NCBI GenBank assembly: GCA_027002405.1
Contig: JALWZT010000258.1
Coordinates: 1-46,217 of the forward strand
DNA: 46,217 bases
DNA from: Anaerolineae bacterium
GTDB lineage: Bacteria > Chloroflexota > Anaerolineae > J102
Direction of reading: 5' to 3'
Part shown: one piece after another, positions 1 to 46,217 of the stretch
Position numbering within the stretch: position 1 is the stretch's first letter
How the letters are laid out: each line of letters starts with the position of its first letter
Program-made: the position numbers and the translations under genes
Notes under the pieces: model-generated
Told to the model about the DNA's origin: nothing
Seen by the model: the letters and a program-made list of their open reading frames with translations, nothing else
The model's database searches: none

Positions 1-178
1 TCGGGGCTGGGGGCCTTTGGCCGCCTGTCTGCCTGCGCAGACAGGCCCAACCGGGCGGAAAACATGTCCCCGAAGGGGGACATGCGGCGGAACGCCCCTA
101 GACCTGAATTTATTCGGCGTACTCGCGAGGGGGCAGCGAGGAAGCCCCCTCGGCGTACCGCGGTAAACCAACAGCATC
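1..178. mobile_element. Right part of R1 element (MITE-like), copy 1, truncated by window edge
   Basis: Positions 1-127 match 2818-2944 almost base for base (offset 2817), so this is a second copy of the R1 element described at 2760-2962. Its right terminus, read on the minus strand, begins GATGCTGTTGGTTTAC, matching the R1 terminal inverted repeat. It contains small hairpins (CATGTCCCC/GGGGACATG and GAGGGGGC/GCCCCCTC). Relative to the other copy it has about 35 extra bases at 128-163, bounded by CGGCGTAC direct repeats, so the other copy may have lost them by slippage. No coding potential is credible. Confidence 0.7.
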
Positions 179-250
179 CTGAACCCTCGGGCTCCGGGTA
201 CAAAGCCCTTTCGGGGCTCCCGTCGCCAGACCAATAGGTGCCAAGCGCCT

Positions 251-290
251 AACTCCTAATCCTAATCCCAATCCTAATCCTAATCCTATA
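251..290. repeat. CCTAAT hexamer array
   Basis: About six tandem CCTAAT/CCCAAT/CCTATA words lie just before the GTG start of the G5/3D protein. The same word occurs at 17540-17567, 17743-17769, 19232-19257 and 38112-38144, where it touches stop codons of minus-strand genes. The rest of 179-302 shows no gene; it has a CCCTCGGGCTCC-type GC-rich stretch. Confidence 0.75.
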
Positions 291-302
291 TCCAGATCGT
301 CC

Positions 303-1823
303 GTGACCGCACACTCTCCGCCTGCAAAGCGCCGTCGCGTCCGTTTGAGCCTGATCCTGTTCCTGCTGGGCATGAGCGCCTGGGGTCTGGCTCGCTGGCA
401 ACGCGCGGCCTTTCCTGTGACCCTGGTCATGGATGGCCAATCCCACACCCTTTTCACCCACGCGGCGGATCCCCCCACCATGCTGCGCACCCTGGGCTAC
501 CACCTGCGGCCCGAAGACCGGCTGGAAGCCCCCACGTGGGGCCCTGGCGCCCGGGTCATCCTTCATCGCGCCCGCCCTATCCAGGTGTTGGCCGATGGCC
601 ATTCCCGCACCATCTGGACCCGGGCCCACACCGCGGGCGAAGCTCTGGCCGACGCCCACATCGCCCTCGCGCCCGGGGACCGCATCCTTTTGGGCGATGT
701 CCAGATCACCCCGCAGACCCCCCTCCCTCCGCCCCAATGGCATCCTCCCGGGCATCGTCGCACCGCGCCCCCCTGGCTCCAAATCCCCACGTCCCTTCCA
801 CTCACCATCCTCCGGGCGCAACCCGTCCAGGTCGTAGGCCCTGGGGGGCTTGTGCACCCCTTCTGGACCCAGGCCGAGACCGTGGCGCAGGCCCTGGCCC
901 AAAACGACATCCCCCTACACCCCGGCGACCTCTCCTTTCCCCTTGCCGATTCCCCCCTCCAACCGGGGATGCGCATCCTTTTGCGTCCCGCAACCCCCAT
1001 TCACATCCAGGTGGGCCCCACCCTTCTGGACCTCCGCACCCGTCAGAAAACCGTGGGAGACGCCCTGCGCGAAGCGGGTCTGAACATCCAGGGCCAGGAC
1101 CAAGTCCATCCAGCCTTAGAAACCCCCATCCATCCCGACCAGACCATCCGGATCACCCGGGTTCGCGAGGCGATGGTCTACGAGGAAGAACTGCTGCCCT
1201 TTGAAACCGTGTGGGAGCCCGATGATACCTTGCTCATCGACACCCGCCGGGTGGGCCAGGAAGGACGGCCGGGTATCCTGCGTCGCCGTTTTCGTGTACG
1301 CTATGAAAATGGCCAGGAGGTCGCCCGCACCCTGGAAGATGAATGGGTGGCCCAGGAACCCCAACGCAAAGTCATCCTCTATGGCCGTAAGATCATCCCT
1401 CGCACAGCCATGACCCCGGATGGCCCTATCACCTATTGGCGCAAAATCCGGGCCTACACCACCTCCTACAGCCCCAGCCGCTCGGGCACAGACCCCTCGC
1501 TGCCCTGGTATGGACACACCCGCCTGGGCTTTAGGGCTGGCAAAGGGGTAGTAGGGGTCGATCCGTCTGTCATCAACATGGGGCAAAAACTTTACGTGCC
1601 GGGATATGGCTTCGCCATCGCCGGGGATACCGGCAACATCGCCGGCCGCCACGTGGATATGGGCTTTGACGACTGGAATTACGAATCCTGGCATTGGTGG
1701 AGCGACGTCTACCTGCTCTGGCCCCCGCCGCCGCCCTATGCCATCAACTACATCCTGCCCAATTGGCCCCGCTACAAAGGGAGCCGCAACCCCTACGCGG
1801 GCCTGGTGCAGGAAACGCCATGA
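303..1823 (+). CDS. Membrane-anchored DUF348/G5/3D-domain cell-wall protein (YabE/RpfB-like)
   Basis: A 506-residue protein starting with GTG. A basic N-terminus is followed by one hydrophobic helix (about residues 14-31), so the rest is probably outside the membrane. Four DUF348-like ubiquitin-fold repeats follow (about 38-80, 92-130, 172-212 and 232-275), then a G5 domain (about 288-363) and a C-terminal 3D domain (about 383-473). The 3D domain keeps its three aspartate motifs: VGVDPSVINMG, AGDTGN and GRHVDMGF. This domain order is that of B. subtilis YabE and resuscitation-promoting factors, which act on peptidoglycan; the 3D domain is the expected muralytic double-psi barrel. No Shine-Dalgarno is evident; the upstream bases are a CCTAAT array. 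A peptidoglycan-remodelling role is inferred from the family; the exact bond cleaved is unknown. Confidence 0.85.
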   Translation: MTAHSPPAKRRRVRLSLILFLLGMSAWGLARWQRAAFPVTLVMDGQSHTLFTHAADPPTMLRTLGYHLRPEDRLEAPTWGPGARVILHRARPIQVLADGHSRTIWTRAHTAGEALADAHIALAPGDRILLGDVQITPQTPLPPPQWHPPGHRRTAPPWLQIPTSLPLTILRAQPVQVVGPGGLVHPFWTQAETVAQALAQNDIPLHPGDLSFPLADSPLQPGMRILLRPATPIHIQVGPTLLDLRTRQKTVGDALREAGLNIQGQDQVHPALETPIHPDQTIRITRVREAMVYEEELLPFETVWEPDDTLLIDTRRVGQEGRPGILRRRFRVRYENGQEVARTLEDEWVAQEPQRKVILYGRKIIPRTAMTPDGPITYWRKIRAYTTSYSPSRSGTDPSLPWYGHTRLGFRAGKGVVGVDPSVINMGQKLYVPGYGFAIAGDTGNIAGRHVDMGFDDWNYESWHWWSDVYLLWPPPPPYAINYILPNWPRYKGSRNPYAGLVQETP

Positions 1824-1839
1824 CCCATCCCCGGCGAAA

Positions 1840-1868
1840 TTGTCCCCACGTGGATGCTGGGTTACAAT
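1840..1868 (+). promoter_or_regulatory. Sigma70-type promoter of the response regulator gene
   Basis: A -35 TTGTCC (1840-1845) and a -10 TACAAT (1863-1868) are separated by exactly 17 bases. The expected start of transcription, seven bases on, is the A of the ATG at 1875, so the transcript may be leaderless. Confidence 0.5.
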
Positions 1869-1874
1869 ATAGCC

Positions 1875-2585
1875 ATGAATACCAATCCTTATGCTGGCAA
1901 ATTGATCCTGGTGGTTGACGATGAACCACGCATGATCCGGTTCGTGCAATACAACCTGGAGCTGGAAGGGTTCCGGGTCATTACCGCCCATAACGGCCAG
2001 GAAGCGGTGGAAAAGGTACGCACCCAACTGCCCGATCTGGTGATCATGGACGTGATGATGCCCGAAATGGATGGGTTCGAAGCCCTGGAGCGCATCCGTC
2101 AGGTCTCTGACGTCCCCGTCATCATGCTTACGGTCAAAGGCGAGGATGAAGACAAGCATCTGGCTTTTAGCAGGGGTGCGGATGACTACCTGACCAAACC
2201 CTTCAGCCCTCAGGAATTGGTGGACCGGGTGAAGGCGGTGTTGCGCCGCACCCTGGGCCCCAACGCAGGGGAGGATCAAATCCTCAAGGTCGATGATCGT
2301 TTGCAGATCGATTTCGGCTCCCGAGAAGTCATCGTGGATGGCAAGCGCATCAGCCTGCGCCCCACCGAATGGCGCTTGCTCTATCATCTGGTCAAAAACG
2401 CGAACTGGGTCATGCCTGCGGAGCTGTTATTGCAAAAGGTATGGGGGTACGAATACAAAGATGATGTGCAGCTTCTACGGCTCTACATCGCATACTTGCG
2501 TAGCAAGATCGAAAAAGATACCAGCAACCCCCAATACATCCTCACGGAACGAGGCGTGGGCTATCGCTTTGTCATGCCCAAGTAA
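1875..2585 (+). CDS. OmpR/PhoB-family response regulator
   Basis: A 236-residue two-domain regulator. The receiver domain has the acidic pair DD (residues 15-16), phospho-acceptor Asp59 in VIMDVMM, Thr86 and Lys108 in the TKPF motif. The C-terminal winged helix shows the Trans_reg_C signature, ending in LRSKIEKD and RGVGYRF. It would be phosphorylated by a sensor kinase and bind DNA as a dimer; no histidine kinase is in the window, so partner and regulon are unknown. An in-frame ATG at 1854 would add seven residues but lies upstream of the predicted -10 box, and 1875 sits where transcription should begin. The gene follows the cell-wall protein by about 50 bases, so coregulation is possible. 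Confidence 0.93.
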
Positions 2586-2668
2586 ATGATTTCCAATGCC
2601 ATCCTTTCTTCTGGTATACTTTGCTATACGTGGGTGTGTCCCAATTTCTTGGCAAGCATTTGCCGAGC

Positions 2669-2996
2669 GCCGGGGGATAAAGTCCCCCGGCTAAAAAACA
2701 GCGCCCCTACGGGGCTAGCCGGATTCATCCGGCGCCGTTCTGTAGCCCGGCGACTTCATGATACTGTTGGCAAACTCCATGCAGGCTGCTGGGCGCCTTG
2801 GCCCCGCCGACTCGAAGTCGGGGCTGGGGGCCTTTGGCCGCCTGTCTGCCTGCGCAGACAGGTCCAACCGGGCGGAAAACATGTCCCCGAAGGGGGACAT
2901 GCGGCGGAACGCCCTCAGACCTGAATTTATTCGGCGTACTCGCGCAGTAAACCAACAGGTTCACTTCATCGCCGGGCGGGCGTGGTAGACGCCAAA
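2669..2996. repeat. REP-like palindrome array RA1 (interrupted by an R1 element)
   Basis: After 80 bases with no visible feature comes a string of hairpins: GCCGGGGGA/TCCCCCGGC, GCCCC/GGGGC, GCCGGAT/ATCCGGC, and the left half of GCCCGGCGA/TCGCCGGGC. The last hairpin is split at its loop by the insertion at 2760-2962; its right half and the tail CGGGCGTGGTAGACGCC resume at 2970. Intact relatives lie at 5731-5795 and 17128-17245. The first hairpin is well placed to end transcription of the response regulator, but no T-run follows it. Confidence 0.8.
2760..2962. mobile_element. R1 element, MITE-like, full copy (203 bp)
   Basis: The ends are imperfect inverted repeats: GATACTGTTGGCAAAC on the left and, on the other strand, GAACCTGTTGGTTTAC on the right. 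It is flanked by the 7-bp direct repeat ACTTCAT (2753-2759 and 2963-2969), which in uninterrupted arrays occurs once, in the loop of the REP hairpin. The interior carries short hairpins and no believable reading frame. Other copies are at 1-178 and from 46143. It looks like a non-autonomous element moved by a transposase encoded elsewhere. Confidence 0.75.
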
Positions 2997-3029
2997 TTTC
3001 TGGAACGCACCCGCCATACGTAACTGACT

Positions 3030-3159
3030 TGACAATGTCATATGACGTCATTCCGAGGGAGCGGAGCGACCGAGGAATCTAGCGAAGCGCCCTTCGGGCT
3101 GGATTCCTCCTCCCTTCGGTCGTCGGAATGACGTGTTTAGAGGGAATTTGACATTGCCG
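3030..3159. mobile_element. E1 hairpin element (130 bp) with ATTCCGAGG-type stem
   Basis: A long hairpin (ACGTCATTCCGA at 3045-3056 pairing with TCGGAATGACGT at 3123-3134) lies within outer inverted repeats TGACAATGTCA and, on the other strand, CGGCAATGTCA. It is flanked by near-identical 8-bp repeats AACTGACT (3022-3029) and AACTGATT (3160-3167). The 90-bp inner hairpin recurs in inverted orientation at 29966-30055 with about three differences. Short ORFs here, typically reading SEGA/RSE-type peptides, are artefacts of the repeat. Confidence 0.65.
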
Positions 3160-3190
3160 AACTGATTACTGATTACTGATCACAGATCAC
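3160..3190. repeat. ACTGAT heptamer array (W1), upstream of dnaN
   Basis: Four tandem 7-bp words (ACTGATT, ACTGATT, ACTGATC, ACAGATC). This is the only W1 array in the window that is not placed 3' of a gene in the AGTRATC orientation. Bases 3191-3253 show nothing further apart from the dnaN leader. Confidence 0.8.
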
Positions 3191-3264
3191 TCTTCATCAC
3201 CGTCATCCCCGGGCAAAGCGCTTATGGTGCCCTTTCCCCATCGTTGACACCCTGGAGGTCATTC

Positions 3265-4416
3265 GTGCGCGTATCGGTTTTACAAGAAAATCTGGCTAAG
3301 GGCCTTGCCATTGTGGGTCGAGCCGTGGCCACCCGCAGCACGCTCCCCGTGCTCAACAATATCCTGCTCGAAACAGAGCACGCCCAGCTTAAGCTTTCGG
3401 CCATGGATATGGAGATCGCGATCAACTGTTGGGTGGGAGCCATGATTGAAGATGAAGGGCGTATTACGGTGCCCGCGCGGCTGCTGACCGACTTCGTCAA
3501 CTCCCTGCCCAAAGAACGGATCGACATGGTGTTGCAGCCCCGCACCCAGACTTTGCATCTCCGCTGCACCCACTACGAAGCCAATATCAAAGGCATCGAT
3601 GCCAATGAATTCCCCATCATCCCCACCTATCAAGGGGATATGGAAGCGCCCAGTGTGGAAGTCGCGCCGAATAAATTGCGCCGGATGATCGATCAGGTCG
3701 CGTTTGCCGCGTCCAAAGATGACAGTCGGCCCACATTCACCGGGGTTTACACCCATCTGGAAGGGGATAAGCTGACCATGGTGGCCACCGATGGCTTTCG
3801 GCTGGCTGTGCGCAGCACCTTGCTGGAAGAGCCCGCGTCCACGGGCATGGGGGTGATCATTCCTGCGCGCACCCTTTCGGAACTGGCCCGCATCATCGGC
3901 GCTTTGAACTTGAGCGATGAAGAGGGGGTCGAACTCATCTTCTCTCAAGCCCGTAACCAGATCATGTTCCACATGCCCGGGGTCGACTTGATAAGCCAGC
4001 TCATCGAAGCCAATTTCCCCGATTACCGCAAAATCATCCCCACCTCCTACAACACCCGGGCCGTGGTGGATTCTCATGAATTCCTCAATGCCATGAAAGT
4101 GGCCGACCTCTTTGCCCGGGACGCGGCCCGCTCTGTCAAAATCGCGCTGGAACCTGGGCAGCCGGGGAAGATCGTGCTCACTGCGACCAGCGCGGAATTG
4201 GGCGACAATGTGACAGAGATCGAGGCCATGATTGAAGGGGATGCCATGCACGCGACCTTCAATTCCAAATACATGATCGACGTGCTTTCGGTCATCGAAA
4301 CCCCTCAGGTGGCCTTCGAAGCGGTCTCGGCCACCCGGCCCGGGGTCTTCCGACCCGTGGGGGGCTCGCCCGAGGACGAATACGTCCACGTGATCATGCC
4401 CATGAGTCCGCGGTAA
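3265..4416 (+). CDS. dnaN: DNA polymerase III beta subunit (sliding clamp)
   Basis: A 383-residue clamp of normal family length, with the three-fold repeated clamp fold. It opens VRVSVLQENLAKGLAIVGRA, has SRPTFTGVYTHLEGDKLTMVATDGFRLAVR in the central domain and ends in VHVIMPMSPR, the usual VxxLIMPMR-like tail that lines the partner-binding pocket. It tethers DNA polymerase III to DNA. The start is GTG at 3265 because GGAGG (3254-3258) lies six bases upstream and the protein then aligns with family N-termini; an in-frame TTG at 3244 lacks this support. dnaA and recF are absent from the window, so the usual dnaA-dnaN-recF order is not visible. A glycosyltransferase follows 19 bases downstream. 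Confidence 0.96.
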   Translation: MRVSVLQENLAKGLAIVGRAVATRSTLPVLNNILLETEHAQLKLSAMDMEIAINCWVGAMIEDEGRITVPARLLTDFVNSLPKERIDMVLQPRTQTLHLRCTHYEANIKGIDANEFPIIPTYQGDMEAPSVEVAPNKLRRMIDQVAFAASKDDSRPTFTGVYTHLEGDKLTMVATDGFRLAVRSTLLEEPASTGMGVIIPARTLSELARIIGALNLSDEEGVELIFSQARNQIMFHMPGVDLISQLIEANFPDYRKIIPTSYNTRAVVDSHEFLNAMKVADLFARDAARSVKIALEPGQPGKIVLTATSAELGDNVTEIEAMIEGDAMHATFNSKYMIDVLSVIETPQVAFEAVSATRPGVFRPVGGSPEDEYVHVIMPMSPR

Positions 4417-4435
4417 AAACCTCCATGAATAGCTC

Positions 4436-5704
4436 ATGAGATCGCCCCCTCCCTTTCGTGTGCTCTATATGGACTTTGCACCCGCGGCCGGGGGCTCGTT
4501 GGTGAGCCTGGCTTCGCTTCTGCGGGGATTGGATTGGGACCAATGGCAACCGCACGTGGTGCTTTCGGAGCAAAATCCTTTCGATGAATTCGAGCGCATG
4601 GGCGTCCGGGTCCATCGCGTCCCCACCCCCCAGTGGGCCCATCTCATCCCTTCCGGCGCCCCGGGTTCTCCCTCGCGGCGTCCTCAAGCGGCTTCTCGGG
4701 TGCGCGACTGGGTGCGGAAATCCCCTCCCCTGGCCCCTTTGATCGCCCTTTTGGGCTCATGGCGGGGTTGGCGACGGCACACCCTGCCTTTGGCCCAAGC
4801 CCTGGCGCCCATTCTGGCAGCCTACCGCCCCCACCTGGTGCACCTCAACGATGCCCTCCCTCTGGTGCGCGCGGGGGTGTTGGCCGCGCAGCGGGCCGGG
4901 GTCCCCGTTGTCGTCCATACCCGTTCCTTTGTCTTTCCCACCTTTTGGGACCAACGCCGCCTGCTTCCCCGCGTCCAGGGATTCATTTTCATCTCCCAGG
5001 CCATTGCCCGGGCCCATCTGTCCCACATCCCCCACCCGCCCCTGTTCCGCGTCATTCCCAATCCGGTGGATACGAACCTTTTTCAATACCCTCGACCTCA
5101 TCCAGGCTTACGCCGCGAGCTGGGCCTCCCCGCGGAAGCTCCCCTGGTGGGGTTTATCGGACGTCTGGTGCCCTGGAAAGGTGCCCACATCTTCGTCGAA
5201 GCCCTGGCCCGTTTGCGGGCCTGGCATCCTCAGGTACGGGGGGTGGTGGTGGGTTCGGCCGATACCCCTCAAGCCCGGGCCTATGCCCAGGAACTGCGGG
5301 CCCGCAGTCAGGCCCTGGGCCTGGCATCCCACCTTTTCTGGTTGGGCCGACGCCAAGACACCCCTCGTATTTTGGCAGGGCTGGATATTCTGGCGCATTG
5401 CTCGGTGGAGCCCGAACCCTTCGGCCGCGTGATTATCGAAGGCATGGCCGCAGGCGTGCCGGTGGTGGCCAGCAAGGCCGGGGGCGCGGCCGAAATCATC
5501 CAGCATGGGGAAAATGGCCTGCTCACCCCTCCCGGAGACGCGGACGCCCTGGCCCGGGCCCTGCATACCCTGCTCAACGACCCCGAGCTCCGGGCCCGCC
5601 TGGCCGCACAAGGCCGACATACGGTGCAGGAACGGTACACCGTCGAAGCTCATGTCACGTCGGTGACCCGATTTTATGGGGAGATATGGGAAGAAAGAAA
5701 GTAA
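4436..5704 (+). CDS. Glycosyltransferase family 4 (GT-B fold)
   Basis: A 422-residue GT-B glycosyltransferase. The N-terminal acceptor domain begins VLYMDFAPAAGGSLVSLASL. The C-terminal nucleotide-sugar domain has GFIGRLVPWKGAHIFVEAL (about 236-255) and the E-x7-E motif in EPFGRVIIEGMAAGVPVVAS (about 325-344) followed by GGAAEII. GT4 enzymes are retaining and use NDP-sugars in the cytoplasm. The donor and acceptor cannot be told. It follows dnaN closely but no functional link is evident. The stop codon is the first TAA of an AGTRATC repeat array, so the C-terminus abuts repeat DNA. Confidence 0.9.
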   Translation: MRSPPPFRVLYMDFAPAAGGSLVSLASLLRGLDWDQWQPHVVLSEQNPFDEFERMGVRVHRVPTPQWAHLIPSGAPGSPSRRPQAASRVRDWVRKSPPLAPLIALLGSWRGWRRHTLPLAQALAPILAAYRPHLVHLNDALPLVRAGVLAAQRAGVPVVVHTRSFVFPTFWDQRRLLPRVQGFIFISQAIARAHLSHIPHPPLFRVIPNPVDTNLFQYPRPHPGLRRELGLPAEAPLVGFIGRLVPWKGAHIFVEALARLRAWHPQVRGVVVGSADTPQARAYAQELRARSQALGLASHLFWLGRRQDTPRILAGLDILAHCSVEPEPFGRVIIEGMAAGVPVVASKAGGAAEIIQHGENGLLTPPGDADALARALHTLLNDPELRARLAAQGRHTVQERYTVEAHVTSVTRFYGEIWEERK

Positions 5705-5730
5705 TCAGTGATCAGTGATCAGTAATCAGT
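5701..5730 (+). repeat. AGTRATC heptamer array (W1) at the glycosyltransferase stop codon
   Basis: Four 7-bp words (GTAATCA GTGATCA GTGATCA GTAATCA) start inside the stop codon of the + strand glycosyltransferase. The orientation relative to the gene is the same as in the arrays following the minus-strand genes. Confidence 0.85.
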
Positions 5731-5840
5731 TGCGGGGCTAGCCGGATTCATCCGGCGCCGTTTTTTAGCCCGGCGACTTCATCGCCGGGCGGGCGGGGTG
5801 GCCCCAGACCTCGGAGGTCTGCGCAGACCCTCCGAGGTCT
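5731..5840. repeat. REP-like array RA2, intact, with a 35-bp palindrome
   Basis: It reads GGGGCTAGCCGGATTCATCC, then GGCGCCGTTTTTTAGCCC and an uninterrupted GGCGACTTCATCGCC hairpin. This shows the pre-insertion target of R1. It is followed by a near-perfect palindrome (5806-5840) made of AGACCTCGGA and TCCGAGGTCT arms around TCTGCGCAGA. The remainder to 5950 is a GCAAGT-type word array (5848-5883) and a divergent fragment of the R2 end (5884-5940) with a GCCAT/ATGGC hairpin. A hairpin here probably ends the glycosyltransferase transcript. Confidence 0.8.
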
Positions 5841-5950
5841 CATGCTCATCTGCCACTTGCGACTTGCAAACCTGCAAACTGCGTCCCTATTTTCGTCGTT
5901 ATGGGGTGAGCCATCGCCCATGGCGACTGTTCCGTAAATAGAGCCTCGCG

Positions 5951-6064
5951 ACGTCATTCCGAGGGAGCGAAGCGACCGAGGAATCTAGCGAAGCGCAAAA
6001 AACACGGCATGGCGCTCGCTTCGCTCGCTAGATGCTTCGCTCCCTTCGGTCGCTCAGCATGACG
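5951..6064. repeat. ATTCCGAGG-type hairpin repeat
   Basis: The left arm starts ACGTCATTCCGAGGGAGCG and the right arm ends with the CTTCGGTCGCTCAGCATGACG half. Arms AGCGAAGCG and CGCTTCGCT pair internally. This is the sequence type that gives false SEGA/RSE peptides in many genomes. It overlaps the last codons of the membrane protein read from the other strand. Confidence 0.75.
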
Positions 6065-8951
6065 AACATCTGTGGAAATCTGCGGTCCCATCTGCGGGTA
6101 TCTGCGTCCCCATTTTCGTCCGTATCGGCGCGCTGCCGTTCGTGGTGCACACATCCCACTGCACACGCATCACCCCCAGGGTGGGTGTGGCCGCGGTGAA
6201 GCCCTGGCCCACGACCACGGTCACGGGCCACAGGTCCGAGACCTGACTCAAGGCCGTGCCGGGTTCCGCGCCTTTGACGCCCACAAACCCATGGGCCCGG
6301 CGCAGATGCCCGCGCACATCATCCACCACCCCCAGGGTATGCAAGGCCTGGACCGCATCCTCGCCCAGACTCAGGGCCGCGGCATCCCGCACAGCCCCTG
6401 CCACCATCGCGCCCGCGGGCAAGGCCTGGATCCAGGCCGCCATGGCTGCACTGGCCTGGGGCGCCTGGCGAGGATCATGGGTATCGAAATGCGCCGATTC
6501 GACAACCCGGCCCGTTGTCGGATCGATCCAAACCAGGTTGTACCCCCGTTGATTGGGGCTCACGTCCACGCCATTGACGAAAATATGCCCAAAATCCCCG
6601 GTATCTTTGCCTGCACTGCGCACGGTGATATGGAACGGACTCTGGACCCCCGTCGCACCTACGGTCATATCCTGGACGCCCAGGGCAGGGTCCTGGTGCG
6701 GGATGAGGCTGGGATCAAAGGAACGATGGGCATGCAGGAGAAGATGGCGAGGAAACCCGTTGCGCGCGGGGGGGAGTTCGAAGGTGAGGGTATGGATGCC
6801 GGGGTCGAGATCGCGATGGGCCAGGTCCTGACCATCCAGGCGCAGGTCCAGGCTCTGGGGACCGGGGGTGTACAGGGTCAACGTAAGGGTGGAGGCATGA
6901 TCGCTGGCCGGAAGCAAAAGCTCCGCATCGGGCCTCACCGCCCATAGAATGGAAGCTCTCCCCCATCGGGCAGGCACGGCCCAACCATCATCGAGATAGG
7001 TAGCCAGCCCCCGGTCCCCAGGGCGCATATCCAGCCGGGTGAGAGGCACGGTTTGGGCCTCGTAGCGGGCCACATCCCCTTCCACCCCTTGCAAGGTCAG
7101 AGGAAAGATGCGCCGAAGGTGGGATTCAAAATCGGGAGGGACCTTATCCCGATGCACCATCACGGTATGGATGTTGAGAAAGGTCAACAAGTCGGGCCCC
7201 AAGGCCCGGGCCCGCTCCAGATCATGAGAAGGCACCTCACGCCCATCCTGCAAGGCCACCACCACACCGATGACGGGGTTTTCCAAAAAATACTGGAACT
7301 TCTGCTCCGGGTTCCGACTGGTGTTGCCCCCCAATAATGGCTTGCCGTGGTATGTCTGCCACCACTGCTCGAACATGATGATCACATCGGATTTGCCGAA
7401 CACATGAAACCCATTGCGCCAACCCACCGGCAGGTCCAACAGGGCATCCTGTCGAGGGTCCGCGACCACCGCCGCATACGCAGGGGGCAGGCGAAAATCC
7501 GAAAGAGGCAGGGGGATGCTGAGATGTTCGAACAAGATCAGCCCGGCCAACAAGCCGGCCCACCCCACGCGGCGGATGGGCGTGCGCGCGCGGGCCAAGA
7601 GGCTCCATCCCCCCAACCCGACCAGCAGACTCAACCCAAGAAAAACCATGACACTGTAGCGGCCGGGATAGCGATTGGCCTGGAAAAAAGGGATTTTGAT
7701 CAGCCAGGCGAAGATGCCGGGGATGCCGGTGGCATACCCCCGCACCCGAATCTGGGGCCCGAGAGCCGCCCAGGTGAAAAATAAAGTGAGTCCGGCCACA
7801 GCCCACACCTGCCAGCGCTTCCGAAAGACCCACAAGCCGATCAGGGTCAGCACCCAAACCCCATAGCCCGGGTAAATATGCTGCCCCTTGTTCACCATGA
7901 ATTGGGAGCCATCAGGCCGGAGCGCGGAATTGTCGCTGAGCTGGCGGATGATGCCCCCAAACAGGGGATGAAGCTGGGTGGGGAAGAAAAAGCCCACCAG
8001 GTCCGCGGAGAAGATATCGGCAAAGCCCCGGCCTTCTACCAGAAAATCGCCGTGCACTCGCATATCGGGCAACATGTTGACCAGATAGGGGACCATGCCG
8101 AGGATGAACATGCCCGCAGCCACAGACGCGGTGATCAAAGGGGCCTTAAGCCCCGCCCCATCCCTGCGAACCAGATGGACACCCACCGCGGCCAAGGTAA
8201 CCCCCGCGATCAACAGGACGCCAAAGGTGCCGTACGTGAGCTCGGCCCAGGTCTGAAAAAGAAGAAAAAGCCCCAGGAAAAACCCCTCCCGCCAGGGGTT
8301 CGAGGTACGGCGCAGGCCCCGCAGGAGATACAGGGCGATAAAAGGCAACCACTGGGAGGACGCGATGTTGAACTGCCCCAAAGCCGCGTAGAACAACTTA
8401 GCCGACGCGAAGGCGTACAAAAGCCCAGCCAGCAGGGCCGCCAGATGGGGTAAGCCCGACCGGGGACGGTCCCCGGGCCAGGGCAGAAGCCGGAAAAACT
8501 GCAACGCCAAAAGATAGGTGCCCAGGCCGGAAAGAACAAAGCTGGAAAGCAGGACCAGATTGCTGGCCAGAATCAGGCTCCACGCGCTTTGCAAGGGGAT
8601 GCTGAGCGCGGCATTGAGCAACGTCAGGGTATAGAAAGCCAGGTTGATGCCGATGGGATGAAACATACTATCCCCTCGGAAGGGGTTATGCACCAGGCCC
8701 GTTTCACCGGCTCGGTCCACCCAACTGGTCTTCACCCACCACAGATTCCAGGCCAACGCGGGATCGTCGATCCCATCCCCGGGGACATGAGTGCGGATGT
8801 GGGCCACCAGGGGCCAGGTCAACCCCAAGGCCAGGAGGCTGAAAAACACCACCACAAGCCCCGCCCGCAGGAAAGGATGGTCCCAAAAGACCCGCTCCCA
8901 AGCCTTGAGATCGGCTGCATGACGTTGATGGGAATTCAGCGATGGCTCCAC
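6054..8951 (-). CDS. Large GT-C-like membrane protein with C-terminal soluble domain
   Basis: A 965-residue protein. The N-terminal half has roughly ten to twelve hydrophobic helices, including FLRAGLVVVFFSLLALGLTW and GLLYAFASAKLFYAALGQ. Its first loop carries an acidic pair (DGIDDPALAWNLWW) of the kind that binds metal and the lipid-linked donor in GT-C enzymes. The C-terminal roughly 400 residues are soluble and beta-rich. Such proteins usually move sugars from polyprenyl-phosphate donors on the outer face; that activity is inferred. The last ~35 codons (from about VMRVQWD) come from repeat DNA: an R2 fragment, CGCAGAT words and the 5951-6064 hairpin. The ancestral stop has therefore been replaced. 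Confidence 0.75.
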   Translation of the reverse strand: MEPSLNSHQRHAADLKAWERVFWDHPFLRAGLVVVFFSLLALGLTWPLVAHIRTHVPGDGIDDPALAWNLWWVKTSWVDRAGETGLVHNPFRGDSMFHPIGINLAFYTLTLLNAALSIPLQSAWSLILASNLVLLSSFVLSGLGTYLLALQFFRLLPWPGDRPRSGLPHLAALLAGLLYAFASAKLFYAALGQFNIASSQWLPFIALYLLRGLRRTSNPWREGFFLGLFLLFQTWAELTYGTFGVLLIAGVTLAAVGVHLVRRDGAGLKAPLITASVAAGMFILGMVPYLVNMLPDMRVHGDFLVEGRGFADIFSADLVGFFFPTQLHPLFGGIIRQLSDNSALRPDGSQFMVNKGQHIYPGYGVWVLTLIGLWVFRKRWQVWAVAGLTLFFTWAALGPQIRVRGYATGIPGIFAWLIKIPFFQANRYPGRYSVMVFLGLSLLVGLGGWSLLARARTPIRRVGWAGLLAGLILFEHLSIPLPLSDFRLPPAYAAVVADPRQDALLDLPVGWRNGFHVFGKSDVIIMFEQWWQTYHGKPLLGGNTSRNPEQKFQYFLENPVIGVVVALQDGREVPSHDLERARALGPDLLTFLNIHTVMVHRDKVPPDFESHLRRIFPLTLQGVEGDVARYEAQTVPLTRLDMRPGDRGLATYLDDGWAVPARWGRASILWAVRPDAELLLPASDHASTLTLTLYTPGPQSLDLRLDGQDLAHRDLDPGIHTLTFELPPARNGFPRHLLLHAHRSFDPSLIPHQDPALGVQDMTVGATGVQSPFHITVRSAGKDTGDFGHIFVNGVDVSPNQRGYNLVWIDPTTGRVVESAHFDTHDPRQAPQASAAMAAWIQALPAGAMVAGAVRDAAALSLGEDAVQALHTLGVVDDVRGHLRRAHGFVGVKGAEPGTALSQVSDLWPVTVVVGQGFTAATPTLGVMRVQWDVCTTNGSAPIRTKMGTQIPADGTADFHRCSSC

Positions 8952-9010
8952 TGCAAAAGGGCTTTCTTCAACACGGAGACACGGAGGACACAGAGAAAAT
9001 CTTCTCCCAA
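8952..9010. repeat. ACACGGAG word array between lspA and the membrane protein
   Basis: About three 8-9-bp words (ACACGGAG, ACACGGAGG, ACACAGAG) at 8970-8996 fill most of this 59-bp spacer. This is a one-arm relative of the hairpin word families seen elsewhere. No terminator-like stem is visible. Confidence 0.5.
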
Positions 9011-9535
9011 TTATCCCATGTGCGGGGTCTGTGCGGTCTGATTACGGCGAGTGCGACGATCTTCCAGCAGGAAATAGAGAATAAGCAGGCCCGTGCCCAG
9101 GACGATGGCCGTATCCGCCAGGTTAAAGGTGGGCCATACCAGGGTATCCGAAGCCCGCACACTGATGAAGTCGATCACCGAACCATAAACCAATCGATCC
9201 CAAAGATTGCCCGCGGCGCCTCCCAACATCATCCCCAGACTCACACTCAGCAGCCAGGAAGCTTCGGCCGCATGCAACGCATAGAGCGCGATAGCGACCA
9301 CGGCCCCCCCGGCGATGAGGGTGAAGAGCGCGGAGCCGCCTTGAAAAAGGCCAAACGCGATGCCTGTGTTGGCGCTGTGGGCAAAACGCAGGTAAGGGTA
9401 AAGCGCGGGCAGAGGTTGGGTTTCGCCATAAAGGGGGATGGTGTTCAACACCCACAACTTGCTCGCGCGATCCAAGGCCACCACGACCAGGGCTACAAAA
9501 AGGGTGAGCAAGGAGAACCAGGTTTTACGGGGCAT
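9011..9535 (-). CDS. lspA: Lipoprotein signal peptidase (signal peptidase II)
   Basis: A 174-residue aspartyl protease of the inner membrane that cleaves the signal peptide of diacylglyceryl-modified prolipoproteins. Four hydrophobic segments are visible. Family motifs are DRASKLWV (residues 22-29), ANTGIAFGLF (55-64), GNLWDRLVYGSVIDFI (109-124) and FNLADT (137-142). Catalytic aspartates are expected at 122 and 141. Length is normal. It starts three bases after the stop of the zinc-finger gene, so the two are probably cotranscribed, as is often seen for dksA/traR-like genes and lspA. The hydrophilic C-terminus (EDRRTRRNQTAQ) is unremarkable. Confidence 0.95.
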   Translation of the reverse strand: MPRKTWFSLLTLFVALVVVALDRASKLWVLNTIPLYGETQPLPALYPYLRFAHSANTGIAFGLFQGGSALFTLIAGGAVVAIALYALHAAEASWLLSVSLGMMLGGAAGNLWDRLVYGSVIDFISVRASDTLVWPTFNLADTAIVLGTGLLILYFLLEDRRTRRNQTAQTPHMG

Positions 9536-9538
9536 GGC

Positions 9539-9925
9539 TTAAATCTCTCCCGTCTCCAAGGCCCGGGGGCCCAAGGGCCGGCCCCCCATGGTTTCCCGCT
9601 GGCGCTGGCACTTCAGGCAGAAGCGCGCATCGGGCAGAGCCTTAAGCCGGGCGAAGTCAATGGGCTCACCGCAATTTTCACAATACCCGTAGGTACCTTG
9701 GTCGAATTTCGCCAGCGCGTGCTCCACCCGTTGCAAACGATGTTGGAGTTGTTTGAGCAACGCCTGGTTACTGGCCTGGTCAAAGGCGGCTGTCGCGTTT
9801 TCGGCCATATGATTGCTAGAGCTGATGCGTCGATAGCGGATGGTAGCCAGATGGTCGATATCCTCTATCAGACGCGAACGCTCTTCTTCAAGCATGCGTT
9901 TCAAACGAGCGTCATCACGAGTCAT
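9539..9925 (-). CDS. DksA/TraR-family C4 zinc-finger protein
   Basis: A 128-residue protein with a long alpha-helical coiled-coil N-terminal part (about 1-75) and a C-terminal C4 zinc finger: Cys82-x2-Cys85 and Cys103-x2-Cys106 in YGYCENCGEPI and ARFCLKCQ. DksA/TraR proteins bind the RNA polymerase secondary channel. Whether this short one binds ppGpp or the polymerase is not known. I chose ATG at 9925; upstream in-frame codons would add residues with no family resemblance and lie upstream of the predicted promoter. No strong Shine-Dalgarno is seen. It probably forms an operon with lspA. Confidence 0.88.
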   Translation of the reverse strand: MTRDDARLKRMLEEERSRLIEDIDHLATIRYRRISSSNHMAENATAAFDQASNQALLKQLQHRLQRVEHALAKFDQGTYGYCENCGEPIDFARLKALPDARFCLKCQRQRETMGGRPLGPRALETGEI

Positions 9926-9960
9926 GATCGTCAAAAAGGAGTGAGAGATGGAACGCCCCC

Positions 9961-9990
9961 ATTTTATCCTTGATCTTCCCCCCTTGGCAA
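9961..9990 (-). promoter_or_regulatory. Predicted promoter of the zinc-finger/lspA operon
   Basis: On the minus strand, TTGCCA (9985-9990) and TAAAAT (9961-9966) are 18 bases apart, giving a transcript start near 9954 and a leader of about 30 bases. Confidence 0.5.
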
Positions 9991-10041
9991 ACCCATGTTT
10001 GAGCGGGGCAGTGCTTTGGAAATAGGGCGTGGCGCCCGTTT

Positions 10042-11505
10042 TCAAAGCATCGGTATCACCACCCCCCACAGGGCGTACAGGGCTAGCAGGAACAATCCCC
10101 CTTCGAGCATCAGCCCCCACGCGAACGGGCTGATCCGGGGCAAAAGACGCGAGGCTACGAGCAGGGCCAGCATCGCGCCCGTTTCCAAAAGCCCCCACTT
10201 ATTCACCTCCCCATGCCATAAACCGATGCCGAGCCACCAAAGCCCCACGGCCGCCACTGCCGCCAGGGCCCAGCGCCTCCCTCCCGCAGAAAACGCGGCC
10301 AGCAATCCTATCCCCACGCCCAGGCTCCACGGCCCCAGCGCAGGAAAAAGATACCGCCCCTGGTGTTGCACAAAGCTCAAGTTATACCAAACGTAAGCCG
10401 CGACCACCGCGGCCCCTTGCACGGCCAGCAGGAGGATCCCCCGGCGTTGCCAGGGCAGCAACCGCCATGCCTTCCTACGCCAGAGCTGCCAGCTCAATCC
10501 GGCCAGGATGAGGACGCTGAACAGGGTCAATGCCATGTAAGCCCGGGCGTCCATAAACGCGCCCATCCATCCGAAGACCCCCCAAAAGGATTGAAAGGTA
10601 AAGGTGATCAAGCGATGAAGATAAGGCCCCCATCCTTCTCGCGCAATCCACGCTTGGGTGCGGGGCTGGCCTGTGACCACCATGGCATGACGCCGCAACC
10701 CCAAAGGGTCCAAAGGACCGTATAAGCTCATATTGCGCAGCCACCAGGGCAGGGGCAAAAGCAACATGGGGAGGAACAGGGCCAATCCTCCCTTAAGCCC
10801 TTGCCAGAGAGCCTCGCGGGACCGCCACGTCTGCCAGGCCCATACCCCTCCGGCCAGAGGCACCAGGAAATAGGTCTGGAACTTGGTAAGCAAAGCCAAT
10901 CCTATCAAAAGCCCCGTCAGCCCCCAGGCCCGAAGGGTGCTTTGTTCCTCCTGCACATGCCCCAATAAGCGCCACACCACCGCCAAGATCATCCCTTCTG
11001 CCAGAGCATCGTTGTTGATGGCGCCGTTCATGGCCACGTGCATGGGCAAAAATGCGGCGAATCCCACAGCCAATACCCCGATTTGCGGGCGAGCAGGGAA
11101 CAGGCGCCGGGCTGTCAGCCACAGCAACCCCAGGCCCATCAGGCCGATCAGCCCGTTGACCCACCGCAGGATATGAACCTGCGTGGTCAAGGGGGCATGC
11201 CGGACAACCAACCACACAGGCACCATCAGCCCATAGTAGAGAGGGGGCTGATGCCCTTCGTAGCGCACCGAGGCGATGGAAAGTTCGGGGGGGAAATGGC
11301 GGGCTTTCAGGGTTTCTAAATAGGCCTGATTGTAATCCCCGGTGCGCAACTGGGCCAGATGCCCGGTGCTGCCCAGGGTAACGATATTGTTGAAGTGCGC
11401 GGGTTCATCGGGCGCTTGCCATATGGGAGTCAACCAGGCATATGCGCTCACCAGGCCCAGATACAGGGCCAGAATCAGAAGGAGCCATCGGTGGTACAGG
11501 GCCAT
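10042..11505 (-). CDS. GT-C-like integral membrane protein (DUF2142/GT39-like)
   Basis: A 487-residue protein, nearly all hydrophobic, with about ten to twelve helices. The first periplasmic loop has PIWQAPDEPAHF and later GHQPPLYYGLMVP, the acidic and QPPLYY features typical of GT-C mannosyl/arabinosyl-type transferases and DUF2142. MNGAINNDALAEG in the middle is shared with the protein encoded at 20936-22642, so the two are paralogues. The likely role is sugar transfer from a polyprenyl-phosphate donor for surface glycans, with substrate unknown. I prefer ATG 11505 to ATG 11514 because the latter overlaps a TATAAT box. The 3' flank contains no recognisable terminator. Confidence 0.78.
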   Translation of the reverse strand: MALYHRWLLLILALYLGLVSAYAWLTPIWQAPDEPAHFNNIVTLGSTGHLAQLRTGDYNQAYLETLKARHFPPELSIASVRYEGHQPPLYYGLMVPVWLVVRHAPLTTQVHILRWVNGLIGLMGLGLLWLTARRLFPARPQIGVLAVGFAAFLPMHVAMNGAINNDALAEGMILAVVWRLLGHVQEEQSTLRAWGLTGLLIGLALLTKFQTYFLVPLAGGVWAWQTWRSREALWQGLKGGLALFLPMLLLPLPWWLRNMSLYGPLDPLGLRRHAMVVTGQPRTQAWIAREGWGPYLHRLITFTFQSFWGVFGWMGAFMDARAYMALTLFSVLILAGLSWQLWRRKAWRLLPWQRRGILLLAVQGAAVVAAYVWYNLSFVQHQGRYLFPALGPWSLGVGIGLLAAFSAGGRRWALAAVAAVGLWWLGIGLWHGEVNKWGLLETGAMLALLVASRLLPRISPFAWGLMLEGGLFLLALYALWGVVIPML

Positions 11506-11512
11506 TCTGCCC

Positions 11513-11542
11513 ATTATACCGGGATTTGAACGACTCTGGAAA
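11513..11542 (-). promoter_or_regulatory. Predicted promoter, possibly giving a leaderless transcript
   Basis: On the minus strand, TATAAT (11513-11518) is preceded after 18 bases by a weak TTTCCA (11537-11542). The seven-base rule puts transcript start at or next to the ATG at 11505. Confidence 0.45.
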
Positions 11543-11942
11543 TAAGCCAGTCACCACGAACGGCAGTTCGCCGATACGAATGAAAACGCCTCGCGGCCAG
11601 GTTGGCGCGGGAAGCCGATTTCGTCAAGCGTCAAACGTCATGCGTCATGATCTGACGTTTCACGTTTTACGTTTGACGCCCGTTGGTGCCTCGCTCAACG
11701 TAGGCCTGGCGATTCTTCCGCAACCGACGATCACGCTATTTTCAAAGCAGTCATCACGAACGGCAGTTCGCCGATACGAATGAAAACGCCTCGCGGCCAG
11801 GGCGGCGTGACTCGTATTCCGTATTGCGTATTGCGTAACGACTGGACGGAATACGGAATACGCAATACGAACCTTTGCCGACTCGCCCAACGTCGGCCTG
11901 GCGATTCTTCCGCAACCGACGATCACGCTATTTTCAAAGCAG
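11541..11942. repeat. R2 repeat, two tandem units (about 200 and 192 bp)
   Basis: Each unit opens AGCAGTCAYCACGAACGGCA, continues with GTTCGCCGATACGAATG and CCTCGCGGCCAGG, has a hairpin core, then a TCAACGTAGGCCTGGCGATT-type 3' part, and ends CTATTTTCAAAGCAG. The cores differ. Unit 1 pairs GCGTCAAACGT with ACGTTTGACGC; unit 2 pairs CGTATTCCGTATTGCG with GGAATACGCAATACG. Both cores are made of 7-bp words. The array sits between divergent genes. Bases 11943-12067 show no other feature than the pckG leader. Confidence 0.85.
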
Positions 11943-12080
11943 GGCTTCGCTCACGACCCCTGTCCCAAAATAGCCTTCCAGACGTCTTCCATGGTAAGAT
12001 AGATGCCACGTATTCCGGGACATTTGCCCATGCCGGCCTATTCAAGATCCCACACATTTTCACAGATAAAGGAGTCTGTC

Positions 12081-14054
12081 ATGTTCCAATTACATCAAGG
12101 CATCGATATCCTGACCGAAATCGGCGGGGTAAAAACGCTGGATCAAGCTTGGGCTATCTTCGAGGAGAACATCGATGCGGAGAATCGGGCCAAACTCGCG
12201 TCGATCCATCATCCAGAGGCATTGCTCACCATTGCCAATGCCATTGCCATGTGCCATCCCGACACGGTCTTCATCCACACCGGCTCGCCCGAAGACAGGC
12301 AGAAGGTGCGAGACATGGCTCTGGAACGCAAAGAAGAAGCGCCTCTCAAGATGCCCGAGCACACGATCCATTTCGATCTTCCTGAAGAACAAGCTCGCAT
12401 CATTGATCGGACTTTTTACATCGTCAATCCCGATGAAGAAGTCAGCGCCCTGGCCCTGAAGATCGCTCGCGATGAAGCCTTCCAGTACATCAAGGAGCAC
12501 ATGACGAACATCATGCAGGGCATGCCCATGCTGGTTGGCTTTTATTCTCGGGGCCCCATTGGTGCGCCTGCGGCCGTCCCCGCGCTGGAGATCACCAGTT
12601 CCGCGTACGTGATGCACAGCGCAGATATCCTGTATCGCACGGTTTATGACCGCTTCGATGAGGAAGCGGAAAGAGTGGGATATATTTTCAAGAACATCCA
12701 TTCCCAGGGACAAAATCGCCCCGAAGACCTGCCCAATGCCCGGGTGTTTATGGACCGGAGCTGGCTCACCACCTTTAGTATGTTCTGTACCTACGCGGGC
12801 AACACCCTTTTGCTCAAAAAGGGCAACCATCGTTTCGCGGTGGACCTGGCCACATACATCAAGCGGGGCAAAGAGCTTTCTGAGCACATGTTCATCACCG
12901 GGATGCGGGGGCCAGGGGAACGCCTCACCTTCTTTGCCGGGGCCGCGCCCTCAGGATGTGGCAAAACCACCACAGCCATGGCAGGGGACGACTTCATTGG
13001 GGATGATCTGGCTCAGATGTGGATCGAGACCTCGGATCACACCCTGCGGGCCATCAACCCGGAAAAGGGGATTTTCGGCATCATCAAAGATGTGAATTGG
13101 GAAAGCGACCCCTATCTGATGACAGCCTTGCGCGAACCCGGAGCCGAAGTCATCTGGTCCAATGTGTTGATTCACGATGGGGTGCCCTATTGGGAAGGCT
13201 GTTGTGACAATCCCCCGGAAGAGGGGATCAACTTCCAGGGCCGCTGGTGGAAGGGCAAAACCGATGACCAGGGAAATCCCATCCCCATGTCCCACCCCAA
13301 TGCTCGAGTCACGGTACCGGGGGAGGCCATCGCGAATTACGATGTGACGCGGGCCGAGGATCCTGGAGGAGTGCCTGTCAAAGTCATCACATACTCGGGA
13401 CGAGATGCCGACACCATGCCGCCGGTCTGGGTGGCTCGCAACGCGGATGAGGGAGTCGTCATCGGCGCCTCCATCATTTCTGCGGCCACGGCCACGGAAA
13501 TCGGGGCGAAAGGGGTACGCCGTCAACCCTGGGCCAATTCGCCTTTCATCCCAGGAGCTTTGGGCGATTACATGCAAGCCCAATTCGAATTCTTCAACTC
13601 CCCCCAATTTACCGATGAAACCCGGCCCATCATGGCAGGGTTGAATTACTTCCTTACCCACGAAGCCCGAGGAGGGCCCGGCAAAGGCCTGTTGGGGGAA
13701 AAGCGGGATGTGCGAGTATGGCTTTCCTGGCTGGAACGGCGAGCCCATGGGGATGTCCAAGCCATCGAAACCCCCATCGGTTACCTCCCCTACTACGATG
13801 ATCTCAAGGCGCTCTTCCGAGACATCATCGATAAGGAGTATCCCCGCTGGCTTTACGACCTGCAATTCTCCTTGTATATTGATAAACTGGTAGGCCGCAT
13901 CGATTTGCAAGAAGAAGCCTACCGCAAGGAAAATCGTATTCCTCCCCGATTGTTCGAAATCTATGATAAGCAGCGCCGGGAACTTCTGGCCCTAAAAGAG
14001 AAATACGGCCCCATCGTCACACCGGATCAGCTCATCGAAGCACAGGGCCAATAA
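12081..14054 (+). CDS. pckG: Phosphoenolpyruvate carboxykinase, GTP-type, divergent
   Basis: A 657-residue cytoplasmic enzyme that interconverts oxaloacetate and PEP with GTP. Family features: GPIGAPAAVPALEITSSAYV (the MGPxGSP/TDSxYV region), a P-loop in APSGCGKTTTAM (about 288-299) matching the family PSACGKT motif, GDDLAQMW (kinase-2), AINPEKGIFG and GASIISAATATEIGAKG. The usual GRRPAGVPLVYE segment reads SGRDADTMPPVWVARN, so the enzyme is divergent. The ATG is chosen because AAAGGAG ends six bases upstream; longer in-frame starts lack a ribosome site. It is convergent with ino1 across a 70-bp spacer. GTP use is inferred from the family; nucleotide preference should be treated as likely, not certain. 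Confidence 0.88.
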   Translation: MFQLHQGIDILTEIGGVKTLDQAWAIFEENIDAENRAKLASIHHPEALLTIANAIAMCHPDTVFIHTGSPEDRQKVRDMALERKEEAPLKMPEHTIHFDLPEEQARIIDRTFYIVNPDEEVSALALKIARDEAFQYIKEHMTNIMQGMPMLVGFYSRGPIGAPAAVPALEITSSAYVMHSADILYRTVYDRFDEEAERVGYIFKNIHSQGQNRPEDLPNARVFMDRSWLTTFSMFCTYAGNTLLLKKGNHRFAVDLATYIKRGKELSEHMFITGMRGPGERLTFFAGAAPSGCGKTTTAMAGDDFIGDDLAQMWIETSDHTLRAINPEKGIFGIIKDVNWESDPYLMTALREPGAEVIWSNVLIHDGVPYWEGCCDNPPEEGINFQGRWWKGKTDDQGNPIPMSHPNARVTVPGEAIANYDVTRAEDPGGVPVKVITYSGRDADTMPPVWVARNADEGVVIGASIISAATATEIGAKGVRRQPWANSPFIPGALGDYMQAQFEFFNSPQFTDETRPIMAGLNYFLTHEARGGPGKGLLGEKRDVRVWLSWLERRAHGDVQAIETPIGYLPYYDDLKALFRDIIDKEYPRWLYDLQFSLYIDKLVGRIDLQEEAYRKENRIPPRLFEIYDKQRRELLALKEKYGPIVTPDQLIEAQGQ

Positions 14055-14064
14055 GGTGAAAGCA

Positions 14065-14090
14065 AGGCCGGGGGCCAAGTCCCCCGGCCT
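14065..14090. terminator. Hairpin between convergent pckG and ino1
   Basis: A perfect 10-bp stem AGGCCGGGGG/CCCCCGGCCT with a 6-base loop lies between two convergent stop codons. There is no T-run, so termination may be factor-assisted or bidirectional. It resembles the first hairpin of the REP arrays. Confidence 0.6.
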
Positions 14091-14123
14091 CACATTGTCT
14101 CGGTACTCAAACGCGAAGCCTCC

Positions 14124-15272
14124 TCACGCCCAGGCCGGAGCAGGCTCAAGCTCCCTTGAGGCTTCGACAGCGGGCATCGCGGGCAGGGTTTCGTTATCGC
14201 GGCCGGCAATGAAATCTTCTAACTTCTTGCGGGCCTCGTCATCGGTAAATTGCACGGGCGGGGATTTTTTGAAATAGGCACTGGGTGCCACCAAGGCTCC
14301 CTTCAGGCCTCGATCCAGCCCCAGTTTGGCGCATCGCACCGCGTCGATGATCACCCCGGCGCTGTTGGGGCTGTCCCACACCTCCAGCTTCAGTTCGATG
14401 TTCAAAGGCACGTTGCCAAAGGTGGTGCCTTCGATGCGGATATGGGCCCATTTGCGGTCTTGCAGCCAGGGCACATAGTCGCTGGGCCCCACATGGATAT
14501 TTTCCGGGGGGAGTTCCGATTCGGTGAGCTGGCTGGTTACGGCCTGGGTTTTGGAGATCTTCTTGCTTTCCAGGCGGGAGCGTTCCAACATGTTCAGGAA
14601 ATCGGTGTTTCCGCCAAAGTTCAATTGATACGTGCGGTCAATGCGCACCCCGCGATTCTCGAACAAGCGAGTGAGGATGCGATGGGTGATGGTCGCGCCC
14701 ACCTGGCTTTTGATGTCGTCGCCGATGAGGGGCAAACCCGCGTCATAGAAACGCTGCCGCCAGGCCGGATCGCTGGCGATGAACACGGGCATGGCATTGA
14801 CCACCGCCACGCCGGCTTCCAAGGCCTGTTCCATGTACCAGCGCACAGCCTGCTCACTGCCCACGGGCAGATAGTTGATCAACACATCCGCGCCGCTTTC
14901 GCGCAAGACCCGGGCCACATCCACCGGCTCCTCGGGCGATTCCTCAATGACCTGGCGCAGATAATAACCCAAACCATCCATGGTGGGCCCGCGCATCACT
15001 TCCACGCCCAGATAGGGAGGTTGATGGAACACATAGGTGTTGTTTTGCCCGGCGAAGATGGCCTGGGACAGGTCTTTGCCCACTTTATCCGCGTCCACAT
15101 CAAACGCGGCCACGAATTCGACATCTCGGATGTGATATCCGCCCAGATTCACATGCATGAGGCCGGGAATGAAATCATCATCCTCGGCATCCTGATAGTA
15201 ATAAACACCTTGCACGAGAGAGGAGGCGCAGTTGCCTACGCCAACGATGGCGACACGGACTTTGTCTGACAT
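14124..15272 (-). CDS. ino1: myo-Inositol-1-phosphate synthase (actinobacterial/archaeal type)
   Basis: A 382-residue enzyme that converts glucose 6-phosphate to 1L-myo-inositol 1-phosphate using bound NAD. It begins [19 protein letters not shown] (Rossmann glycine loop, about 6-24), then [61 protein letters not shown] and [12 protein letters not shown]. These are hallmarks of the short inositol-phosphate synthases of actinobacteria and archaea. AAGGAG lies eight bases before the ATG. It is a single-gene unit, convergent with pckG. The product could feed phosphatidylinositol or other inositol-containing lipids or solutes; none of those later genes is visible here. Confidence 0.93.
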
Positions 15273-15366
15273 GAGAGGAACTCCTTATGTAAAAAGATGG
15301 AAGGAGGAGAAAGAAAGAGCATGCAGGTTTGCAAGGGGCAAGGGGTCACGGGGTGTGTCCCGGACA

Positions 15367-15570
15367 TTTGGCGTCATCTAGCCGACCGAAGTGGCATCTG
15401 CCACGCCCGCCCGGCGATGAAGTCGCCGGGCTATAAAACGGCGCCGGATAATGGAGTTTTACAAATTAAACGGGTCATAGGCCTCATTCTATTACCGGAT
15501 TGTTTTGTAAACGTTCATAATCCGGCTAGCCCCGCAGGGACGCTGTTTTTAGCGGGGGGACTTCATCTCC
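15367..15570. repeat. REP-like array RA3, interrupted by a 64-bp insertion
   Basis: It carries CCACGCCCGCCCGGCGATGA and its partner GTCGCCGGGC, then GGCGCCGG, and after a 64-bp insert CCGGCTAGCCCCGCAG and AGCGGGGGGACTTCATC. The same order without the insert occurs at 17128-17245. The preceding stretch 15273-15366 has only the ino1 leader and a GCAAGG-type word run (15322-15345). Confidence 0.75.
15453..15516. mobile_element. 64-bp AT-rich insertion in a REP palindrome
   Basis: It is flanked by ATAAT (15448-15452 and 15517-15521). The ends are imperfect inverted repeats (GGAGTTTTACAAA and, on the other strand, GAACGTTTACAAAA). It splits a hairpin that elsewhere reads GCCGGATGAATCCGGC. It is much more AT-rich than its surroundings. 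It is too small to code for anything. Confidence 0.5.
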
Positions 15571-15582
15571 CGGCGATCTGCA

Positions 15583-15608
15583 CACTGATCACTGATCACG
15601 GATTACTG
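15583..15608 (-). repeat. AGTRATC heptamer array (W1) overlapping the lacI-type stop
   Basis: Read on the minus strand it gives TCAGTAATCCGTGATCAGTG, a W1 array. The last codons and TGA stop of the LacI-type gene fall inside it, so the terminal VIRDQ is repeat-derived. Confidence 0.8.
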
Positions 15609-16620
15609 AAACCCGGGGCGCGGCCACTGTGGCCCGAGGGATGAGCTCCCCTCGCAGGATGACATCGGTGACCGGCTTGGATGCCAACGCAGCCAACAGA
15701 GAAGCCACGGCCTGACGCCCCAGTTCCCGGGCCTTTTGCTCCACCGTGGTCAGGGGTGGGATGCTGATCTCCGCCAACGGGGCATTATCGAAGCCCACGA
15801 CCGACAGGTCCTCTGGGATCGCGACCCCTTGCTGATAGGCTTCGGAAAGCAAGCCCAGGGCAGAAAGGTCGTTATAGCAAAAGAAGGCGGTGGGGCGTTG
15901 GGATTCGGGCTGGCGCAGCCACCAGCGGAGGGCTTTGCGCCCGGCCTGCGGCGTGCCATCCCCAGGCACAACCCACGAGGGTTGATAAGCATACCCTGCC
16001 TCCTCCAGGGCTCGGCGATAACCGGCCAGCCGCGCGGTATGGGAACGTCCTTGCTGCGGGCCGCCCAGATAAGCCACGCGCGTATGCCCGCGCTCCAGAA
16101 GATGAGTGGTGGCCAACCAGCCCCCATGTTCATTATCGGTCATCACATGGTAGATGCCTTCCCCCGGATGAAAGGCGTTGATGAAAACCACGGGGATGTC
16201 GAACCTGGGGAGGCCGGCGCCATGCTCGGGAGGGATCCTGGAACTGATGATAATCAGGCCAGCCACATCATGGCCCACCAGGAGCTGCATCATCGCCACC
16301 TCCTGCTCAGGGTCCCCCTGCGAACTGGCGACCAAACGTTGGAAACCTCGATCATGACTGGCCGCTTCCACCCCTTGCATGACCGCGGCCACATAGGGAT
16401 CCGCCAACGAAGGGGCGATGACCCCCAGCATGGGGCTGGCCCCTGTGACCAGGGTACGGGCCGCCAGGCTAGGGGTATAGTTGAGCTCCTGAGCGATGGT
16501 TTGAATCCGCTGGCGCGTCTGTTCACTAATGCGCGGGGAACCTGCCAGGGCGCGGCTCACGGTAGAAGGGGAGACCCCCGCCACCCGAGCAATATCCTTG
16601 ATGGAGGGACGATGGGTCAT
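15589..16620 (-). CDS. LacI/GalR-family transcriptional regulator
   Basis: A 343-residue repressor. The N-terminal helix-turn-helix reads SIKDIARVAGVSPSTVSRAL (about 6-25), followed by the hinge helix LAARTLVTG and a periplasmic-binding-protein-like sensor domain with GVIAPSLADPYVAAVMQGVE, TTHLLERGHTRVAYLGGP and PEDLSVVGFDNAPLAEISIPPLTTVEQ. Such proteins bind palindromic operators and respond to sugars or related ligands. I place the start at ATG 16620; the upstream in-frame extension would overlap the operator. An excellent promoter-operator lies upstream, so it probably represses itself. No sugar transporter or catabolic gene is adjacent, so the ligand is unknown. The C-terminus ends inside repeat DNA. 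Confidence 0.93.
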   Translation of the reverse strand: MTHRPSIKDIARVAGVSPSTVSRALAGSPRISEQTRQRIQTIAQELNYTPSLAARTLVTGASPMLGVIAPSLADPYVAAVMQGVEAASHDRGFQRLVASSQGDPEQEVAMMQLLVGHDVAGLIIISSRIPPEHGAGLPRFDIPVVFINAFHPGEGIYHVMTDNEHGGWLATTHLLERGHTRVAYLGGPQQGRSHTARLAGYRRALEEAGYAYQPSWVVPGDGTPQAGRKALRWWLRQPESQRPTAFFCYNDLSALGLLSEAYQQGVAIPEDLSVVGFDNAPLAEISIPPLTTVEQKARELGRQAVASLLAALASKPVTDVILRGELIPRATVAAPRVSVIRDQ

Positions 16621-16701
16621 GGGGATGGATGCCTTTGAACAGGCAGGAAAAGGCAAAAGGAGGCCGTTCAACAGCCGAAATGTCGATTCTTGATGAAAGT
16701 T

Positions 16702-16757
16702 GTGCAAACGTTTGCACTGCGAACCCCTTTATACCACGCCCCGGCCATCCATGTCAA
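16702..16757 (-). promoter_or_regulatory. lacI-type gene promoter with LacI-family operator
   Basis: On the minus strand: TTGACA (16752-16757), an 18-base spacer, TATAAA (16728-16733), then the perfect 16-bp palindrome GTGCAAACGTTTGCAC (16702-16717) just after the expected transcript start near 16721. This is a classic blocking position for a LacI-type repressor. Confidence 0.85.
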
Positions 16758-16790
16758 ATCCTCGCCCAGCACGAAAACAAGCCCAACAAA

Positions 16791-16821
16791 AAATCCCGCT
16801 GGAGAGAAGCCAGCGGGATTT
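16791..16821 (-). terminator. Rho-independent terminator on the minus strand, upstream of the lacI-type promoter
   Basis: A 12-bp perfect stem AAATCCCGCTGG/CCAGCGGGATTT with a 7-base loop is followed on the minus strand by TTTTTTG. It lies 34 bases upstream of the -35 box and would insulate the LacI-type gene from transcription entering from the right. No gene on that strand ends nearby; the nearest is 960 bases away. A short untranslated RNA ending here is possible. Confidence 0.65.
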
Positions 16822-16836
16822 GAGCCATTCGAAATG

Positions 16837-17100
16837 GGTATTGGATACTGGATATGGGGTATTGGATATTGGATATTCTCTGTTTCAGGACGACTCAAAT
16901 ACTCTAAGACCGGCAAGCAGGTTTGCAAGTGGCAAGTCGCAAGCGGCAGGTGGGGGGAACGCAGATACGCGCAGATGCAACGCAGATTTCCGCAGATATT
17001 CGTCATGCTGAGCGACCGGAGGGAGCGAAGCATCTAGCGAGCGAAGCGAGCGCCATGGGGACGCAGTTTGCAGGTTTGCAGGTGGCACGTGGCAAGTGGT
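16837..17100. repeat. Mosaic of period-7 word arrays and a half ATTCCGAGG-type repeat
   Basis: In order: TATTGGA words (16837-16880), GCAAGTG words (16913-16954), CGCAGAT words (16957-16999), a half repeat CATGCTGAGCGACCGGAGGG with AGCGAAGCGAGCG (17000-17056), and GCAGGTT/GCAAGTG words (17063-17100). Reading frames here (for example one giving GIGYWIWGIGYWIF) are artefacts. No gene is credible between the LacI-type promoter and 17785. Confidence 0.75.
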
Positions 17101-17127
17101 CACGGTGTGCGTCTCAGGCATTTGGCG

Positions 17128-17245
17128 TCGTTTAGCCGACCGAAGAGGCGTCCACCACGCCCGCCCGGCGATGAAGTCGCCGGGCCACAAAACGGCGCCG
17201 GATGAATCCGGCTAGCCCCGCAGCGCTGTTTCTAGCCTCGGCGCT
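17128..17245. repeat. REP-like array RA4, uninterrupted
   Basis: This is the reference copy: CCACGCCCGCCCGGCGATGA, GTCGCCGGGC, GGCGCCGGATGAATCCGGC, TAGCCCCGCAGCGCTG. It shows the uninterrupted loop ATGAAGT targeted by R1 at 2759 and 46142, and the uninterrupted GGATGAATCC hairpin that is split at 15453. Confidence 0.85.
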
Positions 17246-17362
17246 ACTGAACACTGGATGACTGATCCCTGACTCCCCTGCGGAAAGGGTGCTTACCGCA
17301 GAGAGCGTAGAGGACGCAGAGTCAACTGAACACTGATTACTGATAACTGATCACTGATTACT
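17245..17362 (-). repeat. ACTGAT and CGCAGAG word arrays
   Basis: A degenerate W1 array (17245-17275), a one-arm CCGCAGAGAGCG/GGACGCAGAG array (17293-17325), and a clean W1 array (17326-17362; read on the minus strand GTAATCAGTGATCAGTTATC). It lies 3' of the LPG-synthase-like gene beyond the R2 units. Confidence 0.75.
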
Positions 17363-17363
17363 C

Positions 17364-17783
17364 TATTTACAAAGCAGTCACCCCGAACGGCAGCTCGCCG
17401 ATACCGAGGAAAACATCTCGCGGCCACGTTGGCGCGGGAAGCCGATTTCGTCAAGCGTCAAACGTCATGCGTCATGACCTGACGTTTCACGTTTTACGTT
17501 TGACGTTCGTTGGTGCCTCGCTCAACGTTGTCCTGATGATCTCAATCCTAATCCTGATCCGAATCCTATTTACAAAGCAGTCATCACGAACGGCAATTCG
17601 CCGATACGAATGAAAACGCCTCGCGGCCACGTTGGCGCGGGAAGCCGAGTTCGTGATGCGTAATACGTAATGCGTAATGAGCTCACGTTTCACGTTTCAC
17701 GCATCACGCCCGTTGTCGTCTCGCTCAACGTAGGCCTGGCGATCTTAATCCTAATCCTGATCCGAATCCTATTTCCATAGCAG
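17364..17783. repeat. R2 repeat, two tandem units (203 bp each)
   Basis: Both units open TATTTACAAAGCAGTCA and keep the frame described at 11541-11942. Unit 1 has the ACGTTTN/GCGTCAAACGT core; unit 2 has a different core pairing GTGATGCG with CGCATCAC around GCGTAAT and ACGTTTC words. Their 3' parts end in CCTAATCCTGATCCGAATCC rather than CGCAACCGACGATCACGC. The last unit ends two bases from the stop codon of the neighbouring minus-strand gene. Confidence 0.85.
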
Positions 17784-17785
17784 GG

Positions 17786-18745
17786 TCACCGAAAGCGCGT
17801 CAACAGCCACGGCACCCCCACCACCACGGGGAAAAAGAGCACCGCGGCATGGGTCACCAGCCCATACGCCAACCCCTGATCCGTGGGCACGCCCCCGATG
17901 GCCAAAGCCAGGATCGCGAGCCATTCGAAAATACCTATCCCGGCCGGGGCCACCGGCACGCTTAGCCCCCCCTGCACAATGACATTGGCCAATATGGCCA
18001 GGGGGAGGCTCGCGGGCAGGGATAACGACTGCAAAAGCAGCCAGGTGGCCCCAATGCTCCCCACCCAGGCCACCGCGGTCCATGCCAGCACCCGACTCAA
18101 ACGCTGTTGATCGCGTAACGTGGTCAAACCATCCAGCAGCCGCAAGATTACCCCCACCCCCCATGCCGACCGGGGCCATTGGCGGGCGACCCTGTGCAAG
18201 ACAGCCTGAGAAAAAGGCAAAGCAAGGAGCACGCCCCCCCACAAGACCAAGGCCGCCAGGCTGAGCACCCAAATGGAAGTACGGCTGGCCTCCATCCAGT
18301 CGGGGAGGACAAAGTAGGGGAGGACCAGGGTAAAAAGCCCCCCCATCACAATGAGATTCAGCACCTTTTCCGTGCCGATGGTGCCCGCGGCCGCGGCCGA
18401 ACTCGCACCACGATAGCGGCCCATGAAATAGATGCGCGAGATATCACCGCTGCGAAAAGGGAATACGAAGTTCAGCAACTGCCCGGCCATCAGCGCGCCA
18501 AAAGTCTCCCCCCGGGCAGGGAGAGCCTGATCCAGAGGAAAAAGCAGCCGCCAGCGCTCCGCTTTGGCCAGGTTATTCAGCAACAGCGCGGCCAGGGCCA
18601 ACACAAGCCACGGCCATTGCACCTGGCGGATATACTGGAGTGCCGACCGCCAATCCACGGTCCGGGCCAGGACATAAAGGGCCGCGGCTGTGATGACCAG
18701 ACTGATGAAAAGCCCGATACCGCGACGGGCATGGGAGGAGTTCAT
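17786..18745 (-). CDS. Lysylphosphatidylglycerol synthase TM-domain protein (UPF0104/AglD-like)
   Basis: A 319-residue protein with about eight hydrophobic helices. Family features are NNLAKAERWRLLFP, the FGALMAGQLLNFVFPFRSGDISRIY segment (about 83-107; family core NxxxPxRxGE), GTIGTEKVLNL, and near the end VPVAPAGIGIFEWLAILAL. Members include MprF-type flippase domains and AglD-like proteins implicated in moving or glycosylating polyprenyl-linked lipids. It lacks the MprF catalytic domain, so lysyl transfer is not expected. It lies at the edge of the glycan region and could act on a lipid-linked intermediate; this is inference. The R2 repeat abuts its stop codon. Confidence 0.85.
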   Translation of the reverse strand: MNSSHARRGIGLFISLVITAAALYVLARTVDWRSALQYIRQVQWPWLVLALAALLLNNLAKAERWRLLFPLDQALPARGETFGALMAGQLLNFVFPFRSGDISRIYFMGRYRGASSAAAAGTIGTEKVLNLIVMGGLFTLVLPYFVLPDWMEASRTSIWVLSLAALVLWGGVLLALPFSQAVLHRVARQWPRSAWGVGVILRLLDGLTTLRDQQRLSRVLAWTAVAWVGSIGATWLLLQSLSLPASLPLAILANVIVQGGLSVPVAPAGIGIFEWLAILALAIGGVPTDQGLAYGLVTHAAVLFFPVVVGVPWLLTRFR

Positions 18746-18835
18746 AAGATCTTACAAGTGCGCCTCGGCACCTTGGCGTGGGTTCTCTTTTCAACTGGAG
18801 TCTGGCGAAACTTATTTCTGTCGCTTTTTACGCCA

Positions 18836-18919
18836 TTTTTCGACACGAATTAAACGAATTTGACGAATTTTTTTATTCTTTTTCGTGAAATTCGCGTTCA
18901 TTCGTGTCAAAATCAAAAA
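18836..18919. mobile_element. E5 hairpin element with ACGAATT words (84 bp)
   Basis: GACACGAAT (18842-18850) pairs with ATTCGTGTC (18900-18908), and the arms between carry ACGAATT words. It is flanked by the 6-bp direct repeat ACGCCA (18830-18835 and 18920-18925). It is AT-rich compared with its surroundings and lies upstream of the LPG-synthase-like gene. Confidence 0.5.
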
Positions 18920-18965
18920 ACGCCAGTGTCCAGTTTTCAAAACAATCTAAGGGCCATACCGAGGA

Positions 18966-19154
18966 AAAGAGAACGCAGATTTCCGCAGATGTTCGTCATG
19001 CTGAGCGACCGGAGGGAGCGAAAGCCTGCCCTGAGGAATCGAAGGGCATCTAGCGAGCGAAGCGAGCGCCATGCCGTGATCTTTGCGCTTCGCTAGATTT
19101 CCTTCGGCTGCGCTCAGGACATGCCTCGGTCGCTTCGCTCCCTCGGAATGACGT
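18966..19154. repeat. ATTCCGAGG-type compound repeat
   Basis: CGCAGATTTCCGCAGATG words, then CATGCTGAGCGACCGGAGGG, CATCTAGCGAGCGAAGCG, and the opposite half CGGTCGCTTCGCTCCCTCGG ending AATGACGTC. The minus-strand frame reading SEGAKRPRHVLSAAEGN is a known kind of artefact of this repeat. Confidence 0.75.
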
Positions 19155-19164
19155 CGCAAGGCCC

Positions 19165-19257
19165 TACTGGACACTGATGACTGATTACTGATCACTGATT
19201 ACTCCTGCTCGCGCCTAACCTCGGCCTAACAATCCTCAATCCTAATCCTGATCCTAT
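19165..19257 (-). repeat. W1 array plus CCTAAT array 3' of the glycoside hydrolase
   Basis: On the minus strand the W1 words read AGTAATCAGTGATCAGTAAT (19165-19204). Between them and the gene are two GCCTAAC words and a TAGGAT array (19230-19257) in which the TAG stop codon is the first TAGGAT unit. Confidence 0.8.
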
Positions 19258-20870
19258 TTACGGAACAAAACCGTAGGCAGATAGAGGTATCGGGGCACAG
19301 GGGTCGCAGTGGGAGTCGGAGTAAGGGTAGGGGTAGGAGTCATGGTAGGGGTAGGAGAATGCGTGGGCGTAGGCGTGGGTGTGTAGGTGGGAGCCGAAAG
19401 GTCTTCGAAGAATTGATAATCCTCGTCGATCATGACCCGGATCTTCCCATTCACCCAACCGTCGTGATCCCCCTCGCCCCCATCCACCGCGTAGGATTCG
19501 GAGACGATGTCGGTATCCGCATCGGTCTTAGGCCAGTTCTTCACACGGACAATACGCATGCGCCCCCCCTTTTGCGAAACAGACAGATCCACCGGCTGAG
19601 GCGGAGGGTACTGAGGATGGCCCGGATACATCCACAACACGGTCTTGGTATGCCCCCGGTCATTGAATTCATAGCCCTCGAACCGAGCGGGTAAGTCATC
19701 CCGCGGCCGCACAAAGGTCGCATCCTTCAGCTCTTCCACCAGGGTCTTGTAAGCATAATAACTGGGCTTGGGCGACCCATCCAAATGAAGCAGCCCATAG
19801 TAACGCCCATCGTAGTTGATGGAAAACTCCAGATCAATGGCCGTGAACCAGATGATGGGATAGGCATGGATCATGCGACTATGCATGAATGTTTCGTAAA
19901 TGACATGGATCTGCCGGCGATAGTCGGGGGTGTAATCTTTATTATGAGAAGTCTCCCCTACTTCGGTAATCATAATGGGCTTGCGCTGTCCCGTCAGATT
20001 ATAAACTTCGGTAGTGATCCAGCGTCCTTTGAATGCCAGATGCCATTCATATCGATTGGCCCCCTCCGGCTCCCAATGGATATCCGCGGTCCAGGGGTAA
20101 TAGTGAAAGTTGAGAAAATCGAAATAATCTGCCCCCCCTGCCTTCGCCACATCTTCCAGGAAAGCGGGGTCAAAGAGCCCACCGCCGGGATCGATGGTGA
20201 AATAGTCGTAAGCCAGGCCACCAATGGCGACGTAAGCATCGGGATTCGCGGCTTTGATGGCAGGGTAGACGTGCTTCAGCATGTTGGCATACGCATCGCC
20301 ACCTGCCCCAGGCGCCGCATGGGGATTGTTCGCGTCGCCCCAGCAGCCGCCCAGCAGATCCCCGTATTCCACTGCGTCGCTGTTATCGGGCTCATTGTAA
20401 AGCGCCCACATCCGAACCCGCGGGGATTCTCGATACCGCGCGGCTGCTTTGCCCATAAAAGTGGCAAAATCATCCAGCGCCTCCTCTCGGATAGGACCAC
20501 AGGTCGTGTCAGCAGCCCAGGAGGGATTCCCCAGCACGGTGACCACGATCTCATATCCCGCGTCATGAAGCGTCGTCAGGACCTGATCCCAATAGGACCA
20601 ATCATAAACCCCGGGGGAAGCCTCCACCTGACTCCATTTCAGGAAAACTGTGGTCCACAAGGCACCGGCATCGTGCAGTTTGGTCCTCCCCGCAAGCTCA
20701 GGAGGAAGGAACCAGGCACCGTATGGATTTGCAGGCAAGCCAGGAGGAGGGGGCGCAGGATCCACCAAATCATCGCCCTGTCCCCCTGCATATACCGGCA
20801 TCAAAAGAGCAGCGAACAAGAGAAGAACAGCGCTAACCATCAGGAGCGCAACAGAAAACTTCGAGAACAT
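19254..20870 (-). CDS. Secreted glycoside hydrolase (TIM-barrel, clan GH-A) with C-terminal T/P linker
   Basis: A 538-residue precursor. It has a signal peptide or anchor (about 1-28: ALLMVSAVLLLFAALLMPVYA), then a TIM-barrel with the clan GH-A pair: acid/base Glu at about 160 in WALYNEPD and nucleophile Glu at about 302 in IMITEVGE. FLKWSQVEASPGVYDWSYWD is the usual start of the barrel in GH39/GH42/GH5-like enzymes. Substrate is unknown. A small beta domain follows, then a TPTPTPT linker and the terminal segment YLYLPTVLFRK. AGGAG lies eight bases before the ATG. It is the last gene of a four-gene run beginning with the dehydratase, so it may trim the surface glycan. The last codons and stop lie in repeat DNA. 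Confidence 0.82.
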   Translation of the reverse strand: MFSKFSVALLMVSAVLLLFAALLMPVYAGGQGDDLVDPAPPPPGLPANPYGAWFLPPELAGRTKLHDAGALWTTVFLKWSQVEASPGVYDWSYWDQVLTTLHDAGYEIVVTVLGNPSWAADTTCGPIREEALDDFATFMGKAAARYRESPRVRMWALYNEPDNSDAVEYGDLLGGCWGDANNPHAAPGAGGDAYANMLKHVYPAIKAANPDAYVAIGGLAYDYFTIDPGGGLFDPAFLEDVAKAGGADYFDFLNFHYYPWTADIHWEPEGANRYEWHLAFKGRWITTEVYNLTGQRKPIMITEVGETSHNKDYTPDYRRQIHVIYETFMHSRMIHAYPIIWFTAIDLEFSINYDGRYYGLLHLDGSPKPSYYAYKTLVEELKDATFVRPRDDLPARFEGYEFNDRGHTKTVLWMYPGHPQYPPPQPVDLSVSQKGGRMRIVRVKNWPKTDADTDIVSESYAVDGGEGDHDGWVNGKIRVMIDEDYQFFEDLSAPTYTPTPTPTHSPTPTMTPTPTLTPTPTATPVPRYLYLPTVLFRK

Positions 20871-20935
20871 CAATTAGACTCCTATCACGAAAAATCGAAA
20901 TGAAGCATCCAGGGGAGAAGGTGGCCGATCCCAAA

Positions 20936-22642
20936 CTAAAGCCAAAAGAAAGGATACAAGACTCCCCCCAAAATGTAAAAATTGAAGAGGGCCAACAAGA
21001 ACACCGTGGCAGGGATCACCCACCGACGCCAGGCCGCGGGCAACATGCGGTCAAGCCCCAAGGAAAAAGGCAGCACCAACGCAGGGAATACAGGATAGAG
21101 GTACCGTATCTGCGGCACGGATCCCCCCTGCCAGTCTCCGTAAATGACATCTTTCCCCAAAACCAGTATGATTTGCAATAAAAGGGCCAGCAGCAGGAGC
21201 AAAAGCCCTGCCCTTTGCCAATCCGCCAGCCTGTGGCTAAAGATGTGAAAATACCCCAACACCATCCATCCTACGAACAGCACAGTAAGCAAAGCAGCCC
21301 CTCCATAGAGATAAGCAGGCAAACCCACCCGCAGCCAACCAAACCATCCCCAAAAGGTCCGATACAGGGTCAGCAAAAACCGTCCCACCGGGGCCTGGAG
21401 AAAGGCATGCCATAAGGTGCCCGTTTGCAGACCTTCCCACAAAAAGTCCGGGAGCCAATAACGGCCGGTGGCCTGGATCAACCAAAATAATGCCGGGAGT
21501 GCAGCGAGACCGATCAGCAACACAGCCCATCCCATCATACGCCCCCGCCGGGTCGCACGACGCCGAAAGCTCTGCAAAAGCCCCCACAGAGGAAGGGCGC
21601 CCAGAAAAACCAGCACGCTGAACGCAGTCCGCTTGGTGTAAATGGCCAGGAGCGCACAGAGGAAGAAAAGGGATAAAGTTCGGAAATCTGGCCCCCGGCG
21701 CAACAGGCGCATGGCAAATACTCCTGTCCAGATCACCAGGGCCTCGGCCATGGGATCATTATTCACGGCCGCATTGGCCGCCAAATGGGAAGGCCATAAC
21801 GCGGCAAAAGCCAGGGCCGTCAACGCAAGGGTAGGGCGTTGGGGAAACAAGGTCCGCCCCATCGCGTAAATACCCGCCAGACTCCACCCCAGCCAGAAAA
21901 TCCCCAAAAATCGAAGCAGGATCACCGACTGGGAAAGGCTCATCTCATCTCCCCAGGCATAAAGCCATAATCCCGCCAGATCATAATACAAAGGCAACTG
22001 GAAAAAGGCCCGGGAATATCGCGGCTCCCAGATCTCGGTAAAGGCTTGAGGCAAATGCTCCGGATCCCAACCGATCACCGAATAGCCATACCACCAAAAA
22101 CTCTGGGCCTCCATATCCCGAATGAGCTCCTGCTCCCAGGCCAGGACCAGGTCCTGAGAGGTCGCACCTGGGCGCTTCAAACGGGCGTCGTGCATGGCCA
22201 CCTCGTAATGCCGAGGCTCATCCGGTTGCATCCACGGCCGGATCACCCACGCATACATGCTGGCCAAAAGCACCCCCATGAAAATCAACATGAGGGCCTG
22301 TCCACGAGTCCCCCGGGTCAGAGACCTTAACCAGCCCTGGAAGGAGACATCCATCCCCCTCTGTTGCTGAGATGCCTGCCATGCCCCCCATGCCAGCACC
22401 AAAGCCAACCCCCCACCTATCGCACTCCCCCCCAGCGACATGCGGGGATGCAGACTAAACCCCAAAACAGCCAGGGCCAGCCCCGCGGCCAGTGCCTTCC
22501 GCATGGCGGGATCGGATAGAACCCCTCGCCACCCCCGTTTTTTCTCATGGCGGGCATAAAGCCCCCAGGACAATGCAGCCCACCCCACGGCCATACCGCC
22601 GATCCATAAACCATTCACCAGCACGCCATACCAATCGATCAT
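20936..22642 (-). CDS. GT-C-like integral membrane protein (DUF2142/GT39-like)
   Basis: A 568-residue multi-pass protein (about 12-14 helices). After roughly 115 residues comes WVIRPWMQPDEPRHYEVAMH, the same acidic-loop signature as PIWQAPDEPAHF in its paralogue at 10042-11505, and later HLAANAAVNNDPMAEALVIW, matching MNGAINNDALAEG. It is likely a polyprenyl-phosphate-sugar-dependent glycosyltransferase or a polymer-assembly protein. I chose the ATG whose first bases form ATGA with the stop of the upstream ligase gene, giving translational coupling; a longer in-frame start would run about 90 codons into that gene. The extra N-terminal helices distinguish it from its paralogue. Confidence 0.78.
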   Translation of the reverse strand: MIDWYGVLVNGLWIGGMAVGWAALSWGLYARHEKKRGWRGVLSDPAMRKALAAGLALAVLGFSLHPRMSLGGSAIGGGLALVLAWGAWQASQQQRGMDVSFQGWLRSLTRGTRGQALMLIFMGVLLASMYAWVIRPWMQPDEPRHYEVAMHDARLKRPGATSQDLVLAWEQELIRDMEAQSFWWYGYSVIGWDPEHLPQAFTEIWEPRYSRAFFQLPLYYDLAGLWLYAWGDEMSLSQSVILLRFLGIFWLGWSLAGIYAMGRTLFPQRPTLALTALAFAALWPSHLAANAAVNNDPMAEALVIWTGVFAMRLLRRGPDFRTLSLFFLCALLAIYTKRTAFSVLVFLGALPLWGLLQSFRRRATRRGRMMGWAVLLIGLAALPALFWLIQATGRYWLPDFLWEGLQTGTLWHAFLQAPVGRFLLTLYRTFWGWFGWLRVGLPAYLYGGAALLTVLFVGWMVLGYFHIFSHRLADWQRAGLLLLLLALLLQIILVLGKDVIYGDWQGGSVPQIRYLYPVFPALVLPFSLGLDRMLPAAWRRWVIPATVFLLALFNFYILGGVLYPFFWL

Positions 22643-23886
22643 ACCTCTTCTTCCTCCATCGATGCGCTTAATCCCACAACCATCATAAAACCGAACAGGG
22701 TCCACAATCCCAAAGCGGTCAGGGGAGAATAAAAGGGCGTATCGATCAATCCATGCACCAGGATCACCAGCAATCCCCCCAATAATCCCAAAGCCAGCCG
22801 TCGATCTGCCCTTCTGCCCAACAAACGATGGCCGCGCAGCAAAACCATGGCCAAAATCATAAAGAATGCCAACCAGGCGATAAGTCCCGGATACCCCATT
22901 TCCGCCAAAGCCCAAAGATACATATTATGGGGGTGCGGGATATCAGGCGAAGCCACCACATGCACATACGTGGGGTAAAGAGCAGCCTCCACCGGCTGGA
23001 ACATGCCCAATCCCACCCCCGAAAACGCGAAATCATTCCCCATGTGCAGGGCCCGACTCCATATTTCGACACGCCCCAGCAGGGAATTCTTACCAAAGGT
23101 CTCGTGGGAATTCAACACAAAAGCAAGGACCATGGATCCCCGCACCACCAGGATCCCGATGAGCACCATGCCTACCCCCCACCACAGCCAACGCCAGGCC
23201 CGACTTGCCAGGACAGAAACCACAATCACAGCCACAAAAACCCCCAACAAAGCCCCCCGAGATTGGGTCAATGCCAGCCCCGAGACCAATATCAGCAAAG
23301 CAACCCCGGCCACGACCCATTGTCCCCGGGCCTGGGGCCACAGGGCCAAGGTCAGCGCCACAGGAATGAAGGGGGCGATGACGCTGGCGGCCATGTTGGG
23401 ATTGAAACCGTTCTCATCCCCGGGGAGCCGATACAGGGGCAGGTTCCCATACACCCCTTGGGGAATCCAGGCCAGTTTTTCACTGGAGATTTGAATCCCG
23501 GGAAGAATGACCAAAGGCACGAACACCCCCAATGCCAACAGGAGCCACCCCATCTGCCGGCGAGAAAGATGGCGCCCCAACAGGATCACCCCATAAAATG
23601 CCACCACGTTCGCCATGAAGGCGTAGACATGGGCCAGGGTCTCTTGTTTTTGCGGGGAAGCCCAAACCCCCAAAAGCAGCGCCCCCAACATCAGCAGGAT
23701 CACCCCATCCGCGGGGGTATATCCCAGCCATCGTCGCGAACGCCAGGCACCCCACGCGAAAAGCCCGCCCAACCAACCCAGGGCGAGCACAGGGACCCAG
23801 CCGGGAACATGACGGCTAAACAACAGGAGTGGCACGATAGGGAGTAGAAGTATCCCCAGAAACCATGAGGATCGGGTGAAGGGCAT
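22639..23886 (-). CDS. O-antigen ligase/polymerase family membrane protein (Wzy_C)
   Basis: A 415-residue protein with about 11 helices. LTQSRGALLGVFVAV is the typical Wzy_C core. The large outer loop (about 255-320) holds GRVEIWSRALHM, GVGLGMF and HPHNMYLWALAEMGYPGLI, where the HxHN motif is characteristic. Members either polymerise repeat units (Wzy) or ligate them to a lipid or protein (WaaL, PglL). Which of these applies cannot be told from sequence alone. It starts 18 bases after the dehydratase stop and overlaps the next gene by four bases, so it belongs to an operon. Confidence 0.85.
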   Translation of the reverse strand: MPFTRSSWFLGILLLPIVPLLLFSRHVPGWVPVLALGWLGGLFAWGAWRSRRWLGYTPADGVILLMLGALLLGVWASPQKQETLAHVYAFMANVVAFYGVILLGRHLSRRQMGWLLLALGVFVPLVILPGIQISSEKLAWIPQGVYGNLPLYRLPGDENGFNPNMAASVIAPFIPVALTLALWPQARGQWVVAGVALLILVSGLALTQSRGALLGVFVAVIVVSVLASRAWRWLWWGVGMVLIGILVVRGSMVLAFVLNSHETFGKNSLLGRVEIWSRALHMGNDFAFSGVGLGMFQPVEAALYPTYVHVVASPDIPHPHNMYLWALAEMGYPGLIAWLAFFMILAMVLLRGHRLLGRRADRRLALGLLGGLLVILVHGLIDTPFYSPLTALGLWTLFGFMMVVGLSASMEEEEV

Positions 23887-23904
23887 AGGCGCGGGTGTGT
23901 ATTT

Positions 23905-25863
23905 TTAATACCAACGGGCATGGAGGGGAAGCATTTTAGTTGGGCCCATCTCCATGGTACGCAAGTCATCAAAGGGATAGGCAGGCATCTCTTCCGGGGG
24001 GTGATATTCCGGCACGAGGCTGGCAATGAGCATCAGCGCTTCCTCGAGCTGTCCTGCCCGCACCAGGTCATAGAGCGTTTCCATGGCCTGCCCCAGGCCC
24101 TGGGGATGAGGATACTGGGAGGTGACCCGCAGGATCTTTTCATGCCGGGTCGGTTCATGATGCTCATGCTCCTGATACAACTCCTCGCTCAGTTTCTCCC
24201 CCGGCCGCAAGCCCGTAAAGATGATTTTGATATCTTCATCCGGTTTGAATCCCGAAAGGCGGATCAAATCCCGGGCCAAATCCACGATCTTCACCGGCTC
24301 GCCCATCTCCAGCATGAACAAATCCCCGGCCTGTCCCATGGTCGCGGCCTGGAGAACAAGTTGCACGGCCTCGGGGATGGTCATGAAATAACGAGACACT
24401 TCCGGATGGGTGACCGTCACGGGGCCCCCCGCCTCGATTTGCTTCTTGAAAAAAGGCACAACACTCCCCCGACTCCCCAGCACATTTCCAAAACGCACCG
24501 CGACATAGGGTTGACCGCTACGCCAGGCCGCATCGAGGGTAAGGAGCTCGGCCATCCGTTTGCTCACCCCCATGATATTGGAGGGGTTGACCGCCTTATC
24601 GGTGGAAATCAGTACAAAACGCTCTGTTTCATAGGCCAGGCAGGTTTCCAGCAAAAAATGAGTCCCCAAAATGTTATTGGTGATGGCATCTTCGGGGTTC
24701 GCTTCCATGAGGGGGACATGCTTATGAGCTGCGGCGTGGAACACCACCTGAGGGCGATATCGGGCAAAGATGTGTTGAAGTCGCGGCCAATCCCGCACAT
24801 CGGCAATGATGGGGATCACACGATCCAGTTTGGAGCGCCCCGCCATGAATTCCCCCCGCAGCTCGTGGTAAATCTCGAAAATGCTGTTTTCGCCATGGCC
24901 CAAAAGGAGAAGCTCGCTCGGTTCTGCTTCCGCGATCTGTCGACACAATTCCGACCCGATGGAGCCCCCCGCGCCGGTCACCAGGACCCGTTTGTTGCGA
25001 ATCAGATCATGCACCGCGGCCAAATCGGTTTGGATGGGATCCCGACGGAGGAGATCATTGATATCCACGGGCCGTAAGTGCCGCACGCCCACTTCCGAAG
25101 TAAGCAACTCCGAAAGGGAGGGCAAGATCCGTACCGAAACCCCCACCTCCTTGCAGACATTCACGATCTCTCGCACCGATTGCCCCGAAGCACTGGGCAT
25201 GGCAATGATGACTTCATCCACGCCCAATTCGGAGACCAGCATGGGGATTTTCTCGCGCCCGCCGAGAATCCGCAACCCGCGCACGGTGAGATTCTGTTTA
25301 TGGGGATCGTCATCCACGAATCCCACCACTTGCAGGCCCTTTTCCGGGTGCCTGCGGATATCCCGGGCCAGCATTTGGCCTGCTTCTCCCGCGCCGGCGA
25401 TAAGCACCCGTCGCGCCCGCATGGGTTCGGTCTTGAGGGGCTGGCCGGAAAAGAACCGAATGAGCATGCGTGGGGCCGCGGTCACGGCCAAGGCTCCCCC
25501 CAAGAAGATGATGGGCACCGAGCGGGGGATGGGATTGGGAAGCAAAAGCACCGACAATGGATAGCTCACGCCCCCCACCAGGATCGCGGCAATGGTCACC
25601 GCCCCGGTCAACAACAGGAGCTCTTCAATGGAAGCAAAACGCCAAAATCGGGCATATACCCCCGCGTGCCGAAACACCAGAGGGAAAAGGATCAAAGCCG
25701 TCAGCGTCAGCAGATAGTAGGCCTCCCAGAACTTTCCCAACTCAAATCGCTCAAGCCGTAAGACAAAAGCCAGGTACCCGGCTAAGGGGAGGAGCAAGAT
25801 ATCGAGCAGGAAAAGGTGCCGATTGCGTAGAGAGGCCAATCGTTCTATGGTGAATAAATACAT
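23905..25863 (-). CDS. Membrane-bound UDP-sugar 4,6-dehydratase/epimerase (PglF/CapD/FlaA1-like)
   Basis: A 652-residue two-domain protein. Four N-terminal helices are followed by a Rossmann domain (VLIAGAGEAGQMLARDI, about 150-166) and the catalytic SDR domain (VLVTGAGGSIGSELCRQ, about 295-311). The active site reads STDKAVNPSNIMGVSKR, with Met replacing the usual SDR Tyr as in PglF-type UDP-GlcNAc 4,6-dehydratases. GLRPGEKLSEEL follows. It would make UDP-4-keto-6-deoxy-GlcNAc, the first step to bacillosamine-like sugars. It heads the minus-strand operon continuing with the ligase-like, GT-C-like and glycoside hydrolase genes. A sugar-specific assignment is inferred. Confidence 0.88.
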   Translation of the reverse strand: MYLFTIERLASLRNRHLFLLDILLLPLAGYLAFVLRLERFELGKFWEAYYLLTLTALILFPLVFRHAGVYARFWRFASIEELLLLTGAVTIAAILVGGVSYPLSVLLLPNPIPRSVPIIFLGGALAVTAAPRMLIRFFSGQPLKTEPMRARRVLIAGAGEAGQMLARDIRRHPEKGLQVVGFVDDDPHKQNLTVRGLRILGGREKIPMLVSELGVDEVIIAMPSASGQSVREIVNVCKEVGVSVRILPSLSELLTSEVGVRHLRPVDINDLLRRDPIQTDLAAVHDLIRNKRVLVTGAGGSIGSELCRQIAEAEPSELLLLGHGENSIFEIYHELRGEFMAGRSKLDRVIPIIADVRDWPRLQHIFARYRPQVVFHAAAHKHVPLMEANPEDAITNNILGTHFLLETCLAYETERFVLISTDKAVNPSNIMGVSKRMAELLTLDAAWRSGQPYVAVRFGNVLGSRGSVVPFFKKQIEAGGPVTVTHPEVSRYFMTIPEAVQLVLQAATMGQAGDLFMLEMGEPVKIVDLARDLIRLSGFKPDEDIKIIFTGLRPGEKLSEELYQEHEHHEPTRHEKILRVTSQYPHPQGLGQAMETLYDLVRAGQLEEALMLIASLVPEYHPPEEMPAYPFDDLRTMEMGPTKMLPLHARWY

Positions 25864-25937
25864 GGAGCCCTCTGAATTTCAGAAGAAGACAACGGGCGCG
25901 GCCTGTCGCTGATACGTTCGAAAAGACATCGGCCCCC

Positions 25938-25967
25938 ATTATAGGCCACTCTCCCTGGCCCGGCCAA
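25938..25967 (-). promoter_or_regulatory. Predicted promoter of the dehydratase operon
   Basis: On the minus strand TTGGCC (25962-25967), 18 bases, TATAAT (25938-25943). Transcription would start near 25931, with a leader of about 68 bases. Confidence 0.5.
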
Positions 25968-26040
25968 ATTCGTCACAGGCACCACACACGATGAGGTGAT
26001 TGACGATTTTTCAAAGAAGCGGTAGAATGACTGCTATGAA

Positions 26041-26240
26041 AATAGAATGATCGCTGGTTGCTGAGGAATCGCCAGGCCGATGTTGGGCGAGGCGGCAACG
26101 GGCGTGATGCGTGAAACGTGAAACGTGAGCTCATTACGCATTACGTATTACGCATCACGAACTCGGCTTCCCGCGCCAACTTGGCCGCGAGATGTTTTCA
26201 TCCGTATCGGCGAACTGCCGTTCGTGGTGACTGCTTTGAA
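26041..26240. repeat. R2 repeat, single inverted unit
   Basis: The reverse complement of the unit at 17567-17769, including the GTGATGCG/CGCATCAC core. It is bounded by direct repeats TGACTGCTATGAA and TGACTGCTTTGAA. It ends 22 bases before the toxin gene start. Bases 25968-26028 show nothing further. Confidence 0.85.
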
Positions 26241-26262
26241 CTCAACATTCAGCTGATGAGAA

Positions 26263-26547
26263 ATGTACATTAATGCTTTTCTCTGGCTTCCTGATATTGT
26301 CGAGAAACTTATGGTCAAACATCATGTCACGCCGGAGGAAGCAGAGGAGATTTTCTTTAACCGACCTCGATTCCGGTTTGTTGAGTCTGGCTTTAGACCA
26401 GATGAAGACGTGTATTGTGCTTGCGGACAGACGGATTCTGGTCGTTATTTGATTGTATTTTTCATCCATAAACCAGACGATTCGGCGCTCATTTTGAGCG
26501 CCCGAGAGATGACGAAAAAGGAACGTAAACGCTATGAGCGCAAATAA
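26263..26547 (+). CDS. BrnT-family ribonuclease toxin (type II toxin-antitoxin)
   Basis: A 94-residue protein. The family pattern is clear: an N-terminal helix with KLMVKHHVTPEEAEEIFFN, a variable strand region with DEDVYCACGQTDSGRYLIVF, and a C-terminal ILSAREMTKKERKRYE. BrnT toxins have a RelE-like fold and cleave RNA; the basic C-terminal helix is typical. The antitoxin gene overlaps its end by 14 bases, the usual toxin-first order. The pair is on the opposite strand to its neighbours and sits directly next to an R2 repeat, with visibly lower GC, suggesting it was acquired. Only a weak ribosome site (GATGAGAA) precedes the ATG. Confidence 0.85.
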   Translation: MYINAFLWLPDIVEKLMVKHHVTPEEAEEIFFNRPRFRFVESGFRPDEDVYCACGQTDSGRYLIVFFIHKPDDSALILSAREMTKKERKRYERK

Positions 26548-26806
26548 AACGCCATTAACCAGTATTTCCAAGGCGAGTACGGTGGAGGAGATCGCTGATT
26601 TCTGGGATGAACATGATCTCGATGCCTATTGGGATGAAACAGAAGAAGTGATATTTGAGGTGCGAGCCAGGCAGAGACGCCGGGTGACGCTGGCTCCCGA
26701 AATTTACGAAGGCGTCGCGGCCAGAGCTAAAGCGGTTGGACTTTTGCCTGAAACGCTTATCAATCTGTGGCTGGCGGAACGGCTGGAGCAAGAAAAAGCG
26801 GCCTAA
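26534..26806 (+). CDS. BrnA/CopG-family antitoxin
   Basis: A 90-residue antitoxin. The N-terminal half holds SKASTVEEIADFWDEHDLDAYWDE, the toxin-embracing segment of CopG-type BrnA-like antitoxins. The C-terminal half is a ribbon-helix-helix, beginning RRRVTLAPEIYEGVAARAKA and ending LPETLINLWLAERL. It would neutralise the BrnT-like toxin and repress the shared promoter. It is translationally coupled to the toxin by overlap. No partner other than the preceding gene is needed. Autoregulation is expected from the family; an operator could not be seen. Confidence 0.85.
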   Translation: MSANKTPLTSISKASTVEEIADFWDEHDLDAYWDETEEVIFEVRARQRRRVTLAPEIYEGVAARAKAVGLLPETLINLWLAERLEQEKAA

Positions 26807-26848
26807 ACTCAAGGCAGATTGAAACCAGATTTTTGCTCTTGCTATCCC

Positions 26849-26873
26849 ACTGATGACTGATCACTAATTACTC
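26849..26873 (-). repeat. W1 heptamer array 3' of the aminotransferase
   Basis: On the minus strand AGTAATTAGTGATCAGTCAT, starting about 25 bases after the aminotransferase stop. The same array is 3' of the antitoxin on the other strand, in the opposite orientation. Confidence 0.7.
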
Positions 26874-26897
26874 CCTTCGTGCCTTCGGGGGTTAAAG

Positions 26898-28052
26898 TTA
26901 GCGGACCCTGGCCTGAGCCCTGATCACCTCCACCACCCGCGTTTGGTCTGCCTCACTCATGGCTGTGCCCGAGGGCAGGCATAGCCCCTTTTCGAACAGT
27001 TCTTCGGCCACCGCCCCCCCCACTACCTCGCAGCCTCGATAGACAGGTTGTAGATGCATGGGCTTCCACACGGGCCGGGATTCGATATTTTCCTTTTCCA
27101 ACGCGAGGCGGACATCCTCGCGTGTGGCGCCAAACCGGGCGGGGGCGATGGTGATCACCGTGAGCCAGCGGGTGTGCAGGCCCCAGGGCGCCTCGGGCAT
27201 GAAATCAAGGCCCGGCAGATCCCCCAGCGTCCGCCGATAAGTTTCGAAAATCTCCCGCTTGCGCTGCACCCGTTCATCCAACACCTGCAATTGCCCGCGG
27301 CCGATGCCCGCCAGCACGTTGCTCATGCGGTAATTGTAGCCGATCTCGGAATGTTGGTAATGGGGCGCAGGATCCCGGGCCTGGGTGGCCAGCTTGCGGG
27401 CATGGGCGATGAGCTCGGCATCGTCGGAGACGAGCATGCCCCCACCCGAGGTGGTGATGATCTTATTGCCATTGAAGGAGAAGATGCCTGCCTTACCAAA
27501 AAGGCCGGGCGATCGCCCTTTGTAACGGGCGCCCAACGCTTCGGCTGCGTCCTCGATGAGGGGCACGCCGTATTGGTTGCAAATGGCGAGGATACGGTCG
27601 ATGTCCGCGGTCTGGCCGTAGAGATGGACGAGAATGACCGCCTTGGGCAAGCGTCCCTGCCGGGCCTTGCGGGCCAGGGCTTCGGCCAGCAGGTCGGGGT
27701 CCATGTTCCAGGAGACGCGTTCGCTATCGATAAACACGGGCCTGGCGCCCTGGTACACCACAGGATTGGCACTGGCCGCAAAGGTGAGGGTGGAGACGAG
27801 GACCTCATCGCCCGGACCCACACCAAGATGGATGAGGGCGAGATGGATGGCCGCGGTGCCCGAACTAAGCGCGAGGGCATGGGTCGCGCCCACCTTGGCC
27901 GCGAACTCCTGTTCGAACGCGTCCACGTTCGGGCCCAGGGGTGCGATCCAGTTGCTCTCGAAAGCTTCCTGGATGTATTGCATTTCCCGCCCCGACATGT
28001 GGGGCGGGGAGAGGTAGAGACGGGGAGATTGTTTGCTCAAATTTGTTCCCAC
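26898..28052 (-). CDS. DegT/DnrJ/EryC1/StrS-family PLP-dependent sugar aminotransferase
   Basis: A 384-residue enzyme of normal length. It opens [20 protein letters not shown] and continues with [24 protein letters not shown], the PLP-phosphate site region. [16 protein letters not shown] has the cofactor-ring aspartate, and the Schiff-base lysine is in [17 protein letters not shown] (about residue 192). Closest in character to PglE/WlbC-type aminotransferases that act on UDP-keto-sugars. It could serve the 4-keto sugar of the PglF-like dehydratase or the 3-keto uronate of the WlbA-like enzymes; both routes are represented in the window. GTG at 28052 is the most upstream sensible start; TTG at 28040 is an alternative. 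It is separated from the other glycan genes by repeats and hicB. Confidence 0.9.
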
Positions 28053-28190
28053 TCGGACCGATTGATATTGGCTTGTTTGAGAATTCGCCCCAAAAGAGCC
28101 CGGCTAATTTCACCTCCATAGGGCGGCATTAGAACCTGTTATGAACTTATCGCCAATTTTTGACGCGATTTTGTGGATGACGGGCGTTTC

Positions 28191-28307
28191 AATTCGCCAC
28201 GGATGACGCTGATGCGACGGATCGACACGGATTTTCGCTGAAAAAGCATGGCATCTGTTTGAAAAATCCGCGAAAATCTGTTTGATCCGCGTTATCCGCG
28301 GCCAATT
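28191..28307. repeat. CACGGAT-word hairpin
   Basis: AATTCGCCACGGAT (28191-28204) pairs with ATCCGCGGCCAATT (28294-28307) with two mismatches. Inside, ACGGAT/GATGCG words face GATCCGCG/AAATCTG words. It belongs to the same class as E1-E6 but flanking duplications are not convincing. The surroundings (28053-28190 and 28308-28363) contain no gene; a HicA-like frame is not present. Confidence 0.6.
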
Positions 28308-28363
28308 CCAATCTCCGATGCGGCGATCCTGAACTTTGAGGGAAGCAAAGTGCATAATAGCCT

Positions 28364-28606
28364 CTAGGCAGCCTCTCTGTGCATTTCCAAATCGATACCG
28401 TCTACTGTTGGCAGATGGTGTCCCAATCGTAGCCCGAGCAATATCCACCCCTCCAGCACTTCCTGCAGTTGCTCGCGGCAGGCCTCCAGAGAGTCGGCAT
28501 AGGCAAAGACGCCCTGGAAACCGGGGATTTCACCGTAATAGGCGCCATCCTCGAGGATTTCGTAACGGGCCTTGTTCATGGCTTTTTGAATGTAATCGGT
28601 CAACAT
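28364..28606 (-). CDS. HicB-like antitoxin, orphan
   Basis: An 80-residue protein starting MLTDYIQKAMNKARYEI. It has the HicB partial RNase H-like core, EDGAYYGEIPGFQGVFAYAD, followed by SLEACREQLQEVLEGWILLGL. GGAG lies seven bases before the ATG. HicB antitoxins bind HicA mRNA-interferase toxins, but no HicA-like gene is seen on either side; the downstream spacer is repeat DNA. The additional upstream in-frame residues would be encoded by a heptamer array and are excluded. It may protect against a HicA elsewhere, or be a remnant. Confidence 0.82.
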   Translation of the reverse strand: MLTDYIQKAMNKARYEILEDGAYYGEIPGFQGVFAYADSLEACREQLQEVLEGWILLGLRLGHHLPTVDGIDLEMHREAA

Positions 28607-28630
28607 GTCGTCGCTCCGAGCAGGGTGTCT

Positions 28631-28660
28631 ACTGATTACTGAACACTGATCACTGATCAC
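28631..28660 (-). repeat. AGTRATC heptamer array (W1) after the acetyltransferase
   Basis: On the minus strand, directly after the TAA stop: GTGATCAGTGATCAGTGTTC and then AGTAATCAGTAG. It fills the spacer before the hicB ribosome site. Confidence 0.85.
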
Positions 28661-29299
28661 TTATTCCCTGAGGGGCCGGGCCGGAACGCCCACAGCTACG
28701 GTACGAGCAGGGATATCTTCGGTGACGACAGCTCCCGCCCCTATCACCGACCATGCCCCCACTTTTCGCTGGGGAATCATCACCGCGCCGATCCCCACCA
28801 GGGTTCCTTCGCCCACTTCCACATTGCCGGCCAGATGCACGCCCGGGGCAATATGCACATGGTCTCCAATCCGATTATGATGATCCACCGTACAGCCCGT
28901 GTTTAGAATGACATTTTCACCAATCCATGCCCCTGTATTCACCACCACGCCGGCACAAATCATCGTGCCAGCCCCAATGATGACATCGGGTGCTACTACC
29001 GTCTCGGGATGACGGGCCACGATGAAGCGCTCCCCCACCGCTTTCCATTGCAGAAAAACACGCCGCCGCGTCTCATTATCCCCAATGCCAATGATAATGG
29101 CGTCATGGGGGATGGCAGGAAGATCAGCCATGCCTCCCAAAACAGGGATGCCCAGAAAGCGTTTTCCCCATAGTTGAGGATTGTCATCCAGGAATCCCAC
29201 AGGCTCAATGGGATGCCCGCCTTCCTGCATACGCAGGAGGATATCCGCCACCACCTGGCCATGTCCACCAGCCCCCACAATCAAAACTCGCTGACTCAT
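28661..29299 (-). CDS. NeuD/PglD-family sugar O/N-acyltransferase
   Basis: A 212-residue protein. The N-terminal small Rossmann-like domain begins VLIVGAGGHGQVVADIL; the rest is a left-handed beta-helix of hexapeptide repeats. The region NTGCTVDHHNRIGDHVHIAP contains the catalytic histidine expected for PglD, and [14 protein letters not shown] closes the helix. PglD acetylates UDP-4-amino-sugar to UDP-di-N-acetylbacillosamine using acetyl-CoA. The gene begins in the ATGA overlap with the phosphoglycosyl transferase stop, and this PglC-PglD pairing is common. The Asp/His pair is intact. Confidence 0.9.
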   Translation of the reverse strand: MSQRVLIVGAGGHGQVVADILLRMQEGGHPIEPVGFLDDNPQLWGKRFLGIPVLGGMADLPAIPHDAIIIGIGDNETRRRVFLQWKAVGERFIVARHPETVVAPDVIIGAGTMICAGVVVNTGAWIGENVILNTGCTVDHHNRIGDHVHIAPGVHLAGNVEVGEGTLVGIGAVMIPQRKVGAWSVIGAGAVVTEDIPARTVAVGVPARPLRE

Positions 29300-29916
29300 G
29301 ACTGGCTCCCCATGAACTCCTCCATGGTTGCCTGTCCAGGCTGGCTGATCCCCTCTCTTTTCAAGGTCTTCCAAAAAGTCAAAGCCAAAATTTCAAGATC
29401 CAATCCCAAAGAAAGATGGTCCACGTACCACACATCCAACTCGAACTTTTTCTCCCAGGTGAGGGCATTGCGGCCATTGACCTGGGCCCACCCGGTGATG
29501 CCGGGCTTCACGTCGTGGCGCCGCATCTGCTCTGGCGTGTAGCGGTCGAGATAACGCATGAGCAACGGCCGCGGCCCCACCAAACTCATCTCCCCCTTCA
29601 AGACATTCCACAACTCAGGCAGTTCATCCAGGCTGGTACTGCGCAGAAAGCGGCCAAAAGGCGTCAGACGCTCGCTGTCCGGCAGCAAATGGCCTTGCTC
29701 ATCGCGAGCATCGGTCATGGTGCGAAATTTGTAGAGGACAAAAGGCTTGCCGTGCAGGCCGGGCCGTTGTTGGCGGAAAAGGACCGGGGATCCTAGCCGA
29801 AAACGTACCAAAAGAGCCACGAGCCCCAGCAAGGGGGAAAGCAGGATGAGCAAGGGCACGGTCACGCACAAATCCAAGAGGCGTTTGCCCAGGCCACGAT
29901 ACCGGATAACGTTCAT
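29296..29916 (-). CDS. Phosphoglycosyl transferase (PglC-like, monotopic bacterial sugar transferase)
   Basis: A 206-residue enzyme. A re-entrant N-terminal hydrophobic helix (about 12-38) precedes KFRTM (about 63-67), the catalytic Asp-Glu in STSLDELPELWNVLKGEMSL (about 93-112), VGPRPLL and PGITGWAQVNGRNALTWE. It transfers a phospho-sugar from a UDP-sugar to undecaprenyl phosphate at the inner face of the membrane and so initiates repeat-unit assembly. It is the short, PglC-type form without the four-helix WbaP extension. The start codon lies three bases from the E2 hairpin element. It heads a two-gene unit with the acetyltransferase. Confidence 0.94.
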   Translation of the reverse strand: MNVIRYRGLGKRLLDLCVTVPLLILLSPLLGLVALLVRFRLGSPVLFRQQRPGLHGKPFVLYKFRTMTDARDEQGHLLPDSERLTPFGRFLRSTSLDELPELWNVLKGEMSLVGPRPLLMRYLDRYTPEQMRRHDVKPGITGWAQVNGRNALTWEKKFELDVWYVDHLSLGLDLEILALTFWKTLKREGISQPGQATMEEFMGSQS

Positions 29917-29919
29917 AAC

Positions 29920-30080
29920 GTAACTGCTAAGTCCAGCTTTTCGTAAAAAAGTTCCGCGTTTTGAAACGTCATTCCGACGACCGAAGGGAGGAGGAATCTA
30001 GCCCGAAGGGCGCTTCGCTGGATTCCTCGGTCGCTTCGCTCCCTCGGAATGACGTAACGTGACACTGACAAGATAGTTAC
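29920..30080. mobile_element. E2 hairpin element (161 bp)
   Basis: Outer ends GTAACTGCTAAG and, on the other strand, GTAACTATCTTG. The inner hairpin (29966-30055) is the inverted near-copy of that in E1. Its length equals E3 exactly. Flanking bases do not show a duplication. The TAA stop of the glycosyltransferase is formed by the right end CGTAACT of the element. Confidence 0.55.
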
Positions 30081-31300
30081 GATGACCCGGTCAAGGATTG
30101 TAATAGTTCCTGAAAAGCCCGAGCCTGATCGCGCCGTTCGAAATGAGCCTGCACATAGGCCCGGGCGTTTTGGCCCATGAGCCGAGCCTCCTCAGGATGC
30201 TGAGCAAGCTGACGGATCCCTTCCGCCAGGGCTCGCGCATCCCCAGGGGGCACAAAGATCCCCCCTCGCGCGGCCTCCACCACCTCACGAATCACGCCAT
30301 CGATGGCCAAAATCGTGGGGCGCCCTGCGGCCATGTAGTCAAACACCTTGTTGGGGTAGGTCGTCCGAAACATGGGGATATTCCTCAGAATCGCCACGCA
30401 GGCATCGGAGGCAACCAGGAAACGAGGCATCTCTGCTTTGGGCCGGGCGCCGACAAAGGTCACATTCTGCAAGTGCCACGCTGCCGCCAAACGCTCCAGG
30501 CGGGGACGATCCTTGCCATCGCCTACCAAAAGGATATGCACTTGCGGCATATCTTGCAAATAACGAGCCGCCCCCAGCAGAGTGTCGATATCATTGGCCG
30601 GGCCAAACGCCCCCGCATAGGTAACCACGAACTTCCCTTCCAGACCCCACTGGACACGAAGCTCGGTGGCATCGGCCGCTGGATCAAACATGGCTGTGTC
30701 CACCCCATTGGGGATAAAACTGATCTTTTCCCCAGGGATCCCTCGAGCCAACAGATAATCTCGATAGGCAGGAGAATTCACCAACAGATGGTCCGCCCGA
30801 GCATAGAGAAAATGTTCCAGCCGCCGAGAGGCCCAGATGAGCACAGGATGGGTCAGGACCCCCATATCGATGGCAAATTCGGGCCATAAATCTCGCACCT
30901 CTAGCAAGAAAGGCTTACGCCGCAGCGCGGCCACCCCCCAGGCCGAAACCGCTTGAAACAAGGGAGGCGTGGTCCCCATGATCCCATCCACATCCTTCAC
31001 CCGCAGCGCGGCCCAAGCCGATGTGATCATAAAAACCCAAAAAGCCAACACACGCCACAAAAAATTTCGATGAATTTTGGGCAATGCATACGCCCGCAAA
31101 ACCCGTATCCCATCGATCACCTCCTCCCCTACCCATCCTGAATGGGATATCACCTTCTCTCCCGTAAGATAGCTGACGTCACTGGCCACGATGGTCATGA
31201 CATGGCCCTGTTCTTGCAGATAGCGGGCTAGTTCGAAGTGGCGAGTCCCCCCCGCTTCTTTTGGCGAGACAAAAGCCTGATGGATCAATAACCAATGCAT
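30077..31300 (-). CDS. Glycosyltransferase family 4 (WbuB-like)
   Basis: A 407-residue GT-B enzyme. N-terminal: HWLLIHQAFVSPKEAGGTRH with FELARYLQEQGHVMTIVAS; middle: MGTTPPLFQAVSAWGVA and LEVRDLWPEFAIDMGVL; C-terminal: VTYAGAFGPANDIDTLL and FDYMAAGRPTILAIDGVIREVV. This is the layout of WbuB-type N-acetyl-fucosamine transferases, though the donor is unknown. I start at the ATG two bases after the stop of the heparinase-like gene, where the family N-terminus begins; an ATG at 31318 would add six residues inside that gene. It is the last gene of a five-gene operon. The stop codon is supplied by the E2 element. Confidence 0.9.
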   Translation of the reverse strand: MHWLLIHQAFVSPKEAGGTRHFELARYLQEQGHVMTIVASDVSYLTGEKVISHSGWVGEEVIDGIRVLRAYALPKIHRNFLWRVLAFWVFMITSAWAALRVKDVDGIMGTTPPLFQAVSAWGVAALRRKPFLLEVRDLWPEFAIDMGVLTHPVLIWASRRLEHFLYARADHLLVNSPAYRDYLLARGIPGEKISFIPNGVDTAMFDPAADATELRVQWGLEGKFVVTYAGAFGPANDIDTLLGAARYLQDMPQVHILLVGDGKDRPRLERLAAAWHLQNVTFVGARPKAEMPRFLVASDACVAILRNIPMFRTTYPNKVFDYMAAGRPTILAIDGVIREVVEAARGGIFVPPGDARALAEGIRQLAQHPEEARLMGQNARAYVQAHFERRDQARAFQELLQSLTGSS

Positions 31301-31302
31301 CG

Positions 31303-33474
31303 TTAGGGGATCTCCCATAGGTCACTTCCATCTGGGTGCGTCCATTGCACAGAACGCACCAATGGCGAAGCAGACTGCGACGCGAGGAGTAGGTGGGCTT
31401 CATGCGCCCCCCAACGCAAGTGCCATGCCTCTCCCTCTCTATGCATCCGCAGAGGGGCCGGGGCAAAGAGGGTGAGAAATCGCACAGACGTATGCTGCGC
31501 CACCGCGCTCAAAGCAAGAGCAGGACGACGAGTCTGGTAGTATGGCGCTCGCCAACCTTCGGGCCCCTCGGACGATGCCCGGGTCAAGGCCAACTCGACC
31601 GGCTGATCCGCCTGAATCAGCACCCAATAGGGTCCCTTGGGCGTATCGAGCCGGAGCCCCTGCTGGGGATGAGGGCCATGAAATGGATAATCAGCCAACA
31701 ACCAATGCAAACGGTAGACATGAGCGGCTTGCGACCCCAAATCATCGATGACCAACCAGCCTTCGCCAGGGAGCTGAACGATAGCGCGACGATGGGTTGT
31801 AGGATGCTGCAACCGATGATACCCATCATGGTCCCCTTCCCAATACTGAATCTCACCACGTGGAGAGCTTACCTCTTTCCGAACCTGAGCTCGCAGCCAG
31901 GGTAACCACAAAAAAGGCCCCACCCGCTCCATCTGATCCCGCTCATCGACGGTGACCGTGTTATGATAACGGGTGCGGGCCAAGGCATTATGCCAGGGAG
32001 GAGGTGCATTGTAGCTATACGTACCGGCATCCAACGCGATGTTTTGGCCTTGCCACCATAGGTCCACATGGAGCATATCGGCTTGGCCAGGGCGATGGCG
32101 AAAGGTCGCACAACGGGTAAAGAGGAACCCCTGGGCGGAACGAAGGGTATGATACCCCCCGATGCGCGCCTGCAGATTCCCTTGGGTCTCCGGCTGCAAA
32201 GGGGCCTGCAAGGCCTCAGGCCCAAACAACCACAAGAGCGCTTCATCCCAGGGTCCTTCGGCCAACACCCGCCGGCCCGAAGTCAGAACATACACAGCCT
32301 GGACCACCGGCCGGAAGTCCAGGTAATCGGAATTGCTCAGAGGCAAAATCAGCGCCCCATCGTTCTGACCATACAAAGGGACCTGGCCTGTGGATGCATC
32401 CAACAAGGCATACAGCCATCTCCCTGCCTGGGCCACGCGGCGGGATAGAGCCGAACTCAATGGCCGACCGTGGAGCTGCCCCAGACGCATGGCCCATAGA
32501 TAATCATGCAGCATAAGCCGGTGATAATTCACCGAATGCTGGACAAAGGAGCCATCTTCATAGATCAGTTCCTGCCCCAGCCTTTCCAAAACCCCTCGGC
32601 CTCGTTTCCGCCAGGCCGCGGCCTGACGAAACTGGGGGAAAAGCAATCCCAATGTCCACAACCCGACCCCTTCACTCACCCCATGGTTATTCTGCTGACT
32701 CAACGCATAATCCAGATTGGCGGCAATGCGCTCCCCCGACACTGCCAGCATCTGCGCCAGCATCAGGACCCGCTCGGGCGTGGTGGATGCCGCATCCGCG
32801 AACCCATACAACCCAAAAATCCAGGCCATGACTCGGAACGTGGTCTCCTGACCACATTTCCAATTCGGCCCCAAATTGGGGGGATTCTGCGCCCGCCAAT
32901 CCTCCACCAGGCGCCAAAAAAGTTCTGGATAGCGCTCGTCCCCTGTGCGCCAGTAAGCCCGCACCAGAGGATAAACAAACCCAAAACGACTCAGTTCCCA
33001 AACAACTTTGATATCCCCATGCCCAAAGTCAGAAACCCGACTCCAATGCCGCTCTGTGGGGAACCGCTGCCCCGTCCATGGGTTCTTATGCCAATCAGGG
33101 GGGAAACCCACCTTCTGGAGGGTATGAGAAAAATAGAGGAAATGTCCCCGAGCGATATTTTCAGCAAGGGTGACAGGATCATGGGGTCCCCCAGACCACG
33201 CTGCCAGCCGAGAGCGATAGGCCATCCGCTGCTGGGGATGGAAAAAGAAGGGGGGCGCGTGTTCACGCCAGTCCCGGGCAAAGGCCTCGGCCGTTGCCAA
33301 AGAGGGGTCTCGCAGCCAGGAAGAGGGAGGGATGGCCTCCCAGGGCCGGGCAGGGGTTTTGCGCTCCAACAAGCCCAGACGCTGTTGAAGAGCGTATCTC
33401 CCCCGGAAAAACACCCATCGCCATCCTAGATAGCGCCCGGCTTCTATCGCCAAACGTGCCTGTCGCCAGATCAT
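31303..33474 (-). CDS. Heparinase II/III-family protein (alginate-lyase-like)
   Basis: A 723-residue protein. The N-terminal half is an alpha/alpha toroid with the family segments WSRVSDFGHGDIKVVWELSR and NWKCGQETTFRVMAW. It continues with LSQQNNHGVSEGVGLWTLG and SVNYHRLMLHDYLWA, which carry the expected Asn, His and Tyr catalytic-type residues. The C-terminal half is a beta-sandwich starting near ADMLHVDLWWQGQNIALDAG. No signal peptide is visible, so it is either cytoplasmic or exported in another way. Genes of this type are common in exopolysaccharide clusters, where they may cleave or modify uronic-acid-containing chains. It shares an ATGA overlap with the bi-domain oxidoreductase upstream. 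Substrate unknown. Confidence 0.87.
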   Translation of the reverse strand: MIWRQARLAIEAGRYLGWRWVFFRGRYALQQRLGLLERKTPARPWEAIPPSSWLRDPSLATAEAFARDWREHAPPFFFHPQQRMAYRSRLAAWSGGPHDPVTLAENIARGHFLYFSHTLQKVGFPPDWHKNPWTGQRFPTERHWSRVSDFGHGDIKVVWELSRFGFVYPLVRAYWRTGDERYPELFWRLVEDWRAQNPPNLGPNWKCGQETTFRVMAWIFGLYGFADAASTTPERVLMLAQMLAVSGERIAANLDYALSQQNNHGVSEGVGLWTLGLLFPQFRQAAAWRKRGRGVLERLGQELIYEDGSFVQHSVNYHRLMLHDYLWAMRLGQLHGRPLSSALSRRVAQAGRWLYALLDASTGQVPLYGQNDGALILPLSNSDYLDFRPVVQAVYVLTSGRRVLAEGPWDEALLWLFGPEALQAPLQPETQGNLQARIGGYHTLRSAQGFLFTRCATFRHRPGQADMLHVDLWWQGQNIALDAGTYSYNAPPPWHNALARTRYHNTVTVDERDQMERVGPFLWLPWLRAQVRKEVSSPRGEIQYWEGDHDGYHRLQHPTTHRRAIVQLPGEGWLVIDDLGSQAAHVYRLHWLLADYPFHGPHPQQGLRLDTPKGPYWVLIQADQPVELALTRASSEGPEGWRAPYYQTRRPALALSAVAQHTSVRFLTLFAPAPLRMHREGEAWHLRWGAHEAHLLLASQSASPLVRSVQWTHPDGSDLWEIP

Positions 33475-35609
33475 GGAGCTTTCTGAGCCAAGACCTCCTC
33501 CACCGCATCCAGGGTGGCCAGAGTCACCTCCTCCAGCTCCGGCCAGGGAATGAGGGGAGGGCCCCCTTCTCGCACGCGCTGTACAAACGCGGCCACCTCG
33601 GCCTGGTGCCCTTTATCCTGGCGCCACAGCCGCATCTTGCGAAACCCGGGCCAACCATACCCCACCAGCGTCTTGAAATTATCCAATACCAATATCCTCT
33701 CCTCACTGAACACCTCCACCCGTTCTTTAGGGAACTGCTTGCTGCCATTGGCAAAATAGTGCACCACCCCCAGCGAGCCATCCTGGAAGGTCAAAGTCAC
33801 ACTGACGGTATCGGGGGTAGGGATGGATCTGGAGCCAGGCAGCATGGCCCGGGCGGTGACCTCGGTGATGGGACTTCCGATCAGGAAGCGCAAGAAATCC
33901 ACGAAATGACACCCTTCACCGATGATGCGGCCGCCCCCTTGCTGACGATCATGGATCCAATGGTCCGGAGGGATGGCGCCCGCGTTCACCGTATAGACGG
34001 CCGCCACAGGCGCGGTGCGGCTGGCCAGCAAGGTGCGCATCTTCTGAGCCAGCGGGGCAAAACGACGATTGAATCCCACCATCAATTGCACAGGAAGGGC
34101 CTTTTCGTAAGCGGCCCGGATGGCAGCCAGAGAAGCCCGATCAAGGGCCAAAGGTTTTTCCACAAAAACATGCTTCCCTTTTTCCAGGGCCTGAATCACC
34201 AAGGGCGCGTGGGTCTGATGGCGGGTGAGGATGAAAATCGTGTTGATCTCAGGGTCTTCGAAAATTTCTTCAGGATCGGAAACAGCCTGGTCAAACCCAA
34301 ATTTACGAGCCGCCAACGTGGCAGAAAGCCCGCGGCTCGCAGCAATGGTTCGCAATTGGGCATCAGTTTGGGATAGTGCCGGTAATAGCACCCGCTGCGC
34401 AAAATTCCCCGCGCCGATCACGCCTACGACAGGATCCCCTGCCCCGGCGGACTCCTCTTCCGGCAGAGAGGGCCGAGTCACCACACGAATCGACCGCTGC
34501 GGTTGCGGGGAATAAGTAAGAAGAATCCCTAAGGGATCCGCGTTCGACACCAACTCCTGATAGATGGAAGGGGCTTCTTCCAAAGGGATCCGGTGAGAGA
34601 TGAGGGGCTGCACATCCAGCTTGCCCTGAGCCATCATCTCCAAAACTGCTTCAAAATTGCGTTGGGCCGTCCAGCGGACCAAACCGTAAGGATAATCCTG
34701 CCCTTTTTCTTCGTAGTTGGGATCATAACGGCCAGGCCCGTAGGAACAGGAGACCTGAAAGGAAAGCTCCTTCTCATAAAAATCAGACCGTCGCAGCTCC
34801 AATCCCGTCACTCCGACCAGGACAATCCGCCCCCGTTGCCGACTCATCTGGGCGGCCTGATGCACCGGCTCGCTGCTGCGGGTCGCAGCGGTGATCAAGA
34901 CCGCGTCCAGACCTCGCCCGCGCGAAAAGGCCATCCCCGCCGCGACAGGATCTACCTGACGGGGATTAAAGGCTTCAGCTCCAAAACGACGAGCCATATC
35001 CACGCGCGCATCTTGAAGATCAAAACCAATGACGCGACATCCATTGGCCAAAAGCATCTGGACGGTGAGCAGGCCAATCAACCCCAAACCGATCACGGCC
35101 ACCGATTCCCCCAGCGTGGGCTGGGCCAGACGGATGCCCTGCAACCCTATCGCGGCCAGGACTGTAAAAGCAGCCTCGTCGTCACTGACCTCATCTGGAA
35201 TGCGGGCACACAGATTTTGCGAAACCGCTACCAGCTCCGCATGAGGCCCGTTGGAAACCACCCTATCCCCCAAACGAAAGTCCATGACATCAGGGCCTAT
35301 GTCCACTACCCTTCCCACATTGCAATACCCCAAAGGAAGGGGCGTAGCCAACTTGCTGCGCACCGCGTCCCATGTGGCCAAGACACCATCGGTGCGCATC
35401 TTGTCCAACACCTGTTGCACCTTCTCGGGCTGGGCGCGCGCCTTGGCCAGCCAATGGGCCTGACCAAAGGAGACCAACATACGTTCTGTCCCCGGCGAGA
35501 TGAGACTGCGCTGAGTGGCAATGAGCAGTTGGCGGTGCTTCACCTGAGGATCAGGAACTGTCACAAGCTCCGTGTCCCCGGTATCAAGATGCTGGATTAA
35601 CTGTTGCAT
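33471..35609 (-). CDS. Bi-domain oxidoreductase: medium-chain dehydrogenase fused to Gfo/Idh/MocA
   Basis: A 712-residue fusion. Residues about 1-370 are a zinc-type medium-chain dehydrogenase-like domain: SLISPGTERMLVSFG, PLPLGYCNVGRVVDIGPDV, AAIGLQGIRLAQPTLGESVA and VIGLGLIGLLTVQML. Residues about 395-712 are a Gfo/Idh/MocA domain: VVGVIGAGNFAQRVLLPAL, then [10 protein letters not shown] and IGEGCHFVDFLRFLIG. Such fusions are typical of surface-polysaccharide operons and often sit next to heparinase-like genes and WbuB-like glycosyltransferases, as here. The substrate is unknown; oxidation at C3 or C4 of a sugar is a fair guess. Gap to the upstream gene is six bases. Confidence 0.9.
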   Translation of the reverse strand: MQQLIQHLDTGDTELVTVPDPQVKHRQLLIATQRSLISPGTERMLVSFGQAHWLAKARAQPEKVQQVLDKMRTDGVLATWDAVRSKLATPLPLGYCNVGRVVDIGPDVMDFRLGDRVVSNGPHAELVAVSQNLCARIPDEVSDDEAAFTVLAAIGLQGIRLAQPTLGESVAVIGLGLIGLLTVQMLLANGCRVIGFDLQDARVDMARRFGAEAFNPRQVDPVAAGMAFSRGRGLDAVLITAATRSSEPVHQAAQMSRQRGRIVLVGVTGLELRRSDFYEKELSFQVSCSYGPGRYDPNYEEKGQDYPYGLVRWTAQRNFEAVLEMMAQGKLDVQPLISHRIPLEEAPSIYQELVSNADPLGILLTYSPQPQRSIRVVTRPSLPEEESAGAGDPVVGVIGAGNFAQRVLLPALSQTDAQLRTIAASRGLSATLAARKFGFDQAVSDPEEIFEDPEINTIFILTRHQTHAPLVIQALEKGKHVFVEKPLALDRASLAAIRAAYEKALPVQLMVGFNRRFAPLAQKMRTLLASRTAPVAAVYTVNAGAIPPDHWIHDRQQGGGRIIGEGCHFVDFLRFLIGSPITEVTARAMLPGSRSIPTPDTVSVTLTFQDGSLGVVHYFANGSKQFPKERVEVFSEERILVLDNFKTLVGYGWPGFRKMRLWRQDKGHQAEVAAFVQRVREGGPPLIPWPELEEVTLATLDAVEEVLAQKAP

Positions 35610-35615
35610 GATACA

Positions 35616-36752
35616 CTAAAATAACGTTCGATACATGGCAATCAATTTGGCTGCTTCGTTTTCCCAGTTGTACCGGGTCATGACCGCGCGACGGCCTTTC
35701 CGGCCCATCTCCACCATCTGTTGCGGATTTTGGGCCCAATTATCCAAAATGCGGGCCAATGCCACCGGGTCTGTGACATCCACCACGGTGCCACATCCTG
35801 TTTCTTGCACGATCTCTCGTAACAAGATGGCAAAATCCGGGACGATCACAGCCAACCCTGCCGCCATATAGTCGAACATCTTATGGGGCAAAGCGTAGGT
35901 ATGATTTTCCGTTCCCGGCTGGAAGAGAATAACCCCCACATGGGCCTGCAACAACCGTTGAAAAGCCTCTTGATAAGGAAGCCAATCCACCACCTCTACC
36001 CGATGGGCAAGGCCCAAGGCCTGAGCCTGGGCTTCAAAATCCGGGCGACTGCCATCGTTGAACTCACCAATGACCAGAAGTCGGGCTTCAGCCTTCCGCG
36101 TCTTGGCCAGCGCCTGCAAAAGCACAGGCCATCCTCGCACACGGCTGATCAAGCCCAAATGCACCACCGTCCATGAGCCAGAGGTGAGATCGGGTTTTTC
36201 CAGGCGCTCATCCCCGTGGGGACGAGGGGCGTAATTATTGACAACGATGCTTTTCCCGCGGGCGGTAGGATACCCCCGGGCCAGGGAAGGCTGGGCAAAG
36301 ACGAGATAATCCGTGCCCCGTACCAGCAGCCGAAACAGAAGGCGCCAAAGGGGGGGCAACAAAGAACGCAACCAACGGGGCCCGTGGCGGGCACCAAACA
36401 CTGTCTCGTAATGTTCGTGGACATCAAAGACGATGGTCTTGCCCCGGAAAACTTTCAGAGCCACCCCCACCAGCCAGGAATCCACTTCATTGCAATGATA
36501 GGCATCCGCGTCTTCTTCCACGGCCAAACGATAAAGCAAGGGCATCTGGCGCAAGCGGGCCCGCAGCCCCTGGGGGCGGGGATACGGACGAATCTTCACC
36601 CCCTGCTCGGTGCGCACCTCCCCCTCTCCGGGCGCAATATGGGTCACGCGAAATCCGGCTTGGGCTAAAGAGACAGCCTCCTTCTGGAAAACCCGCTTAT
36701 CATCATAGGGATGCATGGATGAAAGGAAACAAATCGTACGCTGACTAGCCAA
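35616..36752 (-). CDS. Glycosyltransferase family 4
   Basis: A 378-residue GT-B enzyme. It begins LASQRTICFLSSMHPYDDKR with VFQKEAVSLAQAGFRVTHIA, a form common in polysaccharide clusters. The C-terminal domain has VVHLGLISRVRGWPVLLQAL, RVEVVDWLPYQEAFQRL and KMFDYMAAGLAVIVPD. I prefer the TTG start because GGAGG (36759-36763) lies six bases upstream, exactly as for dnaN; ATG at 36770 is the alternative. It overlaps the end of the epimerase gene by eight bases. Donor and acceptor are unknown. Confidence 0.85.
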   Translation of the reverse strand: MASQRTICFLSSMHPYDDKRVFQKEAVSLAQAGFRVTHIAPGEGEVRTEQGVKIRPYPRPQGLRARLRQMPLLYRLAVEEDADAYHCNEVDSWLVGVALKVFRGKTIVFDVHEHYETVFGARHGPRWLRSLLPPLWRLLFRLLVRGTDYLVFAQPSLARGYPTARGKSIVVNNYAPRPHGDERLEKPDLTSGSWTVVHLGLISRVRGWPVLLQALAKTRKAEARLLVIGEFNDGSRPDFEAQAQALGLAHRVEVVDWLPYQEAFQRLLQAHVGVILFQPGTENHTYALPHKMFDYMAAGLAVIVPDFAILLREIVQETGCGTVVDVTDPVALARILDNWAQNPQQMVEMGRKGRRAVMTRYNWENEAAKLIAMYRTLF

Positions 36753-37833
36753 CGGCCTCCTCCAACACATCGACGATTTTTTCGGCGGCCCGACCATCAC
36801 CAAACAAAGGCGGGGGGTCTCCTTCCACACGGAACTCTCGGACCGCCTGGATAATTGCTGGGGGGTCCGCGCCTACCACTCGATTCCATCCTGCCTCCAC
36901 GGTTTCCACCCATTCGGTCTCGGGGCGCAGCGTCACGCAGGGCGTGCGCAGCAGATAAGCTTCCTTCTGCATGCCGCCGGAATCCGTCAAGACCATCCGG
37001 GCATGCTCTTCCAGGAGCAACATGTCCAGATACCCCACCGGTTCAATCATCCGCACGCCGCAAGCCGCCAACGCCTCGGGTTCTACCCCCATGGCATCAA
37101 GCCGAGCTCGAGTACGAGGATGGACCGGGAAAACCACCGGTTCCTCCAACGCGCAGAAAGCCTCCAAAATCCCCTGCAGGGTTTCGGGGGAATCGGTATT
37201 GTAGGGGCGATGGACCGTGGCCAGCAGATAATGCCCGGGGGTCAGGGCCAGATCGCGCAAAATGGTGGACTGGGCCCGGGCCTTTTGCGAAAAAGCCAAT
37301 AAGGCATCGAACATGGTATCCCCCACCCAGTAGACACCTTGCCGGATGCCCTCGGCTGCCAGGTTGTTCACCGCGGTTTCGGTAGGACAAAACAACACAT
37401 CCGCGCAATGGTCTGTGAGCACGCGATTGTGCTCTTCCGGCATGTCGCGATTAAACGAGCGCAACCCGGCTTCCACATGGGCAACGGGTACACGCAACTT
37501 GACCGCAGCCAAAGCCGCGGCCAGGGTGGAGTTCGTATCCCCATACACCAAGACCCAGTCCGGCCTTTCTTGCAAAAAGATCCTCTCCAAGCCCATGAGC
37601 ATATGGGCTGTTTGCCAGCCATGGGTTCCGGAGCCGACTTCCAAATTGCGATGGGGAAGAGGGATATCCAACTCCTCAAAAAACACCTGGGACATATTGG
37701 CATCGTAATGTTGCCCCGTGTGGATGAGGAGATGACGATGCCCGCGGGATTGAAGCACGCGAACCACAGGCGCGGCTTTAATGAACTGAGGCCGTGCGCC
37801 TACCACCGTGAAGATCTTCAGAGGCCGGTTCAT
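36745..37833 (-). CDS. Non-hydrolysing UDP-GlcNAc 2-epimerase family (WbpI/WlbD-like)
   Basis: A 362-residue GT-B-like epimerase. Key segments are FTVVGARPQFIKAAPVVRVL, HTGQHYDANMSQVFFEE, VYGDTNSTLAAALAAVKL, HVEAGLRSFNRDMPEEHNR and VLTDSGGMQKEAY. The GARPQFIKA/HYDANMS forms are those of the WbpI/WlbD branch that acts on UDP-2,3-diacetamido-glucuronic acid, rather than the GTRPEAIKM form of E. coli WecB. Given WlbA- and WlbB-like genes next door, that role is favoured, but ordinary UDP-GlcNAc epimerisation is possible. It heads the five-gene operon running to 30077. No clear ribosome site. Confidence 0.88.
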   Translation of the reverse strand: MNRPLKIFTVVGARPQFIKAAPVVRVLQSRGHRHLLIHTGQHYDANMSQVFFEELDIPLPHRNLEVGSGTHGWQTAHMLMGLERIFLQERPDWVLVYGDTNSTLAAALAAVKLRVPVAHVEAGLRSFNRDMPEEHNRVLTDHCADVLFCPTETAVNNLAAEGIRQGVYWVGDTMFDALLAFSQKARAQSTILRDLALTPGHYLLATVHRPYNTDSPETLQGILEAFCALEEPVVFPVHPRTRARLDAMGVEPEALAACGVRMIEPVGYLDMLLLEEHARMVLTDSGGMQKEAYLLRTPCVTLRPETEWVETVEAGWNRVVGADPPAIIQAVREFRVEGDPPPLFGDGRAAEKIVDVLEEAVG

Positions 37834-37895
37834 GGATGGAGGAAAATTCGAGGTAGGATGATGAAAATGGGAACGCAGAGAATCTTTCGTCTTTA

Positions 37896-38056
37896 GTAAC
37901 TATACAGGTATCCCACCCAACGCTTTGCCACGAAGGCTCGAAGCTTTTCGAAGACACGAAGAGAGCCTTTTATTTTCTCCTTCGTGCCTTTGTGCCTTTG
38001 TGCCTTCGTGTCTTCGTGGTTTTTATCTTGCTATGGAAGGGTAGGTGTATAGTTAC
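37896..38056. mobile_element. E3 hairpin element (161 bp) with 8-bp duplication
   Basis: Terminal inverted repeats GTAACTATACA (37896-37906) and TGTATAGTTAC (38046-38056) are perfect over 11 bp. It is flanked by the 8-bp direct repeat CGTCTTTA (37888-37895 and 38057-38064). The interior is a hairpin of CCACGAAG and CTTCGTGG arms (37928-38019) filled with CTTTGTGC words. It lies between two operons on the same strand, where the hairpin could also end transcription. Confidence 0.85.
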
Positions 38057-38111
38057 CGTCTTTAATCTTTATTCTTTCTCACCGCAGAGGGCGCAAAGTT
38101 AACTGAACGCT

Positions 38112-38144
38112 CAATCCTAATCCTAATCCTAATCCCGATCCTAT
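38112..38144 (-). repeat. CCTAAT array joined to a stop codon
   Basis: Tandem CCTAAT words directly follow (on the minus strand, TAATAGGATCGGGATTAGG) the stop codon of the WlbA-like gene. The preceding 38065-38111 has only a short CCGCAGAGGGCG fragment. Confidence 0.75.
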
Positions 38145-39166
38145 TAACCACGCGCGGCCTTCATGGCCCGATCCGCGGCTTCCAACACCTGAACCACAGC
38201 CAGGCCATTGCGCCCGTCGGCCAGGGGCGGCTCGCCCGTGCGGATGGCGTCTACGAACGCCTGACATTCGACCCGCAGGGGCTCGGTAAATGGGATTTTG
38301 GGGATCAACAGATCCCCCGCGCGAAGCAACAACTGGAACTCGCCAAAGGTCGCGTACCGGCCCAACCCATGGCCCGGCCTGCGATCCACCCCCTTATCAT
38401 AGAGGCGGATTTTGGCATCAGGACTCACATCATCATACACCACCATCTTCTTGCTCCCCACCACCGTCATCCGCCGCACCTTGTTGGGGTCCAGCCAGCT
38501 CACATGCACACCCACCGCCTGCCCGCCCGGGTATTCCAAATTCATGAAGACCACATCTTCAATGTTTGGCTGAAGATAAGCATACCCCTGGGCATGCACC
38601 CGGGTAGGCGTGGCATCTAACCAGTAGTTGATAATGGAAATATCATGAGGGGCAAAATTCCACAGCGCGTTCACATCTTGCCGCACAATGCCCAAATTAA
38701 GACGCTGGGCGTAAATGTAATAGATCTCGCCCAATTCTCCCGAATCGATGTAGGCTTTCACCTGGCGTACGGCCGCGTTGTAGAGGAAGACATGCCCCAC
38801 CATAAGGATAAGCCCCTGGCTTTCGGCCAATTGCACCAGGTCTTGCGCCTCCTGCGCCGTGCGAGCCAGGGGTTTTTCTACAAAAACATGCTTGCCCGCT
38901 TGCAACGCCGCGCGGGCCAGGGGGTAATGGGTGCGTACGGGGGTCGCCAGCATCACGGCATCGAGGGCCGGATCTTCTAGCAGTCTATCAAAATCACGCA
39001 CCGCCCGGGCCATAGGATACCGCTCAGCCCATTGTTGCAGCCGGGCTGCATCGGCATCACAAAGGGCATACAAGCGAGCATGGGGGAGCGCGTGGATATT
39101 CCGCGCCAGATTGGGGCCCCAATGCCCCAGCCCTACCACAGCCACATGAATGGGAGCCACACTCAT
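38144..39166 (-). CDS. Gfo/Idh/MocA-family dehydrogenase (WlbA/WbpB-like), copy 1
   Basis: A 340-residue NAD(P)-dependent oxidoreductase. It opens [20 protein letters not shown] (Rossmann), has the EKPL motif in [34 protein letters not shown], then [20 protein letters not shown] and [14 protein letters not shown]. The NRLNLG/APHDI features mark the WlbA branch, which oxidises UDP-N-acetyl-glucosaminuronic acid at C3. It starts in an ATGA overlap with the acetyltransferase stop, so the two are coupled. It is about one-third identical in pattern to the second copy at 39776-40786; having two may allow two different sugars. Confidence 0.88.
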
Positions 39167-39783
39167 GGGAGGGGTTTTTCCTCCGGCCAATCCAGGCAAC
39201 GCAAGCCCCCTGGCTGCACCTCCCGATACCGCCAACCACTTTGAGGGCAAATCCAATTCCCATCTTCATCCTTTTCCGTCAGCCGATGCCCGTGGCGGCT
39301 GATCCACCCCACCTGGCGGGCAGGCACCCCCACCATGAGGGCATAATCGGGCACATCCTTTGTCACCACCGCGCCCGCGCCGATGAGCGCGTAGCGACCG
39401 ATAGTGACGCCGCAGACAATGGTGGCGTTGGCGCCAATGGTGGCACCCCGCCGTACCAGGGTGGTTTGGAATTCATGCCTGCGCGGGATTTCGCTGCGGG
39501 GATTGATGACATTGGTAAAAACCATGGACGGCCCGCAAAAGACGTAATCCTCCAGAATCACGCCATGGTATACCGAAACGTTGTTTTGGATCTTCACGCC
39601 ATTCCCAATGATGGTGTTGTTGTCCACGAACACGTTCTGGCCCAGGTTGCAGTTCGCACCAATGCGGGCCGTGGGCATGATGTGGCAAAAATGCCAGATG
39701 CGGGTCCCGGGGCCGATCTGCGCGCCTTCATCCACCACCGCGGTGGGATGCACAAAATAGTCGGGGGTCATTGGGTCAGTCAT
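39163..39783 (-). CDS. Left-handed beta-helix N-acetyltransferase (WlbB/WbpD-like)
   Basis: A 206-residue hexapeptide-repeat enzyme. It begins [20 protein letters not shown] with [20 protein letters not shown], continues with [20 protein letters not shown] and ends its helix at [20 protein letters not shown]. This is the signature of UDP-2-acetamido-3-amino-glucuronate 3-N-acetyltransferases. It would act after the WlbA-like enzyme and a WlbC-like aminotransferase. The last ~40 residues, which include [13 protein letters not shown], are a small extra tail also seen in WbpD relatives. It sits between two WlbA-like genes and overlaps both by a few bases. Confidence 0.9.
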
Positions 39784-40786
39784 AAGATGATCCGGCCTCC
39801 ATAGGGAGTTGCACAGGCTCGCCGTTCATGATCAGGGAACGTTGCGCGGCTTGCAGCACTTGTAACACCCGCAACCCACTTTCACCATGGGTCACCGGGG
39901 GTTGACGGGTGACAATGGCATCCAAAAAAGCCTGGCATTCCAAGCGCAAGGGCTCTTCAGAGGAAAAGGGGATGGCTTGCCCCGGGCCTTTCACAGGCTC
40001 GGGCTGATCCTGGCGCCATTCCACCCGTTGATCATACAAAACCAACTGCTTGCTGACATCATCAAAACTGGCCATCTTCCGGGAGCCGATCACCACCAAA
40101 CGCTGTTCTTTGAATGGATGCAACCAGGAAACAAAGATGTGCGCCCGCACCCCATTATCAAAAAGCAAATTGGTGACGGTGACATCCGCGATGTTGGGTT
40201 GGACATACGCGCCCCCTGTGGCAGAAACCAGGAAGGGCGTCTCTCCGGTGATACGAAGGATCACCGCGATGTCATGGGGAGCAAAACTCCAGAGGATGTT
40301 CTCTTCCCGTCGAATTTTGCCTAAATTGAGGCGGTTGGAATAGATATAACGCACCTTCCCCAACTCGCCCGACTGGATCATGGCAAGCAAACGGACAATG
40401 GCAGGATGATACTCCAAGACATGCCCCACCATCAAGATGCGGCCCTGGGCCCGGGCCAAACGCACAAGCTCCCGGCCCTGCTCATAACGCAAGGTCAATG
40501 GCTTTTCCACGAAGACATCCTTGCCTGCCAAAAGCGCCTTGCGGGCAATGGCATAATGGGTTTCCGCGGGCGTGGCGATCACCACCCCAGCCACATCCGC
40601 GGCAATGGCCTCATCTTCTGACGCGACCACGGGAATACCCGGGGCAATGCTCTGCGCGCGCGCCCGGCCCGCGGAAGTCGCGTCCGCCACCAAAGCCAAG
40701 GCGCCCAATTGATGGAAATTACGTACGAGATTTTTCCCCCAATAGCCGCAACCAACCACGGCTACGGGGGGTGGTGAGGATTTCAT
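39776..40786 (-). CDS. Gfo/Idh/MocA-family dehydrogenase (WlbA/WbpB-like), copy 2
   Basis: A 336-residue oxidoreductase. [20 protein letters not shown] is the nucleotide loop; [15 protein letters not shown] has the catalytic-type Lys; [36 protein letters not shown] and [13 protein letters not shown] follow the WlbA pattern more closely than copy 1. It probably oxidises UDP-GlcNAcA at C3. ATG 40786 forms ATGA with the stop of the TPR gene. Its own stop lies within the next gene (ATGACTGA). No UDP-GlcNAc 6-dehydrogenase (WbpA) is in the window, so the uronic acid must be made elsewhere. Confidence 0.89.
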
Positions 40787-42057
40787 GGTCGCTGTGTCTC
40801 CCATTGATGCAAAAGCTCCTGCCATGCCTGGGGAGGAGTCGAACTGAGATGGATGGCTTCTTGCAATGCTGCGATGGCCTCTTCGGTTCGCCCCAAATCC
40901 CTTAATGTCAAGGCCATCTGGTAATGAATATAGGCGTTATTGGGCAAAATATCCAAAGCCTTTTGCAAATACGTCAAAGCCTCCTGCGGACGTCCCTGCT
41001 CACGTATCACGATTCCCAGATAATAATAAGACGCATAATGTTCCGGTGCCATCTGAGCCGCTTTCCGAAACCATTTCTCCGCTTCAGCCAAATTCTTTTG
41101 ATATCGGTAAGTCTTGCCTACGCCAAGATAACCCTGGGGGAGATAGGGGGCCGCGGAGACAGCCTGCTGATAATCCTGTCGGGCGTCCTCGAACCTTCCT
41201 TTGCGCAACCAGATATCCCCTGCCCGTACCCACAACCGATAAGCCTCTGTGCCGCTCGCCCGCGCCGCAGCTTGCTCATAGGCCCGGGCCGCCGCGTCCC
41301 ACTGGGCACGTTGCTCCAATTCTCGAGCTACCGCCCACCAATAGTCGGGGGCATCCTCGGGAAAAACCGCCTGCAACTGCAACCACACATCCGAGGCGGC
41401 CACGGGGTCCCCCATGCGGCTCCTTATTTGAGCCAGACGCTCGGCCACCTGGGCCGAAGGCTCGTACACAAAGGCGAACCGGTACCAGGCCCACGCCAGA
41501 TCTTGAAAATTCTTGTATCGTTCCCCCATCTCCATCCCATAATGCCCGATGGCATCCCGGTAAGGGGTACGCACGATGTGCCGATCAGGAAAGGAAGCAA
41601 TGGCAGCCCACAAAACCACCTGAGGGTCCACAGGCATACGCTCCAACCCGGCCTGCCAATGGTCCCGCGCTTCCTCCCGCCGGCCCTGGAGACATGCCAA
41701 CTGCCCTTGATGTAGCTTGGGCTCGGGGATAGCAGGTAACGCATGCTCCAGGAACCGGGCCATCGGGCCGATGAGCCCGGCCGCGGCCGGCGGACAGGCA
41801 TCCTGGGCAGGGATCAACGTCTCCAGGGTCCACACGCGGCCTACCATCTGCATGAATCGATTCAACTGCCAATGCGCCCACACCTGCGGCCCCAGGGTGA
41901 TAGCCGCCCATAAAAACAAAATCAGCCCCAGCCCCACCAGCCCTATGGAGCCCGAACCTCCCCCCATCTTTAACTTTTTTCCTCGTGCCCTCGCCTCTCC
42001 CCCCGCGTGCGAGGGGCTCCGGGGAGGGGTCTTCATGCCTTCGTACTCTGTTTTCAT
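40783..42057 (-). CDS. Membrane-anchored TPR-repeat protein
   Basis: A 424-residue protein with one hydrophobic helix (GLVGLGLILFLWAAITLGP, about 39-57) and then a cytoplasmic or extracytoplasmic domain rich in TPR-like repeats. Clear repeats are near the C-terminus: YLGVGKTYRYQKNLAEAEKW, YYLGIVIREQGRPQEALTYL and YQMALTLRDLGRTEEAIAAL. TPRs mediate protein contacts; a scaffold role in glycan assembly is plausible from its operon position only. The start is uncertain. The frame stays open to 42174, but that codon lies inside the E6 element, so ATG 42057 or ATG 41967 is more likely. The hydrophilic N-terminus (PPRSPSHAGGEARARG) looks repeat-derived. Confidence 0.7.
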   Translation of the reverse strand: MKTEYEGMKTPPRSPSHAGGEARARGKKLKMGGGSGSIGLVGLGLILFLWAAITLGPQVWAHWQLNRFMQMVGRVWTLETLIPAQDACPPAAAGLIGPMARFLEHALPAIPEPKLHQGQLACLQGRREEARDHWQAGLERMPVDPQVVLWAAIASFPDRHIVRTPYRDAIGHYGMEMGERYKNFQDLAWAWYRFAFVYEPSAQVAERLAQIRSRMGDPVAASDVWLQLQAVFPEDAPDYWWAVARELEQRAQWDAAARAYEQAAARASGTEAYRLWVRAGDIWLRKGRFEDARQDYQQAVSAAPYLPQGYLGVGKTYRYQKNLAEAEKWFRKAAQMAPEHYASYYYLGIVIREQGRPQEALTYLQKALDILPNNAYIHYQMALTLRDLGRTEEAIAALQEAIHLSSTPPQAWQELLHQWETQRP

Positions 42058-42148
42058 ATTCCCTATAGCCCAATTCCCAGAACCGCGCCCGCTTCCCCAC
42101 CGCCGAAGGGGGATCGACTGCACGCGGGATTGGGGTGATTTCAACCTT

Positions 42149-42298
42149 GGCTCCTCTGCAAAAAGGTTACTCACCGCGGAGGACGCAGAGGACGCAGAGT
42201 TAAAAGCTTGGATTCAGAGGTGTTTTCTCCGCGAAACCCCAGGATTTTCTCTGCGCTCTCAGCGCACTCTGCGGTGAAATGAGTTTTTTCAGGAAATC
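42149..42298. mobile_element. E6 hairpin element with CGCAGAG words (150 bp)
   Basis: TCACCGC (42171-42177) pairs with GCGGTGA (42271-42277), with GGACGCAGAG words facing CTCTGCG words. It is flanked by the 7-bp direct repeat CAACCTT (42142-42148 and 42299-42305). The right repeat overlaps the stop codon of the unknown gene, so it was inserted just after that gene. Confidence 0.65.
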
Positions 42299-42304
42299 CA
42301 ACCT

Positions 42305-43255
42305 TTATGCCGTAAAAGAATTGGACGCCATTAAGATGGCAAATTGGATTGCTTCGTAAAGTTCCGTGCTGATTTCTTCATATTCCTTGATGACTTCTGG
42401 ATCATTTGGCAAGCTCATATCATTCCATGACCCCATGCCGCCAAAGACATAAGCTTGGGCAGCCGCAGCCAACAATTGACGTGCCTCTAAAGGAAAACCG
42501 GAAGAAGGAAGCATATCTGCAAATGGGAATACAGGCGCAGGAGATTCTAATGCTTCCAATGAGCTTGCAAAATATCTCGCCCAGATCGTTCTTGGAGCGA
42601 ACGCTTTAGCTCGCGAGACGGCCTGCCTGAGTCTGTTTTTTACCGCACTCATTTCTTGCATGGGCAAAGCGCAAGAATTTGAAGACATAAAACCACGATA
42701 TTCTACAGACCAGGGCTTGTATTTCTCTTCACCCTCTGTTTCCTCCGGGCTTTTCGATGCTGCGGGGGAGACGTGGTTGCGGGACCCGCGGCATCGAAAA
42801 ATCCTGCACAGAAGGAACGAGAGCTTTTGCAAAGTTGTCTTGTGGTGATGCTCGCTCTCCTGTTTTACACTTTTTCTGCCAGCATGGATAGGCCCTGTTG
42901 TTTTCCATTGTGGAAACCACAGTTCAAACCCCTCGGGCAAATCGGCTTGAATGGCATGTCGGACGCCCCCGACAAAAGCACTGGCGATATAGGCTGGAAC
43001 ATCTTGCCCTTGCCGGCTGCTGAAATCAATATGCCACAAACGCGTTGCTTTTGCCGAGCGCAAAAAAGAGAACCATTCAGAAACACTATTGGCTACTTCT
43101 ACGCCTTGTGTATCCTGGCTGCTTTTATAGCGGATGAACTTGATGGAGGAAACGTAGTGGAGGGTTGAGTTTGTGGAAAGATCAACATCTTTGCCACTCA
43201 AAAACAAGTTTCCATGGGCCACCAGGGCAACGATTTGAGCCACTTCACCATTCAC
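42305..43255 (-). CDS. Protein of unknown function, AT-richer than its neighbours
   Basis: A 316-residue protein that I do not recognise. It starts at GTG with AGGAG 12 bases upstream, so the start is uncertain. It opens MNGEVAQIVALVAHGNLFLS and has an alpha/beta-looking N-terminal part to about residue 115 (HIDFSSRQGQDVPAYIASAF). A polar segment rich in Lys/His/Glu follows (KQESEHHHKTTLQKLSFLLCRIFRCRG is part of it). The C-terminal part is helical, with LEARQLLAAAAQAYVFGGMG and YEEISTELYEAIQFAIL. There is no signal peptide or clear membrane helix. Base composition is clearly lower in GC than adjacent genes, suggesting transfer. It is flanked by E6 and E4 elements. It is not obviously a glycan enzyme. 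Confidence 0.6.
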   Translation of the reverse strand: MNGEVAQIVALVAHGNLFLSGKDVDLSTNSTLHYVSSIKFIRYKSSQDTQGVEVANSVSEWFSFLRSAKATRLWHIDFSSRQGQDVPAYIASAFVGGVRHAIQADLPEGFELWFPQWKTTGPIHAGRKSVKQESEHHHKTTLQKLSFLLCRIFRCRGSRNHVSPAASKSPEETEGEEKYKPWSVEYRGFMSSNSCALPMQEMSAVKNRLRQAVSRAKAFAPRTIWARYFASSLEALESPAPVFPFADMLPSSGFPLEARQLLAAAAQAYVFGGMGSWNDMSLPNDPEVIKEYEEISTELYEAIQFAILMASNSFTA

Positions 43256-43396
43256 AATCTTTATGTTCTCCTAAGAAAGCGTCTGCGTTTTCTCCCCCAC
43301 CCGTTCCGGAGTGGGGAGAGCACGGAACAGTCACCATGAACCACGACTCGCCGATACCGAGGATTTGGGCAAAGAGAACGCTGATTCACACTGATT

Positions 43397-43550
43397 GTAA
43401 CTGCTAACGTACTTGACTTTAGGCCGCCAAAAGCCACGAAGGCTCGAAGTTTTTCGAAGACACGAAGGAAAAATAAAGAAAAATACGTCGTGCCTTCGCT
43501 TTTCTTCGTGTCTTCGTGGCAAAAAGTGACGGCGACACCTTAGTAGTTAC
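43397..43550. mobile_element. E4 hairpin element (154 bp) with 8-bp duplication
   Basis: Ends GTAACTGCTAA and, on the other strand, GTAACTACTAA. It is flanked by the 8-bp direct repeat CACTGATT (43389-43396 and 43551-43558). The interior hairpin GCCACGAAGG/CTTCGTGGC (43433-43520) is of the same word family as E3. It has landed within a W1 heptamer array, which continues on its right. The region 43256-43388 holds a CTCCCCACTCCGG-type repeat and a degenerate R2-end fragment, with no gene. Confidence 0.85.
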
Positions 43551-43589
43551 CACTGATTACTGATCACTGATTACTGAACACTAAACACT
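43551..43589 (-). repeat. AGTRATC heptamer array (W1) after the sulfotransferase
   Basis: On the minus strand, starting about six bases after the TGA stop: AGTGTTTAGTGTTCAGTAAT then CAGTGATCAGTAATCAGTG. Its far end is the target duplicated by E4. Confidence 0.85.
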
Positions 43590-43594
43590 CCCCC

Positions 43595-46142
<2,548 letters not shown>

Positions 46143-46217
46143 GATACTGTTGGCAAACCTCGAACGGGCTGCCGGGCAGTCCGGCAGGGGCGGTGATCCG
46201 GCCGTTCGGCCCCCACC
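46143..46217. mobile_element. R1 element, left part, copy 3 (runs off the window)
   Basis: It begins GATACTGTTGGCAAAC directly after ATGAAGT in the loop of a REP hairpin, the same site as the full copy at 2760 but in the opposite orientation relative to the palindrome. The interior (GCTGCCGGGCAGTCCGGCAG) differs from the other copies but again forms hairpins. Confidence 0.65.

Follow-up and report, generated by a model that had tools for sequence, protein, structure and literature searches.

Several insertion sequences are already known to home to REPs, among them IS1397, ISRm22, ISPlr1 and IS110 types. ISRm22, an IS4-family element of Sinorhizobium meliloti, has all of its copies in REPs, at the palindrome axis and with a 6-bp direct repeat (PMC1525189). 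It is autonomous, encodes a Transposase_11 gene and occurs in 9-10 copies within one REP type (PMC1525189), whereas the element described here is gene-less, is represented by more than 100 ends, uses several REP types and is flanked by a duplication that varies with the length of the palindrome centre. IS1397, ISKpn1 and ISPsy8 (IS3 family) insert into REPs as here, but are autonomous. ISPsy8 also lies at the symmetry axis of a predicted hairpin, as our element does, but with a 3-bp repeat (PMC1525189). ISPlr1, an autonomous IS of the cyanobacterium Planktothrix, is restricted to GC-rich REP-like repeats with predicted stem-loop structures, much as here, but the direct repeats shown for it are ~10 bp (PMC4766695), unlike the 6-7 bp at our sites. 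The bacterial MITEs RUP, NEMIS/Correia, Nezha and MITEPsy1 are likewise short and gene-less, with terminal inverted repeats, a target duplication and mobilisation in trans. GTAG-tagged REPs, which have been reported in Chloroflexi, resemble our targets in carrying GTAG or ATAG at one end and in having 8-bp stems (PMC3733652), but here the REPs are the landing site and not the mobile element studied.

The DNA analysed here (the window, 46,217 nucleotides) belongs to an Anaerolineae MAG of 4.3 Mb in 363 contigs that is 98.6% complete (G000). On its plus strand, positions 2745-2977 read GCCCGGCG-ACTTCAT-[203 bp, GATACTGTTGG...CCAACAGGTTC]-ACTTCAT-CGCCGGGC. The 8-bp left arm of a type A REP (GCCCGGCG, 2745-2752) and its 8-bp right arm (CGCCGGGC, 2970-2977) enclose two copies of the 7-bp REP centre ACTTCAT (2753-2759 and 2963-2969), assigned from the sequence and from comparison of elements across the genome. 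Between them lies a complete element without a transposase gene (R1, 2760-2962), delimited by sequence and blastn. Pattern searches and alignment place its terminal inverted repeats at 2760-2770 (GATACTGTTGG, with a variable dinucleotide at positions 3-4) and, on the minus strand, at 2952-2962 (GAACCTGTTGG). These coordinates agree with those of the first-pass annotation, which had described a 203-bp MITE-like insert with inverted-repeat ends and a 7-bp ACTTCAT duplication. R1 sits between a response-regulator gene (1854-2585) and a dnaN-like gene for the DNA polymerase III beta-clamp (3244-4416).

Two further copies are cut by the contig ends. The copy at the right edge (46143-46217, plus strand) starts directly after GCCCGGCGATGAAGT, adjoining a type A half (GCCCGGCG-ATGAAGT, 46128-46142, plus strand), as had been noted; it belongs to subfamily R2, with the same ends as R1 and a different middle. 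The other, at 1-178 (plus strand; blastn match 1-127), has the right end CCAACAGCATC and adjoins the right half of a type B REP (CTGAAC-CCTCGGGC, 179-192, plus strand), identified from the sequence and the type B census. The window thus holds three copies in two kinds of REP, and not two copies with one and the same target as the first-pass annotation had counted. Pattern searches also found three empty, intact type A REPs, at 5768-5790 (plus strand), 15409-15431 (minus strand) and 17163-17185 (minus strand). Two of these had been recognised over part of their extent (5776-5790 and 17165-17183), and the one at 15409-15431 had been overlooked.

A search for plasmid matches returned none, an Rfam search of the window found no family, and viral contigs gave only seven 17-mer matches. 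A long palindromic repeat based on ACGTCATTCCGAGGGAGCGGAGCGACCGAGGAATC occupies positions 3045-3134, and similar text occurs in the genome of a sister species (G007, L113). The minus strand at 6054-8951 encodes a protein of 965 aa whose C-terminal domain is of the ILEI type (Interleukin-like EMT inducer), an unusual find in a bacterium.

The targets are short palindromes with a GTAG-like tag and a high copy number, as are GTAG-type REPs. Type A has the arms GCCCGGCG/CGCCGGGC around the centre ACTTCAT or its complement, and the genome contains 294 exact half-sites GCCCGGCGACTTCAT. Type B reads GCCCGAGG-CTGAAC-CCTCGGGC, with this centre or its complement, and has 42 exact half-sites. The tag ATAG, GTAG or TTAG stands at one end of 41 of 44 intact type A copies, and GTAG at 6 of 8 intact type B copies when read from the tagged side. 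Other REP sequences serve as targets in the sister species. As single-stranded DNA the REPs fold into hairpins, type A with a 9-bp stem and a 5-nt loop, so that the 7-bp centre consists of the loop and its closing A-T pair. The REP at 2745 had been described as split exactly at its loop; the insertion is indeed central, but the cut falls where the 8-bp arm meets the centre. An exact element end directly adjoins 20 of the first 100 type A sites (~20%) and ~12 of the first 30 type B half-sites.

We took a census of the family in G000 from pattern searches and fetched stretches of the genome. R1 has 42 blastn matches there, many of them 97-100% identical. The terminal inverted repeats match exactly 146 times (74 GATACTGTTGG and 72 GAACCTGTTGG) and the reversed-pattern controls never (0 and 0), so their abundance is not due to chance. 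A strict type A or B REP half adjoins 122 of the 137 distinct exact ends gathered with their context. Among the other 15, four adjoin a type A or B half with a single base changed, two lie in another REP type (CGGAG-CTAAAAC, CAGAG-CTAAAC), two belong to a single element that occupies a degraded palindrome (CCCGGTG-AGCTTCC...ACCTTCC-TCTTGGG) and two lie at contig ends, one of them visibly type A. Five are lone matches in gene-like, non-REP sequence without a partner end, about as many as expected by chance. The boundary thus falls at a REP centre for ~129 of 131 assessable ends, the opposite of a family whose copies mostly lie outside REP loops or lack the duplication, the outcome by which the first-pass annotation would have given up its proposal. 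Most unpaired ends are found in truncated copies or at distances of ~60-150 bp from a contig end. Many contigs of G000 end ~60-150 bp inside an element copy, which makes the MITE a main cause of assembly breaks in this MAG.

The pattern GGCTGAACGATACTGTTGG occurs in only two Anaerolineae MAGs of the genome contig collection, G003 and G007, both of the same genus (the collection may lack G000). Among 60 relatives, only G007 exceeds background clearly for the terminal inverted repeat pattern.

Perfect duplications flank 45 of the ~57 genuine two-ended elements in G000, and three more have one mismatch. Their length follows the target. In G000, perfect 7-bp duplications occur at 38 type A sites and at a single type C site (GTTTTAG), and perfect 6-bp ones at four type B sites. 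The G007 elements have 6 bp where the centre is CTGAAG, GTTCAG or CTTCAG and 7 bp where it is CTGAAGC, a centre represented by two elements. The 7-bp duplication first proposed for the family therefore holds for REPs with 7-bp centres and gives way to 6 bp in those with 6-bp centres. Over both genomes, the duplication equals the palindrome centre in 48 of 50 elements with intact duplications, and in two type A elements one duplication copy is a base short. Even a single arm sequence, CCCGGCG, is found with a 6-bp centre (CTGAAG) and with 7-bp centres (CTGAAGC, ACTTCAT), and the duplication matches each.

The elements are mostly 202-303 bp long, with the family ends GANNCTGTTGGCAAAC and GANNCTGTTGGTTTAC. 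An alignment of 70 elements from three genomes reveals two shared terminal stretches, one of ~30 bp (GANNCTGTTGGCAAACCTCAAGCAGG...) and, at the opposite end, one of ~17 bp (GANNCTGTTGGTTTACT); only the ends are conserved, and the subfamily middles are unrelated. Such conservation is expected if an enzyme acting in trans recognises the ends alone. The elements are short, multicopy and without a transposase gene, they carry the inverted repeat GANNCTGTTGG at both ends across subfamilies, and they have target site duplications and matching empty sites, as MITEs do. Eleven R1 copies at different sites have identical 195-bp interiors, which indicates recent movement. As RNA, R1 folds far more strongly than shuffled versions of it (z = -4.7), which fits a MITE rich in hairpins.

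We consider it highly probable that this is a MITE family moved in trans which inserts almost only at the centres of GTAG-type REPs and duplicates the centre, whether it is 6 or 7 bp long. Much of this can be read directly from the sequences, namely the target, the insertion point, the duplication, the two orientations, the empty sites and the conservation of the ends alone. A transposase supplied in trans would move the MITE, choosing the centres of GTAG-type REPs almost exclusively. It would cut both strands, each at the end of its own 8-bp arm, so that the stagger, and hence the repaired duplication, would equal the palindrome centre of 6 or 7 bp. The enzyme would be of the DDE type, since the elements combine terminal inverted repeats with a duplication. 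As the stagger varies with the centre, the position of each strand transfer would be set by its own adjoining arm. An extruded hairpin or cruciform, which gives such a stagger directly, would be the simplest substrate, whereas a rigid dimer bound to duplex DNA would be expected to prefer one spacing.

How the enzyme finds a REP may be explained in two ways, and trans mobilisation into REP centres is common to both. The transposase could read the REP as duplex sequence while tolerating 6- or 7-bp centres, and the hairpin would then be irrelevant to the targeting step. Nearly all targets have CCCG arms and a TGAA or TTCA centre, or a near variant of it, and sequence-specific targets are common among known insertion sequences. 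The arms nevertheless differ (GGCG, GAGG, GGAG, GCAG), and the centre differs in sequence, strand and length while the duplication tracks it. We give duplex reading a chance only slightly below even. Insertion at the exact centre of the REPs, with duplication of just that centre, suggests that the transposase aims at the geometry of a palindrome or hairpin and not at one fixed sequence, although the TGAA/TTCA of most centres and the CCCG of most arms leave room for recognition by sequence. As a full account, recognition of a hairpin or cruciform by its geometry, with the duplication read from the spacer by the adjacent stems and the terminal dinucleotide rewritten during transposition, is a more tentative proposal. 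As sub-mechanisms, recognition by geometry and recognition by sequence stand at about equal odds.

The REP-centred position could also be inherited, if a REP half, the element and the second REP half multiplied as a composite unit through RAYT activity, gene conversion or segmental duplication. The REPs do sit in longer repeated modules with shared flanks, one tandem duplicate pair occurs at C213, and G000 encodes two Y1_Tnp (RAYT-type) transposases on contig C199. The elements, however, occur in both orientations within the same REP (20:14 relative to type A), at least three REP types are used, and different subfamilies are found within one REP type. Matched empty sites exist as well; their flank consensus agrees with that of the occupied sites, and in one occupied-empty pair 113 of 113 bases are identical once the element and one duplicate are left out. 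The duplication length tracks the target, and neither Y1 gene is flanked by type A or B REPs: contig C199 has no convincing copy of either, only other palindromes. Together these observations make co-transport very unlikely. The two Y1 genes lie side by side (L184, G000:C199:1055-2340) with repeated palindromes TGGTCGCC-gcag-GGCGACCA, and probably represent a second, unrelated REP system.

Still less credible is an RNA-guided IS110/IS1111-type recombinase acting in trans. The IS110-family elements ISPpu9, ISPpu10, ISPa11 and ISRm19 do home to REPs, but direct repeats are absent from ISPa11 and 2 bp long in ISPpu9 and ISPpu10 (PMC1525189). The elements here have multi-base duplications of 6-7 bp with true terminal inverted repeats, and their subfamilies share no middle that could carry one conserved guide.

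Trans mobilisation into REP centres also has to accommodate elements whose flanks do not match. Of the remaining nine two-ended elements in G000, eight are flanked by halves of different REPs or by halves in inverted arrangement. Eight G000 elements combine a type B half with a type A half (seven of them B-left/A-right) and one has inverted type B halves, giving nine hybrid or inverted elements in all without a matching duplication (L031:1711, L050:1307, L051:1501, L058:463, L105:1618, L142:705, L157:2184, L158:2205 and L176:920). Type B and A REPs often stand in tandem, ~150-160 bp apart and in the same B-A order. The simplest cause of the hybrids is therefore recombination between elements in neighbouring REPs with deletion of the interval; assembly joins are another possible source. 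Some ISRm22 copies likewise have hybrid repeats, which were also ascribed to recombination (PMC1525189).

Positions 3-4 of each end (TA, AC, GG or TG) are ~30-fold more variable than the interior among 27 R1 copies of G000. In the window they correspond to 2762-2763 and 2959-2960. The dinucleotide varies independently at the two ends, even where the interiors are identical, and we found no correspondence between it and the target side or the element end. Our guess is that repair may copy the dinucleotide from the opposite end of the element or from a different copy.

A transposase with these ends was not found in a search of fragmented MAGs that covered the families PF01609, ISNCY_1 and rve. 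The PF01609 profile (DDE_Tnp_1 / Transposase_11), the hallmark of an IS4/ISRm22-like system, had no match in G000, G003 or G007, ISNCY_1 had none in G000 or G007, and the single rve gene of G000 lacks these ends. The transposases found in other relatives lack these ends. Within the families searched, the description of the element as non-autonomous is thus borne out. Multicopy insertion sequences are easily lost from MAGs.

Three long spans between terminal inverted repeats were considered as autonomous copies and rejected. In the 2040-bp span on C117 (L098:2172-4213), which is bounded by REP halves, a truncated R1 is joined to a SLFN_AlbA_2/RecG-like gene (550 aa) with no transposase domain, and a complete R1 follows. 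The 454-bp span on C87 (L095:6297-6750) is an R1 copy lengthened by internal DNA, among it a ~170-bp stretch close to one end. The long span on C164 resolves into a 212-bp element at its start and another terminal inverted repeat at the contig end.

REP-homing transposons are thus a known kind. The open-access literature searched yielded no account of a MITE restricted to REP centres, nor of a duplication whose length follows the palindrome spacer. What we provisionally regard as new is a high-copy MITE that uses several REP types and leaves a spacer-following duplication. REPs have been called hot spots of IS insertion mostly from a handful of copies each, and here there are dozens of two-ended insertions. 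Because the duplication follows the centre, a simple assay could separate hairpin-guided from sequence-guided targeting. Should the enzyme come to light, it would represent a transposase whose address is a short palindrome. For the family and its host, confinement to extragenic palindromes may permit a very high copy number with little harm.
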